The position numbers and the translations under genes are program-made. 64,000 nt of DNA. It comes from Pezicula radicicola (lineage: Eukaryota; Ascomycota; Leotiomycetes; Helotiales; Dermateaceae). Positions within the stretch are counted from its first letter, which is position 1, and each line of letters begins with the position of its first letter. The notes below the pieces were generated by a model. The model was not told the DNA's origin and did no database searches. It worked only from the letters and a program-made list of their open reading frames with translations. Location: positions 3,200-67,199 of the forward strand of contig PDUO01000060.1 of the NCBI GenBank assembly GCA_003008705.1. The letters are read 5' to 3'. This document shows, piece after piece, positions 1 to 64,000 of this stretch.

Positions 1-1060
1 AATATAATTATATAATATAATTAAAATTATTAATATTATTAAAGATAAAATAGATATAAAAGAATATTAAATTATTATTATTCTTAAAGCTTCTTATCTA
101 GACTTTTATATAGTAATTTAAGTTAAGTTTAATTATTTAATTAAAAATAAAACTTACTCTAATATAATATAATATTAAAAACTACTAAGTATTAATATAA
201 TATTAATTTTTACTTAGTAATTTCTAATATTATATTAAAAACTATTAAGTATTAGTATAATATTAGTTTTTACTTAGTAATTTCTAGTATAATACTAAAA
301 ACTACTAAGTATTAATATAATACTAGTATTTATTTAGTAATTTCTAGTATAATATTAAAAACTACTTAGTATTAATATAATATTAGTATTTACTTAATAA
401 TTTCTAGTATAATACTAAAAACTACTAAGTATTAGTATAATACTAGTTTTTATTAAGTAATTTCTAGTATAATATTAAAAACTACTAAGTATTAATATAA
501 TATTAGTTTTTATTAAGTAATTTCTAGTATAATACTAAAAACTACTAAGAATTAAATAATTTCTAATATAAGACTAGTTTTTACTTAGTAATTTTTAGTA
601 TTATACTAAAAACTATTAAGTATTAGTATAATACTAGTTTTTACTTAGTAATTTCTAGTATAATACTAAAAACTACTAAGTATTAGTATAATATTAGTTT
701 TTATTTAATAGTTATTCTTTTTAATTCTTATAAATAATATAACTAGAGCTTAGTTATATAATAGATTAAATAATATAATTATAATTATACTCTACTTCTT
801 ATTATTCTATTTTTATTTCTATCTATAATTTATAATATAGTAGTTATATATTTTTAATAAGAAAATAAAATTACTTAATTTAAGTAAGTAACTTAAGTCT
901 ACCTTATATTTTAATAAATAACTATTTAAAATAATCTCTAATAAATAAACTTATATAATAATAAGAGTTATTCTTCTAATACTAAATATATACTTTTAAG
1001 GTATATACTTTAGTCTATCCTTAATTTAAGTCATGTACTTAATCTGAATTAGCGATAAAT
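1..1060. repeat. AT-rich, RIP-like block
   Basis: Almost entirely A and T, with only scattered G and C, and densely filled with stop codons on both strands. Composition changes abruptly to normal coding-like sequence near 1045-1065. This is the pattern expected of repeats hit by C-to-T mutation (RIP) in ascomycetes; that cause is an inference. It contains the 60-bp satellite listed separately. I see no gene in it. Confidence 0.8.
181..712. repeat. 60-bp tandem satellite, about nine copies
   Basis: From 181 to 540 six copies follow at exactly 60-bp spacing (181, 241, 301, 361, 421, 481). Each starts with a variant of ACTACTAAGT and ends with AATACTAAAA. Three further, less regular copies run to about 712; the seventh is lengthened by about 11 bp. 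Units differ mostly by A/G and C/T changes. Each unit contains short self-complementary stretches around TAGTATAATACTA. Confidence 0.9.
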
Positions 1061-1211
1061 GGGCTCTTCTTAGTGCTACACCGAACAATCTAGCTCCGCT
1101 CAAATCCAAATTAGTTAAAATCTCTTCCCACTAGTGTATTTCCACTTATACATATATATCGCTCCTCGAACTCAAACTTCCAAAACTCACTCCCTCTTCC
1201 TATTAGACTAA

Positions 1212-2084
1212 TCTAATCCACCACAAGCTCAAATCATAACCACCTCAAACCTCGACTACGGAACCCGACAAACAGGAGACATCGCCCCCTTCAATCTCTG
1301 GCAATCCTCCACACGAAAGATCCGTAACCCATCCCCAGAAGAAGTATCCTGGCTACGCAAAACCTACAACATAACCATCTTCCAAATCCAGCCGCCATTC
1401 CTCGTCCTCTCAGCGCAAAACCCGCCAGAACCGGCACCAGAAACAATAGGTTGTATCCCAGCAATTTTCCTAGAACCCGAAATTCCATCCTATATGATCC
1501 GAATCTTTAATCCGAATCTAGCAGCATGTGCAAATGCTGCCTATTTTGCCGATTATCGTCCGAATATTGGTATGCCTGATCCTGTTTCGAATGCTAAACC
1601 CATACCATTTATGAATCCTAGTGAGAAAGAGATTGAGGATATTAGATTGGGATTGATTAATTCGGGGGCTGTGTTTAAAGCGATTACGTTTTGTTGGCCG
1701 AGGATTTTGGTTGAATTGGTGAGTAATGATGGTGATGAGTATGGAGCTAATAGTTTACCGAAGGTGGTTGGTGGCTGGATTACTGCTTATCATTTGAGTG
1801 AGAAGGATTATTTTGAAGGGATGTCAATTGGAGAAGGTAGGGTTTATGAGTCTTTGCGGATTATTGAAAGGGATCCGGATAGTGACCAAGCCTTGGCTTA
1901 TGAGAGGCAAGTCGTATACCAGGTTTTTAATACGAAGGGAGAAGTGACATATTTTCGAAAGGGAGTTAGTGCTACTGAATCAATCAGACAGACAAGCGGC
2001 AATTTCAATATACTCTTTGGTGGGTTGGGTTGGATCTTCTTTTTTGGAGTGTTCTGTTTCGGGTGTTATTTCTTACTTAGATAA
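1212..2084 (+). pseudogene. Unknown membrane-anchored protein, 5' end missing
   Basis: The first in-frame ATG is at 1494 (196 aa). The same frame is open upstream without a break to a TAA at 1209-1211, and this upstream part reads as convincing protein (for example APFNLWQSS and PSPEEVSWLRKTYN). The real N terminus is therefore missing, lies in an unseen upstream exon, or was destroyed where the AT-rich block begins about 150 bp away. The C terminus has one strong hydrophobic segment (about the last 25 residues) ending LLR, so a tail-anchored or single-pass protein is likely. I do not recognise the family. Either a truncated relic or a gene whose first exon I could not find. Confidence 0.5.
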
Positions 2085-2825
2085 ACACCATTCCTGTGTC
2101 ATGTAAGCTACTTGAGTTGGGTGCGTTGTTTAGGTAAGCCAAGTAACTAAATTAAAAAATTGGGTAAGTTAATTCTGATGGAGGATATTACTGATAGCGC
2201 CTTGTAAATTACTAAGATAGGTAGGCTACATATGTTACCTACTTCCAGCTCTTTATAAACTCTTACTATAAGGAGCTACTAAAGGGAAGAAATCATGTTA
2301 ACTATATTACGAATTTGCTGTCTAATTAAACATAACACCTGCGATGAAAACAGTACATTCCATCTGCTCTTACATTTGATGGCCGTCCGCTGCAAATGAA
2401 AATGCTCAGTGTCGGAAACTCAACAGGTAGACGAGCTAAGCGAGCAGTAGGCGACGTATTCAAAACATGATTAAGAACACAGAAATCTAGCAAGCATTTC
2501 AGAATAATCTGTCCGTATATACTTTATTATTAAATCATAGTGATGCGAACACCAATGATTTCCCAAACATCCATATCCAGCTGGTTCTGACAAGTATCAC
2601 ATGCGATAGCACGTGACCCATATGACGCCACGGTAGCCTTAGCGCGAATCCTGCACTAGCTCCGCCTTATCGACAATCCATCAAGAAGAAGCAACGTCAG
2701 CTGTTCACTTGGTTAAGCTATCAACAGAGTTATCAACTTCACAACACAATAACTTACTACCTATTTTCTCGATTAAAATTCTCTATACCAACGCCCTCAA
2801 TAATTGGGACAACTAAATCTGCAAC
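2085..2825. other. Intergenic, no gene seen
   Basis: A 740-bp spacer between the truncated unknown gene and the E2 gene. The first 200 bp are AT-rich with short repeated pieces such as GTAAG and ACCTA, suggesting mobile-element remains. The right part should hold the promoter of the E2 gene. No supported ORF. Confidence 0.6.
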
Positions 2826-3903
2826 ATGGCTTCCCGCAGCCAATTCAACTCGAAATCCCCCACCATAAAGCGCATCCGTAAGTGTCCTCCCTTTCGTCCC
2901 TCCAAACTTCCCTACCTTTACCTATCTACTACCCTACTACCTATCTACCTACCCAACAGCACCTACCCATCCACTCACTCTCATAACTACCCACTAACTC
3001 AACCTCACAGTCCGTGAAGCCTCCGAACTAGCCAACGCTCCCTCCCCAGACTACACAGCCGAACCCCTCGAATCCGACCTCTTCGAATGGCACTTCACAT
3101 TACGAGGTCCCCCCTCCTCCGCCTTCGCCACAGGAATCTACCACGGCCGAATCGTACTCCCACCAACCTATCCCCTACGACCCCCGTCCTTCCGATTCCT
3201 CACCCCCTCAGGACGATTCGAAACAAATCGCGAGATCTGTTTATCGATAAGTGGACATCATGAAGAGACGTGGCAACCAGCATGGGGATTAAGAACTGCG
3301 CTTGTGGCGTTACGTAGTTTTATGGAGACGGATGCGAAGGGTCAACTTGGGGGATTGGAGACTGGGGAGGCGGTTAGGAAGAGGATGGCTGGGGAGAGTT
3401 TAGCTTGGAAATGTCCTAGTTGTGGGAAGAGTAATGAGGAGATTTTGAAGGAGTGTGCTGAGGCTGCTAAAGCTAATGAGGAAAATGGGCAGGGGAAGAA
3501 GGAGGAAGAGGTTGTTCCGAAGGAGTTGAAGATGGGGTTTAAGGATGAGATGGAGAAGGGGAAGGAGGGTGTGGTTGCTAAGAGTTGTGGGAGGGCTGAG
3601 GAGGATGAGGAGAGTGCTGAGTTGGCCGAGGGGTTTGTACAGACGGGTCCTGTTGTTGCTGCTGTGGATCCGGTTCCCGCAGCAGCATATCCACCTGCGA
3701 GACCAGCACAGACTGTCCCGCAACGCACAGCTACCATACCAATACCAGTACGACAAACAGTACAAGTACAAGCTACACAGCAAAGACAACGACAATCTAA
3801 CGATGGCGTACCCCTATGGATCGATAGAACAATTGCCGGAATAGTCGTCTGTCTCATCTTTATGGTTCTAAAGGTGTTTCTCGGATCAAAATATCTAATT
3901 TAG
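2826..3903 (+). CDS. UBC6: UBC6/UBE2J-type ubiquitin-conjugating enzyme (ER-anchored E2)
   Basis: Spliced model join(2826..2877,3011..3903), 314 aa; the 133-bp intron starts GTAAGT and ends CACAG. The E2 fold covers about residues 15-170. The active-site cysteine is Cys94 in NREICLSISGHHEETW, a context typical of the J-type E2s, which lack the usual HPN motif. A long low-complexity linker rich in Glu/Lys and then Pro/Gln leads to a C-terminal hydrophobic helix of about 20 residues, the expected tail anchor. Known role of the family: ER-associated degradation, charging ubiquitin to Doa10/Hrd1-type ligases on the cytosolic face of the ER. Family assignment is firm; the linker is longer than in yeast Ubc6. 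Start ATG is preceded by CAAC. Confidence 0.93.
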
Positions 3904-4970
3904 TAAAATGAAAGGAAGTGGGAGGCATTCAGGATAAGATTATGTGTTTGGATTAGGGATACCAATGGCGTCGGGCGGGATTTTACGGGCCAGGAGTTCG
4001 GGAATTCGGGAATCTAGCGTGTGAACAACATAGGTGGTAAATATCTAAAACACAAAGTACCATTGTTTAAAATCAAGTTCAATAGTGTAATATGTTTACC
4101 TACGTTTAAATCCAAGATTCCGGAGCAGGTAAGCCTCGCAGTCAGAATATTGCCATAAAAATGAAACTTTATAAAAACCGCCAAAAGTGCAGCAAACCTA
4201 GATATCCCGAAGTCTTTAGTTCAATAATACGATAGGCACAGTTATTACCTTAGGTTGTGAAGAGTACCTAACTACAAAGAGACAGAACTCTAGAACGTCC
4301 GAGAGCCAAATACAAGTATGCACGAAGGGGTAATTCTGTCACTCAAAGAGGTTGCGAGTCACAGAGCTTTATTGGCAGGTCATAAGATATACGGCAGCTT
4401 CTAGATAGTGGCATAGCGGGCTAGGAGATGAGTCATTTGTGATTACAACAAGCTCAGAATATTTCTACAACCAAAAACTTGGTGCACGCATCGGTTCTCG
4501 CTTACATCACGGAGCTGCTGGAATCATAGTCAATGTATGAGATGGAGTTTATTGCAGATAGTCTATCTACAAAAGAACGAAGAGACACGGCATCCGATGT
4601 TTCTTCTGTTATAGGCCATCGCAGATGCCACAGATCATTTGACCTCCAGGCTTGTAAAGAAAAGAAACATAACAGACACCGAGCATCACTAAAAACTCCT
4701 TTCGATCTATGCTGCCAAGTGATCCAAAGATCATGCCGCAACATAGAAAGGTATGCAACAAAGTGCTGAAAAAGTTTGAGCCTTAAGGGCCACCACTGGA
4801 TCAATATGTCGTTTGGGAGTTGTAATGTGAAAGTGAAAGTAAAGTGAAAGAAAATCAGGTGTGTCGCCTACAAACGATCGCTTGGAGAGAATACTGACCG
4901 ATTGCTAACTAACCATAAAAGGCTGGAATAGAAAGCTGCGACAGATCGAGAAAACAGCAATGACTGCAAT
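3904..4970. other. Intergenic, no gene seen
   Basis: About 1.07 kb between the convergent E2 gene and the C2H2 gene; it should contain both 3' untranslated regions. Short ORFs at 4502-4804 on both strands lack codon bias and look random. Confidence 0.6.
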
Positions 4971-7480
4971 TTACCAGTCGGGGCTTTTATTGTCCCAGTA
5001 GCTGGCATTCTTGGCTTCCTTCACGGCCTGTGCCTTTTTATGGGCTTGGATGAAGCTCTGTGAACCACCAACAAGACCGATATTGTTTGTAACATATCGA
5101 ATTGTATCATCGGCATGTCGACCGGCAGGAGCAGCAGTACCAGCTGTGACAACATCAAGTGCAGCACCATAGTTTTCGGTCTCTCGAATGAGGCATCGGG
5201 TAGTTTGGGCTTCACAATGCTGAGTGAGTGCAGTTGCCGAGCCGAAGTAACGGAGGCAGTTCATACACTGAAGATTGTTGTTCATGTGTGCAGGGGATCG
5301 AAGATGTTGAATGAAAGCGCTGGGAGCGGCAACACTCTTCCTAAAACACCGCCAAGCGTTAATGAGCTTCTCGTTGCGAGCGTAGTAGCTTTGGTATAAC
5401 TCACTTGCAAGCAACATGGGGGCACTTGTACTTCTCCAAAGCAGCAATCCAATACGACTTCAGGTTGAACTTCGGATTTGAGGGATCATGAGGTTGCCAT
5501 TCCTCACCTTCATCGACGGTCAGAGTTTGTATTGGACCTGTTGGTTGCTGAGGAGATGGTATGGGAGACTGTGTGGGTTTAGTAGTTGTAGGAGCTTTTA
5601 GGAGTTGAGCAGCGGCTGCTGGACGTTGGGCATTGGTAGCAGGCGCTGAACGTTGGCTATTCTTGGCAGGAGCTGGATGTTCGACATTGGTATTAGGAGT
5701 TGGGCGTTGAGAACTGCCAGCTGGGGTTGGACGTTCGGCACTGGTAGCAGGAGCAGGGCGTTGAGAATTGGTAGTAGTAACTGCACTCGTACGCATAACC
5801 GTAGTAGGAGTCTGACTTCGAGCTGCAGGAACTTCACCAATAGGGCGTTGGACAGTGCTAGTGGAAGACTGCGAAGGTTGTGTGACATGAAGCTCATGAA
5901 GCTCATGTTCGCGGAGACGATGAAGCGCGCGGCTATGAGTTTCCAAGTCTACCTTGGTCATCTTTTCGAATTTGGTGCCAGGCATTGCTTCGGTGCACAG
6001 CTTGCAGAAATAGGTGCGTTCCGGTTCGGGAGGGTAAAGCTCTGATATCTCGTGGTCTTGGAGACGATGAGACTTACGGGCATGATCCTCCAAGACAGCC
6101 TTCGTCCACTCAGGTAAATTCATACCGGGAAACGCCTCGGCACACGTCTTGCAGATGTAGGTACGCTCTGGGTTCGCAGCAACTGGATAAGTCACTTATT
6201 TAGTCTTAGTCCTACCTCAAGATTCAGGAAGCCGCAGTCCACTCACCTTGGTCTGGAATCAAAGCAGAAGGAAGTGTCTTTTTGGTACTGTAGGCGGTGA
6301 TCCACGTGTTTTGACCTACGCTCTGTTGAGTTGCGGTCTTCAACTTGACAACTGCAACAGGAGCCTTGGCTTGCTTCTCCAGACTTGGCAAGGGAGGGAA
6401 GTCGTTTTGAACCGTTGGCTTTGACTCTGTCTTTGCCCAACCGCCGGATCCGCTGTAGAGCGCCTGACTGCAGAAAATGTTTAGCACTAAATTATTAAGG
6501 CAAGCAACAACTAGAAGAGGGGGGTTACCTAGTAACTGCTCTTGGTTTGTGGTTTTCTTGTGTTGGGGGGCCGGATTGCTCGACTTTACGAGAAGGTCCA
6601 TTTGCCCAGCCGCCTACGACAAGTGGGAGATGATCAGCCCTTGGACCAGGTTGAGCTCGGATTCCTTGAGTTGCTGGCTTGTATTCATCATCAACCCATC
6701 CGTCTCGCTTCTCTGGGCTCTCAAAATGCAAGAGATCGGTAGACTTAAGAGCGAGACATGCACCACCTGTATCAGTATCGGAAGAAGACCAAGCGCCTTG
6801 GGTACTGCGAGTATCGTGAGCTGCAACTACATCTTGAGGCTGCGCGCCCCAAGCATCCTCATAGGCATTGCCAGAAGGACCTCGAGGTGCTTGAGCAGGG
6901 CCAGTTGCAGTCTTTTGCTTGGCAGCGGAGGCGTTGGGAGGCTTTGTGATGTTGCCTCCTTCGTTGATTCTTTCAAATCCTGCACCGTACTGTGCAAAGA
7001 CTGTGGCGTTGTGGTTGTCGCTGTGCCACTTGGCCTTTGCTTCGCGAACGTCACCGAACTTTGCAGCAGAGATAACGCGACACATGTTCATCTCGATGTG
7101 GCTGACAAGGCTTCCAACACGAACCAATCGCTCTCCGCATCCTGGGCATTCGAGGTTCTGCTGGGCGGCATGCATCTGAAAATGTTAGAGAGGAGCGAGC
7201 AACGATCTGAGCATTTAAGGGGTTCGATTGCATCCTGGGAAGCTTGATCGATGTGCAATATGAGTATTGCGTGCTAGGGGTGACATACCTGGTTGTAATG
7301 GCGCTTGAAGCCTTCAGCAGTGACGAAGTCGGCGCTGCAGACAGGGCAACAAAAGTGATCTGCGGCACCTAGCTTGTGCAAGTGCAATGCCTCGTAGCTC
7401 ATGAAAACGGCGTTACAGGTACGACAGAACTCACGAGGGTCCACCTCCGACTCTTGGTCTGGATCCTTAGGAGGAGCCAT
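4971..7480 (-). CDS. C2H2-type zinc-finger protein with proline-rich repeats, 735 aa
   Basis: Spliced model complement(join(4971..5340,5405..6182,6247..6467,6529..7175,7289..7480)), 735 aa. Four introns of 113, 61, 64 and 64 bp all have GT..AG ends and preserve frame. N terminus: CysCys/HisHis motifs in exon 1 (FCRTCNAV..LHLHKL and CCPVCSADF..FKRHYNQ), then CPGCGERL in exon 2. A middle pair of related motifs (YICKTCAEAFPG and YFCKLCTEAMPG, each followed by spaced His) lies in exon 4. A C-terminal pair starts CPHVACKK; that finger is created only by splicing exon 4 to exon 5, which supports the model. Between them lies a run of 8-9-residue repeats of the type SQRPAPATS. Such multi-finger proteins are common and mostly uncharacterised in fungi; RNA or DNA binding is an inference. 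Function unknown. Confidence 0.85.
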
Positions 7481-8749
7481 GCTGGCACTTGTGCGTAGTG
7501 CAGGAAGTAGGGTAGTGAAGAGGTTTAGAAGATGAAGGCAATGAGAATACTTCTTTGCAAACCGGTTGTGTCAATGACCGGCTGCGAAGAAGTGGTTGTG
7601 GATGCTTTTGTTACTGTTCGCATCTGATGTTGAAATTGATATTGGAAGCTGGAGCGCGACGCGATATGGAAGTTGAAATTCACTGATATCCTTAGCGTTG
7701 GTGCGGGGTTGGGAAAGGAGAGGTGGTAGTTCGGTTGCCGTATATAAACAGTAACAGTGTGTATGGGTAGGCAGTCTAGGAACAGGCTGCGACCTAACCT
7801 TCCTCACTACTTGAAATCTGAATTACAAAGAAGAAGTTGACCTAAAGTATTTAGGTTCCAAAACAAGTTTTCATGGGCCAGTAGGTGCCTCTAGTGCTCT
7901 CTGCGGATGGCTACATACGTAAGTAAACATCTGCTTTGCAAGGCTCTGTCTTCAGTGCCTCTCAAAGTTGAATGTTTCTTACTATCAAGACAAACCCTCA
8001 CATTATACAGAAGCAAATTCCACTTCAGCTTCATACCCGTGACTGTTTAACTTGCAAGGCCTAGTTCCTTAATAGTGCATATCTGCGGCGATGCTCTCAA
8101 GTAGGTAGGTATCTACGCAGTTACTGCAGCTTTGAGACTACCTTATGCCAACACACTCAGGCCGAGAGAACCAGAGTGTTAGGCGACTAGTACTACAAGA
8201 AGCCTTCCGTGATTCAAAATTTATGACAAAGAAAAGTTCGGGGTATGCGCCTCAAAAGCCTTGGAAACCTGACATTTCCAGGTCTGAGGTACGCTTGATG
8301 ATTCAGTCCATATTTCTAGCAGCTAGAAGCCCGCAGTGGTACCACGTTGTTGCTGCGGATAGACAGTGGAATCTGTGGATCAACACAAGACTCCTCAAGT
8401 AACGTGGGAATGAGACCACGTCGCCGCCATGAATAAGAAGAACAGAGAACAGTTAAAGTCGCCCCATTGTACATTCAGAGACTTACAAGGACGAAAGAAC
8501 AATCGTAGGAAAAGATACATTTCGATGAAGCCAAAAGCCCCCTCACTCCGCAGAAGGCCGTTTGTCGTTCAAGCTGGCCGGCAAACGATGTTCCGTTCCG
8601 GATCTCCCGTCCATGTTTCGTCAGCAACAACCCCTGAGTCTGGAAGTCTGCCTGGCCTCGTATCTCCTCCGCCGCACTTGGCACGCCAAAGACTACACGC
8701 GACAATCAATATAACAACATGCCCACTGCCGCATCATGACATCTGTATA
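7481..8749. promoter_or_regulatory. Divergent intergenic region between C2H2 and DHHC genes
   Basis: 1.27 kb separating two genes transcribed away from each other, so both promoters should lie here. The first 300 bp next to the C2H2 start would be its leader. Short ORFs (8145-8402 and the extension of the DHHC frame upstream of 8750) do not look coding. No specific operator recognised. Confidence 0.5.
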
Positions 8750-10420
8750 ATGGCTACTCTTGCTCCCCCAAGTCCATCCCAATCTCCAGCAAGAATGCCT
8801 CGCAAATGGGCTCGAAAAGTTGAACGCTACTGCTGTCTAGGCCTGACTTACTTCCCCCTCCTATTCGTATACAGCATCACAACCTGGGCAGTATGGGTTG
8901 AAGCCACCATCGGTTTCTTACCTTCAAAGAGCGCATGGATAGGTATTTTGCCATAGCCCTATCAAGTCTTCTACCGTCGTCTGGCTGACACTAGGTTGCT
9001 TACAGGAAAGGGAAGTTCGTTCCTTGGCATAACCTTATATATCCTCCTTAACTGGTCATACACGACGGCTGTATTTACAAGTCCTGGCACTACAACCACT
9101 GCGAATGATGGCTATAGCTCCCTCCCCACACATGCCCCGCCGGCTGCTACGAACTACACAGTAAAATCAAATGGCGAGCTACGGTTCTGCAAGAAATGCC
9201 AGGCGCGGAAGCCGGATCGTGCACACCATTGCTCGACGTGTAGGAAATGCGTCTTGAAGATGGATCATCATTGCCCATGGCTGGCCACGTGCGTTGGATT
9301 GAAGAATTATAAAGCATTTCTGCTCTTTTTGATATACACAACTTTGTTTTGTTTCTTGGATCTTGCTGTTTCAGGATCCTGGGTTTGGAGTGAGATTTTG
9401 AATGATGGGGAATACACGGAGTCTTTGATGCCTGTCAACTATGTGATGTTGATGGTAGTATCCGGAATTATCGGAATCGTGCTGGCTGGGTTTACTGGAT
9501 GGCATATTCTGCTGGCGTCTAGAGGACAGACGACGATCGAATGTTTGGAGAAGACAAGGTATTTGTCACCATTGCGAAAGGCGATGCAGAATCAACATAT
9601 CTCGCAAATCGCGCAAAGGCAGGCGGACAGCGAACAAGAGCAGCCAGAGTATGGGCAGCAGATGAACGACTTACAAAGTCATACACCAATATCCCAGCAG
9701 GCAAACGGGGAGATCGCGATGGGTCAGCCCCGATATCAATCCTACGACCAGATGGAAAGGCAACGGGCGCGAGAAAGATACGAAGAATATCTCGATGAGC
9801 AAGACTCCGAGAAACTACCCAGCGCATTTGACCTGGGACGAAGGAGAAATCTCTTGCATTTATTTGGACCCAAGAAATTACTTTGGGCATTTCCGATCTG
9901 CACAACAACTGGTGATGGATGGAGCTGGGAGCCGAGCCCAAAATGGTTGGCGGCTAGGGAGAAGATCGCTCGAGAGCGTGAAGAACAAAGAGCTCGAGAA
10001 AGAGCAGCCGGATGGGGCGAAGAAGCTCCATCGTACCCACAAATACCCGACGTAGGAGCTGGTAGGCATTATCTTAATACACCAAGGGCGAACCCACAAA
10101 GGACGATGTCCAAAGCCGACAAAATCCTCGGGCGAGACCCATCCCAGTACGCGGATGAAGGCAACTCAGAAGCACGGTTAGGTTCCAGTGCTGTGTCGAT
10201 GCATACACTCAATCCTAGAGGTGATATGGATGACGACAGTTACGACATTAGCAGCGATGAAGATGCTGCTGATCGAAAAGGAATTGACCGGATTGCTCCA
10301 CACTGGCCACAGAATCTCCAGAAAGTTGGGGTTCTGACCAATAGCTTGCTGGGCAATACGATCGGGAGGAAGAAGGATGATGTTAGGGGGTGGGATGGGA
10401 TTGACGATGAAGTGGATTAG
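8750..10420 (+). CDS. DHHC protein S-acyltransferase, Pfa3-like
   Basis: Spliced model join(8750..8942,9006..10420), 535 aa; the 63-bp intron runs GTATTT to TTACAG and joins SAWIG to KGSSFLG inside the second membrane helix. Two N-terminal helices, then the cysteine-rich domain (RFCKKCQARKPDRAHHCSTC) with the catalytic DHHC at residues 151-154, then two more helices, giving the usual four-helix layout. A TTxE-like motif (QTTIECLE) follows helix four. The long charged C terminus (about 250 aa) is rich in Arg, Glu and Gln and is cytosolic by analogy. Family role: palmitoylation of cysteines on membrane-associated proteins; yeast Pfa3 acts on Vac8 at the vacuole. The subfamily call is an inference from domain order. 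Start chosen at 8750 (MATLAPPSP); a later ATG (MPRKWARK) is also possible. Confidence 0.88.
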
Positions 10421-11111
10421 AAATGATACAGCACTATTCTGCATTGTCTGGTAATATATTGGCGTTATCGACTTGGTTGTTGTAATTAGTGATGATTGTA
10501 TGATACCACAACTACTAAGACGCATTAGATTTATCGTGGACTTGCGTCGCTGTTGACTTTTCAATAGTAAGGTAAGTTGAGAAAATAGGCTGCCGGCGTA
10601 TCATTTTTGCTATACTAACAGCCAACAGGCTTCTTCCCTTCCAATCATTTTTAACAGGCTACACGAAGCCTCGACTTTACCGAGTTTCCTTTCCATAAAC
10701 TACCCCAGCAATATGTATTCTTTGACCAGAGCATCCTCGAAAAAGTTTGTCCACTGCTTCGCTTGCTCTTTAGGCTACCTCGGCATTTCATTCGTTCCAG
10801 TGTGTTTGCCCCACGTCAGCCGTGCTTACCCCTTACAGTACTTGGTAACATTTCTTATTCTCCACAATCTAATCATCTCATCGACGGGCAGCCACTGATT
10901 GCCTTAGGTACCTTAGTAGTGCGATGGCTGCCTCAAGTGAGGAGTACAAAGAAGACTCACCTCAACAGATACAAAAAAAAAAAAAAAAAATTCGGAAAAT
11001 ATACTTCGTACTCACCAGCTTATCGTCACGTTCTTGAGTTCTACGCCGACCGTCAAGTCCACGTCTGACCCATTCAGCCTGTGATCTTGTGATCTTAGCT
11101 TTTACATAGTC
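10421..11111. other. Intergenic with poly-A tract
   Basis: 690 bp between two tandem genes. It contains an uninterrupted A tract of about 17 bases near 10973-10990. Presumed promoter of the AAA ATPase gene on the right; no ORF worth calling. Confidence 0.5.
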
Positions 11112-12989
11112 ATGGTTCAGCCTCCTCTCAGGCGGCTTCTTGCGCTTGCCAGAACCTCAGTTCTCGGAGCTGCAGCCGGTACCTCAACCTCAATCCAGGA
11201 ACTCCTCGAACAATCTACACCTGGCTTTGGATTTCTGCAAGCCTTCTTTAACACTTGGCTCAAGCTCGATCTCACGACTCTCGCCGCTGCTTTGACCATC
11301 TTTGGCACGGTGTCAAGCGCCCTGCGAGACCTTCACGGACTGGGCCTCAAATTCTATTGGTGGATCATAAAATTTTGCACTGCGTCCATCTCTATAGCTT
11401 GCAGTGACAAGCTTAATAGAGAGGTTCTCAACTGGCTTGGAGCTCAAGTTTTGACGCGGCAGGGTACTCGAGTCTTGACTGCGCGATCTGAGAATATCGA
11501 AAATGATTCCTGGCGCTATCAACGAGTGGCAGTAAAAAGAAACGACTATTATCATGGGAAGAGAATTCCTATTGAGTATCTTCCAACCTTTGGCGCGACA
11601 TGGTTCATCCACGAGAGGAGAGTATTCTTAGTCCGACGGATACCCATTTCCAGCCACATAGGGCCTAATAATGAGCCCGATGAATACGCTGCTGCTCCTG
11701 AAGGCGACGAGCCGCTTGTGGTTATGTGCCTTGGTCGCTCAGTAGCACCCATCAAAAGATTCCTCGAGATGTGTCGCGAGTTTGCAGACAAACAGAGGGA
11801 GTCTTTCATCACCATCCGCGCTTCCAAGAACCAGTACAACCGCGAATCGTGGGATACGACGATCCTCAGACCTATCCGGCCTCTGGAAACAGTTCACTTT
11901 GATGAGGCTACAAAAGAACAGCTTGTATTTGATATCAGGAATTATTTAGATCCTGCTACGAGGCAGTTCTATACCTCACGTGGCATTCCTTACCGACGGG
12001 GCTATCTCCTACATGGTCCTCCAGGAACGGGCAAGACATCACTCACTCTCGCTCTTGCAGGATATTTTGGTCTTGAACTCTATTTACTGCACATCCCAAG
12101 CGTCAAAGAGGACAGCCATCTGGAAACATTATTCAATGCACTGCCACCCAGATGCATCGTACTCCTCGAAGACATTGACGCAGTCGGAATAAAACGCCAG
12201 ACATCGATGGATGACGAAGATGACGACGACGACGATGATGATGAAAGCAGTTACGGCCGTTCTCACTGCACTTTGTCCGGCCTTCTCAATGTGCTAGACG
12301 GTGTAGCATCTCAAGAAGGTCGTATCGTACTAATGACCTCCAATATAGCTGATAAACTGGACAGAGCCCTGGTCAGACCCGGCCGTATTGATAAGATGAT
12401 TTATCTCGGTAACATCTCTCCAAGAAGTGCTGAACTAATGTTTCACCGCATGTATACCCCCGATCGTACTCCCACAAACACCAACCTCGTCGAACTAGGA
12501 GTCGGAGATGAAGAGCTCCAAAAACTCGCTTTGCAGTTTAGTAGCCAGATCCCTGATAATACTTTTACGCCGGCTCAGCTTCAGGGATATCTACTTCATC
12601 ATAGCAGTTCTCCTATTGTTGCTGCTAAGGAGACTGAGAGGTGGGTAAAGGAGGAGAAGGTTAGAATAGAGGAATTGAATGCGAAGAAAAAGAAGATTGC
12701 GCAACGGAAGGCTAATAGGAGGAGGGAGAAGGGGTTGAGACTTTTAGAGAAGTTGGGAGGCAGTGATGGTGGGGATGATGAGAAGGATAGTAAAAATGAG
12801 AAAGAGAAGGGGGATGGTGTAGGGGGAAAGGATAATGGAGAGAAGGATGGAAAGGGAACAGGTATAGAGGTAAAGGATGGTATTGAAGGACAGGCGCAGA
12901 AAGATGGAGCGGCTACAGATGGAGAGGCAAAAGAGGGAGAGGCCAAAGAGAAAGATTTTCCCAAAGGGGAAGAGAAGGTTGAGAGTTAA
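11112..12989 (+). CDS. BCS1-like AAA ATPase, 625 aa
   Basis: Single exon. The N terminus has a hydrophobic stretch and a BCS1-type N-terminal domain, with the family linker ILRPIRPLETVHFDEATK ahead of the ATPase. Walker A is GPPGTGKT at residues 302-309; Walker B is VLLEDIDAVG around residues 349-358. These are followed by a sensor region (LMTSNIADKL) and the arginine-finger segment ALVRPGRIDKMI. A run of acidic residues (about ten Asp/Glu) is inserted just after Walker B. The last 100 residues are almost pure Lys/Glu/Gly, with no counterpart in yeast Bcs1, which is about 450 aa. Yeast Bcs1 translocates the folded Rieske protein across the inner mitochondrial membrane. Filamentous fungi carry many BCS1-like paralogues of unknown role, and this is more likely one of those than the true orthologue. 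Confidence 0.88.
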   Translation: MVQPPLRRLLALARTSVLGAAAGTSTSIQELLEQSTPGFGFLQAFFNTWLKLDLTTLAAALTIFGTVSSALRDLHGLGLKFYWWIIKFCTASISIACSDKLNREVLNWLGAQVLTRQGTRVLTARSENIENDSWRYQRVAVKRNDYYHGKRIPIEYLPTFGATWFIHERRVFLVRRIPISSHIGPNNEPDEYAAAPEGDEPLVVMCLGRSVAPIKRFLEMCREFADKQRESFITIRASKNQYNRESWDTTILRPIRPLETVHFDEATKEQLVFDIRNYLDPATRQFYTSRGIPYRRGYLLHGPPGTGKTSLTLALAGYFGLELYLLHIPSVKEDSHLETLFNALPPRCIVLLEDIDAVGIKRQTSMDDEDDDDDDDDESSYGRSHCTLSGLLNVLDGVASQEGRIVLMTSNIADKLDRALVRPGRIDKMIYLGNISPRSAELMFHRMYTPDRTPTNTNLVELGVGDEELQKLALQFSSQIPDNTFTPAQLQGYLLHHSSSPIVAAKETERWVKEEKVRIEELNAKKKKIAQRKANRRREKGLRLLEKLGGSDGGDDEKDSKNEKEKGDGVGGKDNGEKDGKGTGIEVKDGIEGQAQKDGAATDGEAKEGEAKEKDFPKGEEKVES

Positions 12990-13652
12990 TTATAATTATG
13001 ATGAAGCACATACACAAAGACTTCTTACTACACTAAAACCCTTAATATCTATATAGTTACACCCTAGCGATACTTGTCAAATATTACCTAACTACCTCAT
13101 TTATAATCCCGTCACCTAATTTTAACAATCTTCTCAGCTCCAAAATCCCATGGTCAAAATTTCAAAGCTCAAAATCGAAAAGAATTCGTAAAAGCAATAT
13201 CATTATTTCCAAACCAGAACATCATTCCTTCCGCATCCCATCTCCATCAAACCCACCCCCCTCACCAGCCCGTACCTTCCAAGTCCAACTCCCTTCGCGA
13301 CTCAGATAAGGTAAGTACGAAATACCATCTCAATGAATACCCATTCGTTTCCTCTTCTCCATTCCTCTTTTCTTCTCTCCTGTTACTGCCTCACCAAGAC
13401 AAAACATCATAATCAAATATCACAACCAACACGATTATCAATACGCATAACACAGTTATCAGCCCGAGTGGATAACATATGTATTTTCTTTAATTTACTT
13501 TGGTACTTGTACTACGGCTTGAACAGCTTACATCGTATTGATGTGAGTCTTCTTCTGAAGTTTTCGGTGTTGGAGGAGAAGTGATATAGAGGAGTTGGTG
13601 TACTAATAATAACTCCTTAGCAAACTCCACACCCACTGAAACCAACTCAACC
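12990..13652. other. Intergenic, probable 5' leader of next gene
   Basis: 660 bp, pyrimidine-rich on the plus strand. The stretch ending ACTAATAATAACTCCTTAG at about 13620 looks like a branch point plus 3' splice site, so the gene at 13653 may have an intron in its leader. No coding ORF supported. Confidence 0.4.
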
Positions 13653-14152
13653 ATGACAAATAGATTATTTCTCGAAGGTACCCTCGAAAGAAACGTTCAA
13701 AGTCTCCGCCTACCCACCAGTCTCAACGACATAAACGCCAGCCTCGGAACCAAATACATGGTCGCCTACATGTGTTGCATGCCCAACGTAAACGGAACGG
13801 AAGTAGAAGTTCAAGAATGGATACTCCGTTACTTCACTGACAAGCAAATATTTGGGAACGCGGTCCCGCAAGCGTTCACGACTCTCAATGGTCGAGAATT
13901 GGCGGAGAGGCCTATAACTGAAATTTTTCGGTTTTTGTTGGATATGTGTGGATGGCGGAGGGTTTATGCGCGTCATTTGGTTCGTTTGATTACTTGTGCT
14001 CGTTATGTATGTTCTTCTCTATTTCGGAAGTTAAGTATTTATTTGGTTTGGGGGTTTGAGATGGGTTGATTGGGTGTTGGTGATACTAACTTTGAGTTTA
14101 GGTTAGGACGATGGAGGAGATGACTAACGACGAATCGCTAACGCTTGGCTAG
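13653..14152 (+). CDS. Small unknown protein, 134 aa
   Basis: Spliced model join(13653..14006,14102..14152), 134 aa. The 95-bp intron begins GTATGT, carries a clear ACTAAC branch site and ends TTTAG. Splicing replaces a hydrophobic read-through tail with a short polar end (RTMEEMTNDES). The protein is soluble in appearance, without signal peptide or repeats. It contains VAYMCCMPNVNGTEVEVQEW and a central helical part around ITEIFRFLLDMCGWRR. I do not recognise the family. The good splice signals and balanced composition argue that it is real. Confidence 0.6.
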
Positions 14153-15013
14153 AGAAGGGTGATATAGAAGGCAGGGGGGATGGATTGTTGTTGAATTGCT
14201 TTAGGGCTAGGCAATCATGGTGGAGATTGCGGGTTTGCCTTTGTAGGAAAGTAGAGCGAGCGATAATGAGAAAGTTTAGCGAGTTATGCTTATAAAATGA
14301 CTTGGTTACAAAGTAGCTTACTTGATTTGAGTAGCTTACTTGCTTTAAACCCTATTATAGCAGTGTGTAACCTAAGTTTATAGTTTTTGGATATACTAGT
14401 AACTAGGAGGTAAATCTACTAGTACTATTATTAATATTAAAACTATAGCCTTTAAACTTAATAACTATAATATAATTACTCTTAAACTATAAATGTAACA
14501 CTTTACCTTGCTTTTCTAGTAGCTTGTTATTTTATATACAACTTTATAGGTTAGGGTCAAGCTACCTATATAAAGGGAAGAATAGTAGATAAAATAATAG
14601 TTTTATAAAAGCTGTTTATTATAAGCTTACTAGTTCTTTTTTATAGTTGTTATTTTACAGTGACATACGAAATCAGTCACCGTTTTTAACAGTATAACTA
14701 TTGTTAAGAAGCAATACAAGTGCGCAATTATCTGAAGTGAAAAACAAAGTGAAAATAAAGAGTGGTAAAATACTTGGTAAGAGGTAGAATTTTTGAAATC
14801 GATTTATGTTTAATTCAGGTAATTTTGATTGATTTGGAAGGGTTGGAGGATTGGAGGGGACTTGGATGAGAGGCTTTAAATTGCCTGTTGGTATTATTAT
14901 AAAGTGGAATTCACGTTCACGTTCAACACATATCACAAAAGTCAAATCAGTCAAAGATAAATAGTACAGCAACAGGATATAATTCATAACTGTGCTACTA
15001 ACTACACAACGAT
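14153..15013. other. Intergenic with AT-rich repeat relic
   Basis: No supported gene. 14290-14660 is very AT-rich and carries repeated pieces such as AGTAGCTTACTTG (twice near 14311-14345). Parts resemble the AT-rich tract just after 2085. Likely a decayed mobile element; family unknown. Confidence 0.5.
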
Positions 15014-15310
15014 CTAACTCGTTGAATGTATCGTCCTGCTGTTACCATGTACGAGCTCAGGTAAACAAGCAGCGGTTCCTCCTTGATACATTTGAGATGG
15101 ATGGCGAATTGGATGTGCTTTGTGGGGTTTAAAGAGAGGAAAACTGCAATGGATTGACTTCCTGTCCTTTTTCTTCATCTGCCTGATTCGTTCATCATGT
15201 TGAAAATCCTCCGGTTTGTGGTTGGTTCCTCTGTCGGACAGTGCTAAGAACTTGGGAGAAGATTCGGTTGGAGGGGATATTGGGACTGTGGATTTGTTAG
15301 TTATTGTCAT
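15014..15310 (-). CDS. Possible small unknown protein, 98 aa
   Basis: An intact ORF from an ATG preceded by CTACCT, rich in Lys, His, Pro and Ser, with no recognisable domain. Upstream on the same strand (15311-15668) is a pyrimidine-rich stretch that could be its leader. Weakly supported: it could equally be chance or part of the 3' region of the repeat-peptide gene upstream on the same strand. Confidence 0.25.
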   Translation of the reverse strand: MTITNKSTVPISPPTESSPKFLALSDRGTNHKPEDFQHDERIRQMKKKDRKSIHCSFPLFKPHKAHPIRHPSQMYQGGTAACLPELVHGNSRTIHSTS

Positions 15311-15715
15311 AGGTAGGCGGAGTAGGGGGGGAAGGTGAAAGCTTACTGATGAATCAAGTAGGGAGATGAGGAAACAGAACTGGGGTTGTATGTTGCTTTG
15401 TATAGATAATTTGGACTGGAGAATTGAAGTTGTTGAGAAGTGAATGTCGAAAGTTCGTGGTCGAAATAAGAAAGAAAAGAAATGGTGATGTTGAAGTTGC
15501 CCTCATGTTGCTATGCTGAGATGCCAATGCTAATGCCGTGTTGTCGTTGGAGTATGTACGTGCTGTGTAATGTATAAGCTGAGGTGAAGTGAATCCGAGG
15601 TCTCGAAGTCGTCCACTGCTAACCATCCAAGCCCCATAGCCTGTCAGACACGCTAGGGATCCAAACAATTAACAGTGAGCTTCCTACTCATCAGTACAAA
15701 TAAAGAGGAAACCAT

Positions 15716-15871
15716 CTACTGCACAGTGCAGCCATAGTTTCCCCCACGAGCAGCCTTCTGAACAACACATCCATAGTTTCCACCACCAGCTGCAGCTTTC
15801 TGGACAACGCAACCGTAGTTACCACCTCTTGCTGAGCGCATGACTGTGCAACCGTAATTTCCTTTTCCCAT
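15716..15871 (-). CDS. Tandem-repeat CaaX lipopeptide pheromone precursor (putative), 51 aa
   Basis: A 51-codon intact ORF with four units. Each is a small linker, then [G/K]GNYGC, then three residues of CaaX type (TVM, VVQ, VVQ, TVQ). Each triplet is followed at once by a basic residue (R, K, K) or, for the last, by the stop codon. Cysteines are at 8, 21, 35 and 48. The protein therefore ends in a CaaX box, CTVQ, and carries three internal copies. Known parallels: ascomycete a-factor-type pheromones end in a Cys-Val-Val-Met-like box. Rhodotorucin A precursors of Rhodosporidium repeat the peptide with CaaX-plus-Lys spacers. The Trichoderma hybrid precursor repeats a GC[T/S]VM motif. There is no signal peptide, as expected for peptides exported by an ABC transporter after farnesylation. 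Upstream lies a TATA box and an A/C-rich leader of about 100 nt typical of strongly expressed fungal genes. Homology is inferred from motif only. An unrelated repeat protein is the main alternative. Confidence 0.65.
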   Translation of the reverse strand: MGKGNYGCTVMRSARGGNYGCVVQKAAAGGGNYGCVVQKAARGGNYGCTVQ

Positions 15872-16020
15872 TTTGACGATTTGTGTGCTTTTTTTGTGTT
15901 TTTGGTTTTGTGTGTGTGTGTGTGAAGGATCGATTGATCAGCAGTTTGTGTGAGCGAGTGTTTTTGAATGAAATTTGTGCGGGTGGAGAGAGAAGTTTTG
16001 TGGTAGGGAGATGGGGTGGT

Positions 16021-16027
16021 TTTTATA
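16021..16027 (-). promoter_or_regulatory. TATA box of the repeat-peptide gene
   Basis: TATAAAA on the minus strand, about 150 nt upstream of the ATG at 15871. The interval between is a long leader with CA-rich and A-rich segments running to the start codon (context GTCAAAATG), as in highly expressed fungal genes. Confidence 0.55.
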
Positions 16028-16029
16028 GG

Positions 16030-17789
16030 TGTTTTGGGTGGGTCGTTTTTGTTTCGTTTGTTTGGTTGTGGGATTGGTGGGATGGTGGTTGTAGGAGGGA
16101 GGAGGGGGAGAGGGTAAAGAGTTTTTGATAAAGCAGGTCTGGATTTGCCGCTAGTATTGTTGTTTGGGGTCTATTATGTGCCGTCAACGTCAGTTGACGA
16201 ATATCAAGGATAAGGAAGATTAAAGAATAGGAAGTGCCTTTCGAGCCTGCTCGGCTCTTCACATCCGGGAGATTTCTGGAAGGTTAGAAGCTGAAAGATC
16301 TTTGGGATTCAAAGATGGAGGAAGAGAAGATGCTCTAGAAGATGATAGTCTAGACAGTCTAAGAGAGATTACTGACTGATCGTGCAAGGCTAGCTATTGG
16401 ACGTGAAGATCTACAATCTGTCCTAGCACAAACTATTTAGCTCCTAATTAATTATACAAAACTATCTTCATGTTATGACAATGATATCCATCAAGTTGTC
16501 GAACTGATGGCGGCGCGTCGCTGGATCTTGGTTGCTGCGTCTAGCGAGCTCGCTTAGCCTCTTAATATTGTTGTCAACAACAATACTAAACTCTATCAAA
16601 GAATACTCCACCCCGATAGTTGGAGCACGTCCCCGAATGGCTTTGGAAGAGAATCTAGATTTCAATGATGGAATTGAGGGCCATAAGAAAGACGGACTTT
16701 TTGATTGTGATGGTGGCTTGGCTTCGAATTTGGACTATACGTCAAGTTAGTCGTCAAGTTAGTCGTCATGGAAGATGGAAAGACTTTTTTCTTAATGCTA
16801 CCAGCGAATAAACCTTCCACAGAGGCCAAAGTACTGCTATGGATGGTCTTGAATTATGTACTAAATGCTGTATTGAATTTTTTCCTGAGTGTGGAAGCTA
16901 TGCTTGGAAAAGCTGCGAGCACATCTTCAGGACATGTGAGGACTCAGTTCCGGTAACATTGTCGTAATATCTCACTTCTTATCCTTACAACCTTGGAAAT
17001 GCTCTGCTAATTATTACACTGATTTACGGATAAAACCAGTCGGTCTGGCAAGTTCGATGCTCGAGAATATTGTTGCAACTGCCAAGGGTGAGTCGGTAAA
17101 TCCCATATAGTGATATTGATACAGCGGCGTTTTCGCAATAACTACCATATTTCAACAAACTTCGTAGCTCATATATACACCCACTCCATAGAATATATCA
17201 ACAAATGGGCAGAATGAAATAAGAAGATCAAAATCTTATTGTAATGATAGAACGACAAGGTTCCGCTCGCTTCGAGACGAAGTTGACTTTTCTCTTCCTT
17301 TGTCAGCCAGTGATACCGGTATTCAATTGTCAGTTAGGACTCAGAACACTGTATTCAAGGGCTAGCTCTTGAACAGAAGTCATTGTCTGCCTAGGTCAAA
17401 GTAGCCATGGCTGATGGTTCGTGGTTAATAGGAAAGACTGTTAAGCTCTTCGACAACCTACGTCATTGCGGGTCTAGCAGCCCACCATTTCTCGTGCTCC
17501 AAAAATTCTTCAAACACATTAACTATGGGATTCTCGAAGAAAAGAAGGCGTGACGATCTATTCCAGAAGTTTCTGTGTATGACAAGTGCAATACAGTGAG
17601 GAGAACATGACATGAAAAAAGATTGTAATGAAACGAGGCAGACTCAGAGTACTCAACACGTGATAGTCAGCCTTGCGCTAAAAAGCAGGCTACGCAGTTT
17701 AGCTACCCCTCCACGTTCCAACAACAACTCTCAACACCATCCCTCCTCACCCTTCGCCCCTCCTGGTTCCTCCTCTCCTCTACATCAAC
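16030..17789. other. Mostly non-coding, with two weak coding-like pieces
   Basis: About 1.75 kb between the repeat-peptide gene and the Ybp-family gene. Minus strand 16468-16733 is open for 88 codons and reads like the C-terminal exon of a protein (RGRAPTIGVEYSLIEF). It starts right after a TATAG that could be a 3' splice site; I could not find the upstream exons. Plus strand 16839-16967 is a 42-aa cysteine-rich ORF (six Cys). The rest shows nothing. Confidence 0.3.
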
Positions 17790-19688
17790 ATGGCGTCGGA
17801 TGCGATCAAGGCCATCACGGACAGTCTTCCACCTGCGACCGACTACCTCACTTACCTCACCATCCTCGAATCTCATCTCTCCTCTGAGATCCTTCCAAAG
17901 CTGAACGAGATCTTACAAGATGCTGAGTTAACACAGAACATTGGATGGGATCTGATACACCTCCTGATTTCCTTGCCCGGTGCTGAGGCATGTCTCGGGA
18001 CCATTGCGAGGTTGGGAAACCCACGAGAAGTTGTGCTCAAAGTCACAGAAGCGTTGACGCTGTTGGAGTTGGATGCAGATGGAGATGTTGAGGACGATGA
18101 GGCTCAAGAGAAGGCTGAAGGGAGTGCAGATGAGGTCTTACATCACAGACAGAAAGAACCTACAAGTACCGACAAGTTCTGCATATTAGTCAATCTCCTT
18201 GCGATCGTCCATCCACGAATCAAGACGAAATACCCTTCACGATTCCTCTCCACCACCTTGATGTCCATCCTCAGAACATATCGCCCTTCCAATGAAGCCA
18301 CACTGGCAGTCGTATCTTTTGTACACACAATATCAGGCAAAAAGAGGCCCTCGTTGCCCGGGCGAAAATCCAGCCTCTCCCTTCAAGCGATGACACTGAA
18401 TACACCCTCAACTGATGATCAAGCTCCTGATCCCGAAGCACAAGAAGAAGATCCTGCCGAGGGTGCTATACAAGAGAAGCTCTTAAAGTCTTTTATTACA
18501 CACGTTTTGGAGGAGTACATAAATGCCAATACTTTGGAATGGGCAGCACGACTGCAGGAATCCTTCAAGCCGAAAAAGGTTGTAGTGGGAAGGAAAACTT
18601 TGGGAGAAATATATAAAGAAGATCCGGCGTTTGAAGTACGCGATACTATGGTTGGAAAACTTGTTGTGAGTAAAGATGTGACGTCGTTCACCTACGTTTG
18701 AACTGACTCAACATAGGCGATTGCGCGTGATGTGGGATTATCCGACTACCCATTACTTCTTGAAGCTATGTACAAGCTTGACGAAAAGTCTCCTGATGAG
18801 GAGTCCGAGGAAGATAATTATCCGTCCTCAGCTGAAGATGTGCCACTATCTCGAGCTGGATCTTTGTTTCTAATGACATATTTCGTGTTTTCATCTGTCT
18901 TGTTTGGAGCCAAATACCCCCAGCCCAGTTTTTCAATATTTCCAGATCACACGAAACTTGTAAAGCAATTTATTGGCGTTAACGGACCTAGCACCATTGG
19001 TACTGAGCCAGCAGGGGTTATTGATTCTGTGCTCTCGATTGGACTCTGGCTCGAACACAACAACAAATTCGTAGCCGGACCATTGGAAGACGAGGACTTT
19101 TTACAACACCTCCAAACCCTTTCCCTTCTATCCGCTAATAATCCGTCTCCAACGTTACGGGCAGGAGCTCATATTCTCACGTCCTCCATTTTGCACGCAC
19201 ACCCAACCGATCGCTTGCGACTTACTTTCATCTCTGATACCCTTGAGCACTGCCCATACGATACGCTCAAGGCTTCTGCTGTTGCATGGTTGAAGGAAGA
19301 GATAATCACTGCACATGAACGGAAGTCCGAGAACATTTTTGCTTCTACCGCTGCATTAGCTGTAGCACAACCATATCTCTTCCCTGACTTGACTCCTCTT
19401 ACACAAGCAAGTGACGAGGAATTGGTCCAAGAGTTGAACCAAGTCTACCCTTTCCACATGGCAGTCGTTAACTTTCTTTATTTCTTATCTGGGAAACAGT
19501 ACACCCATGTCGTACCCACAGGGATGATGGCAGTTGTTGAGGAACTCTACTTGGCGCCTTTACGCGATGCTCAAGCAAGAGTATTGAAGACTTTGGATGC
19601 CGCTGATACAGAGGACCAGGCGAAGATGGACTTGTTGCTTTTGGGTGAAAGATTGGCTATGTGTTCGGCTCAGATTGATGATAGATGA
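17790..19688 (+). CDS. YAP-binding / Alf4 / glomulin family protein (Ybp1/Ybp2-like), 615 aa
   Basis: Spliced model join(17790..18665,18717..19688), 615 aa; the 51-bp intron (GTGAGT..CATAG) is phase 0. An all-helical, repeat-like protein. The N terminus has a short stretch of helices around NIGWDLIHLLISLPGAEACL, an acidic linker, then helical repeats to the end, with ALEM-like segments such as AGAHILTSSILHAHP. This matches the fungal family named for Yap1-binding protein and kinetochore Ybp2, which also includes plant Alf4 and animal glomulin. Yeast Ybp1 promotes Hpr3/Gpx3-dependent oxidation of the Yap1 regulator under peroxide stress; Ybp2 works at the kinetochore. Which role holds here cannot be told from sequence. 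The start ATG follows ACATCAAC, a good fungal context. Confidence 0.8.
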
Positions 19689-20761
19689 TTTATGATACCA
19701 TGATTCATACCCGTCCTTGCTAGGATTTAGGAAGGGAACTAGTGGATTCTCAGGAAAAGACTACTCAATGGCATACAAAGGGAGAAATTTCATTCCAGTC
19801 ATTGTCACTATTCAGGCACAATAGATGCGATTGCAAGTACGCTACGGGAGTTTTCTTAGCGTAGAACTCGTAGGATTTCAACTTGTCATTGCAAGTGCTC
19901 TATTCAGCTTGTGAAACTATAGTATCTCATCAATAATATGTCTTACAACCCATGCTGTCATTCACTTGCTTAATTAACTTAGAGAAAGAGCTGCATGCCA
20001 TCTCGAACACAAACAATAGTTGTCCCAATGCCATCAACCATAGATCTGTACAAAGGAAGAGGAGACTTGAAATCCTACTGTGGTTATTCCTACCATCTTA
20101 CTCTGAGTTACTATGTAATTTGCATGATGTTGGACTTATCAGTTATAATTGCTTTGATAGAAATGAATCAACCCCATTGGGCACCTGTGTGAGTTATATA
20201 GTATGTATGTTATTGGAATTTCGCCTTTGCTGGGCAATCCCATTTCGCTACTTCATATTTCTAGGTAGTCTGTCTGCGCTTCATGCTGCGAAAAGAGTAT
20301 TGATCTTGAGTATGATGTGGAATCTCCAAGTCATTCAGCCAAGGTTAGTGACCTTTAGAGCGATTCTTATACTTACTCATACCTTCATCTCGCCAACCTC
20401 TTTCGTAATTCTTCTTTTCGTCCCTGTTTGTGTCTGAATGGCAATATTGTCAAGTAATTGGGCAACTTCAGCCATTTTCCGCCGCTGAAGGAGATATTCA
20501 CCTAATTCAAGATGTACTGCGCGCTGTTATTCACTGTACCGAATCAGTTGGCCTGCGGTGGATAATAAACTCATTCACTAAGGTCGAGATACGCCTACTT
20601 AAAGGTGCTTTTGCTCCATCTTCCTTCCTTCCCCCTTCCATCTCGAACACATCAAACTTCTTCGACGAACCGATCGCCAACTCCCTTTATGATCCCTCAT
20701 ATCCACTCTACTTACTCAAACACATCCAACGCTTCGTAGTCACAATCCAACAACAGCAACA
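19689..20761. other. Intergenic, no gene seen
   Basis: 1.07 kb between tandem genes. The ORFs here (19952-20437 and 20430-20792) are cysteine- and leucine-heavy and without domain features, and look like chance. The last 150 bp, pyrimidine-rich and ending CAACAACAGCAACA before the ATG at 20762, is the likely leader of the next gene. Confidence 0.55.
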
Positions 20762-22043
20762 ATGGTCAACAGAGTCGATAACCGCCAGATAGACCCATGG
20801 CGTATCCCACCCCTAGACGCCTGCGTCGAAACAACCAGACGAGTTTACAGATACCTTTGGGAACCTCATGGCACGACCCTAGATATCCGTCGACTGGAAC
20901 GCGACTTACTAGTTCTTCTCCATAAAGGTACTTTCGATAACGACGAAACTGCCAAAATCGCAGCTAAGTTTCTCACTGAGCGCATGATTGAAAGTGTGCT
21001 TCCTGATCGCCCAGTTCCTACAGAAGGGCGCGGTTGTATGTTGTTTGTTTCGAAGACTTTGGGTGAGGCTATGATTGATCTTTGTGTGCGGTATGGATAT
21101 CCTATTGATGAAGAGGCGGTTTTGCATGCGCGGGCTCGTGCTAGAGCTGAAGTTTTTGGACATGCTCATCAGGGTAGAGAGGACGATATGGTTCAGGAAT
21201 ATGAGAGTGAATCGGATGTAGATACCATCAAAGGGGATGTAGAGATGGAAGACGACAGCGAGGAGGAGAGATACAATCAGTATTTTCATGAAATTCAGGT
21301 ATACCGGCCATTCCTTTCTATGTCATTCACACAAACTAAATCACTTATAGAAGAACTCGTCTCAACCTCGACCAACTGGCAGTCAGCAACAAGAGACTAG
21401 AGCTTGGGAAGATAGTGCACCATCTTCAGAACCTGCACCAAAAGCAAATAGGCAGTTTTCAATTGAGCCTGGAGTCATGTATTTTCGACGCTCGGCAATG
21501 GCACCTCGACACACAAATTTTGCTTCCGCCCCAACTCCTACTTCACCTACTCTTACGACTCATGGAGATGTTTTCAACAACAGTTCTGCTTCCTTGGCTT
21601 CTACAACTCGTGGAAATATTTTCAGAACGCCTCTTACACCTATTATTGAACAAAGAAAGGCTGAGGAATTGGAGAGAGCCGAATATGTGAGGAGACGCCA
21701 GGAAGCGAGGGAGTTAATGAAGGCTCATGAGAAGCAGACTCAGGAGAAGACTCAAAAGAAGAAAACCCAGGAGAAGCAGACTCAAGGGAAGAAGTCCCAG
21801 GGGAAGAAGCATGCATCAGTCCAATCCGGTAGCGACGAAGGGCCAGAATATCTCTTTAGCTTCCAACGAAGTCTGCAACCAGCCAAGGCGATGCCAGCTC
21901 CGAAACGTAAGGAGATTCGTGGAATTCTTAAGAATGGAGGGAAGGTTTATGAGAAGACGTCTACGGGTCTGGTTGATGCAAGTCTTCCACGACAGAGTGT
22001 TAGATGTGAGCGCCATAATCACCAGAAATCGCAGGATCATTGA
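20762..22043 (+). CDS. Unknown protein with basic KTQEK-type repeats, 409 aa
   Basis: Spliced model join(20762..21298,21351..22043), 409 aa; the 52-bp intron runs GTATAC to TTATAG, phase 0. Residues 1-140 look globular and helical (LERDLLVLLHKGTFDNDETAKIA). An acidic stretch, then a Ser/Pro/Gln-rich linker follow. A coiled-coil-like region ELERAEYVRRRQEARELM precedes a short run of imperfect five-residue repeats (KQTQE, KTQKK, KTQEK, KQTQG, KKSQG). The C terminus has the short motif KEIRGILKNGG. No known domain recognised. Composition suggests a nuclear or cytoskeletal protein, but that is only a guess. Confidence 0.7.
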
Positions 22044-22428
22044 ATGGTCGACGATGACTTGGTGGATACTTTGGTCAGTGGTCGTTTTATCCACAACGGC
22101 TTTTATGGGATACCGAACTTGGATGCTGTGGTTAGTTGATAACTAAGTTCTGGTGTGTAGGCTTTCTGGATTTGTCTTTCGATTGTCAAGTTAGCTTGAT
22201 ATACATAAGATGAGTCTAGAATCTTAACACCTGGGAAACTTTTGACATTTGGGAAGTATGATGCTATACTCTGATATTGGACTGAGAGTCAATTGGACAT
22301 TGGGTGCTAGATTTTAAATTTAGCTACTTACCCTACCATTAAAAAGGCATCAATGATTTCCTTTTAGGGATAGGAAACAAAAATCACAAATATATCTAAT
22401 CTCCAGCCCTTAAATTAAATTCCATTCA
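22044..22428. other. Short convergent intergenic region
   Basis: 385 bp between two convergent genes, moderately AT-rich; presumably both 3' untranslated regions. Nothing else seen. Confidence 0.6.
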
Positions 22429-24519
22429 TCACAGAGGAACTTTATCAGCAACTTCCCTCCAAAACTCACACCGTTTATCAAGCATATCAACCCTCACATT
22501 CCCAAACCCACTACTCTCAATCACAAACTCTTCTCCAGTTCTCCAATTCTCAGGTACACCCGGCTCACTTCCATTAGTAAGCTTATGAGCATTAGGATCT
22601 CCCGTCTGAAAAAATGATGCAAATGCCCCCGCAAATCCTTCGTATATCAAAGGTTGAGTTTTCTGAATTGAGTTGACTTGATTCCACTATTTTGAACCCG
22701 AAAAACATTAATTATCAGTCCCAAGAAATTAACATCAGATAAGGAGTAAACAAAACTTACATAAACGGTATCACTTCCATGTCTAGCAGGACTAATAGTA
22801 TATTCCCCAACATAACTCTTTTTAGTATGAGCAGATCTAGCTATCCAATAACTAGGACATGCTAATACAACATCTCTATATATCAATCCTGCCCTTTCAT
22901 AACTTGTATTGTAAGTTGGAAATTCTTCTGCTGTACCGGAAGGAGGATACATTTCTTCTATGCGGGAGAGGTCGAGAGGGGAGAATCGGGGGAGGAATCC
23001 GCTGAGCCAGGTTTTGAAGGAGGGGGTGCTGGAGTTGTAGGGGGGTGTTCCTGTGTTTGTGGAGTTTTGGAGGCCTGGGGGTACGAAGTTTTCGCCTGGG
23101 TTGGGGAGGGATTTTTGTTAGTTTTCTTTTGAGGGGGGGATGGGGGTTTGTAGAGATGGGTGAGGGAAGATGGAAAGATGGAGGGAGGGGAGGTGAGATG
23201 CTTACCTTCATGTTGGTTATACATCCCAAATCCAAAATCAATATTTACTTCCCCTTTACTCGTGGCTTCACTAAGTGACTGAGTTAAAAATTTCCCATCG
23301 ATGACCGGTGCCCAGGTATAAGAACCTAGAAGTTTTTAGTGTTAGTAATACATCTTTCAAATATATTCAATGGCATAAGACAGAACACATAATTCCTTCC
23401 CAAATTTTGACACCTCCTGTTCCCAATTCTACAAAAGATAGAGACATATATCTCAAAACCCATACACAAACCTAAAAACGGTAGGAAATTATGAACTCAG
23501 AGAAAGAGAAAGAAAGAACCTCCTTACTAGTATCCCAAGTATGACTCCCCGAAATCTGCAAAGCAGCCGTCCTAATACTCTGAACATCAACCCCCTTCAA
23601 ACAAGCCAGAGAAGAATCCGCTCCGGAAGAAGAAGAAGAAGAAGAACAACCCGTCAAATTAACCAAACTATCGTAAATAGCCTGAGCTTCAGGATCATCA
23701 TACTTATAAGCCTTAGGCCAAAAAGGACTACTAAGTAACGCCTTATTAAAAAGTCTCGGTTCGGTATTTTTTCCTCCATTAGCTATCACCTGAGCAACAA
23801 CACTACCAGCACCAGCCGATTGTCCCCAAATACTTACATTCCTAGAATCACCACCGAAATGTTCGATATACTTATTAGTCCATTTCAGAACGGCTTGTTG
23901 ATCTAGTAATCCTGGATTTAGATCTGAGGTTGGTGATGATGCTATTTGTTTACCCGGGAGAAACCCGAATGCGTTGACTCGGTAGTTTGGGATCACGAAG
24001 ATGAAATTGTTGAGTGTGGAGATGTTGAGGATTGGGTACCCGGCTGGTGGGATTGTGAAGGATCCTCCTCCTTGGATGAAGGCTCCGCCGAAGAAATCTA
24101 TTACTACTGGTCTTAATGGTTGGGAGGATGTCCAGGGTCTTGAATAGAGTCCTAGGTACAGACAATCTTCTGTTCCGTTTACCTAGTTCTCTTTAGCGAT
24201 CCCCGATGTGGTTTTTGGTGAAAGGGAGGAAGGAAATAGGTATAGTACTTACTGTTCGTTGAGGACAATAGTCAAAACTTTGATCTGAATTATATGTTCC
24301 GTTCGTTATTGGAAGGGGTGGTTGAGGGGCTCTGAATCTGTTTTCTCCTAGTGGAGGTGCTGCAAAGGGGATTTTTCTCCAATAGCTAATGTTGTAGGTT
24401 GATGAGTAAGAACCTTGGAATGTTCCGTAATCTAAGGTTGCTAGTAGATCTTGAGCTTTGCATAGTCCTACTATTAAATATATGAAAAATAAACGCTTTA
24501 ACGAGTTCGGAGAACACAT
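22429..24519 (-). CDS. Secreted carboxylesterase/lipase, type B family, 544 aa
   Basis: Spliced model complement(join(22429..22686,22761..23095,23206..23325,23528..24182,24253..24519)), 544 aa; introns of 74, 110, 202 and 70 bp. A signal peptide covers about residues 1-22 (hydrophobic FFIYLIVGLC, then KAQ). The family hallmarks are in order: EDCLYLGLY, the oxyanion-hole segment FFGGAFIQGGG, and the nucleophile elbow WGQSAGAGS with Ser at about residue 211. A C-terminal ARHGSD carries the probable catalytic His. The acidic member is probably in the segment after NQHEGE but is not certain. Many NxS/T sites are consistent with secretion. Family reaction: hydrolysis of carboxylic esters, from lipids to polyphenol esters; substrate cannot be assigned. 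The 202-bp intron is the least certain splice choice. Coding sequence is unusually AT-rich compared with neighbours. Confidence 0.88.
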
Positions 24520-25440
24520 TGTGAGAAATATGGTATACTTGATTAACGAGTCGTCTAAGAACTGAAGAAAATATCACTTACTTTATAAATGCCTGATCCG
24601 TGAAAAATGTACCTGCTTCTAACAAGGCCATCCAAATTCACACTCCGGATTGGCAACTTGTCAAAAGAAGAGCTTGGCGGGGTTCGCGGGGTATACATCA
24701 CACTTGGCGATGTAGATCTGTGCAAATACAGTATTTAAATTAGCCGACCAATTGGAACACTGCGTCCTGGAGAAATATTATGAACGATTCAGTTGATCGA
24801 ACAGAATTTTGAAGGTCCTACCTGAGTTCGGCGTTGATTATACCGAAGTCAGTTATTTCTCCGGGATGTTCATCTGATGCTCTATTAAGTTTTGACTCGC
24901 TCGAACTAGCGGGAGAGATCATTAAGCAGCGGAGGAACGGATGCGGCTAACTCAAGTTATTAGTAGAATGCAGGGAGCAAAAATTCAAAGATTGGAAGAA
25001 TTTAAGACCTTGCATTATCAAGGAATTCAACCTGAAATATTCTTTTGACAGAAAAGGTAGACATGGGCCTTAAGTCCTCGAACTTCTTTTAAAGTCCCGC
25101 TCGCTAAATCTTCGGACCAACAATGCCACAAGCGCATGCCCTCTTCCAAGAAGTCAATCGTTGATTTCCCGCTTCACTGGGAGAAGAGAAATGGTATCTC
25201 GCAGCGGTGAGCGCCGTCCGTCCTCATTCCCCAAGTCCACATATATACACTGACTTGCCCGGGTCCCCCAGCTGGCAGCCACAACATATTTAGACCTTCA
25301 ATACACTGCGATATTATATGAATGCCTCATCTCCCAACCATTATATATAACACAAGATGAAAACCATCTCCTATGAAAAGGTCCCATACGTCCGGCGTGT
25401 AACATCAGACAAGACAGAAGCATAAGACGTCTTCTGTTTA
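24520..25440. other. Intergenic, no gene seen
   Basis: 920 bp holding the promoter of the esterase (right to left) and the 3' end of the next minus-strand gene. No supported ORF or recognisable element. Confidence 0.55.
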
Positions 25441-26880
25441 TCACGATCCACAAAAGCCTAGATCCTTAAATATGTCCCCCGCAGCAAAATCCATTCCACC
25501 CGTGATCCTGTCTTCAATTCCAAAGGCAAACAATAGTATGTCGTCAATATATCCGTGATATTTCTGGCCTTGCGCCTTCCAGCTCATCGAGGTGATATAC
25601 ACCATCTCACTATCCCCCTGTGGTCTCGGTCTCAGCGTGCCCGCTTCATCAGCTCGGCCACGACCAGAGATCCAAATAGGCTTCTGCGAGATGGCATGCA
25701 TTGCAAAAGGGGCCTGTCGTTGGAACATCATAACATATGGTTCGTAAACGGCATGAAGATTGTAGAAGCTCCTCCAATGGAAGATGGTGAAAATAAAGGT
25801 GTTGAGGTCGCTGGGGATGCATGTGGGATCCGAGCGCTGGCACATGGTGATGGAGAGGGAGTTCGTTGCTTGATGGATCGTCTCGAGTTGGTGTCCTACG
25901 GTTGGCATATATGTCGCGATGCATTTATCGTCGTTGAGCGCCGTCAGCGGTGCTAGATCTGGTCCTGCGGACCCGTTGCTATTCAGCTTCGAGAAGAAGC
26001 GCTTCGGCGCCACCTCGTAATGCGCATACATCTCGTCGTGCTGGTCCCAGAAGACGAACCAATTCTTCTCGACGACATTGTACGGACCAGGCAACGGCCT
26101 CTGCATTTCAGTCGGACGCCTGAATACATCCGTAACCATCCCAGGCTCGTATGCCCAGTTCACGAGGTTGCGGAAATCCTGCATCCACAGTCCGAAGCAC
26201 ACATGTTCCGAGTTCGATCCCCACATCGCAAAAGGCGACTTCGGTCCATAAAAGACTCGCGCATCGTGAGGACCGATATTTCTCGCCAAGACCTCCAGTT
26301 CATCTTTGCAATTATCGCCTGGCGTTGCGCCAATAGAGAGGATCCAGGGCGGATCTACGCACTCGAGCGCGCCGGCTTTGAAGATAGCGTCACAGACCAA
26401 CTCGGCATTCCAGCCAACGTTGATGACCTCAACCTGCCTCAGCTGGGCGACGATGATCCAGGTGTCGTTCTTGACGGGGTGAGGGATGATATTGGGATTG
26501 ATGGCGGCATGGTGGCCAAACTTGATGGGGAAGTACTTCTTGTCTGCAGTTGTGAGGGAGTGAAGTTCGCGGTGAGTAGTGTTGGACTTTGAGGCCTCCA
26601 GCAGATCCGTCGCGACCTCATGGTCATGATCAGAGGGCGACAGCGACGGCGACGTTGACGTTGATATTGATGTTGATGTTGACGTTACCACCGGACTATC
26701 TGCAAGAGGGTTCGATTGCTGGTCGTGTGGGGTAATAGGGGCATCCTGATATCCGAAGTAGCGCCCGGGGAATGACAAGACGATTAACCTCTCGCTCCAG
26801 AACCGCAGACAGATACTGAGGACGATTAAAAATAGGGCAACGAAGGGCAGCAGACGTTTGGAGCATCTAGTAGCCAACAT
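25441..26880 (-). CDS. Type II membrane protein with large lumenal domain, 479 aa, function unknown
   Basis: Single exon. The chosen start (26880) gives MLATRCSKRLLPF followed at once by a strong membrane helix (FVALFLIVLSICLRFW), the classic type II Golgi or ER anchor. An upstream in-frame ATG at 26958 would add 26 residues ahead of the anchor. A Ser/Thr-rich stem (TSTSISTSTS, from repeats in the DNA) follows, then a domain of about 350 residues. Its motifs include HHAAINPNIIPHP, FYGPKSPFAMWGSNS, KNWFVFWD and DDILLFAFGIEDR. The layout, with conserved Asp/Trp segments and an ending like that of beta-propeller glycosyl enzymes, suggests a glycan-modifying enzyme of the secretory pathway. I cannot name the family with confidence. 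Confidence 0.75.
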   Translation of the reverse strand: MLATRCSKRLLPFVALFLIVLSICLRFWSERLIVLSFPGRYFGYQDAPITPHDQQSNPLADSPVVTSTSTSISTSTSPSLSPSDHDHEVATDLLEASKSNTTHRELHSLTTADKKYFPIKFGHHAAINPNIIPHPVKNDTWIIVAQLRQVEVINVGWNAELVCDAIFKAGALECVDPPWILSIGATPGDNCKDELEVLARNIGPHDARVFYGPKSPFAMWGSNSEHVCFGLWMQDFRNLVNWAYEPGMVTDVFRRPTEMQRPLPGPYNVVEKNWFVFWDQHDEMYAHYEVAPKRFFSKLNSNGSAGPDLAPLTALNDDKCIATYMPTVGHQLETIHQATNSLSITMCQRSDPTCIPSDLNTFIFTIFHWRSFYNLHAVYEPYVMMFQRQAPFAMHAISQKPIWISGRGRADEAGTLRPRPQGDSEMVYITSMSWKAQGQKYHGYIDDILLFAFGIEDRITGGMDFAAGDIFKDLGFCGS

Positions 26881-26976
26881 GATCGAATCATAATGAGGAC
26901 CAAAAGAAGTGAAGATAGTCGACGGGTCACTGGCTGGCTTTATCTGGAGGATTTTCATCGTACTCGTACTAACCAA

Positions 26977-27813
26977 GACCGTCCCTAGTCAGGGGCAGAT
27001 TTCAGCCTCCCAATCCAATCAAGTTTGCAGATCGAGCTTCCACGCGGGGTTTGCACGCCGCTTCGGTATTAGAATGTCGGCATGCCCTGGAGAACTCCCT
27101 ATAATATTAATCTGCCGGGCAGAAAAGAAGGCGGTCCGAAGGGAATGGACCTATCGTCTGATACAGGCCATGCGAGCGCTACTGGCAAGACATCGCATCG
27201 CCAGTTTCGAGCCTACCGCTCGCTTCCTATATTATACACAAGCTTAGCCACCGAACAGACAACTTTTATAGTAATTGTCTAGGCGCCAAAAGTTAATCCT
27301 GGTGTTGGAATTAAATATCTAAAAGTATAGGATTAGAAGAAATTAGAATGGAATCTTAAACTAGGTGCCTAGCCAATACAATCAACCCACCGCAACAAAA
27401 ATACAAAAGTACAAAAAACACAAAAGAGCAAAAACATACAACAGTAGGTATTCGCTGGTGGTCACCCACCCAACTACTAATCTACCGATCTGAGGCTTAT
27501 GTATGGCAGAGCGGACGGGATGCCCAGTTCTCCTCAGTCTATGGTCGTATGTGACAGGATATGATTTATTTTGTATTCTATACTTAACTCTGTCAGGGCC
27601 TGAACTCAAACATTTGACGACTTGCCAAACTAGAAGCCATGTACCGGTATATATGTTCTCGGCCACATGGTCAAACATACATCTCTAGCTGCAAACTTAT
27701 TGCAGATCGAGTGGCGAATTTTTTTTATCTGTTCACCTACCTACCTAGACAAGGCATTGAACTTGTAGGTATTATCTACTTTCGTAAATCTTTGAGAATC
27801 AAGGGTCTCTCAT
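26977..27813. other. Intergenic, no gene seen
   Basis: About 840 bp between the type II membrane protein gene and the HET gene, both on the minus strand. It should hold the promoter of the former and the 3' end of the latter. AT-rich around 27290-27450. Small ORFs here have no support. Confidence 0.55.
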
Positions 27814-29880
27814 CTAGGCAAGCATCAATTCAGTCAGTTGAATACCGGCAAAGAAATCCCTTCGATACCCATAAGACACCCCAATACGCAGATACTTGTT
27901 ATTATTGTCCTCGCACTGCTCAAGAAGTAGCATAACTGACTCGCCTATCTCGAGACAATGAATCTGAAGGAGCTCCTTCTCTGCACGGTCTGCATCTTCA
28001 TGATAGTCCAGCTGGCCTAACACTTCTTCCTTCCGAGCCTCGTATGAAAGGACACGACCAGATGTCAAGTCGGTGGAATGCGCGGGCTCTTCAGGGTAAC
28101 TTCCAAATGAGAACTTTTGTTCATTTCCAATCATCTTACTGATTTCCATCCATGGCCGCTTCATTGACCTTGGGCTTAAAAAGGGTCGCAGTCTTCCGCG
28201 GACTTTGATGCATCTTACAGCCGCTCCTTGTTTGATAGCGGCGGTAGGGTTTTCATCTTGTCTCGGTGCATTTTCTTCCAGCAGTTCAAAACTAGACAGC
28301 TTTGAGAAGTTATGCTTGAGTCTCGTCGAGGTGCGGAAGGGAAGCGATGCCCACGACCATGACGGTGCGAACTCTCGAAGGTTTTCGCATTTCACCAAAC
28401 CTCTTGGCTCGGTGACACACCAGGCAAGATCTTCTTCGAAGGTCTTTCGCCATAATCCTGCTAAGTACTCGTCGCCATTTTGTGCTACGTAATATCTTGA
28501 GGCAAGGCCAGAAAGTGCTGGAAATCTATCCTCTTTGTGACTCAGTTCTCGCCGAATATAAGAGTCCACGACATCGAGCCACTCATCGTGCAGAAGCGTA
28601 TCTTGCCCTCTTCGGCAAGACATCAAGAAGCTTTGTGAAGAATTCTGCACTTCATCGAGCGTAGATTTATCTTCCAATGGCCGGTGAGACGAGTGGGGAA
28701 CTGGTATTTGCAGTCGTCCCAGCTCAGTGTGTTGGCTTATTGAGCATGACCAGTACATCCTCTGAGCAGACCAATATAATATTCTTGGAGAGAGGCGCTC
28801 TTCTTGCAACGTCCAGGCTCGACTTGCCAGGGGCGATTGTGCACGTATCTCTTTCAACGACACATCAAAATTTGTTATCCACTGGTCTCTCAGTCTGCAA
28901 GGCTTGGTGGCAGGTGACCATGCTTCTCGCTGTCGGAACAAACTTTCTGTCGCCTTCTCGCTCGAACAGGCGCATAAGGTAAAGCACGCATTGCCATATA
29001 CTTCATGCATCATTGCTGCCTCGTGCTGCCAATCCTCCTGGTCGTCCTGGACAATGCAAACTGTATCGATCCATATGTACTCAATACCAAGATGATTCAT
29101 GAGGGCGATGGAATCTTGAATTATCACTGGCAGTTCTGAACAATCGAATGGCTGGGTTCGTCTCTGGATATTATCTTTTTTGGTTTTGCCATCGTCAATT
29201 TTCTTATTCTCGCACTTAGTTAACCGGTCCCAGCTGCCCCAGCAGTAACTCAGTGCAGCGTATTCAATATCTGTCTCTAATCTTTGTGGGTAGTGTATCA
29301 ACTCGACTTTTGACTCTGATAGTATATGAACCAGTCTGGTAGGACAGCTAGAAGACCAGCGAAGATTTCCGCATTCTGGATGGTTCTTCATGCAGTCCTC
29401 CAACCATCTCTTCGCCTGCTCGTAGACACTAGGACTGTCAGGATTCTCGGGAAGATCCAAGCACTCTACCGTGTTTAAGTCCGTACAGGAGACTCTTGCT
29501 GAGTTGGAATGACCGGCAGCTTTGCCGATGCTGATCTTGAGAACTGTCTCCGCCGAGGGCATTGCCTCTCTGCGGACTAGTTGGGCATAAATCGGTTCTG
29601 AGAATGCCTCTTTCTTGAGTCTTGCTATATCCTCCGCTGTACGTTGCTTCAAGAGAAGCGCCTGCCGAAAGACTCTACACGTGACACACTTCCGAGCACA
29701 TGAATCAAGCTCTTGGTAGCTCAAGTGAAAGCACTCTCTCTTGGAGAATAGTCGAAAAGTTTGCCGATACTCTTGTCTCCTCTGAACTTCAAGCAACATC
29801 TCTATCTCCCGACAGCCCTTGCAAATATATTGATGGTCACGAGATGTTTCCAACTTGGAGAAACTGACTTCTTGTCCCAT
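27814..29880 (-). CDS. HET-domain (heterokaryon incompatibility) protein, 688 aa
   Basis: Single exon, ATG at 29880. The HET domain lies at about residues 205-370 with its three signature blocks: ALSYCWGSW (209-217), YIWIDTVCIVQDD (268-280) and SRAWTLQEERLSPR (353-366). Ahead of it is a cysteine-containing region (C20, C23, C50, C61, C65, C68) that may bind zinc. The C-terminal 250 residues are typical, variable HET-protein sequence. Family role: HET domains trigger programmed cell death when genetically different hyphae fuse, usually together with a partner. The gene is divergent from a small four-helix membrane protein, with 493 bp between the starts. Whether it acts in allorecognition in this species is unknown. 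Confidence 0.92.
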   Translation of the reverse strand: MGQEVSFSKLETSRDHQYICKGCREIEMLLEVQRRQEYRQTFRLFSKRECFHLSYQELDSCARKCVTCRVFRQALLLKQRTAEDIARLKKEAFSEPIYAQLVRREAMPSAETVLKISIGKAAGHSNSARVSCTDLNTVECLDLPENPDSPSVYEQAKRWLEDCMKNHPECGNLRWSSSCPTRLVHILSESKVELIHYPQRLETDIEYAALSYCWGSWDRLTKCENKKIDDGKTKKDNIQRRTQPFDCSELPVIIQDSIALMNHLGIEYIWIDTVCIVQDDQEDWQHEAAMMHEVYGNACFTLCACSSEKATESLFRQREAWSPATKPCRLRDQWITNFDVSLKEIRAQSPLASRAWTLQEERLSPRILYWSAQRMYWSCSISQHTELGRLQIPVPHSSHRPLEDKSTLDEVQNSSQSFLMSCRRGQDTLLHDEWLDVVDSYIRRELSHKEDRFPALSGLASRYYVAQNGDEYLAGLWRKTFEEDLAWCVTEPRGLVKCENLREFAPSWSWASLPFRTSTRLKHNFSKLSSFELLEENAPRQDENPTAAIKQGAAVRCIKVRGRLRPFLSPRSMKRPWMEISKMIGNEQKFSFGSYPEEPAHSTDLTSGRVLSYEARKEEVLGQLDYHEDADRAEKELLQIHCLEIGESVMLLLEQCEDNNNKYLRIGVSYGYRRDFFAGIQLTELMLA

Positions 29881-30373
29881 GATCAGATTCGTGTTGCCGA
29901 GGTACGAAAGGTACGATGAAAGTAATAATAGATAAGTGCAAGTTCTATATTCAGATTCAACAGAAGCAAGTCAGTAAGCAAAAGAAAATCGGTGAAGTAT
30001 GGAAAGAGGCATTGCAATATTGCATGCCTTGTAAGTTGTAGGCGCAGTCCTGGCTGGAAGAGTGCTAAGCCAACAAATGGCCTCGCTTAGGGGTCCGACA
30101 GCTCACGTAAGAAATCTGGTTGGATGGAGTCCAACCAGATGACTGCCAAGTCCATAAACGAGATGCCAACCCAGCCCTTGCCGAGGGGACGAAGTAAGCA
30201 CTAGCAAACACGTTACATAGAATCACACACACAACCTGTTACACGAAGTCAGCACTGCCACACATCATGACAGACATAACTACGCTACACGCCACTCGAC
30301 TATTTGATAGCAACATCAAAACAAAATACGATCCCCATCCATCAAGACTTCCTAACCTGTCCGCATCGTCAGA
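29881..30373. promoter_or_regulatory. Divergent promoter region with perfect inverted repeat
   Basis: 493 bp between the HET gene and the four-helix protein gene, which point away from each other. It contains a perfect 10-bp inverted repeat (TCTGGTTGGA, 5-nt spacer, TCCAACCAGA) at 30115-30139. Such a dyad could be a regulator site or an RNA hairpin. Confidence 0.45.
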
Positions 30374-31239
30374 ATGGGGAATATTCTTTTGTGGCAATCG
30401 ATACATACTCTGTGCATGCTTGCCAACTTTGGTATGCTAATAGCCGGTGGGATTGCCTTCGTTTTTACCAGTCTCGATGACGTTAGCAACTTCGGAAGCA
30501 CTATTGTAACGCTCCCCTGGGCTGCCTCCGCTGTTGTAAGTCGCTTCATAGACCTCTGTTTTTCCCAGTTCCTGAAGCTCCCTCATTTTCTTTTTGTATA
30601 GATGTTTGTCTTGGCGAACTTTTCTCATATCAACCAAACAAGAGGAGTACTAAAGACTGTGTAATTAGGGTGCTTTTGGACTGTTTTTCAACATAATCCT
30701 GTTCGTCTATTTGCTCAAACTAGACCAAAGTTCTCTATACCGGGGCCGCCCACACCAAAGCATATTACCACTAGACCAAGGCCCCCTACATCAAAGTACA
30801 AGAGACTGGAATTATCTAAATCCAGGTCCTCGAGATGAGACACCCGAAACGGTCTACTTCTGGAAAAAGGTCGCAACCCTGTTTGGCACCATCTTTAATA
30901 TGTTGTTCGTCACTGCACATATCTCGCTCGCAGCAAAGTTAGGGGCAGTCAGCAGAAAAATTGACGGCGCGGATTCGTCCAGTCTTTTGAATGGCGTATG
31001 CGCAATGGCCATAATTACCATGTACGTTCTTCTTAATCTTATCTTTCATTCTCGATCAAGGCTAACGTTTGTGCTTAACCATTAGAGCTACTATAATTGC
31101 CACTATTGTTGCCGACATAGTGAAGCTGTTAGGAGATAGGGCGTACCAGAGGGATATCGACATGAGAGATATTGACGAGGGCGATTTTGACGAGAATGAT
31201 GCTAACGAGAGGAATGTTGAATACCAAGATGAAGAATAG
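30374..31239 (+). CDS. Small four-helix integral membrane protein, 222 aa
   Basis: Spliced model join(30374..30535,30669..31021,31086..31239), 222 aa. Intron 1 (133 bp, GTAAGT..TTAG) must be removed as one piece, because the intermediate acceptor at 30600 leads into a stop. Intron 2 (64 bp) is GTACGT..TTAG. Splicing restores four hydrophobic helices: near the N terminus, at GAFGLFFNIILFVYLL, at ATLFGTIFNMLFVTAH, and at AIITIATIIATIVADIV. A polar loop of about 40 residues lies between helices two and three. The tail is strongly acidic (DIDEGDFDEND). No family recognised. The recovery of two helices by splicing supports the model. It may be co-regulated with the divergent HET gene. Confidence 0.65.
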
Positions 31240-31850
31240 GTTTCAACATATCAACAACAATTGCAGGTTTCGTTGGAATGGCGTTAAACTTGAAGGCTAT
31301 AAGGATTGTATGCATTTAGGTTTTAGCAAGACTAAAGGCCTAGATGCAGTGAGAAAATTTGTACTTATATGATAATACACGTCAGAACCTTTGTTTAAAG
31401 CAGGGGATGGAATAGCACTTAGAATTCGGATATTTTAGAATTCATAGAAATCCTACCTTTATTATAGGTTGCTAAAACCACAAAGGACTTTTAGGAAAGA
31501 GATAGTATAATTAAAGGAGGATCTAACTAACATAAAAAAAATTAAGAAGCAGCGAGAACTATCCAGCAATAAGGAGGCAGAGGAGGGATGTAGAGATTAT
31601 TACTTAAATATTCTAGATCTAGTTTGCGTCCTACCTTAAGGAGGAGAGCAAAGGGACTAGTTAGGAGATCTTATAGAGTCCTTTGGTTTCATTAAAAGTA
31701 TTTACCCTAATATCCAAAGCGCTTAAGATATCAATAATAAAGCCTGGATGCTACATAAGCATTTACAATTTAGTACATATAGCGACGCACTATTATCCTC
31801 AGTCTATGATCATATATCGCACCTTATGCCCCATCTCTATTCTCATAAGA
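31240..31850. other. Decayed coding-like sequence
   Basis: About 600 bp without an intact gene. On the plus strand 31500-31860 reads as protein-like segments (YYLNILDLVCVLP, LIESFGFIKSIYPNIQ) broken by several stops, so it is probably an old gene or transposon fragment. AT-rich. Confidence 0.35.
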
Positions 31851-33352
31851 TTCTATTAAAACTCTTTATGCTTTATCTGTGCCCAAGTCTCCTTTACATT
31901 TATTCCGCAGGTGGCGCAGGACGCTGCTGAAGTTGTAGGCTTACCTAATGAAGCACACCAAGTTAAAACGTGCGAACTCGATTGGAATATGGGCATTGTA
32001 GGCTTTTGAAATTCTGTTAACCCTATTGTTGGATTTCGGAAGCAGACTTCACATGAGGAGAACCTGCTTGAGTGGATCTCTTTGTAGTGTTCGACTGAAA
32101 CAACGTCTATTGAATGTGGTGTCAATGTCAAAGCAATTGTGTAAGCACATTAGTTAGAGATATCTCGGAACTTACAGGTAGGGCTACGCTGTATCATTGT
32201 CACAGATGCCATATCTGCCTCCAATATATCTTCCGCAATATCATGGCCTATTCAATTAGCCGAGTTCGTTGTTTGCCATAGTAGTAAGATGAATCACTTA
32301 CCTGTATTTGCTGTTCTAACCACGACATCATGTTTTCCGCTCCCTTCAGCCGCCATGTTGTACACCTCAGAGTGCATTGCAATACCCTTGAAAAGTTCCT
32401 ATTTTCCAAAAAGACAGAGGGTAATTAGTTCCATTCTGTAAAGTCATGAGAATCAAACTATACCAGATTCTTGTAAGTCGGAAGCACAGGCACACGGGAA
32501 CCAGCACCCGTCGCGTAAATAATAAGAGCAGTTTACTGTCGATGTCTCACCGTGGAGAGAAATTTTTAAGGTCCAAGTCTGTGTTTCCGAATTCCATGCA
32601 CCGGACTGGAGACTCGTGGAGCACCATATGTTCTTTGCAATGAGTGATTACATGGATTCTATTTGCAAAGTAGGTAATGAAGCTAACTTACGATTGCGTA
32701 TCTCTGTGCCCACTCCTTGTACTGTACCTAGTATCGAGCAGATATTTGTTCAGGAACTATGGATAGGCGTCGGTGAATGTTCGCTCAAAAGGCAGATGCC
32801 CTGTAAAATATAAGCAATTACCAAGTCAATTTTCCTTCTAAGCGAGTGGTTCTTGCCAAACTCTCTTATTGTATGCACTGTAGTTATTAATCTCATCATT
32901 AGCAACAAAAAAAAAGAGTGGATATAGAACTTACATTTCGTTGAGTTATACCTAATAAAAACCTTAGTACTATGTGATTACGTGGGTAGACATTCTGTAT
33001 CTTACCTGTTTTTCCAATTATTTCCAACCTCGGCGTTAGCTTCCAAGATGACATATGATACTCCAAGGGCCTAGAGATGTCCACCCGTTGCCAATCCAGC
33101 CTGACCACCACCGACAACAACGCAAGCAAAGTCTCTCTTGGAGCCACTTGCGCCGTTTGTACTTATGGAATGATTGGTACCATTTCCACTGGCGGTTGCT
33201 GCTAAGCCGTTCCAACCATTGGTGTCATTGGTGACATTAGTCCCCTTCACACCTTGCTCTCTTGGAACATTGTTGACTGGTTGATAGATATCAACATTTG
33301 GCTGTCCAATGAGCAAAAGCAATGGTTGATAGAATTCTGAAATACCAACCAT
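31850..33352 (-). pseudogene. Flavin-dependent monooxygenase pseudogene
   Basis: Starts with an intact ATG at 33352 and reads through a polar N-terminal extension to the FAD-binding motif CVVVGGGQAGLATGGHL. It is then broken by an in-frame TAG where the family has Gln (CAG to TAG would explain it). Beyond that, family motifs continue in shifting frames: LPFERTFTDAYP followed by a stop, YKEWAQRYAI, an ATGAGSRVPVLPTYKNL segment and a long piece near AMHSEVYNMAAEGSG. Recognisable GT..AG introns remain between pieces. The second nucleotide-binding motif is degraded. The family oxidises substrates with FAD and NADPH (Baeyer-Villiger or N-hydroxylating type). Dead in this strain by several independent lesions. 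Confidence 0.8.
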
Positions 33353-33548
33353 ATCACTGTAAGTTTAAAACTCATCTACAACATATGGGAGTAGCTTCGT
33401 ATCAATTGAAAAACTTCGTCAACATTAAGGTCATCTACGAATTCTATTAAGACTATATGGAATTTGGTACTAAGTAAATCCTTACTCAGGTTTTGCATTT
33501 GGAGAAAACCCCCAAAGGAAAAGCGGGAGAGAGCAAGGCGGTAAATGC

Positions 33549-34123
33549 ATGAACCACCTTAAGGTTGATTGCATCTTTCCTGATGTGGCAAGAGGAGGAG
33601 ACATTTACAGCTTTTTTCATCCACCTCGTAATCCAATGTTAGCGTCTGGTCTTACTATTGCAACGCTTCAAGGTGCTACCGTCTACGGTATTAAGATTGA
33701 TAAAAGAAAGTTCAAGGCCGCACATAAGAGTGAGGCGACAGGCTGGTTCACTACTCTTGCCATGGCCAGAGATATTGTCTTCGATGTCATTGTAGACTTT
33801 GTGGGCTTAAACAAGACGGTGGTGACAGCAATCAATGCTGTTAAGAGAAGTGGTCGCATCGTTCTGGTGGGGCTAGGTTCGACCCAGTAGGCTTTAACAG
33901 CCTTCGATGTTATTTTCAAACAGCTTGAGCTAAAGGTCTCACTTGGGGGAACTAAAGCTGAGCTGGCTACAGTATTAAATTGAATATCTATAGGGAAATT
34001 GTTTCTGTTGTGAAGGAGATAGCTTTCGAGGACGTGAATGACAGCTTACGTCGTTTGACATCAGGAATAGTGACTGGGATACTCTTTACCAGACCTAGTC
34101 GGTTCGCACAAAGTATACTATAA
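33549..34123 (+). pseudogene. Zinc-type alcohol dehydrogenase (MDR family) fragment
   Basis: The reading frame covers only the C-terminal nucleotide-binding half: GATVYGIKIDKRKFKAAH, then FDVIVDFVGL and AVKRSGRIVLVGLGSTQ. It ends in a TAG at 33888, after which the family sequence resumes in another frame (VVKEIAFEDVNDSLRRLTSG, ending near 34095). The N-terminal catalytic zinc half is missing. Family reaction: NAD(P)-dependent oxidation of alcohols. It sits head to head with the dead monooxygenase, about 200 bp apart, suggesting a former co-regulated pair. Confidence 0.75.
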
Positions 34124-34624
34124 ATACTTGTACACTTTATGGTCTTCGTCGCATCCTGGAAAGTATATAAAAAAATATTGTGAGCATTTGAAGTAACACC
34201 TACTATTAAATTATAAAATATGTTTATATATCTGCTCTTTAGTTCTAGCTAGTAAAGTACCTTTGTTTTTTCTTTTATTAAAATTAATAGTTTTTATTCT
34301 AAAACTTTTAAAGACTTTAGGAATTTAAAATTACTTTATATAACTAAGATAATAACTGTAGTAGATAATTACTTGATCTTTTATACTAAAAGAGATAGGG
34401 TTAAACTACTCTTATTAGCTCGCTTATAAAAGGGGGGCGGGGTTAAATTTTGACCTCGCCGAACTCACCCTCCCCGCCTAAACCAATCCCCTTCTCCTCC
34501 TCCCTCTTGAAACTCTCCCCCAAACACCCCTGGTTCCATTCATCCAATATTAAATGAAGCGTTGTCCGTCAATCCTTCGTTTCACAATCTACAAATCTAT
34601 TCTCTGCCTTGAATGCATCGGCGA
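34124..34624. other. AT-rich then GC-skewed spacer
   Basis: 34190-34430 is strongly AT-rich (repeat-like). 34430-34540 is a contrasting C-rich stretch. No gene seen. Confidence 0.5.
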
Positions 34625-36546
34625 TTATGGAAACAGTACGGATATCCTTGTCCAAAAGCCACTTTCTGAATCAGGAGTGAACTCCTCCGTTAATTTCAGA
34701 TAAAATTCCAAGACATCATTTTTATTGGCTAGTAGTGCCCGAACAGTAGGAGGTAGCCGTTCCCAACAGATGTGCCATTCACGAGCGTCGGATCGTAAAG
34801 GTATTGCAAGATTCAACATGGCCTTTCGCAGCAGCAACATCTGCAGGGGTTGCTGGCACACCCTCTGTAAGCAATCTAACATCGGCGCCTTTATCATGTA
34901 ACATTTTTGTAATGCTCCTTGACTCGTAGTAATGTATCGATGCCAACCCGTAACCTGTTGTCTGGTGTATTGAGGAATTATGAGCTAGTATAATCTCACA
35001 AACTTGCGGTTGGCCTTCAGCATTCGTCTTGCTTATGCAACGAAGAGCGTTGCGAAGCGCGGTGCGTCCAAATTTATCCATTGCATCTATCTAAAATCCC
35101 ACCTCTGTCTAAAAGATACTAAACTATATGATAGAGACCGGAAGCGCTTGCACACATCAAATTGTTCATCTCAATCTGGTCGAGCTCGTGAAGATTCGCA
35201 CCTTCTTGTTTAGTCACTCTCTTACATTCCTTCCGGGGTTCTCACCACCACATCCACGATCTTGTTTCAAGAGCTTTATCTAGCGGTATAATCAGAGAAC
35301 CTGATAGCGTTGCCCTTTCGAGCTTTGACTTTGTATAGCGGCGAATCTCGATATCTAGTATAACGCGTGCATCGTCTATGTCAACCGCAACAAGGTAATC
35401 ACTTCGGTTCAAAGTCACCCGAAGATGACGAATATGCTTTAACTAGTCACTAATACCTGGACTCCTATTGACCTAATCTCTTCCACGACCGTGCAAATCG
35501 TTGACGTGGCCGTTTCGGGATCCAGGCATTTATCAAGCGCGCCTATAAGGATGATAGGACCGTTGATTAATGACTTGATCATCGCCAAGGTCTATTCCAG
35601 ATAAACGGGCGTTGGTACGGTCGTCCTCATCTGGCCTGTTAATTCTTAAGACAACTATTTTAGCTCTATTGCATAATTACGCCAAGCGACTTCGAAAGAG
35701 ACTCCTGTAGGACCTTTCATCTTCGCTATCACCTCTTGTGAAGTAGTATTCAAGCAAGGCAGTTGGCTCAGGTGAGGTATGTTTAATCCCCTCTGCTATG
35801 AGGGCACATTGTACCGACTTTCCAATTCCCTGAGAAATGCCGGGTAAGTTTTCTACATTACTTTGACCAAGGACAAAAAGCACTCACCCGCTTCCCTTGA
35901 ACACAAACAATTCGTGATTGACCTTAAATAGGAGCCATAATCTCCTTAACCTCATCTACTTCCTCAAGCCAGACAGAAGTACCAGTTGGAAGAGAATCCC
36001 GGAGATAACGATATCGTTCAGAAAAATCCTAACTGCTGATGCGCTAGACACTCCTTGCAAACTCCTCCTTACTAAGAATCTCATACATTGAGCGAGATTT
36101 ATTGTTGATTTGACTCAGAGATTGATAATTTCGCCCGTTGTGTATGCTATTCTGTCAACTTTCCTTTCAATTATAGCCAAAGATGTTGGCAAATACTCCA
36201 GCATTATGCGAAGATCAGCTTTGGTATTGGAGATTGAGTTGTCAACCATTCTCATGTATTCAGTATCAGCAGTGCTAGCAAAAGATTTTACGATGCCCTC
36301 TAGCTTCTGGACCTCATCAAGCGCAGAGGAAAACTTGTCGCCTTTAGCTAGAGTACTTGCTATATGATGTGGTGTATGGTGCCCGAGAAACTTTTTTGCT
36401 TCGACTAGTAACGGCGGCCGTGATTCAAGGTCCACGGTAGTGTCGAAGTACAGAAGCCCGTAGAGCGAACAATGTTGCAGATATGCAGCCACGCAGTCTG
36501 TTGCCATGAGTGCATTGCCCATGCTGGTTTGGCTACCAGTAGTCAT
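34625..36546 (-). pseudogene. NACHT-ankyrin (NLR-like) pseudogene
   Basis: A long minus-strand gene broken into pieces. 36115-36546 is an intact-looking helical N-terminal domain (144 codons; EAKKFLGHHTPHHIAS, IVKSFASTADTEYMRM). After it come a stop-containing linker (SLPTGTSVWLEEVDEVKEI) and a P-loop rebuilt across an intron at about 35830-35885 (VQGKR joined to GIGKSVQCALIAEG). A further segment reads LLEYYFTRGDSEDERSYRS. 34780-35080 carries ankyrin-type repeats (GYGLASIHYYES, GVPATPADVAAAKGHVES). At least three stops lie outside plausible introns. Architecture, N-terminal helical domain plus NACHT plus repeats, is that of fungal NLR-like proteins involved in self/non-self recognition. Confidence 0.7.
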
Positions 36547-37058
36547 CTAATATCATCAGATATTCCCTTAAAAGTTTTAGATATGAATAATACACAAGTT
36601 AACCGGAGCGGCCCGATCTTAAGTCCAGGCCAAGCTAGGCCAAAATGAGCAAGGTCATAAGAAGCAATCTGATTGTCAATATCCATAAAATTCTAAATAG
36701 ATGATATGATATATGCAACAACATCATTCACAAGAATCGATTCACCTCTCCACTTAATACACCATTGATTCACAAGACAAAGTTTTCTTTTTCTCCTCAA
36801 CATCTGCGATGATACCCTGGAGAAAATCATTATGATCTTCAATACGACTTCGGACTAACTCTTCTGGAGTCTTTCGATTGATTCAGCTGAGAGCGAGCTA
36901 ATTCCCAGAGTGAGGAATTATCTTCAGATCTATGATTGTTAGTAAGTTATATTTCGGAAACAGTGGTAGAGGGTTGGCTTATTACAGTATTTTGCGCTCT
37001 GAAGATGTTGGAGTGGGATTTCCTTGGCTGTTGCTCAGACCTCTACGCATTATTACAG
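36547..37058. other. Spacer, no gene seen
   Basis: About 500 bp upstream of the NLR-like pseudogene; no ORF or element recognised. Confidence 0.5.
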
Positions 37059-37141
37059 TACTATCCTCCCGGTTTGAAGGTTATTTTTTTTGCTTTTGCC
37101 ACACCGTAAAAAATAACCTTCAAACCGGGGGGAGGATAGTA
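37059..37141. mobile_element. 83-bp TA-flanked foldback element (MITE-like)
   Basis: Two arms of about 30 bp are inverse copies: CTATCCTCCCGGTTTGAAGG on the left and CCTTCAAACC, six G, AGGATAG on the right. They differ only by three extra G on the right and by the length of the A/T run. They enclose a 17-nt loop. TA lies at both outer ends, the target duplication expected of Tc1/mariner-type elements. On transcription the arms would form a long hairpin. Confidence 0.7.
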
Positions 37142-37243
37142 TTGAGAATCGTTCGATTTGGTTGATTGGTTTTTGAATTTGGAAAGGAACAGACTACCGC
37201 GTCTGCTAGGACCTCGAAAAGCTTCTTCAACTCCCGACCGAGG

Positions 37244-37384
37244 TACATGGGTTAAGTATTATTCCCTACCAAGTCAGTGCTAAGTTATGCGCCCTATTTA
37301 TCCTAGAAGTATAGATTGTTATTGGCCGTTTACGCTCCAAGCAGTACTCACAGACGTTGCAAGGTATAATACTTGACCCATGTA
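37244..37384. mobile_element. 141-bp MITE with TA ends
   Basis: Terminal inverted repeats of about 20 bp: TACATGGGTTAAGTATTA at the left and TAATACTTGACCCATGTA at the right, one mismatch within that core. TA at both ends suggests a Tc1/mariner-mobilised, non-coding element. The inside is shared with the diverged copy at 37645-37777. Confidence 0.7.
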
Positions 37385-37644
37385 CAGTACAGTACCTCCG
37401 TAAGTACTAGTCCTCTTAAGTGCCGACATATTTCAAAAGGGTGCACTAACATTCAAATAGAATAGTTTAAGCTATCAAAAACAATTTGATTTGACGACCA
37501 AACACCTAGCTAAACCTAGCAACATAGTCTGAGAGGTCTCGGAATACTGTATTGATAATCATAGACATAGGAAGGAGCTTTGTAAGATGGTAAGATTACA
37601 GTAGCAGATTTGCGTTTATCGGGATGTGAGATGAAGCAACATAT

Positions 37645-37777
37645 ACCAAGTCAGTGCAAGATTATGCACGCTATTTATCCTAGAAATACAGGTTGTTATT
37701 GGCCATGTTTGGTCGTTTAAGCTCAAAACAATACTGTACTCACAGACATTGCAAGGTACGATACTTTCCCCATGTAC
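37645..37777. repeat. Diverged partial copy of the 141-bp MITE
   Basis: Shares long stretches with the copy at 37268-37385, in the same order and orientation: ACCAAGTCAGTGC, CTATTTATCCTAGAA, TTGTTATTGGCC, ACTCACAGAC, TTGCAAGGTA and CCCATGTAC. The left terminal repeat is lost and there are small insertions. Confidence 0.65.
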
Positions 37778-39316
37778 CCCCGTAACTTTGTAATGTAAGC
37801 GCTACTGCGGAGCATGGTAGGTACCGCACTACTTATTGCAGCATCTGTTACTGCCCAATAATCTACATGCTATCCCAGAAGATGTTTTGTGAGTGCTACT
37901 ACTGCCACGTGATATTATCCAGGGTTTTATACGTTATAGTGACGTGACGGCGCAGCAATGAAATTAATTTAAGCAAACCAAATTGCATAGGCAGTTTAAA
38001 TAACTCGCTCTATTAAGATGCCCATAAGACATATTTGTTGAACAGTGAAGTTAAATTAATCCGGGAAGAGTCATCTGACTCACCCCCCTTTATCTACAAT
38101 CCGGCCTAATTCATTTCAACACTCTTATTCTACACAGAAACAGAATACAACACTCTTTTCTTTCCTCTATGCCTTATAATTTAATAAGAAGATGAGATTA
38201 AACACTTAACAACCAACATAATTAAAACAAAACAAAACAAAATCTTACTTACATCCATTTATAAGACTACTCACTTTTCACGCATACTCTAATTTTCCTC
38301 CCTTCTTAGCAACCTTTAAACATCTAATAGTGAAAAAAGCAAGTACTTATTTGAGAGACTCCGAGAACATGGTAAAGGATTTATCATATTGAATATCCTT
38401 CTATAAACCCAACCAACCAACTAACCAACCAACAATAATGCTCGCTAAACAAAAAGTAGATCCCCAACCAGGAAAATCCCCAGCCCAGCCCGGAAAATGT
38501 CCAACCCTATTACAATATAAAAAAAAAAAGACATACCTACAAATAGGACCAGTGGCTGTTTACACCTTAATCCTATCTAGCATCTGTTGTTTTGTCCATC
38601 TATCTCTCCATCTAGATGCCATTTCTTCCTCACTAGACAGCTACAAACTACAAACTACTAACTACCATTTATCTCTATAAAAAAGACTTCTCCCCATCCA
38701 CTACTTTCTCATTTGATTATCATTCCTAGAAATCTCGGATCTCTTCTCCGTCCTCCCATCCATGAAACACGAATGAGCAACCGACACTACGCCCCCAAGT
38801 TCCGACTAACCTGGGCATGAAAGGCAGGTAACGGGTATACTGCCCCAATAGACAGAAAAAGAGAGTCGTGAAAATCGATTCGTAGAATTAGTTTCGTTGA
38901 TATTGTGGTTCGTTCATCTGTACTCCCATCAAGAAGGTCTGTAATTATCTGCCATCTTCCATCAAGGTAGCATTTCAACCCTCGCCAATTCTCTTCTGTC
39001 TTTCTCTCCTTTGACTAGAGCAACGTTAAATTGTTGATGTGCGACGTGATCGTGATGTGGTTGATGAAATGAGTCGGCCTCCGTCTTGACTCGGCATCTT
39101 GTATTATCCTCCTCTTTGTCTCATTCATCTCAATCCACGATTCCACATACAACATACCACACGACGAAACAAAGCCGCACCATCTGCTCTCTCTCCACTG
39201 TCAGTCTGCCCGTCTGAAAAGACAACCCCAGCATCTGCAACCAAATCCACCACCTCTATCCCGTCCCATTCCCACCCCCATCAACACCAACACCAATACC
39301 AATACCAAAACCCATA
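37778..39316. other. Intergenic, no gene firmly seen
   Basis: About 1.5 kb. A short ORF at 38438-38680 has a good leader (repeated CCAAC before the ATG), but its protein has a lysine run from an A tract and no domain, so I do not call it. The region near 39230-39330 has CCAACA/CCAATA-type simple repeats. Confidence 0.45.
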
Positions 39317-40762
39317 TCAACTCCTCCCTGTAACATCCATAATAACCTCATTACAAACCCCAATATCCCCGCCAAAAGCATCCAAATCGAGCACTTCAAT
39401 CCTCCTCATCCAAGTTTCAGGCCACAAAAGGAAAACCCCATGAACATCCTTCATATGAGCCTGCCACTCCTCATCAAAAATCGTCTCTCGATTATAACAA
39501 GGAGCATGTGGAGGTTCCCCATCAGCTTCGCGAACAACACTTAGATTTTTACAGAGGTCGAGAATTCGAAAGCCTTCTGCGGCGGGAATTACGGTCCAGG
39601 CTGATTTGGTGTTTAGGTTGCGGTCGCGGAGGGGGCGGAATGGGTCGACAGGGGAGACGCCGCCGCCGCCGCCGAAGTAGGGTTGGGCTGCTAGGTGGGC
39701 GGACGTTCCTTGTACTGGGAAGGAGGGATGTGTTTGCGTTAGGGCTGTGTTGGGGTGGTGGGCGTGATGGGGATGGGTTAGTTGGGAGGGGGTGGAGAGG
39801 GCGCGGGATAAGTGAGAACGGGTTGCTAGGGCGGTGGAGGAGAGGTGTTCTCCGTCTGGTCGGTCGCCCCAGGGCGTGAAGTGATGTCTTTTTGCGTGTG
39901 GTGTTAGGGGAGAGCGTTGTGTGCGTGGATCAGAGTCGTGGTTGCTGTTGCTGTGAGACGAAGAAGCTGAATCTGGGGTTAAGAGTGTGGGGGGCATTTC
40001 GCTGGGTTTGGAAGTTAGGGATTTTGTGGTTTTGTGGTTGGTGTTTTGAATGTGGGTTGTGAAATTGGAGGGGGTTTACTTACAGTCTTCCTCGTCCACT
40101 TGATCCTTCGGCGATGGTTAGATTGAGGCCTTCGTTTTTGATGTGAATGGCAACATGCTAAGTAGAGGAGCTCTCAGTCAGCCAGTATTTTTTTCCAATT
40201 GCGTACAATCCTTCTTGTCTCCATGATGTCCAATCCCACCAAATAACGAGCTTCACCCATCTCCACAATTTGAAAGTAGCCAAAGGAAAAGTCCAACATA
40301 GAAAGTACTTACCTTCCTCAGATTGGCCGCCGTCTTTGTCTCCTTCTGACAAAATCCACACACAGATTCACACTTCGCAATCCTCAACACACCCGTCGTA
40401 TTCCATGGTGGATGAACATGACCCTTACTACAGGTCACACTCGTCGGACCCGATACCATCCTGCTCCTCTTAATCCCAATGACAGAAGTCGTCGTCACCG
40501 AAGAAGAAAACCTCGCACCACCACTACGGCCGCCACCGCCACCAAGACCAGACTTTTGGTTATATTGCCCTGTCGACCAACCGACCAGAGGAAGTTCGAT
40601 GATCTGATTGACCATTGAGAGGGCCGCCGATTTGTCGATGGCCAAGAACTTGGGATCCCCTTGTGAGGACCAACTACCACAATTGCAGTTGGAATTGGAT
40701 GAACTGGAATCCGAATATGAGTCGCAGCACACTTCTTCAATTCTTCCTTCGAAAATCTTCAT
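39317..40762 (-). CDS. C2H2 zinc-finger protein, 402 aa
   Basis: Spliced model complement(join(39317..40001,40084..40157,40313..40762)), 402 aa; introns of 155 and 82 bp with GTAAGT donors. The decisive evidence is a perfect C2H2 finger made only by splicing: C135 and C138 in exon 1 (CGFCQKETKTAANLRK), His151 and His155 in exon 2 (HVAIHI), spacing C-x2-C-x12-H-x3-H. A further Cys/His-rich stretch (CSKGHVHPPWNTTGVLRIAKC) lies just ahead, and a partial finger-like segment (EEWQAHMKDVHG) lies near the C terminus. The remainder is low-complexity Ser/His/Thr/Gly. Likely a nuclear regulator; target unknown. The reading frame is open upstream of 40762, but without an ATG. Confidence 0.8.
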
Positions 40763-43700
40763 TCCATTCCCTTTCCCTTCTCTTCCCTGGGTGCTTAGCT
40801 CCTCGTCTTGTGTCTTATCTTGCCTTACGATTGAAGCTTGACGATGTCTAAAAGCCGCAATCCTGTGACATGTATTGTAGCGAGGCGAGTCTGACGATTG
40901 AACATACGCAAGACGGAAACACAAATATCACCGACACAGAACGGGAATGGGAATGGGAATGGGAATTGGGGGATAATCAGGACGAATTCAGAACAGAAAG
41001 AGGACACCGCAGATACAAGGAGTTGGATAATAGGATAGAAAGAGGAAAAGGAGGAGCTCAAGAGGGAGGGGCGATCAGATGGGAAAAAGACACTTATAAT
41101 AATAATAGAAATCGAATAGATAGGCTAAAGATCCAGCAGCAGATACCAGACACCGGACACGGGTGAAGCGTGGGCTTGTGGACGGGAACACGTCTGTTTT
41201 TTCGCAGCTTCGGGGTGTATTTGGGGTAGTTCGATCTGTAGTAGTTCTAGCGTGCAGCGTGTAAGTCACCGAAGAGCCTGCTCACTGCTGAGTGTGGAAA
41301 TGATCGCGAAACTTCCAAACCCTAGAAGCAGGAAGAAACTGGTGTAGCGAAAATCGAAAGATGCGATTGGCTGGCGGGATGCCTGCGGATTGGCCGTGTT
41401 GGGGTGCGCCGGTGCGCTGGGGGGCCCAGGAAACATCGGACCGTGCAGATGCGAACAAGGGCCGAGAACGTGTCGACAGGGTGCCGTACAGACATCGCCA
41501 ACGGGGCCAATTGAGTCACTGAGCCATTGAACATTAACAGGGTCTGCCGACTTTGGTGATGGCCACGACACAGAAGCCGACCCCTTCCGAGTGGTCATGT
41601 TCGACTTTGGCTTGACCTTGGCTTGAACACGTGATTCAAACTGGAAGAGGAGGCCCTGAGCATAGAATGCTGGCTTCAATCGAGAGGAGTGAAGAAGGAT
41701 TGACCTTGGACATCTGGAGGAAAGTATCTGTGGGTTGCTGAGATCGAGATTGATTACTGAAGTAATATTCCGAGTGTGTTAGCCTTATTTTGTAATTATT
41801 GTTGGATGTGAGCATGGTGTAGAATCTGGTTCCATGGGACAAGAATAGGCTTGTCAAGATTCTTGGCAACCTGATAAGGCCATGCTCGTTAGCGGTGGGA
41901 AAGAAGTAAAAAGAACCGGTTCGCAACTGCTACAGCCTACAGATCAGATAGCTTCAAGAGTTGACAACTGCCCTTTTTTTTCGTTGCCTGAATTGGGAAG
42001 CAGCAATCACCATTTGGCCACCAAGCTTTTCGTAAGCATAGTTTACGATTAATGAAACTGTTTCTCTTCATCTGATAATCGAGCAACTCCGTCAATCCAT
42101 GAACCTTGATCAGTTCGGGGTCCAGCCGCAGATAGGATACAGGCGCGAACAACCAAAGATACTGATCTTCTCAGATCATGGGTTATTGAGATACTAGTAA
42201 CTGTAACGGGGATCGGCTGAAGCGGCTGAGCACTTCTAAAAGCGCACTAATTATGCGTTATGTTTCTTGGTCTATCGTCCTGAGACTCGAGTGAAGAACC
42301 AATTACGGTACCATAGGCGACAGGTATCAACAACAGAATAGGTCCCAGCTAGATCGGGATACATGTTACCGATGAACTGACTAAAAGGATAACACATGGT
42401 ATTAATGATTCGCAACCGCTTCAGACTCTGACGACTAACTCAAAGTGGGTGGCTAAGGATACAAGTAAATACTGTAGATGACACTGGTGCAAAACAATCT
42501 GGACCAAATAGTGTAGGCCTTTCATTTAATGGTTATTGACATGCTTGTAAAAGACGACGGAATGATCTGGAGGTGAGAGAATGAAGTGAGGGCAAGGCAG
42601 GGTTGCACCTTTCTTGTCTGTCTAGGAACATGTCTGATGAAATTTGTGTTGATGGATGAACCTCGAACTCAAACTGCTTAATCCTGAGGATTCATCCTTT
42701 CGCTCAACAATAATTCAATGCCTTGATAGCTGACGCGTCGGATAAGGAGGAAGAGAAGAGAACTACCCAGTGCGGTAGTTCATGAAGCTTTTGAACTGAT
42801 CAGCTGTGCGGCTTGGAATTCTTGTACGACTTAAGCAGACTGGCGTTGTACCATGTCATCAGCGTCCAACTATTCGTTAGTTACCTTCAAAGACTCGTCG
42901 TGTTGTTTTTACAGTACTGGCAAGACCAAAATTTCTCGTTCCTCTTTCGTACTCGCAAGGATGATTGAAATCTCGATATCAACTCCAATGGTTTTGAGGC
43001 GCTTCTTTTCAAAGCACTAATGATTATGTGAGTGTGTTGGCATAGGTTAAGTATTTGGCTGATAACTGGCCCTAACGCCAGACTCCGTGAGTTTGGAAAA
43101 GATGAACCTCATGAAATGAGATGAAGGAAATGCGACATCTGCGGAATAATACTGCATGTCTCTTAGGATCTGGCATCCCAAAAATGCATCCAGGTCAATA
43201 TGATACTTGATGGATTATTGTCGTTCCTTGCTGAGTAGGAAGTGCTTCTGACTTCAGACAAATACGAGAACCGAAATACGGCGACAACAGCTCACAGAAA
43301 CATTAGAGGCTCGGCTCCTAAATCCTAACTGTTCTTGCTGCCCAATGATGTCAACTCGACCTTACACGGGAGACAGCATCTTAAGATCTTCAAGATTTGC
43401 GCGGCCCAGTACAGTAGTCAGTGCATTATTCGGATCTCAGGCCCAGAGCCTTGCTGACCCCCACACACCGCCGAGCGCACAGCCACAGACTCAGATCTCG
43501 CAACAACCAGGTGTTTGGTGACAAGTGTAAATAACAAGGCTGAGAATGTTTTTCTGAAAGGCATCTCGAGGCGAGGTGCGAGAGAGCTTCGCAATACTAA
43601 CTGTTGAAAGCAACGCTTTTTGCGCAACGGGGAATGTTGGGCATTAGTTTGCCATGAGTTGCATTATTCCACACCGTATAGGGTCCAATCAGAGGATAGG

Positions 43701-45615
43701 CAGGGAGAAAGGTCTCGCATGTAGTTTGGAGTCTGTGGCATGACACGAACTTCATCTTTCTATCCTTCTCCTCTACAGAACAAAGGGTGGAAGTTGGGAG
43801 ACCTGCTGCAACTCGTGATGGTTTCTAGAATCGAGCAATCTTCAGCAATACCGCGGGACTCACAAGCGGTGAGCTTCAAGGACCAGGAACTGAGATAAAG
43901 TCAGCAAAGGAGGTCCTTCCAATCATCTTAATTACCTCGTAAACATCATAACCTACGACGGACCGTCCCCTCTTAGGTTCTCATGGTTCTCAGGCAAGGA
44001 GCAGACCGTGGCAAGAGGACTGGCTGCCTCCAGAATTCGCCAGCTATGATGGCTTGACGTATTAGACTATGAGAGAGCACCGACAAGCTTCACCCATTGG
44101 AAAGCTCAAATTCTGGCTGTCGTCTCCAAGGTGGCCTCGAAGCCCTTTTCCCAAAAGTCTGGTCCGTGTGCGCCGCTGCAGAGAGCGGTGAGTGGAAATC
44201 AAGAGGACAAGTGCCTAGACGAATGAGAGCAGTCCTGGACGTCTTTGTAGTGCACCGCTCAAACGTGTCAACACGATTCCTTTCCCGTTCGCATTCTGTG
44301 CAGATGGCGAATGACTCGTCGTGCTCGTTGAATGGTCAGCCCTATGACCAGATTTGCAGCGCTGTGGCCGCGGTGCGACTTGCTCAGCCCTGTGGAGGCA
44401 TAGTGGGTGGGTGACTTACAGGACCAAACCTTGTCGAAGCTAAGATCTCTTAAGGCCTCTTTCTCGCCTTACCACTATCACTATCGTTATCGGACGTTGA
44501 AGTAGTATAATTCCAGTACAGTAGTCAATAGTAGTAGTACATTAGTAGTAAGGTGGTGCACCTTGATCCCCCCCTCTCCAGGTTCCGAGTTCCTCGGCTT
44601 GTGGCTTATTTTTGTTGCAAGCTGCGAGCTATCAAACTTTCCGAAAGGGGTGGCATGCAGGGCAAAAAAAAACCCCCCCCAAAAAAAGTGTCTGGCTGCC
44701 GTGAGTATACTTTTGGTGCGTCTCACGGAAGTGGATGTGGTTATAGAGAGGATGGGAATGAGGGGTGGTTTGCGGACGGCATTTCCTTGCGTTCGTACCC
44801 CAATACAACGTAACTATTCGTTGCCCAACCCTTCCAGCTTCTTTACACCACGAAATTGGAATTTGTGATTGTGCCTTCGGCAAGTACCTAGCTGCATTGC
44901 TGTGACCTGATCTTGCTACAGGATTCGCTGTTCGGCAATCGCAGTCCCACCCTGGCCCTAAGCTGCCATGGATTTCAATTCATCATCGCGGCAGCCGGGC
45001 TGGAGGGGCAGCCCATTCGAAGAACGCCATGGCGGCCAGAGTGATACGGAGTACTTCGTACGGAAGTACCTAGCACACCAACCGTCGCCTACTCCTGTAC
45101 AACATTTGCTCTCCCTTAAGCTTCTTGGCTTCTCCTCTTGCTCGTGTCCCACGCTACTCATTAGTTCAGACTACTGTCTGGTCCTCCAAACTCGTCCGTA
45201 CCTATCCCTGGTCCCCACGTCCATCCCAAGACACAACGACTCCGGCAATGGCTTGATTCATCCCTCAAAGAGGCCACGCCAAATACCTGTTGAACTGGTG
45301 CACCGTCTTGGTACCACTTCGCACTTATCGATCGTCGATCATCTCCCTTTCCGCCCAGCCTAATACTTACTATTAGATTGAACGGCTTCCAACCATTTTG
45401 TGTGACCGTTTGTTTCCTTGTCCTCTCCGATTCCCGCCCATTCCCTCAAGTATATCATCGCGATCCAGCATGCCTGTTCTTCTCGTCTGATATCCCTGGC
45501 CTGTCTCAGCTTATCAGCTGGAAAAACCCCATCGCCATTCGATAGCTATCCGCCGCCCCGCCAACAAGACCGACGTCGCGCACCAAGTATCGAGGGCAGA
45601 GGATGCCTGGGACCG
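40763..45615. other. Long gene-poor stretch
   Basis: 4.85 kb without a gene I can support. Both flanking genes start from its sides, so it is an unusually large divergent promoter region. The regulator at 45616 may have a long leader. Small ORFs at 41266-41679 (minus) and 44968-45363 (plus) have no domain or codon support; the latter could be an upstream ORF. Simple-sequence pieces: repeats of GGGAAT near 40942-40966 and an A8-C9-A7 run near 44665-44690. A palindromic TACTTCGTACGGAAGTA lies near 45052-45068. Confidence 0.45.
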
Positions 45616-47731
45616 ATGAAATACGTAGATATGAGTTCGACTACACTGAAGGATAAGAAGGACGGGAAAGACCAGAAGAAGGACGAGAATGCGCAGAGGC
45701 AGAGGCGGGCCAGCAAGCCCAAAGTCAAGACAGGATGCAATAACTGCAAGTGAGTTCACCCTCGCAGTCTAGACTTGTTAGAACACTTGCTGAAGCTTTC
45801 TTTGCAGGAATCGACGAGTAAAATGCGACGAGACGAGACCACAATGTACGAAATGTGTAAGGTCGGGTAGGAGATGCGACGGGTATCCTGCGTATAATCC
45901 TCGGCGCGAAGGTGTGAGAGCGGTAGACTTCATGCCAGCCATTGCTCCTGCTCCTCCTTCTCGCTCCCGGATGGAAAGGAATGGCTATGCAGCCATCGCA
46001 TCGTCCTCATCTAGCTCGGGTCCTGGAACTAGTTCGGGATCTTCCACATCACCGCCTGCAACAACGTTAATAAGAAAACCCCAGCGCAGGAAACCTATGC
46101 CTCCACCACCGCCATCGCCACCACCGTCGCCTTCTATCAAACTTTTTTCGCCAATCAACGCCTCACCCTCCATCAGCCTGGGCTTTGATCCACAAGAAGG
46201 GCTTTACTACGAGGTCTTTCGCGAACATACTGCTAACGAGCTGTCGGGCTTCTTCGATTCCGCCTTCTGGACAAGAAGTGTGCTTCAGGTGAGCCATTCG
46301 GAGGCTTCGATCAAGCATGCTGTCATCGCCTTGGGCGCATTGTATAAGACATTAGAGAAGGCATCAGAATCACCCCCGGGATCGCCAGACAACAATTATA
46401 CGGGAGACACAGCGCCAAATCACTACAACTTTGCGCTGCAACAATACGGGAAGTCATTAGCGCGACTGCGCGAAGCACTCGAAAGCAACGAAACAAGGTC
46501 CCCAAGAACAGTCTTGATATCCATTGTACTTTTTACATGCTTCCAGAGTTTTATTGGCGACCACAAGGGTGCTATCACGCAGATTCAAGCTGGCTTAGGC
46601 ATGCTGGAGGAGAGAAGATTTGAACACCGACAACCATTGATACGACAGCGGGATGACAGCCTCGACACTGAACTTGTCCAGATGTTCACTCGTCTCGCCA
46701 TTCAAGCTAAGTCTTATGATATGGCTTTTCACTTTCCACATCCATATATAATACGACTTTCACCTTCCGGCGTCCCAAGCTCGCCATCTGACCACTCCTC
46801 CCCCTCTAATGCTTCGACGTCGTCTCTTGATCCTGCAATTCCAGAACCTTTCGAAACTTTGCACGAAGCAAGATCTGCTCTCGATTCACTATGTGAGCGC
46901 ATCATAAGATTTCAAGAAGCACTTTCGTCCTACTATGCTGGCCCTAATAACATTCTCCCCTCATCGATCCGCTCTTCTGGCACGTCATTCCGCATCTCAT
47001 TGGAAAATTGGTCCAAAGCTTTTGAGCCCTTATTGGAGGGTCGACGAAACCCTGGAGTTAACAATACCCAGCGAGCAGGTATCAATGTTCTCAAGATGTC
47101 CCATCTTAATGCAGCCGTTCTCTTCTGGTCGAGTTTCAGTCTTTCAGAGATGCCCTTTGACAATTTCTTTGCCGAATTTAGGACCATCGTGGACTTGGCC
47201 AAGGAGATTGTGGTCGATGAAGAACTCTCCCTCGCTATGAAGCGATGTGGTGATCAGAGGGACTGTCACCACCGCCATCGAGCCTACAACCAGTCTTTCG
47301 ATGGTGGATTTCGGGAGGATGAAAACTTCAGCCATATTAAAGCTTCATTTGCGCTGGATCTCGGCATTGTTCCTCCGCTCTTTGTTGTGGCCACAAAATG
47401 CCGAGATCGAAAACTACGACGCGAGGCCATAAGACTCCTCATGTCCAGTCCTCGTAGAGAAGGCATGTGGGATAGCCTGTTAAGTGGCAGAGCAGCCATG
47501 TGGATCATGGAAATTGAGGAAGAAGAACTCCCGCCTTACAATCCTTGGGGATTCGCCAGCATCGACAGTGACGGCGCGGCTATGGTTCCTGCAGAGGACA
47601 AACGGGTGATGGTCAAGGAGATCTTGTTTGATTTACAAAAACGCCATGCAACGCTTCGGTGTGGAACGAGAGGGCTCAAGGATGAGACTGAGGTGGACCA
47701 CAGAGCACGGGAGACATTTATTACTTGGTGA
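45616..47731 (+). CDS. Zn2Cys6 transcription factor, 685 aa
   Basis: Spliced model join(45616..45749,45808..47731), 685 aa; the 58-bp intron (GTGAGT..TGCAG) falls inside the zinc cluster, a common position in fungi. The Zn2Cys6 ligands are C41, C44, C51, C58, C61 and C68 (GCNNCKNRRVKCDETRPQC, then TKCVRSGRRC). A basic leader (KDKKDGKDQKKDE) precedes it. Ser/Pro-rich linkers lead to a middle domain (YYEVFREHTANELSGFFDS) typical of the fungal-specific regulator type seen beside secondary-metabolism genes. The C terminus ends DHRARETFITW. It binds DNA, probably as a dimer, but no target genes can be deduced. The start is the first ATG in frame after upstream non-ATG sequence. Confidence 0.9.
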
Positions 47732-48738
47732 TGAAGGAATACTATACCAGGTGAAGCTACGATATAATGCCATATTAATGGAACAGATCACGGGCAGAAC
47801 GAATAATGTGGTCTATGTTGAGCTGAAGGAATGATTTACCAGCTTATCCATACGAGGAAGGAGGAACTATATACAGTAATGTACATACGGGACAAGAAGC
47901 CAGGAGTCGCAGGCTCTTAGGAATTCAAGAAACGGGGAATGATGGACAGGACAGAAGAAAGCGATGGCGCTCGGGATCTGATTTCTTTCTGGTGATTGGG
48001 TCTAGGTACAAGGCTGGCCGGCTGGTGTTTTGATGATTGTCTGCTCAGAATTAGGAAGACACGAAAAAGCTATGGCTATGGTATCTTTCGACTAGGGGTT
48101 TAACTCAAAAACATACCATAAAGTTCAAAAAGGAGCCTAATGTATCTGAACACGGAAAATTAAAAATCCAATCGAACATCTTACGCATAGGGTCTTTATC
48201 TCCGTGAAGAACGAAAGCACAGTACGGATGTAAGGGGAGATGCATGGCGAGCTCGGGTCGGCATTGTCTAGCTTGTTCTGTAATAGTCTAGCATGATACT
48301 GTAGCATTGGACTAGGTAGCATTTGTGAACCTTGGCTTCGCTACCTCCGAGACCTCCTATACTCTAGATTCTCTAGAATCTTGGGAAGATTTGCCTCGCG
48401 TATCATAGCCTTCTGTGGAGGGGTGTGTGTATGACTTCGAAGAGACTCGTGAGGTGAAAAGTGATGAGGTGAGGTGTGGTAATAATAAAAGTCACGTGAT
48501 GACAAGGCTGAAGAATCTGTGAAAGCGCAGCGCAGCCTCACATAGAAAATCTCGCCCCGCTTTAGCCGAGAACCCCGCGCTCTGATTCATCTTTCTTTCG
48601 TCGCAAAGCGAAGACCAAAAAATCTAACATCACGATTGCAACTCCATAACGCGACAACACAACATCTCTGCAATCGCTCTCGGACCAAGTAGCAAAGATA
48701 CCCCCGCTCAAGAGAATGCAAATCGTTATCTACTCGAG
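47732..48738. other. Intergenic, no gene seen
   Basis: About 1 kb between tandem genes. The right end is the probable promoter and leader of the very large gene. No supported ORF. Confidence 0.6.
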
Positions 48739-51700
48739 ATGGAAGAAGCGCACATCAATATGATGGGCGCCGAAGAGGAGCAGCAAGGTGTTGGGGAAGG
48801 CTTTTTGGGCATGGAAGGTCAGTCAGTTCAGTTCGCCTCTTTTTCTTTTTCTTTTTTGCGCTGCAAAGCGATTGGTCGATTGGAAGCAATGCGAGTTTGC
48901 TGCCCTTTTTGTGTTCAGCATCTCTAGCAGTTTGGGTACTTCCCCAGCACAGTTGGCGGAGTGGTCAGCCCGTCTGCTGCAGTCTTTCGCTACGCCCAGA
49001 GGAGGGGTCTTCTTTTTTTTTGCTCTTTTTGAGCAGCTGGCAGCTTATGATGGGCTCCACTTCAGCAGTGTCTATCACGTGCGCAATTATTGGCAATGAT
49101 GGAGTTTCTCTTGTATTCTTCTCTTCTCTCTTCTTTTGTCGCGTCACCGCAGCTTGCGGTTGTTTTGTCACCATCATTGAACTTCGCTGACCATTGATGA
49201 GCAGAGTTCTCTTTTGGAGAGCCCATTGAAGGCGCGCAACAGAAGTCATCGGAGTTGCCTCGGTCCCAACAAACAAGAAGTGCTACCGCAGAGCATCAGG
49301 ACTCAATAGCTACAACTAATTCTCAGATCAATTCCCAGGAAGGAAGCATAGCAGAAAATAATGTTGCTCCAAAGAAACGTGGTCGGCCAAAGAAAGTCCA
49401 AGTGCTTCAAGCACCAACGCCTCCACCGCAAATTGATTCCAACTCCAATCCAACAAATAATGTTGCGCCGGCGAAAGGGCATGGTCGTCGGAAGGGAAAA
49501 TTTCTGGTTTCGCAATTGGAAATAAATCTCCAACCCCAAGCCTTCTCTACCCTTGCACCTCGACCCGATCCTGTACCTGGCAGTATCCGTACCTCAGGTC
49601 GGCCCAAGAAAGCTACAGAGATCTTCCAGCCTATCACAGCGCCAGAAGCAAGACCTGGAGTGAGCGGACCCAAGGCTAAACCTCCACCTAAGGCCAAACC
49701 TACTCCAGAGCGTACTCCAGAGCCACTATTATCCATCAACAAGAAAGTCATCTCCTTATCTGCGGAAGAGCTGCAGCGTGAAGAAGATGGACTTGACCGA
49801 GCGGCGGGCATCTCAAAGGTTTACATCAACCCGAAATGGTCCACCAAACCCAACATTGCTACCGATGGCAAACCTATAAAAGGCCGACCAAGGTCGAGCA
49901 CTATCGTTTGCTTCAAGTCTGACAAACTCAAAGATCCGAAATGGTTGGAGGAAAATGTAGGTTCATGGGTTCCCGAGTTCTCTGCGATTCGTGCTGCAAT
50001 CGACATTGCTGCTGAGGACGCGGCGAGAACGAAGCAACCCAGGAATAGAAATAGGGCCCAAGAGGATGAGGATGAGCCACCTAAGAAGAAGAGGAAGTGG
50101 ACCCGCAAGGGAGCCCAGCAACCTATTGCCGCCACAGAAATTCCTCCAGAAGCTGCACAAGAGCGCGCGCTTCCTTCCGAAAACCCTCTTCCGACAATTT
50201 CAGAAATTGTTCAAAATCCTCCGGTCGTAGTTGAGGATTCTGAAGAAAAAGCATCAGGGGACCTTGAAGAACAGCCTCTTGCCGGCCAAGCTCCTGACGT
50301 TGTTGAAAAAGCTCCTCATGCCATGACCCTGCATGAAAAAGAGCCTGAACATGCGGTTATTGAGCAAGAGTCAGTCGCTGCGAAATCCGCTACAGCAGAT
50401 CATTTGGAAGAGCAAACCCCCAATATCTATGAGGAAGACCATGCTACTCCAATCACTAAGATGGTTGAGAAAGCTGTAGTCCCGGTGGTTGGCAACATGG
50501 AAGAACAGCCACGCGAGCCCCCCGAGGAAGAGAGCGCTGCTGTGGTCATTGAAGTGGCTGAAAAAGTACAAGCTGCAATGGCTGAGGAGCCGGTCAGACA
50601 AGGTCCACCAACCCCTGATGCTGAAAACAATGGTACCGTTCATACTGCTCCGGGAGTTACGTCTGCAGAGCCCCCTATTAGTATGCCATCTACTGTTGCA
50701 TCTACGCCTGCAGTTACTACTCAGCCGAGCAACTTGATTTTGAGTGCCTTGATTTCCCAACCTCGAATGGAGTACCGTTCGCCCTACGCACCAAAACCAC
50801 CCCTGCAAAAGACATTCACAAACGCATTTTCACCCTACTCAACAAAGGAAAGCGATGCTCCAGAACCAGCATATCAATCACCATATCAGCCTACAGCAGC
50901 AGTTTCCGCTTCTACACATACTACTACCACATACAGATCACCATACGCACCGGCTCCTGCCTCTACCTACATATCACCATATCAGGCCACAGCAAGTCCT
51001 ACCGCCCATAACACCTACCGTTCCCCATATGCAAGTGCACCGACTCAAGTAACCAGTCAAGCACCCACTCAAAAACCGTCAGCAAGACAGCTCAACCAGC
51101 AGTATGGTCAATTCAACTCTGGTCATAACCGCAAGATGTTAGCAAGACCAGGACTTATACCAACTCCATCGGCTGAATCGCTACCCCCAGTTCCAGACTT
51201 TTTCTACAATGCACCAGGAGCAAGGCCCACAACGCCTAGGGATCAATATTTCGATGAAGCACATGAGCAACATATACGCGCTGAGACACCTCAGACGCTT
51301 GTAAATGGGCAATCTGCAAGCTCGCTTCCTCAAAAACGTCCTTCGCAAGACATGCCGTTTACGCCAGGCCCAGTATCCAAAAGGCAGAAGAGTTCGGCGG
51401 AAAGTCCTCGGACCGAAGATGGGTTAGAGACTTCAATGTGGCAAAGACAGGCCTGGCAGATATCCACGCCGGAAATTCCTTCGCTACAGACAACCATACC
51501 ACAAACACCGATGTCGACGCTAACTTCCTTCTATCAGAATAGCTCTGCACTAGAATCACCCATCAATGCAAGTCAGGACCTTTTGTCTTTTGAGCCTTCA
51601 CAATTACCAGACTTTGTACGGCCTGCAATCCCCCAAAAGCGTTCTATGGTGGATGCACCAATCTATGGTCCAGTGCCGAAAAGGCAGAAGAGTTCTCTGA

Positions 51701-54700
51701 CCACTCTCAGGCAGTCCCAAGCCCCTCCTAAGCCAGCTAGGACTCCAAGAAAGAAGAAGGAGACCACGGCGCCTTTGCGTCGCTCGTCCTGTACTCCTGC
51801 ACCAAGAGCTTCATCCATCGAGCCGTCGGTGGAGCCTCTACCCAACACAGTTGCACGTTCTATGTCCCCAAATTCTGCTGCAGAATTAGAACGTGTAGAA
51901 GAAGCTGCATTATTAACGGCTGAATCAGTTGAGTTTCCTGATATTGCAGTAAAATTGGCTTGCGCTTGCAGAGGCGATGTTGGCAACCTTGTCCTTTCAA
52001 AGGATAAGTTGACTTTGACATTTGTTGGTGTTAATCAACGACCACCAGAGATTCCTTTCATTATATTACCAGTTGCGGAAATCACAGAACACCCATCGCC
52101 TTCATTTCCTGGATCTAAACCCATGGAGCTGACAATCCAAGCCAAGAGGCAAGATGACACAAAAGTTTTATACAAGTTTAGAGTACGGTCTTCAGATCAG
52201 GCATCGGAAGTCTTGACCAATATGAGACATGGAATCGTCCAGGGCATGGTCATTGTTAACCTTCAAAAGCAACGCACTGCCGTCGAAGACCAAAGCCAAA
52301 ATAAGCCAGAAGAAGTTGGTAAACCTTTCAAATGCGATACATGTGATGGGACATGGAAGAATTATGAAGGCATCAAATATCACAAGGAGAAGTCTCATAC
52401 CTTTTGTAATCCATTCTGGATCCAGCAAATGTGGCAGCAGGCTCCGACCTTCATGCAAAATTCTGAAAACGGTGCGTGGGACCAACCTGCGAAACCTGAA
52501 ATCACAATTCGTAAGGGCCCGTATAGAAAGAGGCAGAAGAAAGTTGTGCTCGACTTGGTCAAAGATAATACTCCCGAAGATATCGCACAAGTCTGGCAAC
52601 AACCTCCTGCGTGTCTACCCAATCCCGAGACCGGCGCTTGGAATATAGCTCCAGTCCAGTACATTCCAGCGCAACCAACTCCAAAACCAAAACGTCAGAC
52701 CGCGAAGAAGCGCAAGCACACTGTTGACCCATTGCCAAAGTCCGAAAAACCGGTGCAACCAACCATGGAGCCAGAACCGGAGCCCAGTATTGAAGAAGAC
52801 GATGAGGAGGACATCCAAGAATGGCTTGAGCGACAGGAAAGTTCGAGAAAGCGACGTAGGAGGGAATCTTCGGATTTTGAGGATGAAGAACTTTATGAAC
52901 CTGAGCCAGGTGCCAAGGATGATGATATGCTATTGGAGGATGACACCCCAAGCCCAATGGAGAATGAGCTTAACGAAAATGCCAGTGGAAGTGATCAATA
53001 TGGAGCTCCAGCACCACGAAAGACCACGCGACGGAAGCGGAAGCCCCGCAAGCCCCGTATATTGAAGGAAGGGGAAACTGAGACATGGCAAGCTCGGAAT
53101 ATGAAGCGCCGATGGGACCAAGCTAGGGAGATGGGAATGACCACTCTTGCGGGCATTCCAAATCCTAACTCCTCTGGACCAGTCGGTAATCGCAAATGGG
53201 TCGACCCAAAAATCAAGACTCACTTGACCGAAGAGGAAAAGACTGCCAGAAGGGCACGTGCGATGCTGCGCGAGCAGGCGTGGAAACAACCTATTGCCTT
53301 TCTCCAAAATCCAGAGACAGGTGCATGGAATCAAAAACCCTTCTTTCCCCAACCTACAAGAAAGAATCAAAAGTACCAACGACGGTATAAATTGCCTGAG
53401 CCTATTACATTCATGCAAAGGGTAGATTCGACTTGGTCATTCCGACCTTTCGGCCATGGAGCTTATCCTATATACTCAAGGCCAGGTCGTAGAACAGATG
53501 GAAACCCAGGGCTGAAAACCTACCTTGCGAGACTAGAACAGGGTCATCGTCCCGTGATTTATCCCAAGAAGAAGATGATAGGCCCACCTGTGCCGTCATT
53601 ACATCTACTTCGAAAACTAGGTGAGCGAGACGTCTCAACAGCGCCAGGCGAATCGCCAGAGTTTGAATATTTGCTTCAACCAGACGCCCTTCCTGGATTG
53701 CCTGGTCCACATTCGTCAGCGCCTGATATTATCGAACCAAAGAGGAGGGGAGGTCGTAAGAGAAGACAGAGCTCTGTTGTTGAAGATGGTGATATTGACG
53801 GCAAGCGGAGGAAGACTGGTTGGACAGCGAATCGATACCAGTCAGAAGCTACTGACCCCATGGAAGATGGGGAGTATTTGGAACCAACATTTGAGGAGTC
53901 TCCAACACGCCCAGTGAGACCGTCAAGGGGCACAAAGATCTCTTATGAGCATCTCGCCCCAGCAGAGCCACCACAGCCGGTACCAGAGAAGCTAGATCCC
54001 CAGGTTGGTAGACGGATCAATCCCGGCTTGGATTCTTTGCCAGAGAGCTTTGGCCTAGATGTTCCTCCAAGGGCACTGCCAACACAAGGATCCTCAGACG
54101 AGGATTGGCCAAGCATTACCATTCACGATGGCTCTTTCAAGAAACAAGGTTGGTGGCCGGATGCTAAATGGTTTCTTAACAAGACACTCTCGGCCCAATT
54201 CTCACTCACGCATAATCTTATCAAGAACAGCAATGGTTCTTCCGGGAGCGCTCTTGGTAATTCAGGGTCACGGGTCATTCCGTTCTTTGGAGAATTAACA
54301 CAAATCGCAGAATGGGAGCAAGTGGCCGAGGAATACTTGTATGCATGCGCAGCTCAAGGCCCAGAATACCGCTGGATCAATCACACTCCAAAATATCCCG
54401 AGCAGTTTAATGTATCAGAGGCGACAGAAATTGAGTGGTTGGAGGAAAATGCTTTTTCAGTAGAGTCACTTCCCTACTCAGAGCTCGCTGCCATCGGAGA
54501 AGATGTGATACTTATTGACCATGAAAATGATTATCGTACTGATGGCCGCATCAGCAACCGCCCACCTAAGGCTAATGTGGCATCAAAGGCATTCAAGGTT
54601 ATTAGGGAGCACAAGACCAGACGATTGACAGCTACCCGTGGTGACCTTGAGGGTATTCTGGATACTCCTGAAGCTGTGGCAGCTGAGTACAATGTTGAGC

Positions 54701-56175
54701 TGGCACCGGAATTTGGAAACCCAAAGCGTCGCATGCGATTCGATAGGCAAGACTCATCCATGACGCCTGAAATCGAGGCCAGACTCATCGTTACAGTCGT
54801 TGTCATGCGGACTTTGACAGGAGGTCTTGATCAGCAAATCGACTTCGTTTTAGTTCATACACTCTTCCCAAAGTTTTCTATAAACTATCTCACGAAGACT
54901 TGGATGGACGTTTCGAAGAGAAAGAGAGCCTTGGTTGAAAAGCTCGGCGAAGAATTCAAAGAACCATTCTTGAAGGCGTATCAGGCTGGCACATTGGGCT
55001 ATCTTAATTACGATAAATTGGTAGAATACGACTGGGAAAAACTGATTAATTGGGTTATGAAAAATGTTAACGTTGTTGTTGAAACGGAGTCTGTAGATCT
55101 ACCACAGTCTCGCGCTGAATTGGAAGAAGAATTCAATCTGGAAATTGTCGATAGCGGGAAGAATTGGCGAGATGTATATTACGGGTTATCAGCGCCTGTA
55201 TACCGCCGGATGGAGGCCACTGCTGCGCACGCAAAAACCACACCACTAAAGCTTCAGCAGGAATTTAACGAGACGGTCGATGACCTTACACTTGCAAGGT
55301 CATGGGCTCGAGCAGTAGCCCTCACCCCTGAAGAAGTCTGGGATGCAAAAAGCGCTGCCCTAAAATTACGCACTATCGGTAATGAGCTCGTTGAAGAAGC
55401 AGTTGCATCGCTTCTGAAGTCCAAGGTTATCGTCAACAAGTCACGGCAAAAGCGAGCCCTTCCCGGGCGCTCATATGAAACTAGCATACAATTTACCGAC
55501 GCACTTCGCAGACACGTAGCTGAAGAACACTTTGTCGAAGCCGCGAATTTTAAAGCTTTCATTGACGCAAAGTTTTCAGATCCTGATGGCGATACTAGAC
55601 GAAATGGTCTCCCCCTCAATACTCTCGCTGATGAGGGGACAGTCATGTGCATTACGAACTTGCAAGCACAAGGCCGCATCAATCTCGTACCCATCAATGT
55701 TCCCAGCAACAAATTCGGTCTGCTTCCTGGTGGAGGTTACGAAACACGCAAACTTGACAGGCGCAGGCTTCACTTTGATATACTAATCTTCCCCACTGTC
55801 ACATACGTATCAAATGCAGAAATCCCCGAACTGAACAACCTCCGCAAAGACCTGCCGCCACTCAGTGGCCCAAGCGGGGAGTTACCTGTCTGGCGTGATA
55901 TCGAGGATCGACTCATGCCCACTATGTGGCGCAAGACTGTCGCTGCCGTGCTAAGTATCGTTAGCAAGCGAACGGGTATTGGAAGCCATGCGTTGAAGAG
56001 AGAATTATCTCCTGCTTTGGAGCTGTGGGAACTGCGATCATTCACAGAGTGGGCCGTTGAGGTTGGTGCGTTGGTGGATAATGGAGAGGAGGATGAGATC
56101 GAGGGGGATTATGTTGAAGGATGGAGTACGGGGGAGTGGTGGTGGCTTATGGTTGGTGTTATGGGGCTTAGTTGA
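48739..56175 (+). CDS. Very large nuclear-type protein, TFIIIC largest-subunit-like C terminus, 2349 aa
   Basis: Spliced model join(48739..48817,49205..56175); the 387-bp intron is long for this window, but GTCAGT..GAGCAG restores frame. Residues 1-350 have AT-hook-like basic patches (KKRGRPKK, SGRPKK). Five copies of a Y-x-SPY unit lie at about 550-640. Two NLS-like PKRQKSS boxes lie near 750-850. A C2H2 finger has C1070, C1073, H1086, H1091. A repeated W-x-QP..NPETGAWN motif begins at about W1103, W1157 and W1386, with a weaker fourth copy. Then an acidic/basic linker, and a C-terminal region (about 1650-2349) with VVVMRTLTGGLDQQIDFVLV, FPKFSINYLTKTW and NWRDVYYGL, resembling the end of the largest TFIIIC subunit (Tfc3/sfc3). 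The usual N-terminal B-block winged helix of that family is not seen. TFIIIC recruits RNA polymerase III; whether this is the true subunit is uncertain. Confidence 0.7.
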
Positions 56176-56950
56176 GTTGGCTTCTATGCTTCAGATTCGC
56201 ATGAAGGATGGTCATGGTGTATCATGGGATGTAAAAAAGTAAAGGATTTTGGCATTTTTGGCTGCATAGCGAAGGCGTTTGGGATTTTCATACATGGAAG
56301 CAGCCTCTTGAGCGTGGAGTTCGATTTGGGGGATATACCAAAGAATTTCTGTTTTGTTATGTATGATTATGGGCATGGCGGCACAACAGGACGTTTGTTG
56401 GGTGTACAGTATGTATGAGTATGACACTACAGAATGGATCTTCACATACGATAGACATCTCTCTCTAAGATGAAGAGGTGCTCATTTGACAATATAGATA
56501 AGGTAGGTAGATATACAAATGTAGAATAAATAGACCAATACGTAAATCTGTACAGTACAAACTTCAGAGCATTATATTACGAAGTTACTAGATTACTTAG
56601 TTTAGTTCTATAAATTTCCATACTAAAATTAAAATCCTTATGTGACTCTTCTGAATTTATACTAAGTTTAAGAATGCTCGCCCTTAACTTAGATTAAACT
56701 AATAGTTACTTATATTTATTAAAAGAAAAGATAGTATTAGTAGTAGTAATAGAGGTTTTTTATTTATTACTTATTTTATTTACTTATTTCTTTATTCTCT
56801 TATCCTTATAGTGAAAGAACCCTCTATCGCTAATGGTGATGCTGATGCACCGAGAAAACAAGTGCTATGATCTTTGTACATTAAAATCTATCCACCAACG
56901 CGAAGCTAAAAAAAAATGAAAGAAAGAAAGGCGTCTCCTAGCAATTGCCA
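56176..56950. other. AT-rich intergenic, no gene seen
   Basis: 775 bp after the large gene. 56500-56820 is strongly AT-rich, with ATTTATTTATT-type runs, and looks like an old repeat. No ORF supported. Confidence 0.55.
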
Positions 56951-58640
56951 TGAAGAATGAGGCATTGAGTGATTCAAGAGACATCAAAGGTAAACCTATT
57001 ACCCCTAAGAAAATTGCCTGTGAAAAAAATTTCAACGTTAGATCTGGAGGCAGTCTTTATTAAATAGAAGGACATATTGAGCTAGAGGGGCTCAATAAGA
57101 AAGACCTTCTGCTAAGCATTAAGAATATCTCCGGATTGGATGAAACTCTTGACAATACGAAACTTGACTGACGAATTGATTCTAACTTTCATCTTCATAG
57201 TTTCAAGACAGATTTATATGGTGTTAGCTAGGTATATATCCATAAAGGTTTGTGTTTATTGATAGATAGAGAGGACTTACCAATTCTTGATTCAATTCAA
57301 CTATACCACCAACCTTATCTTCTACCATTTGTCCACATTGTCACATTTAACGAGTTCAAGTCCAGTCGAATCTATGTCATTTTCATAGTTATCTGTTGTA
57401 AACTTTCTCTTGCTTAGAGAGTAGTCTTTTGTGAACTCTTCGAGTATACCTGAGCCCCTTAGTTTACTTATTCTGTTTTGGGTAATAGAAGACCATTCCT
57501 AGAATTGCTTTTTAGCCTATTCCTCGCATCTACGAATATTCCAATCCGTGAATGTTGATATCTAGATAAGATTATCGACAGTTCCGTCAGCTTTGGCAAC
57601 ATTCAGTTTCTCCTAACTGATTGGATAAAAGCTAATTAAGTTAAACATCTTGATTTTGTTTAGTTGTTTTGTATACATATTCCAGATAGGAATAGGTCAT
57701 TTAATGATTTGATATTCGTCTGGTGAATTGACGCTAGATATGCGTAGATATTATTCAGCGAGCCCTACTGTTCCCTCCGGAGTGAAGGGTCGAGAAGGGG
57801 TATATTTAGTACCTAGTAATAGATAATTAGGGATATGAATTATAATTTGTAAGCCATAGAAGATGTCACTAAGTCTAATGACAAGACATTGATCTTTCAT
57901 AATAATCTGCAGAAGGTGGCTTTGGGTTTAAGATGATTGATTTATATTAGGAAGTCTACATAGTTTGAAAGCCAAGGAGCACCTGCATGAATTGTGTCGC
58001 TGTATCTCTGAACAGCTTCTATAACGACGCAGTGATCGAAAGCGAAAGGAAGATGGGTTATGCGGGCATCAAAGTGAGAGGGAAGATCTAAGCTGGAGAA
58101 TACATGAAGAACATGTCAAAGCTTTTCGACGATTACCTATTGAGAAAAATTTGAATGATGAAATGGTATAGAGAGAGCGAGCACTAGGGGTGAATTCGAA
58201 CAACCTTCCTAGCGATCTCGAGAATTTTCTTGATCAAAAACATATTCCTGATTTCAAACGTTTCTCTTCTCTAAATTCGAGTAATACTGTAGAACTTCTG
58301 AATTGGTGACAGATTGCTTTGATATCATCGACCATTATTTCGTTCAAAATTAGATTCTTAAAATTCGGTACACGTTGAAAGAAATTGATATCTTCGAGGG
58401 GAGTATGATCTTGGATTTAGTTTGCAAAGAAAAAGGTTGCTAGTGCAAAGGAATATTGATATGGGAAAGGTGCTATATTCTAGTACTAGGTAAGCGATAT
58501 AATGAAAGGATATAGGTGGCAAGTCTTCTAGCGAGATAGAGAGGATGAAGCCTTTAGAGTTAAGGTAAGAAGACCATCTTATTAGTTACACCAACTCTTG
58601 CGAGTTAAGTTATAGAGAAAGAGACCAGTTTATGTAAAGG
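56950..58640 (-). pseudogene. Fossil LRR/F-box-like gene
   Basis: No intact ORF, but minus-strand segments read as real protein: EDINFFQRVPNFKNLILNEI and SIPTFHH-like text near 58400-58150, then DARITHLPFAFDHCVVIEAV and YSDTIHAGAPWLSNYVDFL (58100-57930). Further pieces lie at 57300-57330 (MVEDKVGGIVELNQEL, then a GTAAG donor) and 57000-57200 (FRIVKSFIQSGDI). Stops and frame changes separate them. The xxNLxxLxL-like spacing suggests leucine-rich repeats, as in fungal F-box proteins; family uncertain. Confidence 0.45.
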
Positions 58641-58983
58641 ATTAGAGAAACGCCAGAACTAGTGGTTATTATCTGTTAGCTGGTATATATTTAACGTGTT
58701 ATCCTCATGATATGCGAGGTGACCCGGACCATAGCCCCTATTATAAGCGAACTTTTCTCGCTAGTGCTCGAGTAAGTGGTCCTGACTAAGCGACTCGTTC
58801 GAACGCGTCTCCGCGTCTCCGCATATCTCAATGTCTCTAATCTTCAATGTGAAGTACCGAATACTACTAACACTAGCAACATCTTCAACAATTAGGACGC
58901 AGGTGTCCAATTCACAATGACAGAGCTTTCAACATCTTCCTCACTCACCACACAAAATCCTGTAATACCAAACATCCCCGAAA

Positions 58984-60131
58984 ATGTCTCACTCGAGCTG
59001 GCAACTACAAACCATTATCAAAGGAGTCTACACTTTCTGTCCGCAGATTAGGAGCTATATAGAAGCACGGCTTATTTGGGGAGCCCCAATACCACCACAC
59101 CGACAACTAATAGATCCTGCGACCTGCTCGAGTCCAAATTGTGAATACTTGAGGAGGATGGGTGTGGAATATACATGCATCTGTGAACGTACAAGTACAA
59201 CAAATACTGAACAAGCTCAAGCAGCTCTGCCAGAGAGAACCGATGAACAAAATCGTAAATTTAAAGATCCTTTGGGACAGCAATTGACAACACCTCCTTG
59301 CTCGAGTCCTTCATCTGAACGATCTAGTCAACCTCTATCTAGCAGAGCTACACACGACGAAGAAGTTGATGAATCGGACTCTGAAATAATTTCCATTCCA
59401 AACCCGAACTCGAACTCGCGAGCCCCTGAAGATATCGAGAGTGATGAAGATGACGATTCAGAGCCGATTCCTATACCAAACCCAAACTCATCGGAACACG
59501 AGCAGGATTCTACAAGTGTCTTTGACTTCGAAGCCGCTCGGAGGCGATTCGATTTAGCTTGGGAGCAAGGCTTGAAATACAAAGAGAGTTCAGAGAAGAA
59601 CGAGGTGTTGAACCAGAAACCGGACGAGCACCCTTCGCATAATAATCATAAGCGGAGTTATATCCCTCCCACTTCCACATCAACGCGTCATCCCCCTGAG
59701 GAGTCCTTCGAGGAGTACATGAATAGGGAAGCAGCCAGAAGAAGTTTTCCATCAACTGATTCCAAGGCTCTGCTAGACTCTTCGCCTAGACGTAGCAAAC
59801 GTTCTCGTGCGGACGTCGATACATACAATGTGAAGGTCTCGAAAAACTTACACCAAAGGAAAAATACGTCTTGATAAGGACATGTAATGAGTATCCTGAT
59901 CGGACACTCAAGATTGCACATAATGAGGCTGTTCTTCGTTCTAGTAATTTGGAGTGGACTTGTTGTTCGAGTCCGTGGAATAGACTGGGGTGTTTTAGGG
60001 GGACGCATCGTCCGATGGGGAAGGAGGAACATGAGGAGTTTGAGAAAGAGATGGCTGACTTAAAGATTTATGAAACGGCTGGTGGGATGTATGAGATTAG
60101 GCTGTCTGGATCTTGGGGTCGTAGGTTTTGA
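58984..60131 (+). pseudogene. Unknown acidic/basic protein broken by one -1 frame change
   Basis: The first frame (58984-59874, 296 aa) has a folded-looking start (TIIKGVYTFCPQIRSYIEAR, with CSSPNCEYLRRMGVEYTCIC), long acidic linkers with repeats of the form IPNPNSNS, and a basic patch (SPRRSKRSRADVD). The second frame is open from 59796 to 60131 and clearly continues as protein (LEKLTPKEKYVLIRTCNEYP, LEWTCCSSPWNRLGCFRG, MYEIRLSGSWGRRF). The two overlap by 79 nt. A -1 shift at GAAAAAC (about 59838-59844) would join them into about 380 aa. A sequence error, a real indel, or programmed slippage are all possible. Another ATG at 58917 opens a short different frame. Confidence 0.5.
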
Positions 60132-60546
60132 ACTGAGTTGAAGCATTTTGGAAGGAGGGAAGGTGTTATGCTACCTGAAGTATACATGGAAAGGCGAAAA
60201 GAGCTGTAAAAAGAGCGCAGATTGAGCAAATCGAAAAGCTTCTGTGGAAGAGTAATATCTCTTAGAAAATAACCTTCTTTCTAGTTATACCTTCCTCTAG
60301 GAAGTACACTAGTAGATTTTAGTATATATCTACTTTGAGAAGACTTTATAACTAAAAGAGAGATCGCTTAATCGATGTTACAGTAACATACCACTTTCCC
60401 AATCTCTTAGGGTTAGTTAGAGTACATACGAAGCGGGGGCTTTGCAAATTGAAGTATTAGAAATAATCTTAGATCAATTCATGAAATCACCGATTTTTCT
60501 TTGCATCCGCCAGTTGATATTTGCTATTTGTTTCAGGCTTCTGTCG
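60132..60546. other. Convergent intergenic region, partly AT-rich
   Basis: 415 bp between two convergent genes; 60250-60380 is AT-rich. Nothing recognisable. Confidence 0.55.
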
Positions 60547-61380
60547 CTACAACGCCTTCGATCGCTGGTAAGCAGCCATCAGCGCAGAAACAACAGCAGC
60601 TACATCACCAGTTTTAATCGGAAGACGGTGATTCCCATCCCACTCCACCAGCGTTGTGCTTTCCTTTGTACAGCACCGATTCCGGAAATCTCTATGCATA
60701 GCCAACCCCTCATCTTGCAACCCATGCACATGCACAGTCGGCAGCCGCAAAATCGCCTCCTGGACCTCTTGTTCGCGGCCGAAGAAAGCCTGGGAATCCG
60801 GATCTAGCGTAACAAGTGGTCCTCTCCCAGCCATCAGAACGGCGAACCGAAACATAGGCCTCTGGTAGGGTACCTTAGCTGGCTCCATGCGGTCCTGCTC
60901 CCTCAAGAGCAGACTTGCAGCTATCTTGGCACCTTGGCTGAAGCCAAGTAGGCCAACCCACTCGCCAGTTGCGCCGGCCCTATCGTCGGCCCTCATGGCG
61001 TCGGTAAGAGCCGTATCAATAGCGTTGATAACCTCAATTGCATCACTGTCATGTACTGGCATTAGCACGTCGTTGGTGCGGCTAAGGAGCTTGGAGTAAG
61101 GATTGTCGCCGGGCTCCGGCTTCATCCAGCTGCGGAAAGGGCCCCAGTCCGCGTAAACAGAGGTGACGTCCGGGCCTGGCTTAACGAAGTATGGGGCGTC
61201 GGGAAAGACGAGGCGGAAGGAGTGCTCGAGGTGACGCCTTATGATGCGGCATTGGGCGTGGAAGATGCGTGAATTGGTGCCGCCGCCATGGAGGCACAGG
61301 ATGCGGGGGAGGCCGAGCGTTGGGTCGGGAACGGGGACGGGGACGGGAACGCCGCCTACTGGGATGGCTGGGCAAGTCAT
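60547..61380 (-). CDS. FSH1-family serine hydrolase, 277 aa
   Basis: Single exon, ATG at 61380. Alpha/beta hydrolase with RILCLHGGGTNSRIF at the oxyanion strand, the nucleophile elbow GFSQGA with Ser148, Asp223 in HGLQDEGL and His251 in WDGNHRLP. This is the full triad at the spacing of the FSH1 (family of serine hydrolases) group. Some members act as thioesterases that release polyketides (LovG type) or sit beside reducing-domain polyketide synthases in azaphilone pathways. The gene is GC-richer than its AT-rich surroundings. The next gene on the same strand, upstream, is the reductase-ending synthase at the window edge, so cluster membership is plausible. Substrate is unknown. A proline-valine repeat (PVPVPVPDP) lies near the N terminus. 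Confidence 0.9.
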   Translation of the reverse strand: MTCPAIPVGGVPVPVPVPDPTLGLPRILCLHGGGTNSRIFHAQCRIIRRHLEHSFRLVFPDAPYFVKPGPDVTSVYADWGPFRSWMKPEPGDNPYSKLLSRTNDVLMPVHDSDAIEVINAIDTALTDAMRADDRAGATGEWVGLLGFSQGAKIAASLLLREQDRMEPAKVPYQRPMFRFAVLMAGRGPLVTLDPDSQAFFGREQEVQEAILRLPTVHVHGLQDEGLAMHRDFRNRCCTKESTTLVEWDGNHRLPIKTGDVAAVVSALMAAYQRSKAL

Positions 61381-61790
61381 TGCGGTAGTAGTGTTGCTTA
61401 TTTTTAAAGGTGTACATCCTGGGCCTTCAAATATTGTTAATAGCGATGGACAGTTAAGTTTATCTAGAGTGCGTCACAGAAACCCGGAAACCCGTCAACT
61501 CATCAACCCGTCAACCCGCAGAAACCCAGCCGCGGGTTCCTCTATGGGTGGGTTATAATATTATAACCCGGGCCACGGGTTCTTGGCAAAAACCCAACCC
61601 AACCTACGGACACCGTGGGTTTTAATCATCTTGTTAGAAATATTGCTTACAAATATTCACTCACACACACACATACACACACACAGGCTCTGGGCACCGG
61701 AATATTCGGGAACTCTAGTCTTATATGTGGTGTAGCAACCCTACATCTGAATAGCTTCAATTTAATCAATTTATCATATTGTTCCTAACA
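61381..61790. promoter_or_regulatory. Upstream region of FSH1 gene with palindrome and CA repeat
   Basis: Contains repeated AACCCG motifs (61480-61540 and beyond), a perfect 20-bp palindrome GGGTTATAATATTATAACCC at 61550-61569, and a (CA)n tract near 61660-61685. The palindrome lies about 170 bp upstream of the FSH1 ATG and could be an operator or a cruciform. Equally it may belong to a nearby repeat. Confidence 0.45.
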
Positions 61791-61799
61791 GGTATATAA

Positions 61800-62700
61800 G
61801 CCCGGAATAGCGCATTCTATTCGATTTCATCAATATAACGACTTCTACAGCTACATTAGAAAGCTATTATACCTACAAATAGGGACGCATTTCGATCCTT
61901 ACAGGAGACAATTATTCAGACTTTTCAAGGATATACAAAGCAGCCTTAATTTCGTCGAATACCTAGCCTATTATCAATGGTTCAAAACCACAGATAAAGA
62001 GCTTAATAGCCGCACAGCAATAATTATTTTCAACTCTGTTTTATCTAATCTACAAACCTCTATTAGCTCTAAAATAGAAAACCAAAACACTACCTTGATG
62101 TAGAACAAGCTTATCTACCCCTTTGTGCGTCAAGTGGCCGCCTAGTCAAGGATTTAAATTAAGCATTCGGGAGATCATCACCAATGGCTAACTCCAAGTA
62201 CTTTACGCGTAAGCACAGGCCTAAAATACTTAGAATAAGCTCTCGCTTTACTGATTCGCGCTGTGCACGTACCAATTCTAAGTTGGACGCCATTTGACAC
62301 ACAAAGGGATAGGCTAGAAATCGAAAAGTAGAGTTCTATATAGAGAAGTTTTTGTCTACGAGAGAAGCTTAGTCTTACACAGACAATCAATACTCTACAA
62401 TCTATCGAAATCAACTATCCTCTACCTCCTACAGTAGCTGCTATAGCACGAGGCTGTACAAGGCCTTCGGACAAGTATAAAAGGAAGCCAAATTGTTGGT
62501 TCTATAGCAAGGAAGGACATATATATAGGTAGACTGTCGCAAATATAAGAAGGCACAGAAAGCTACGCAAGAGAATTCGAGTAGTAGTGAGAGCTCTTCG
62601 GACGAAGACAAGTACAAGAAGAAGAAAAAGAAGAAGATTTTTATTATTAGAATATTATACTTAGAGAAGTAAAAGAGATTTAAAAAATAAGAAATAAATA
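61800..62700 (+). mobile_element. Copia-like retroelement gag relic
   Basis: Plus-strand gag text broken by stops: ILTGDNYSDFSRIYKAALIS near 61890-61960 and ARGCTRPSDKYKRKPN ahead of a zinc knuckle at 62494 (CWFYSKEGHIYR). The knuckle's second Cys has become Tyr (TGT to TAT), as RIP would do. It continues in another frame as KYKKAQKATQENSSSSESSS and a lysine run. Gag start, middle and knuckle are in the expected order. No protease, integrase or reverse transcriptase is readable. Terminal repeats not found. Confidence 0.7.
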
Positions 62701-63050
62701 ATAAGAATTTTAAATTAAATATCCCTTAGCGCGTCAAGTGTTACATAGGACAAGGATTAAGTACCCCTGGATTCTCCCTGGATTTTTACCACTAAAAATG
62801 TATGTATTTTATCGTGTACGTCCGGGGAACCTTCCTGTGCAACACTTAACACACTGGTGGATACTATTATTTCTCTAAGAGCTTAAAATAGAGTCTTATT
62901 TAATATATACAAAATAAAATTGAAAGTCCAGCAGAAGAAACCCATAGAAAAGATAATACAATAACAAAGCTACTCCTTAAAGAAGATAAAGAGGAAATTC
63001 AAAACATAGGACCGTATTACATACAAGTTTATACTCGCACAAGAAACCCC
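62701..63050. other. Spacer after gag relic
   Basis: 350 bp, AT-rich at its ends; possibly further decayed element sequence plus the 3' untranslated region of the gene that ends at 63051. Confidence 0.45.
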
Positions 63051-64000
63051 TTAGTTTAGGAAACCAATCGCCTTCCAGATGTGAATGTACTTCCGAACCA
63101 CCTCCTCACTAACTGGTCCCACGGCTCTAAGAGACTTAGAATGCTCCAGGGTGTGCTTCGTGTCCAGGACAAGCCCGCCATAAGACATCCGGATATAGGT
63201 GTCGTCTAGGAACTCGAGCAGAGTGGCGGCTGGGTTGTTCTTCTGGGGAGCGGCTCCCACGCGCTTAACCCACTCGTCGAAGGGGATTAAGTTCTTGATG
63301 CCTAGGGCATCTGCTAGGACAGCATTCAACTCCTTCCAGGGCTGGCCAACGGGGTTCTCGAGGTGGTAGAAGCGGTAGGGGGTGTGGTCCGAGAGCACGA
63401 GGTCAGCAAGGGTCGCGGCCATATCATTGACCGGGGTCCAGTAGGCCTCGCCAGGCACGTCGGGCAGGGCGTTCAAGGTCTGCGACGACTTGATAAGGAA
63501 GCCGAAGTGCTCCATGGGGTTCCAGTAGCCGCTCGTCTTGGAACCTGCGATCTGGCCTAGACGGACAACCATAGCACGGAACCGGTCGGGGCTCTTGCGC
63601 AAGGTCTCGTCCACCATGCGCTCGCAACCCCACTTGGCATCTCCGTAGCCGTTGTTGAGAATGCAGTCGATTCCGAACCGCTCTTCGGGTACGAGTACCT
63701 TCTCCTTCTTCCCGTTGCCGTAGAGGCCGACAACACCAATGGACGAGACCATCTGGAAGCTGAACTTAAAAGACTGGGAACGCTGGGAAGCGACATCGCA
63801 TGACAGCTTGATGAGGTTCTTCATGACTTGGAACTGCGACTCGAAACCATCCAGGGCTCGCTTACCGCTCATAGGCCAGGCACTGTGGATGAGATGGGTA
63901 GCAGTGCCCACAAGTCGTTCATACACATCGGGCTCGAGACCCAGCATGGGCTTCGAGGTGTCGGTCTGAAAAACGGCCAGCTTATGCTTGAGGGCCTCGG
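63051..64000 (-). CDS. C-terminal thioester-reductase domain of a PKS or NRPS-like synthase (partial)
   Basis: The frame is open from the stop at 63051 to the right edge (64000), so the N-terminal bulk of the protein lies outside. The last 316 residues are an NAD(P)-binding reductase (male-sterility/R-domain type): HLIHSAWPMS, FVSSIGVVG-like FQMVSSIGVVGLYG, then a Tyr-x3-Lys catalytic pair in NGYGDAKWGCE. The substrate-side segments RLGQIAGSKTSGYWNPMEH and YWTPVNDMAATLADLV follow. Such domains at the C terminus of non-reducing polyketide synthases or NRPS-like enzymes release the chain as an aldehyde. An ATG at 63947 is internal, not the start. Which synthase type it is cannot be told without the rest. 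Confidence 0.85.
   Translation of the reverse strand, partial: EALKHKLAVFQTDTSKPMLGLEPDVYERLVGTATHLIHSAWPMSGKRALDGFESQFQVMKNLIKLSCDVASQRSQSFKFSFQMVSSIGVVGLYGNGKKEKVLVPEERFGIDCILNNGYGDAKWGCERMVDETLRKSPDRFRAMVVRLGQIAGSKTSGYWNPMEHFGFLIKSSQTLNALPDVPGEAYWTPVNDMAATLADLVLSDHTPYRFYHLENPVGQPWKELNAVLADALGIKNLIPFDEWVKRVGAAPQKNNPAATLLEFLDDTYIRMSYGGLVLDTKHTLEHSKSLRAVGPVSEEVVRKYIHIWKAIGFLN

Follow-up and report, generated by a model that had tools for sequence, protein, structure and literature searches.

Precursors of a-type mating pheromones that carry several CaaX boxes have been established in the Hypocreales, in Verticillium and in the Ceratocystidaceae (PMC3068285, PMC10182648, PMC13037118, PMC11077750), and several of the published forms (PMC13037118, PMC10182648; VdPpg2, PMC11077750) place a separate CaaX box after every mature peptide. 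The Trichoderma protein HPP1, which has 48 residues and no signal sequence, repeats the motif (L/I)GC(S/T)VM three times, with the last unit forming the C-terminal CaaX box; KR and KK sites were described in the H. jecorina protein, a TATA box was placed at -133, and the orthologues that were reported all came from the Hypocreales (PMC3068285). Mutants of the HPP1 Kex2 sites stayed fertile, and its authors considered rhodotorucine-like processing to be possible (PMC3068285); the site mutants left open whether such precursors are cut into several lipopeptides. VdPpg2 of Verticillium dahliae, a 66-residue protein described as lacking a signal peptide, contains five repeats of 11 residues with internal CaaX-like motifs and a terminal CaaX box, and lysine was named as its putative processing site (PMC11077750). 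Species of Huntiella encode peptides of the RSINQSSP type in up to seven genes per genome (PMC10182648, PMC13037118), and one published definition of the a-pheromones includes a hydrophobic N terminus (PMC13037118).

According to Wilson et al., the Sordariomycetes were the only filamentous ascomycetes in which an a-factor gene had been found, until those authors proposed in 2023 that a family represented by BCIN_13g03330 fills this role in the Leotiomycetes (PMC10569646). The members of that family are 45-64 residues long, begin with a stretch rich in serine and threonine, have a GY motif in 87 cases, end mostly in CTVM and sometimes in CVVM or CTIL, and have been described from no fewer than 111 Leotiomycetes out of 124; their expression was found to be independent of mating type, and several lines of evidence against a role in mating were listed by the same authors (PMC10569646). 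The multi-CaaX kind of precursor is already known in the neighbouring class, the Sordariomycetes, and the a-type pheromone of the Leotiomycetes is still disputed. Among the matches listed in a search of open-licence papers, none reported a multi-CaaX a-pheromone for the Leotiomycetes, and no mention of the tandem peptide strings described below was found there.

A tandem CaaX reading frame in Pezicula radicicola

In a stretch of 64,000 nucleotides (the window), an open reading frame of 51 codons extends across 15716..15871 on the minus strand, with its ATG at 15871 and its stop codon at 15718-15716. A first-pass annotation had given this interval exactly, and it is the strand that has to be read as minus, the frame on the plus strand over the same nucleotides being interrupted by a stop. 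The product, MGKGNYGCTVMRSARGGNYGCVVQKAAAGGGNYGCVVQKAARGGNYGCTVQ-stop, has cysteines at residues 8, 21, 35 and 48, which are followed by TVM-R, VVQ-K, VVQ-K and TVQ-stop, so that its CaaX boxes read CTVM, CVVQ, CVVQ and CTVQ, with Met or Gln at the X position of all four. The translation thus agrees with the earlier description of exactly three residues between each cysteine and an Arg, Lys, Lys or stop, and of a protein that ends in a CaaX box. The four units, which had been described as centred on GGNYGC, fit that description in the second (GGNYGC-VVQ then K, 15800..15826), the third (GGNYGC-VVQ then K, 15758..15784) and the C-terminal fourth (GGNYGC-TVQ, the true CaaX box, 15719..15745), but the first (GNYGC-TVM then R, 15839..15862) reads KGNYGC; all are on the minus strand. 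A basic residue immediately precedes (G)GNYGC in units 1 (Lys), 2 (Arg) and 4 (Arg), and none does so in unit 3.

The protein matches no Pfam family and contains single Lys and Arg residues only, without a dibasic Kex2 site, and when judged by eye it has neither a signal peptide nor a hydrophobic leader, its N terminus (MGKGNYGCTVMR) having no hydrophobic look. It has two features expected of an h-type or multi-CaaX precursor, namely a short reading frame (51 residues, where fewer than 100 are expected) whose leader, as assessed by eye, is not a signal peptide, and at least three copies of a cysteine motif (here four), the last of which stands at the extreme C terminus as CTVQ-stop. A repeat protein of the alpha type, processed by Kex2, was considered and rejected, given the absence of a dibasic site, the absence of a leader by eye, and the presence of an alpha-factor gene elsewhere in the genome.

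An in-frame stop lies 69 nucleotides upstream of the ATG (15938..15940, minus strand), and within 15300-16500 the minus strand contains no splice donor of the form GT[A/G][A/C/T]G[T/A]. Taken together, these two observations make the terminal CTVQ look like a real C terminus, and splicing of the frame into a longer protein, which the first-pass annotation had named as the model that would displace it, was rejected for want of a consensus donor. Further upstream on the same strand are a putative TATA box (TATAAA, 16022..16027), the first base of which is 156 nucleotides from the ATG, and a CCAAT at -206 (16073..16077), both of them consensus matches only, together with an AACAAT at -290 (16156..16161), a motif named for the promoters of VdPpg2 and VdPre1 in Verticillium (PMC11077750) that may well be a chance match here. 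The gene is flanked on one side by an AAA/BCS1-type gene (11112-12989), which is followed by a 138-codon frame without a Pfam match, and on the other by a gene of the YAP/Alf4/glomulin family (from 17790). Elsewhere in the window (27814-29880, minus strand), a frame of 688 codons encodes a HET (heterokaryon incompatibility) domain.

The arrangement of the tandem gene is that of the published a-pheromones in which each mature peptide is followed by a CaaX box, and by analogy of architecture the Sordariomycete multi-CaaX a-factors (VdPpg2, those of Huntiella and other Ceratocystidaceae, those of Fusarium, and Trichoderma HPP1) appear to be a better match to it than canonical single-copy a-factors. 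HPP1 shares with the tandem protein a length of about 50 residues, repeated xGC-aaX units, a last unit that is the C-terminal CaaX box, the lack of a signal sequence, and a TATA motif upstream of the gene (at -133 in HPP1, the putative one of the tandem gene at -156); the two differ in the number of units (four in the tandem protein), in the core, which is NYGC with Gln in most X positions (Tyr occupies the Leu/Ile position of the HPP1-group motif in all four units, and TVM follows the cysteine in one of four), in the basic sites, which are single rather than dibasic, dibasic sites having been reported only for the H. jecorina protein (PMC3068285), and in lineage, Hypocreales in the one case and probably Leotiomycetes in the other. 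The tandem gene is thus of the multi-CaaX kind by architecture, and is not an HPP1 orthologue. VdPpg2, likened to it by description, is similarly short with internal and terminal boxes, and differs in its repeat length (13-14 residues in the tandem protein). Unlike Huntiella, P. radicicola has a single such gene, and unlike the red yeasts that carry the rhodotorucine A precursors (the RHA genes), it is not a basidiomycete.

We consider it probable, at roughly three chances in four, that the frame is translated and that its product is the multi-copy precursor of a farnesylated a-type mating pheromone, with an architecture like that of the h-type.

Constraint on the repeated units

The spacing of the units is difficult to obtain by chance. 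When residues 2-51 were shuffled 1,000,000 times, a Lys, Arg or stop was found at the fourth position after all four cysteines in 119 shuffles, and in none of the 1,000,000 when Val, Ile or Leu was additionally required at the second position and Met, Gln, Ser, Ala or Cys at the third. Short frames with a CaaX-like end are in themselves common (three in the 64-kb window, the tandem frame included, and two in 14 other loci), and it is the tandem arrangement that sets this gene apart.

One alternative is a non-coding tandem repeat that happens to be open, and Tandem Repeats Finder does report a 42-bp repeat here (2.4 copies, 80% matches). Codon statistics for the frame are mixed. Its whole-codon log-odds (-0.011) are not coding-like, being exceeded by two of the five other frames (0.156 and 0.269), reached by 41% of 305 random and partly overlapping open stretches of intergenic DNA, and surpassed by 99% of 111 blocks taken from the training genes themselves. 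Synonymous usage alone is coding-like (0.052), with values as high in 4.6% of the 305 stretches and in 40% of the 111 blocks. Against a non-coding origin stands the pattern of differences between the units: in the NYGC codons, minority bases number 0, 0 and 6 at codon positions 1, 2 and 3, and over the eight-codon block GNYGC-aaX, summed across the six pairs of units, pS is 0.825 and pN is 0.124 (pN/pS 0.15). The distances between unit starts (39, 42 and 39 nucleotides) are all divisible by three, such that the indel between units changes the spacing by exactly one codon and keeps the frame, and the CaaX box is retained in every unit together with its basic residue (in the last unit, the stop). 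We therefore regard an accidentally open repeat as very improbable. The four units are near synonymous saturation and yet the protein sequence has been kept, which points to an old repeat under selection at the protein level.

A second possibility is that the gene encodes a small membrane or cell-surface peptide, with Gly/Tyr/Cys repeats and a CaaX end, that has no role as a pheromone; only its terminal cysteine would be prenylated, and the internal cysteines would serve for acylation, disulfides or metal binding. Farnesyltransferase requires a free C-terminal CaaX box, and internal boxes become substrates only after prior cleavage, for which the protein offers no dibasic Kex2 site; both points favour such a peptide. 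It does not, however, account for the retention of Val at the a2 position, Met or Gln at the X position and a basic residue at +4 within the internal units in spite of their near-saturated synonymous divergence, and it is accordingly judged unlikely. The a2 position is Val in all four boxes while its third bases vary. The constraint seen at a2 and X of the terminal box extends to these positions in the internal boxes, which therefore appear to matter and look selected as well. The suggestion of a multi-copy lipopeptide pheromone precursor, as first put forward, is thus supported by the exact spacing and by a constraint that extends to all four units. This constraint also bears on the question that the HPP1 mutants raised, namely whether multi-CaaX precursors are cut into several lipopeptides.

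Relatives and the published a-factor family

The assembly that was searched comprises 61.0 Mb in 152 contigs, and the tandem protein has one match in it, at its own locus. The pattern GNYGC-[TAIVM]-V has four matches in the genome, all of which are the tandem units, with one match in the control. Among 5.8 billion proteins, neither the 51-residue protein nor the 73-codon stop-to-stop frame recovered a homologue at E<=10, the word-sharing candidates numbering 7 and 2, respectively. That database includes related fungi, as the homologues of a second protein found there (see below) demonstrate; the small genes may be unannotated in it, or the tandem protein may be truly absent from those species, and the tandem gene is itself probably unannotated. 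Fourteen stretches in viral contigs that matched the search pattern are unrelated to the tandem protein.

A single-copy a-factor was sought among unspliced frames with ends of the CTVM, Y-C-x-x-M and YGC types. Only one of nine CTVM-stop matches is a plausible short frame; none of seven Y-C-x-x-M-stop matches has a usable start, and one of them (L065) does not end in a stop; four of five YGC-type matches are not the tandem gene, and only one of those has a start, in a 22-codon frame that ends in CAMK (L006). No unspliced small CaaX frames were found in the 9 kb around each of the genes for cyanate lyase and EBP2, which mark a-factor loci in Sordariomycetes. The plausible CTVM frame (C95:197266-197439, or L057:7267-7440, plus strand) encodes in an uninterrupted frame a protein of 57 residues that ends in CDGYECCCIPIPCTVM and has the features of the BCIN_13g03330 family. 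All 54 candidates recovered with it were homologues, the nearest being from Mollisia scopiformis (93%), followed by those of Acephala macrosclerotiorum (88%) and of Hyaloscypha bicolor (86%); these relationships make a position among the Leotiomycetes close to the Mollisiaceae likely for the fungus. The alignment of 28 of these 54 includes a member from Botrytis sinoallii, a CTIL end in Hyaloscypha bicolor and CVVM ends in two Diplocarpon proteins, and on these grounds the C95 protein is taken to belong to the BCIN_13g03330 family. The family resembles the tandem protein in being short, in ending with a CaaX box and, as far as this genome is concerned, in having an uninterrupted frame; it differs in having a single unit, a Ser/Thr-rich N terminus, a Cys-rich C terminus and members in Sordariomycete genera. 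A member of the family (P0002, assigned by features) gave no alignment with the tandem protein (E 3.6).

It could be argued that this single-copy family is the a-factor after all, and that the tandem gene specifies a CaaX peptide with a role outside mating. A member is present in this genome, and the breadth of the family among Leotiomycetes (at least the 111 of 124 species reported in PMC10569646) is in its favour; the doubts that its own authors raised about mating (PMC10569646) and its lack of similarity to the tandem protein count against it. The distribution of the family does so as well. Half of the aligned members (14 of 28, each 64-80% identical to the M. scopiformis protein) come from Colletotrichum, Apiospora, Fusarium, Gaeumannomyces, Nemania, Hypoxylon, Pseudomassariella and Diplogelasinospora, genera which we take to be Sordariomycetes; Fusarium solani is one of the species named, and five of these 14 models as deposited continue beyond the CaaX box. 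Other h- or a-type precursors have been described for F. solani and M. grisea, and the same paper notes an additional small CaaX protein in F. solani (PMC3068285). Since Sordariomycetes possess other described a-factors, the family is more likely to be a general CaaX protein, and the invariant CCC and PC ahead of its CaaX end, together with its Sordariomycete members, would likewise argue for a general cellular role. These members weaken the family as an a-factor, and so leave the tandem gene as a better candidate; we hold the single-copy alternative to be improbable, noting that it overlaps with the non-pheromone peptide considered above, and that the odds assigned to the several readings do not sum to one.

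A broader proposal, which we offer tentatively and at somewhat less than even odds, is that the tandem gene is the true a-factor of this lineage, and probably of a larger section of the Leotiomycetes, that annotation has missed it, and that the published a-factor is a different CaaX protein found across Leotiomycetes and Sordariomycetes. Now that there is a concrete tandem candidate with predicted peptide masses, in a genome that also encodes a receptor, the question of the Leotiomycete a-factor becomes testable.

Predicted maturation and the mating genes of the genome

In the maturation pathway that we propose, farnesyltransferase would modify the C-terminal cysteine of the last unit, while endoproteolysis beside the single Lys or Arg that follows each internal box, with trimming, would generate further CaaX termini. 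The aaX residues would then be removed and the cysteine methylated, and cutting on the N-terminal side would yield short lipopeptides, with farnesyl-(G)GNYGC-OMe as the likely mature form. The calculated [M+H]+ values are 788.4011 for farnesyl-GGNYGC-OMe and 731.3797 for farnesyl-GNYGC-OMe, and 1086.5765 for a longer form such as AARGGNYGC. Release at the basic residues, which had been suggested at first reading, is a prediction. Export of the lipopeptides would need no signal peptide, and STE3 would act as their receptor. Yeast farnesyltransferase was positive for patterns with Gln at the X position when using a Ydj1 reporter, and with Met at that position when using a Ras reporter (PMC10320760); the main text of that paper does not name CVVQ, CTVQ or CTVM as exact boxes.

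The genome appears to encode the cognate type of receptor: a STE3 match on contig C2 covers positions 1-292 of the 292 in PF02076 (E 1.2e-74), and is broken by one TGA and one TAG, both of them intron-like in look. A STE2 gene lies on C14, and the N-terminal domain of a STE24-type protein on C65, the latter family also matching one of 14 control genomes (B. subtilis). The alpha-factor precursor (C1:1881231-1881632, L025) has an open frame with three RCGRIGQPC-KR repeats, and KCGRIGQPC follows once in a later open stretch beyond a stop. The candidacy of the tandem gene is consistent with this setting, in which receptor and partner-pheromone genes are present, no consensus splice donor is found at the locus, and the genome holds a single match. 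The alpha-factor repeats have Ile where those reported for Mollisiaceae and allied families (RCGHPGQPCG, RCGYPGQPCG) have Pro.

At the MAT locus (C20:52032-64465; L053, L054), an APN2-like endonuclease gene and a SLA2-like gene enclose an HMG-box gene (MAT1-2-1-like) and an alpha-box gene (MAT1-1-1), and these last two are separated by a frame that matches no Pfam family. Its arrangement would be of the homothallic type, the gene names beyond their Pfam domains being assigned by inference. Away from this locus, at C68:264262-264363 (L009), lies a stray fragment, AYLTVLWQRDPFKA-WAIVAKAYSS, apparently a relic copy, whose sequence is almost the same as that of a segment of the MAT1-1-1 alpha domain.
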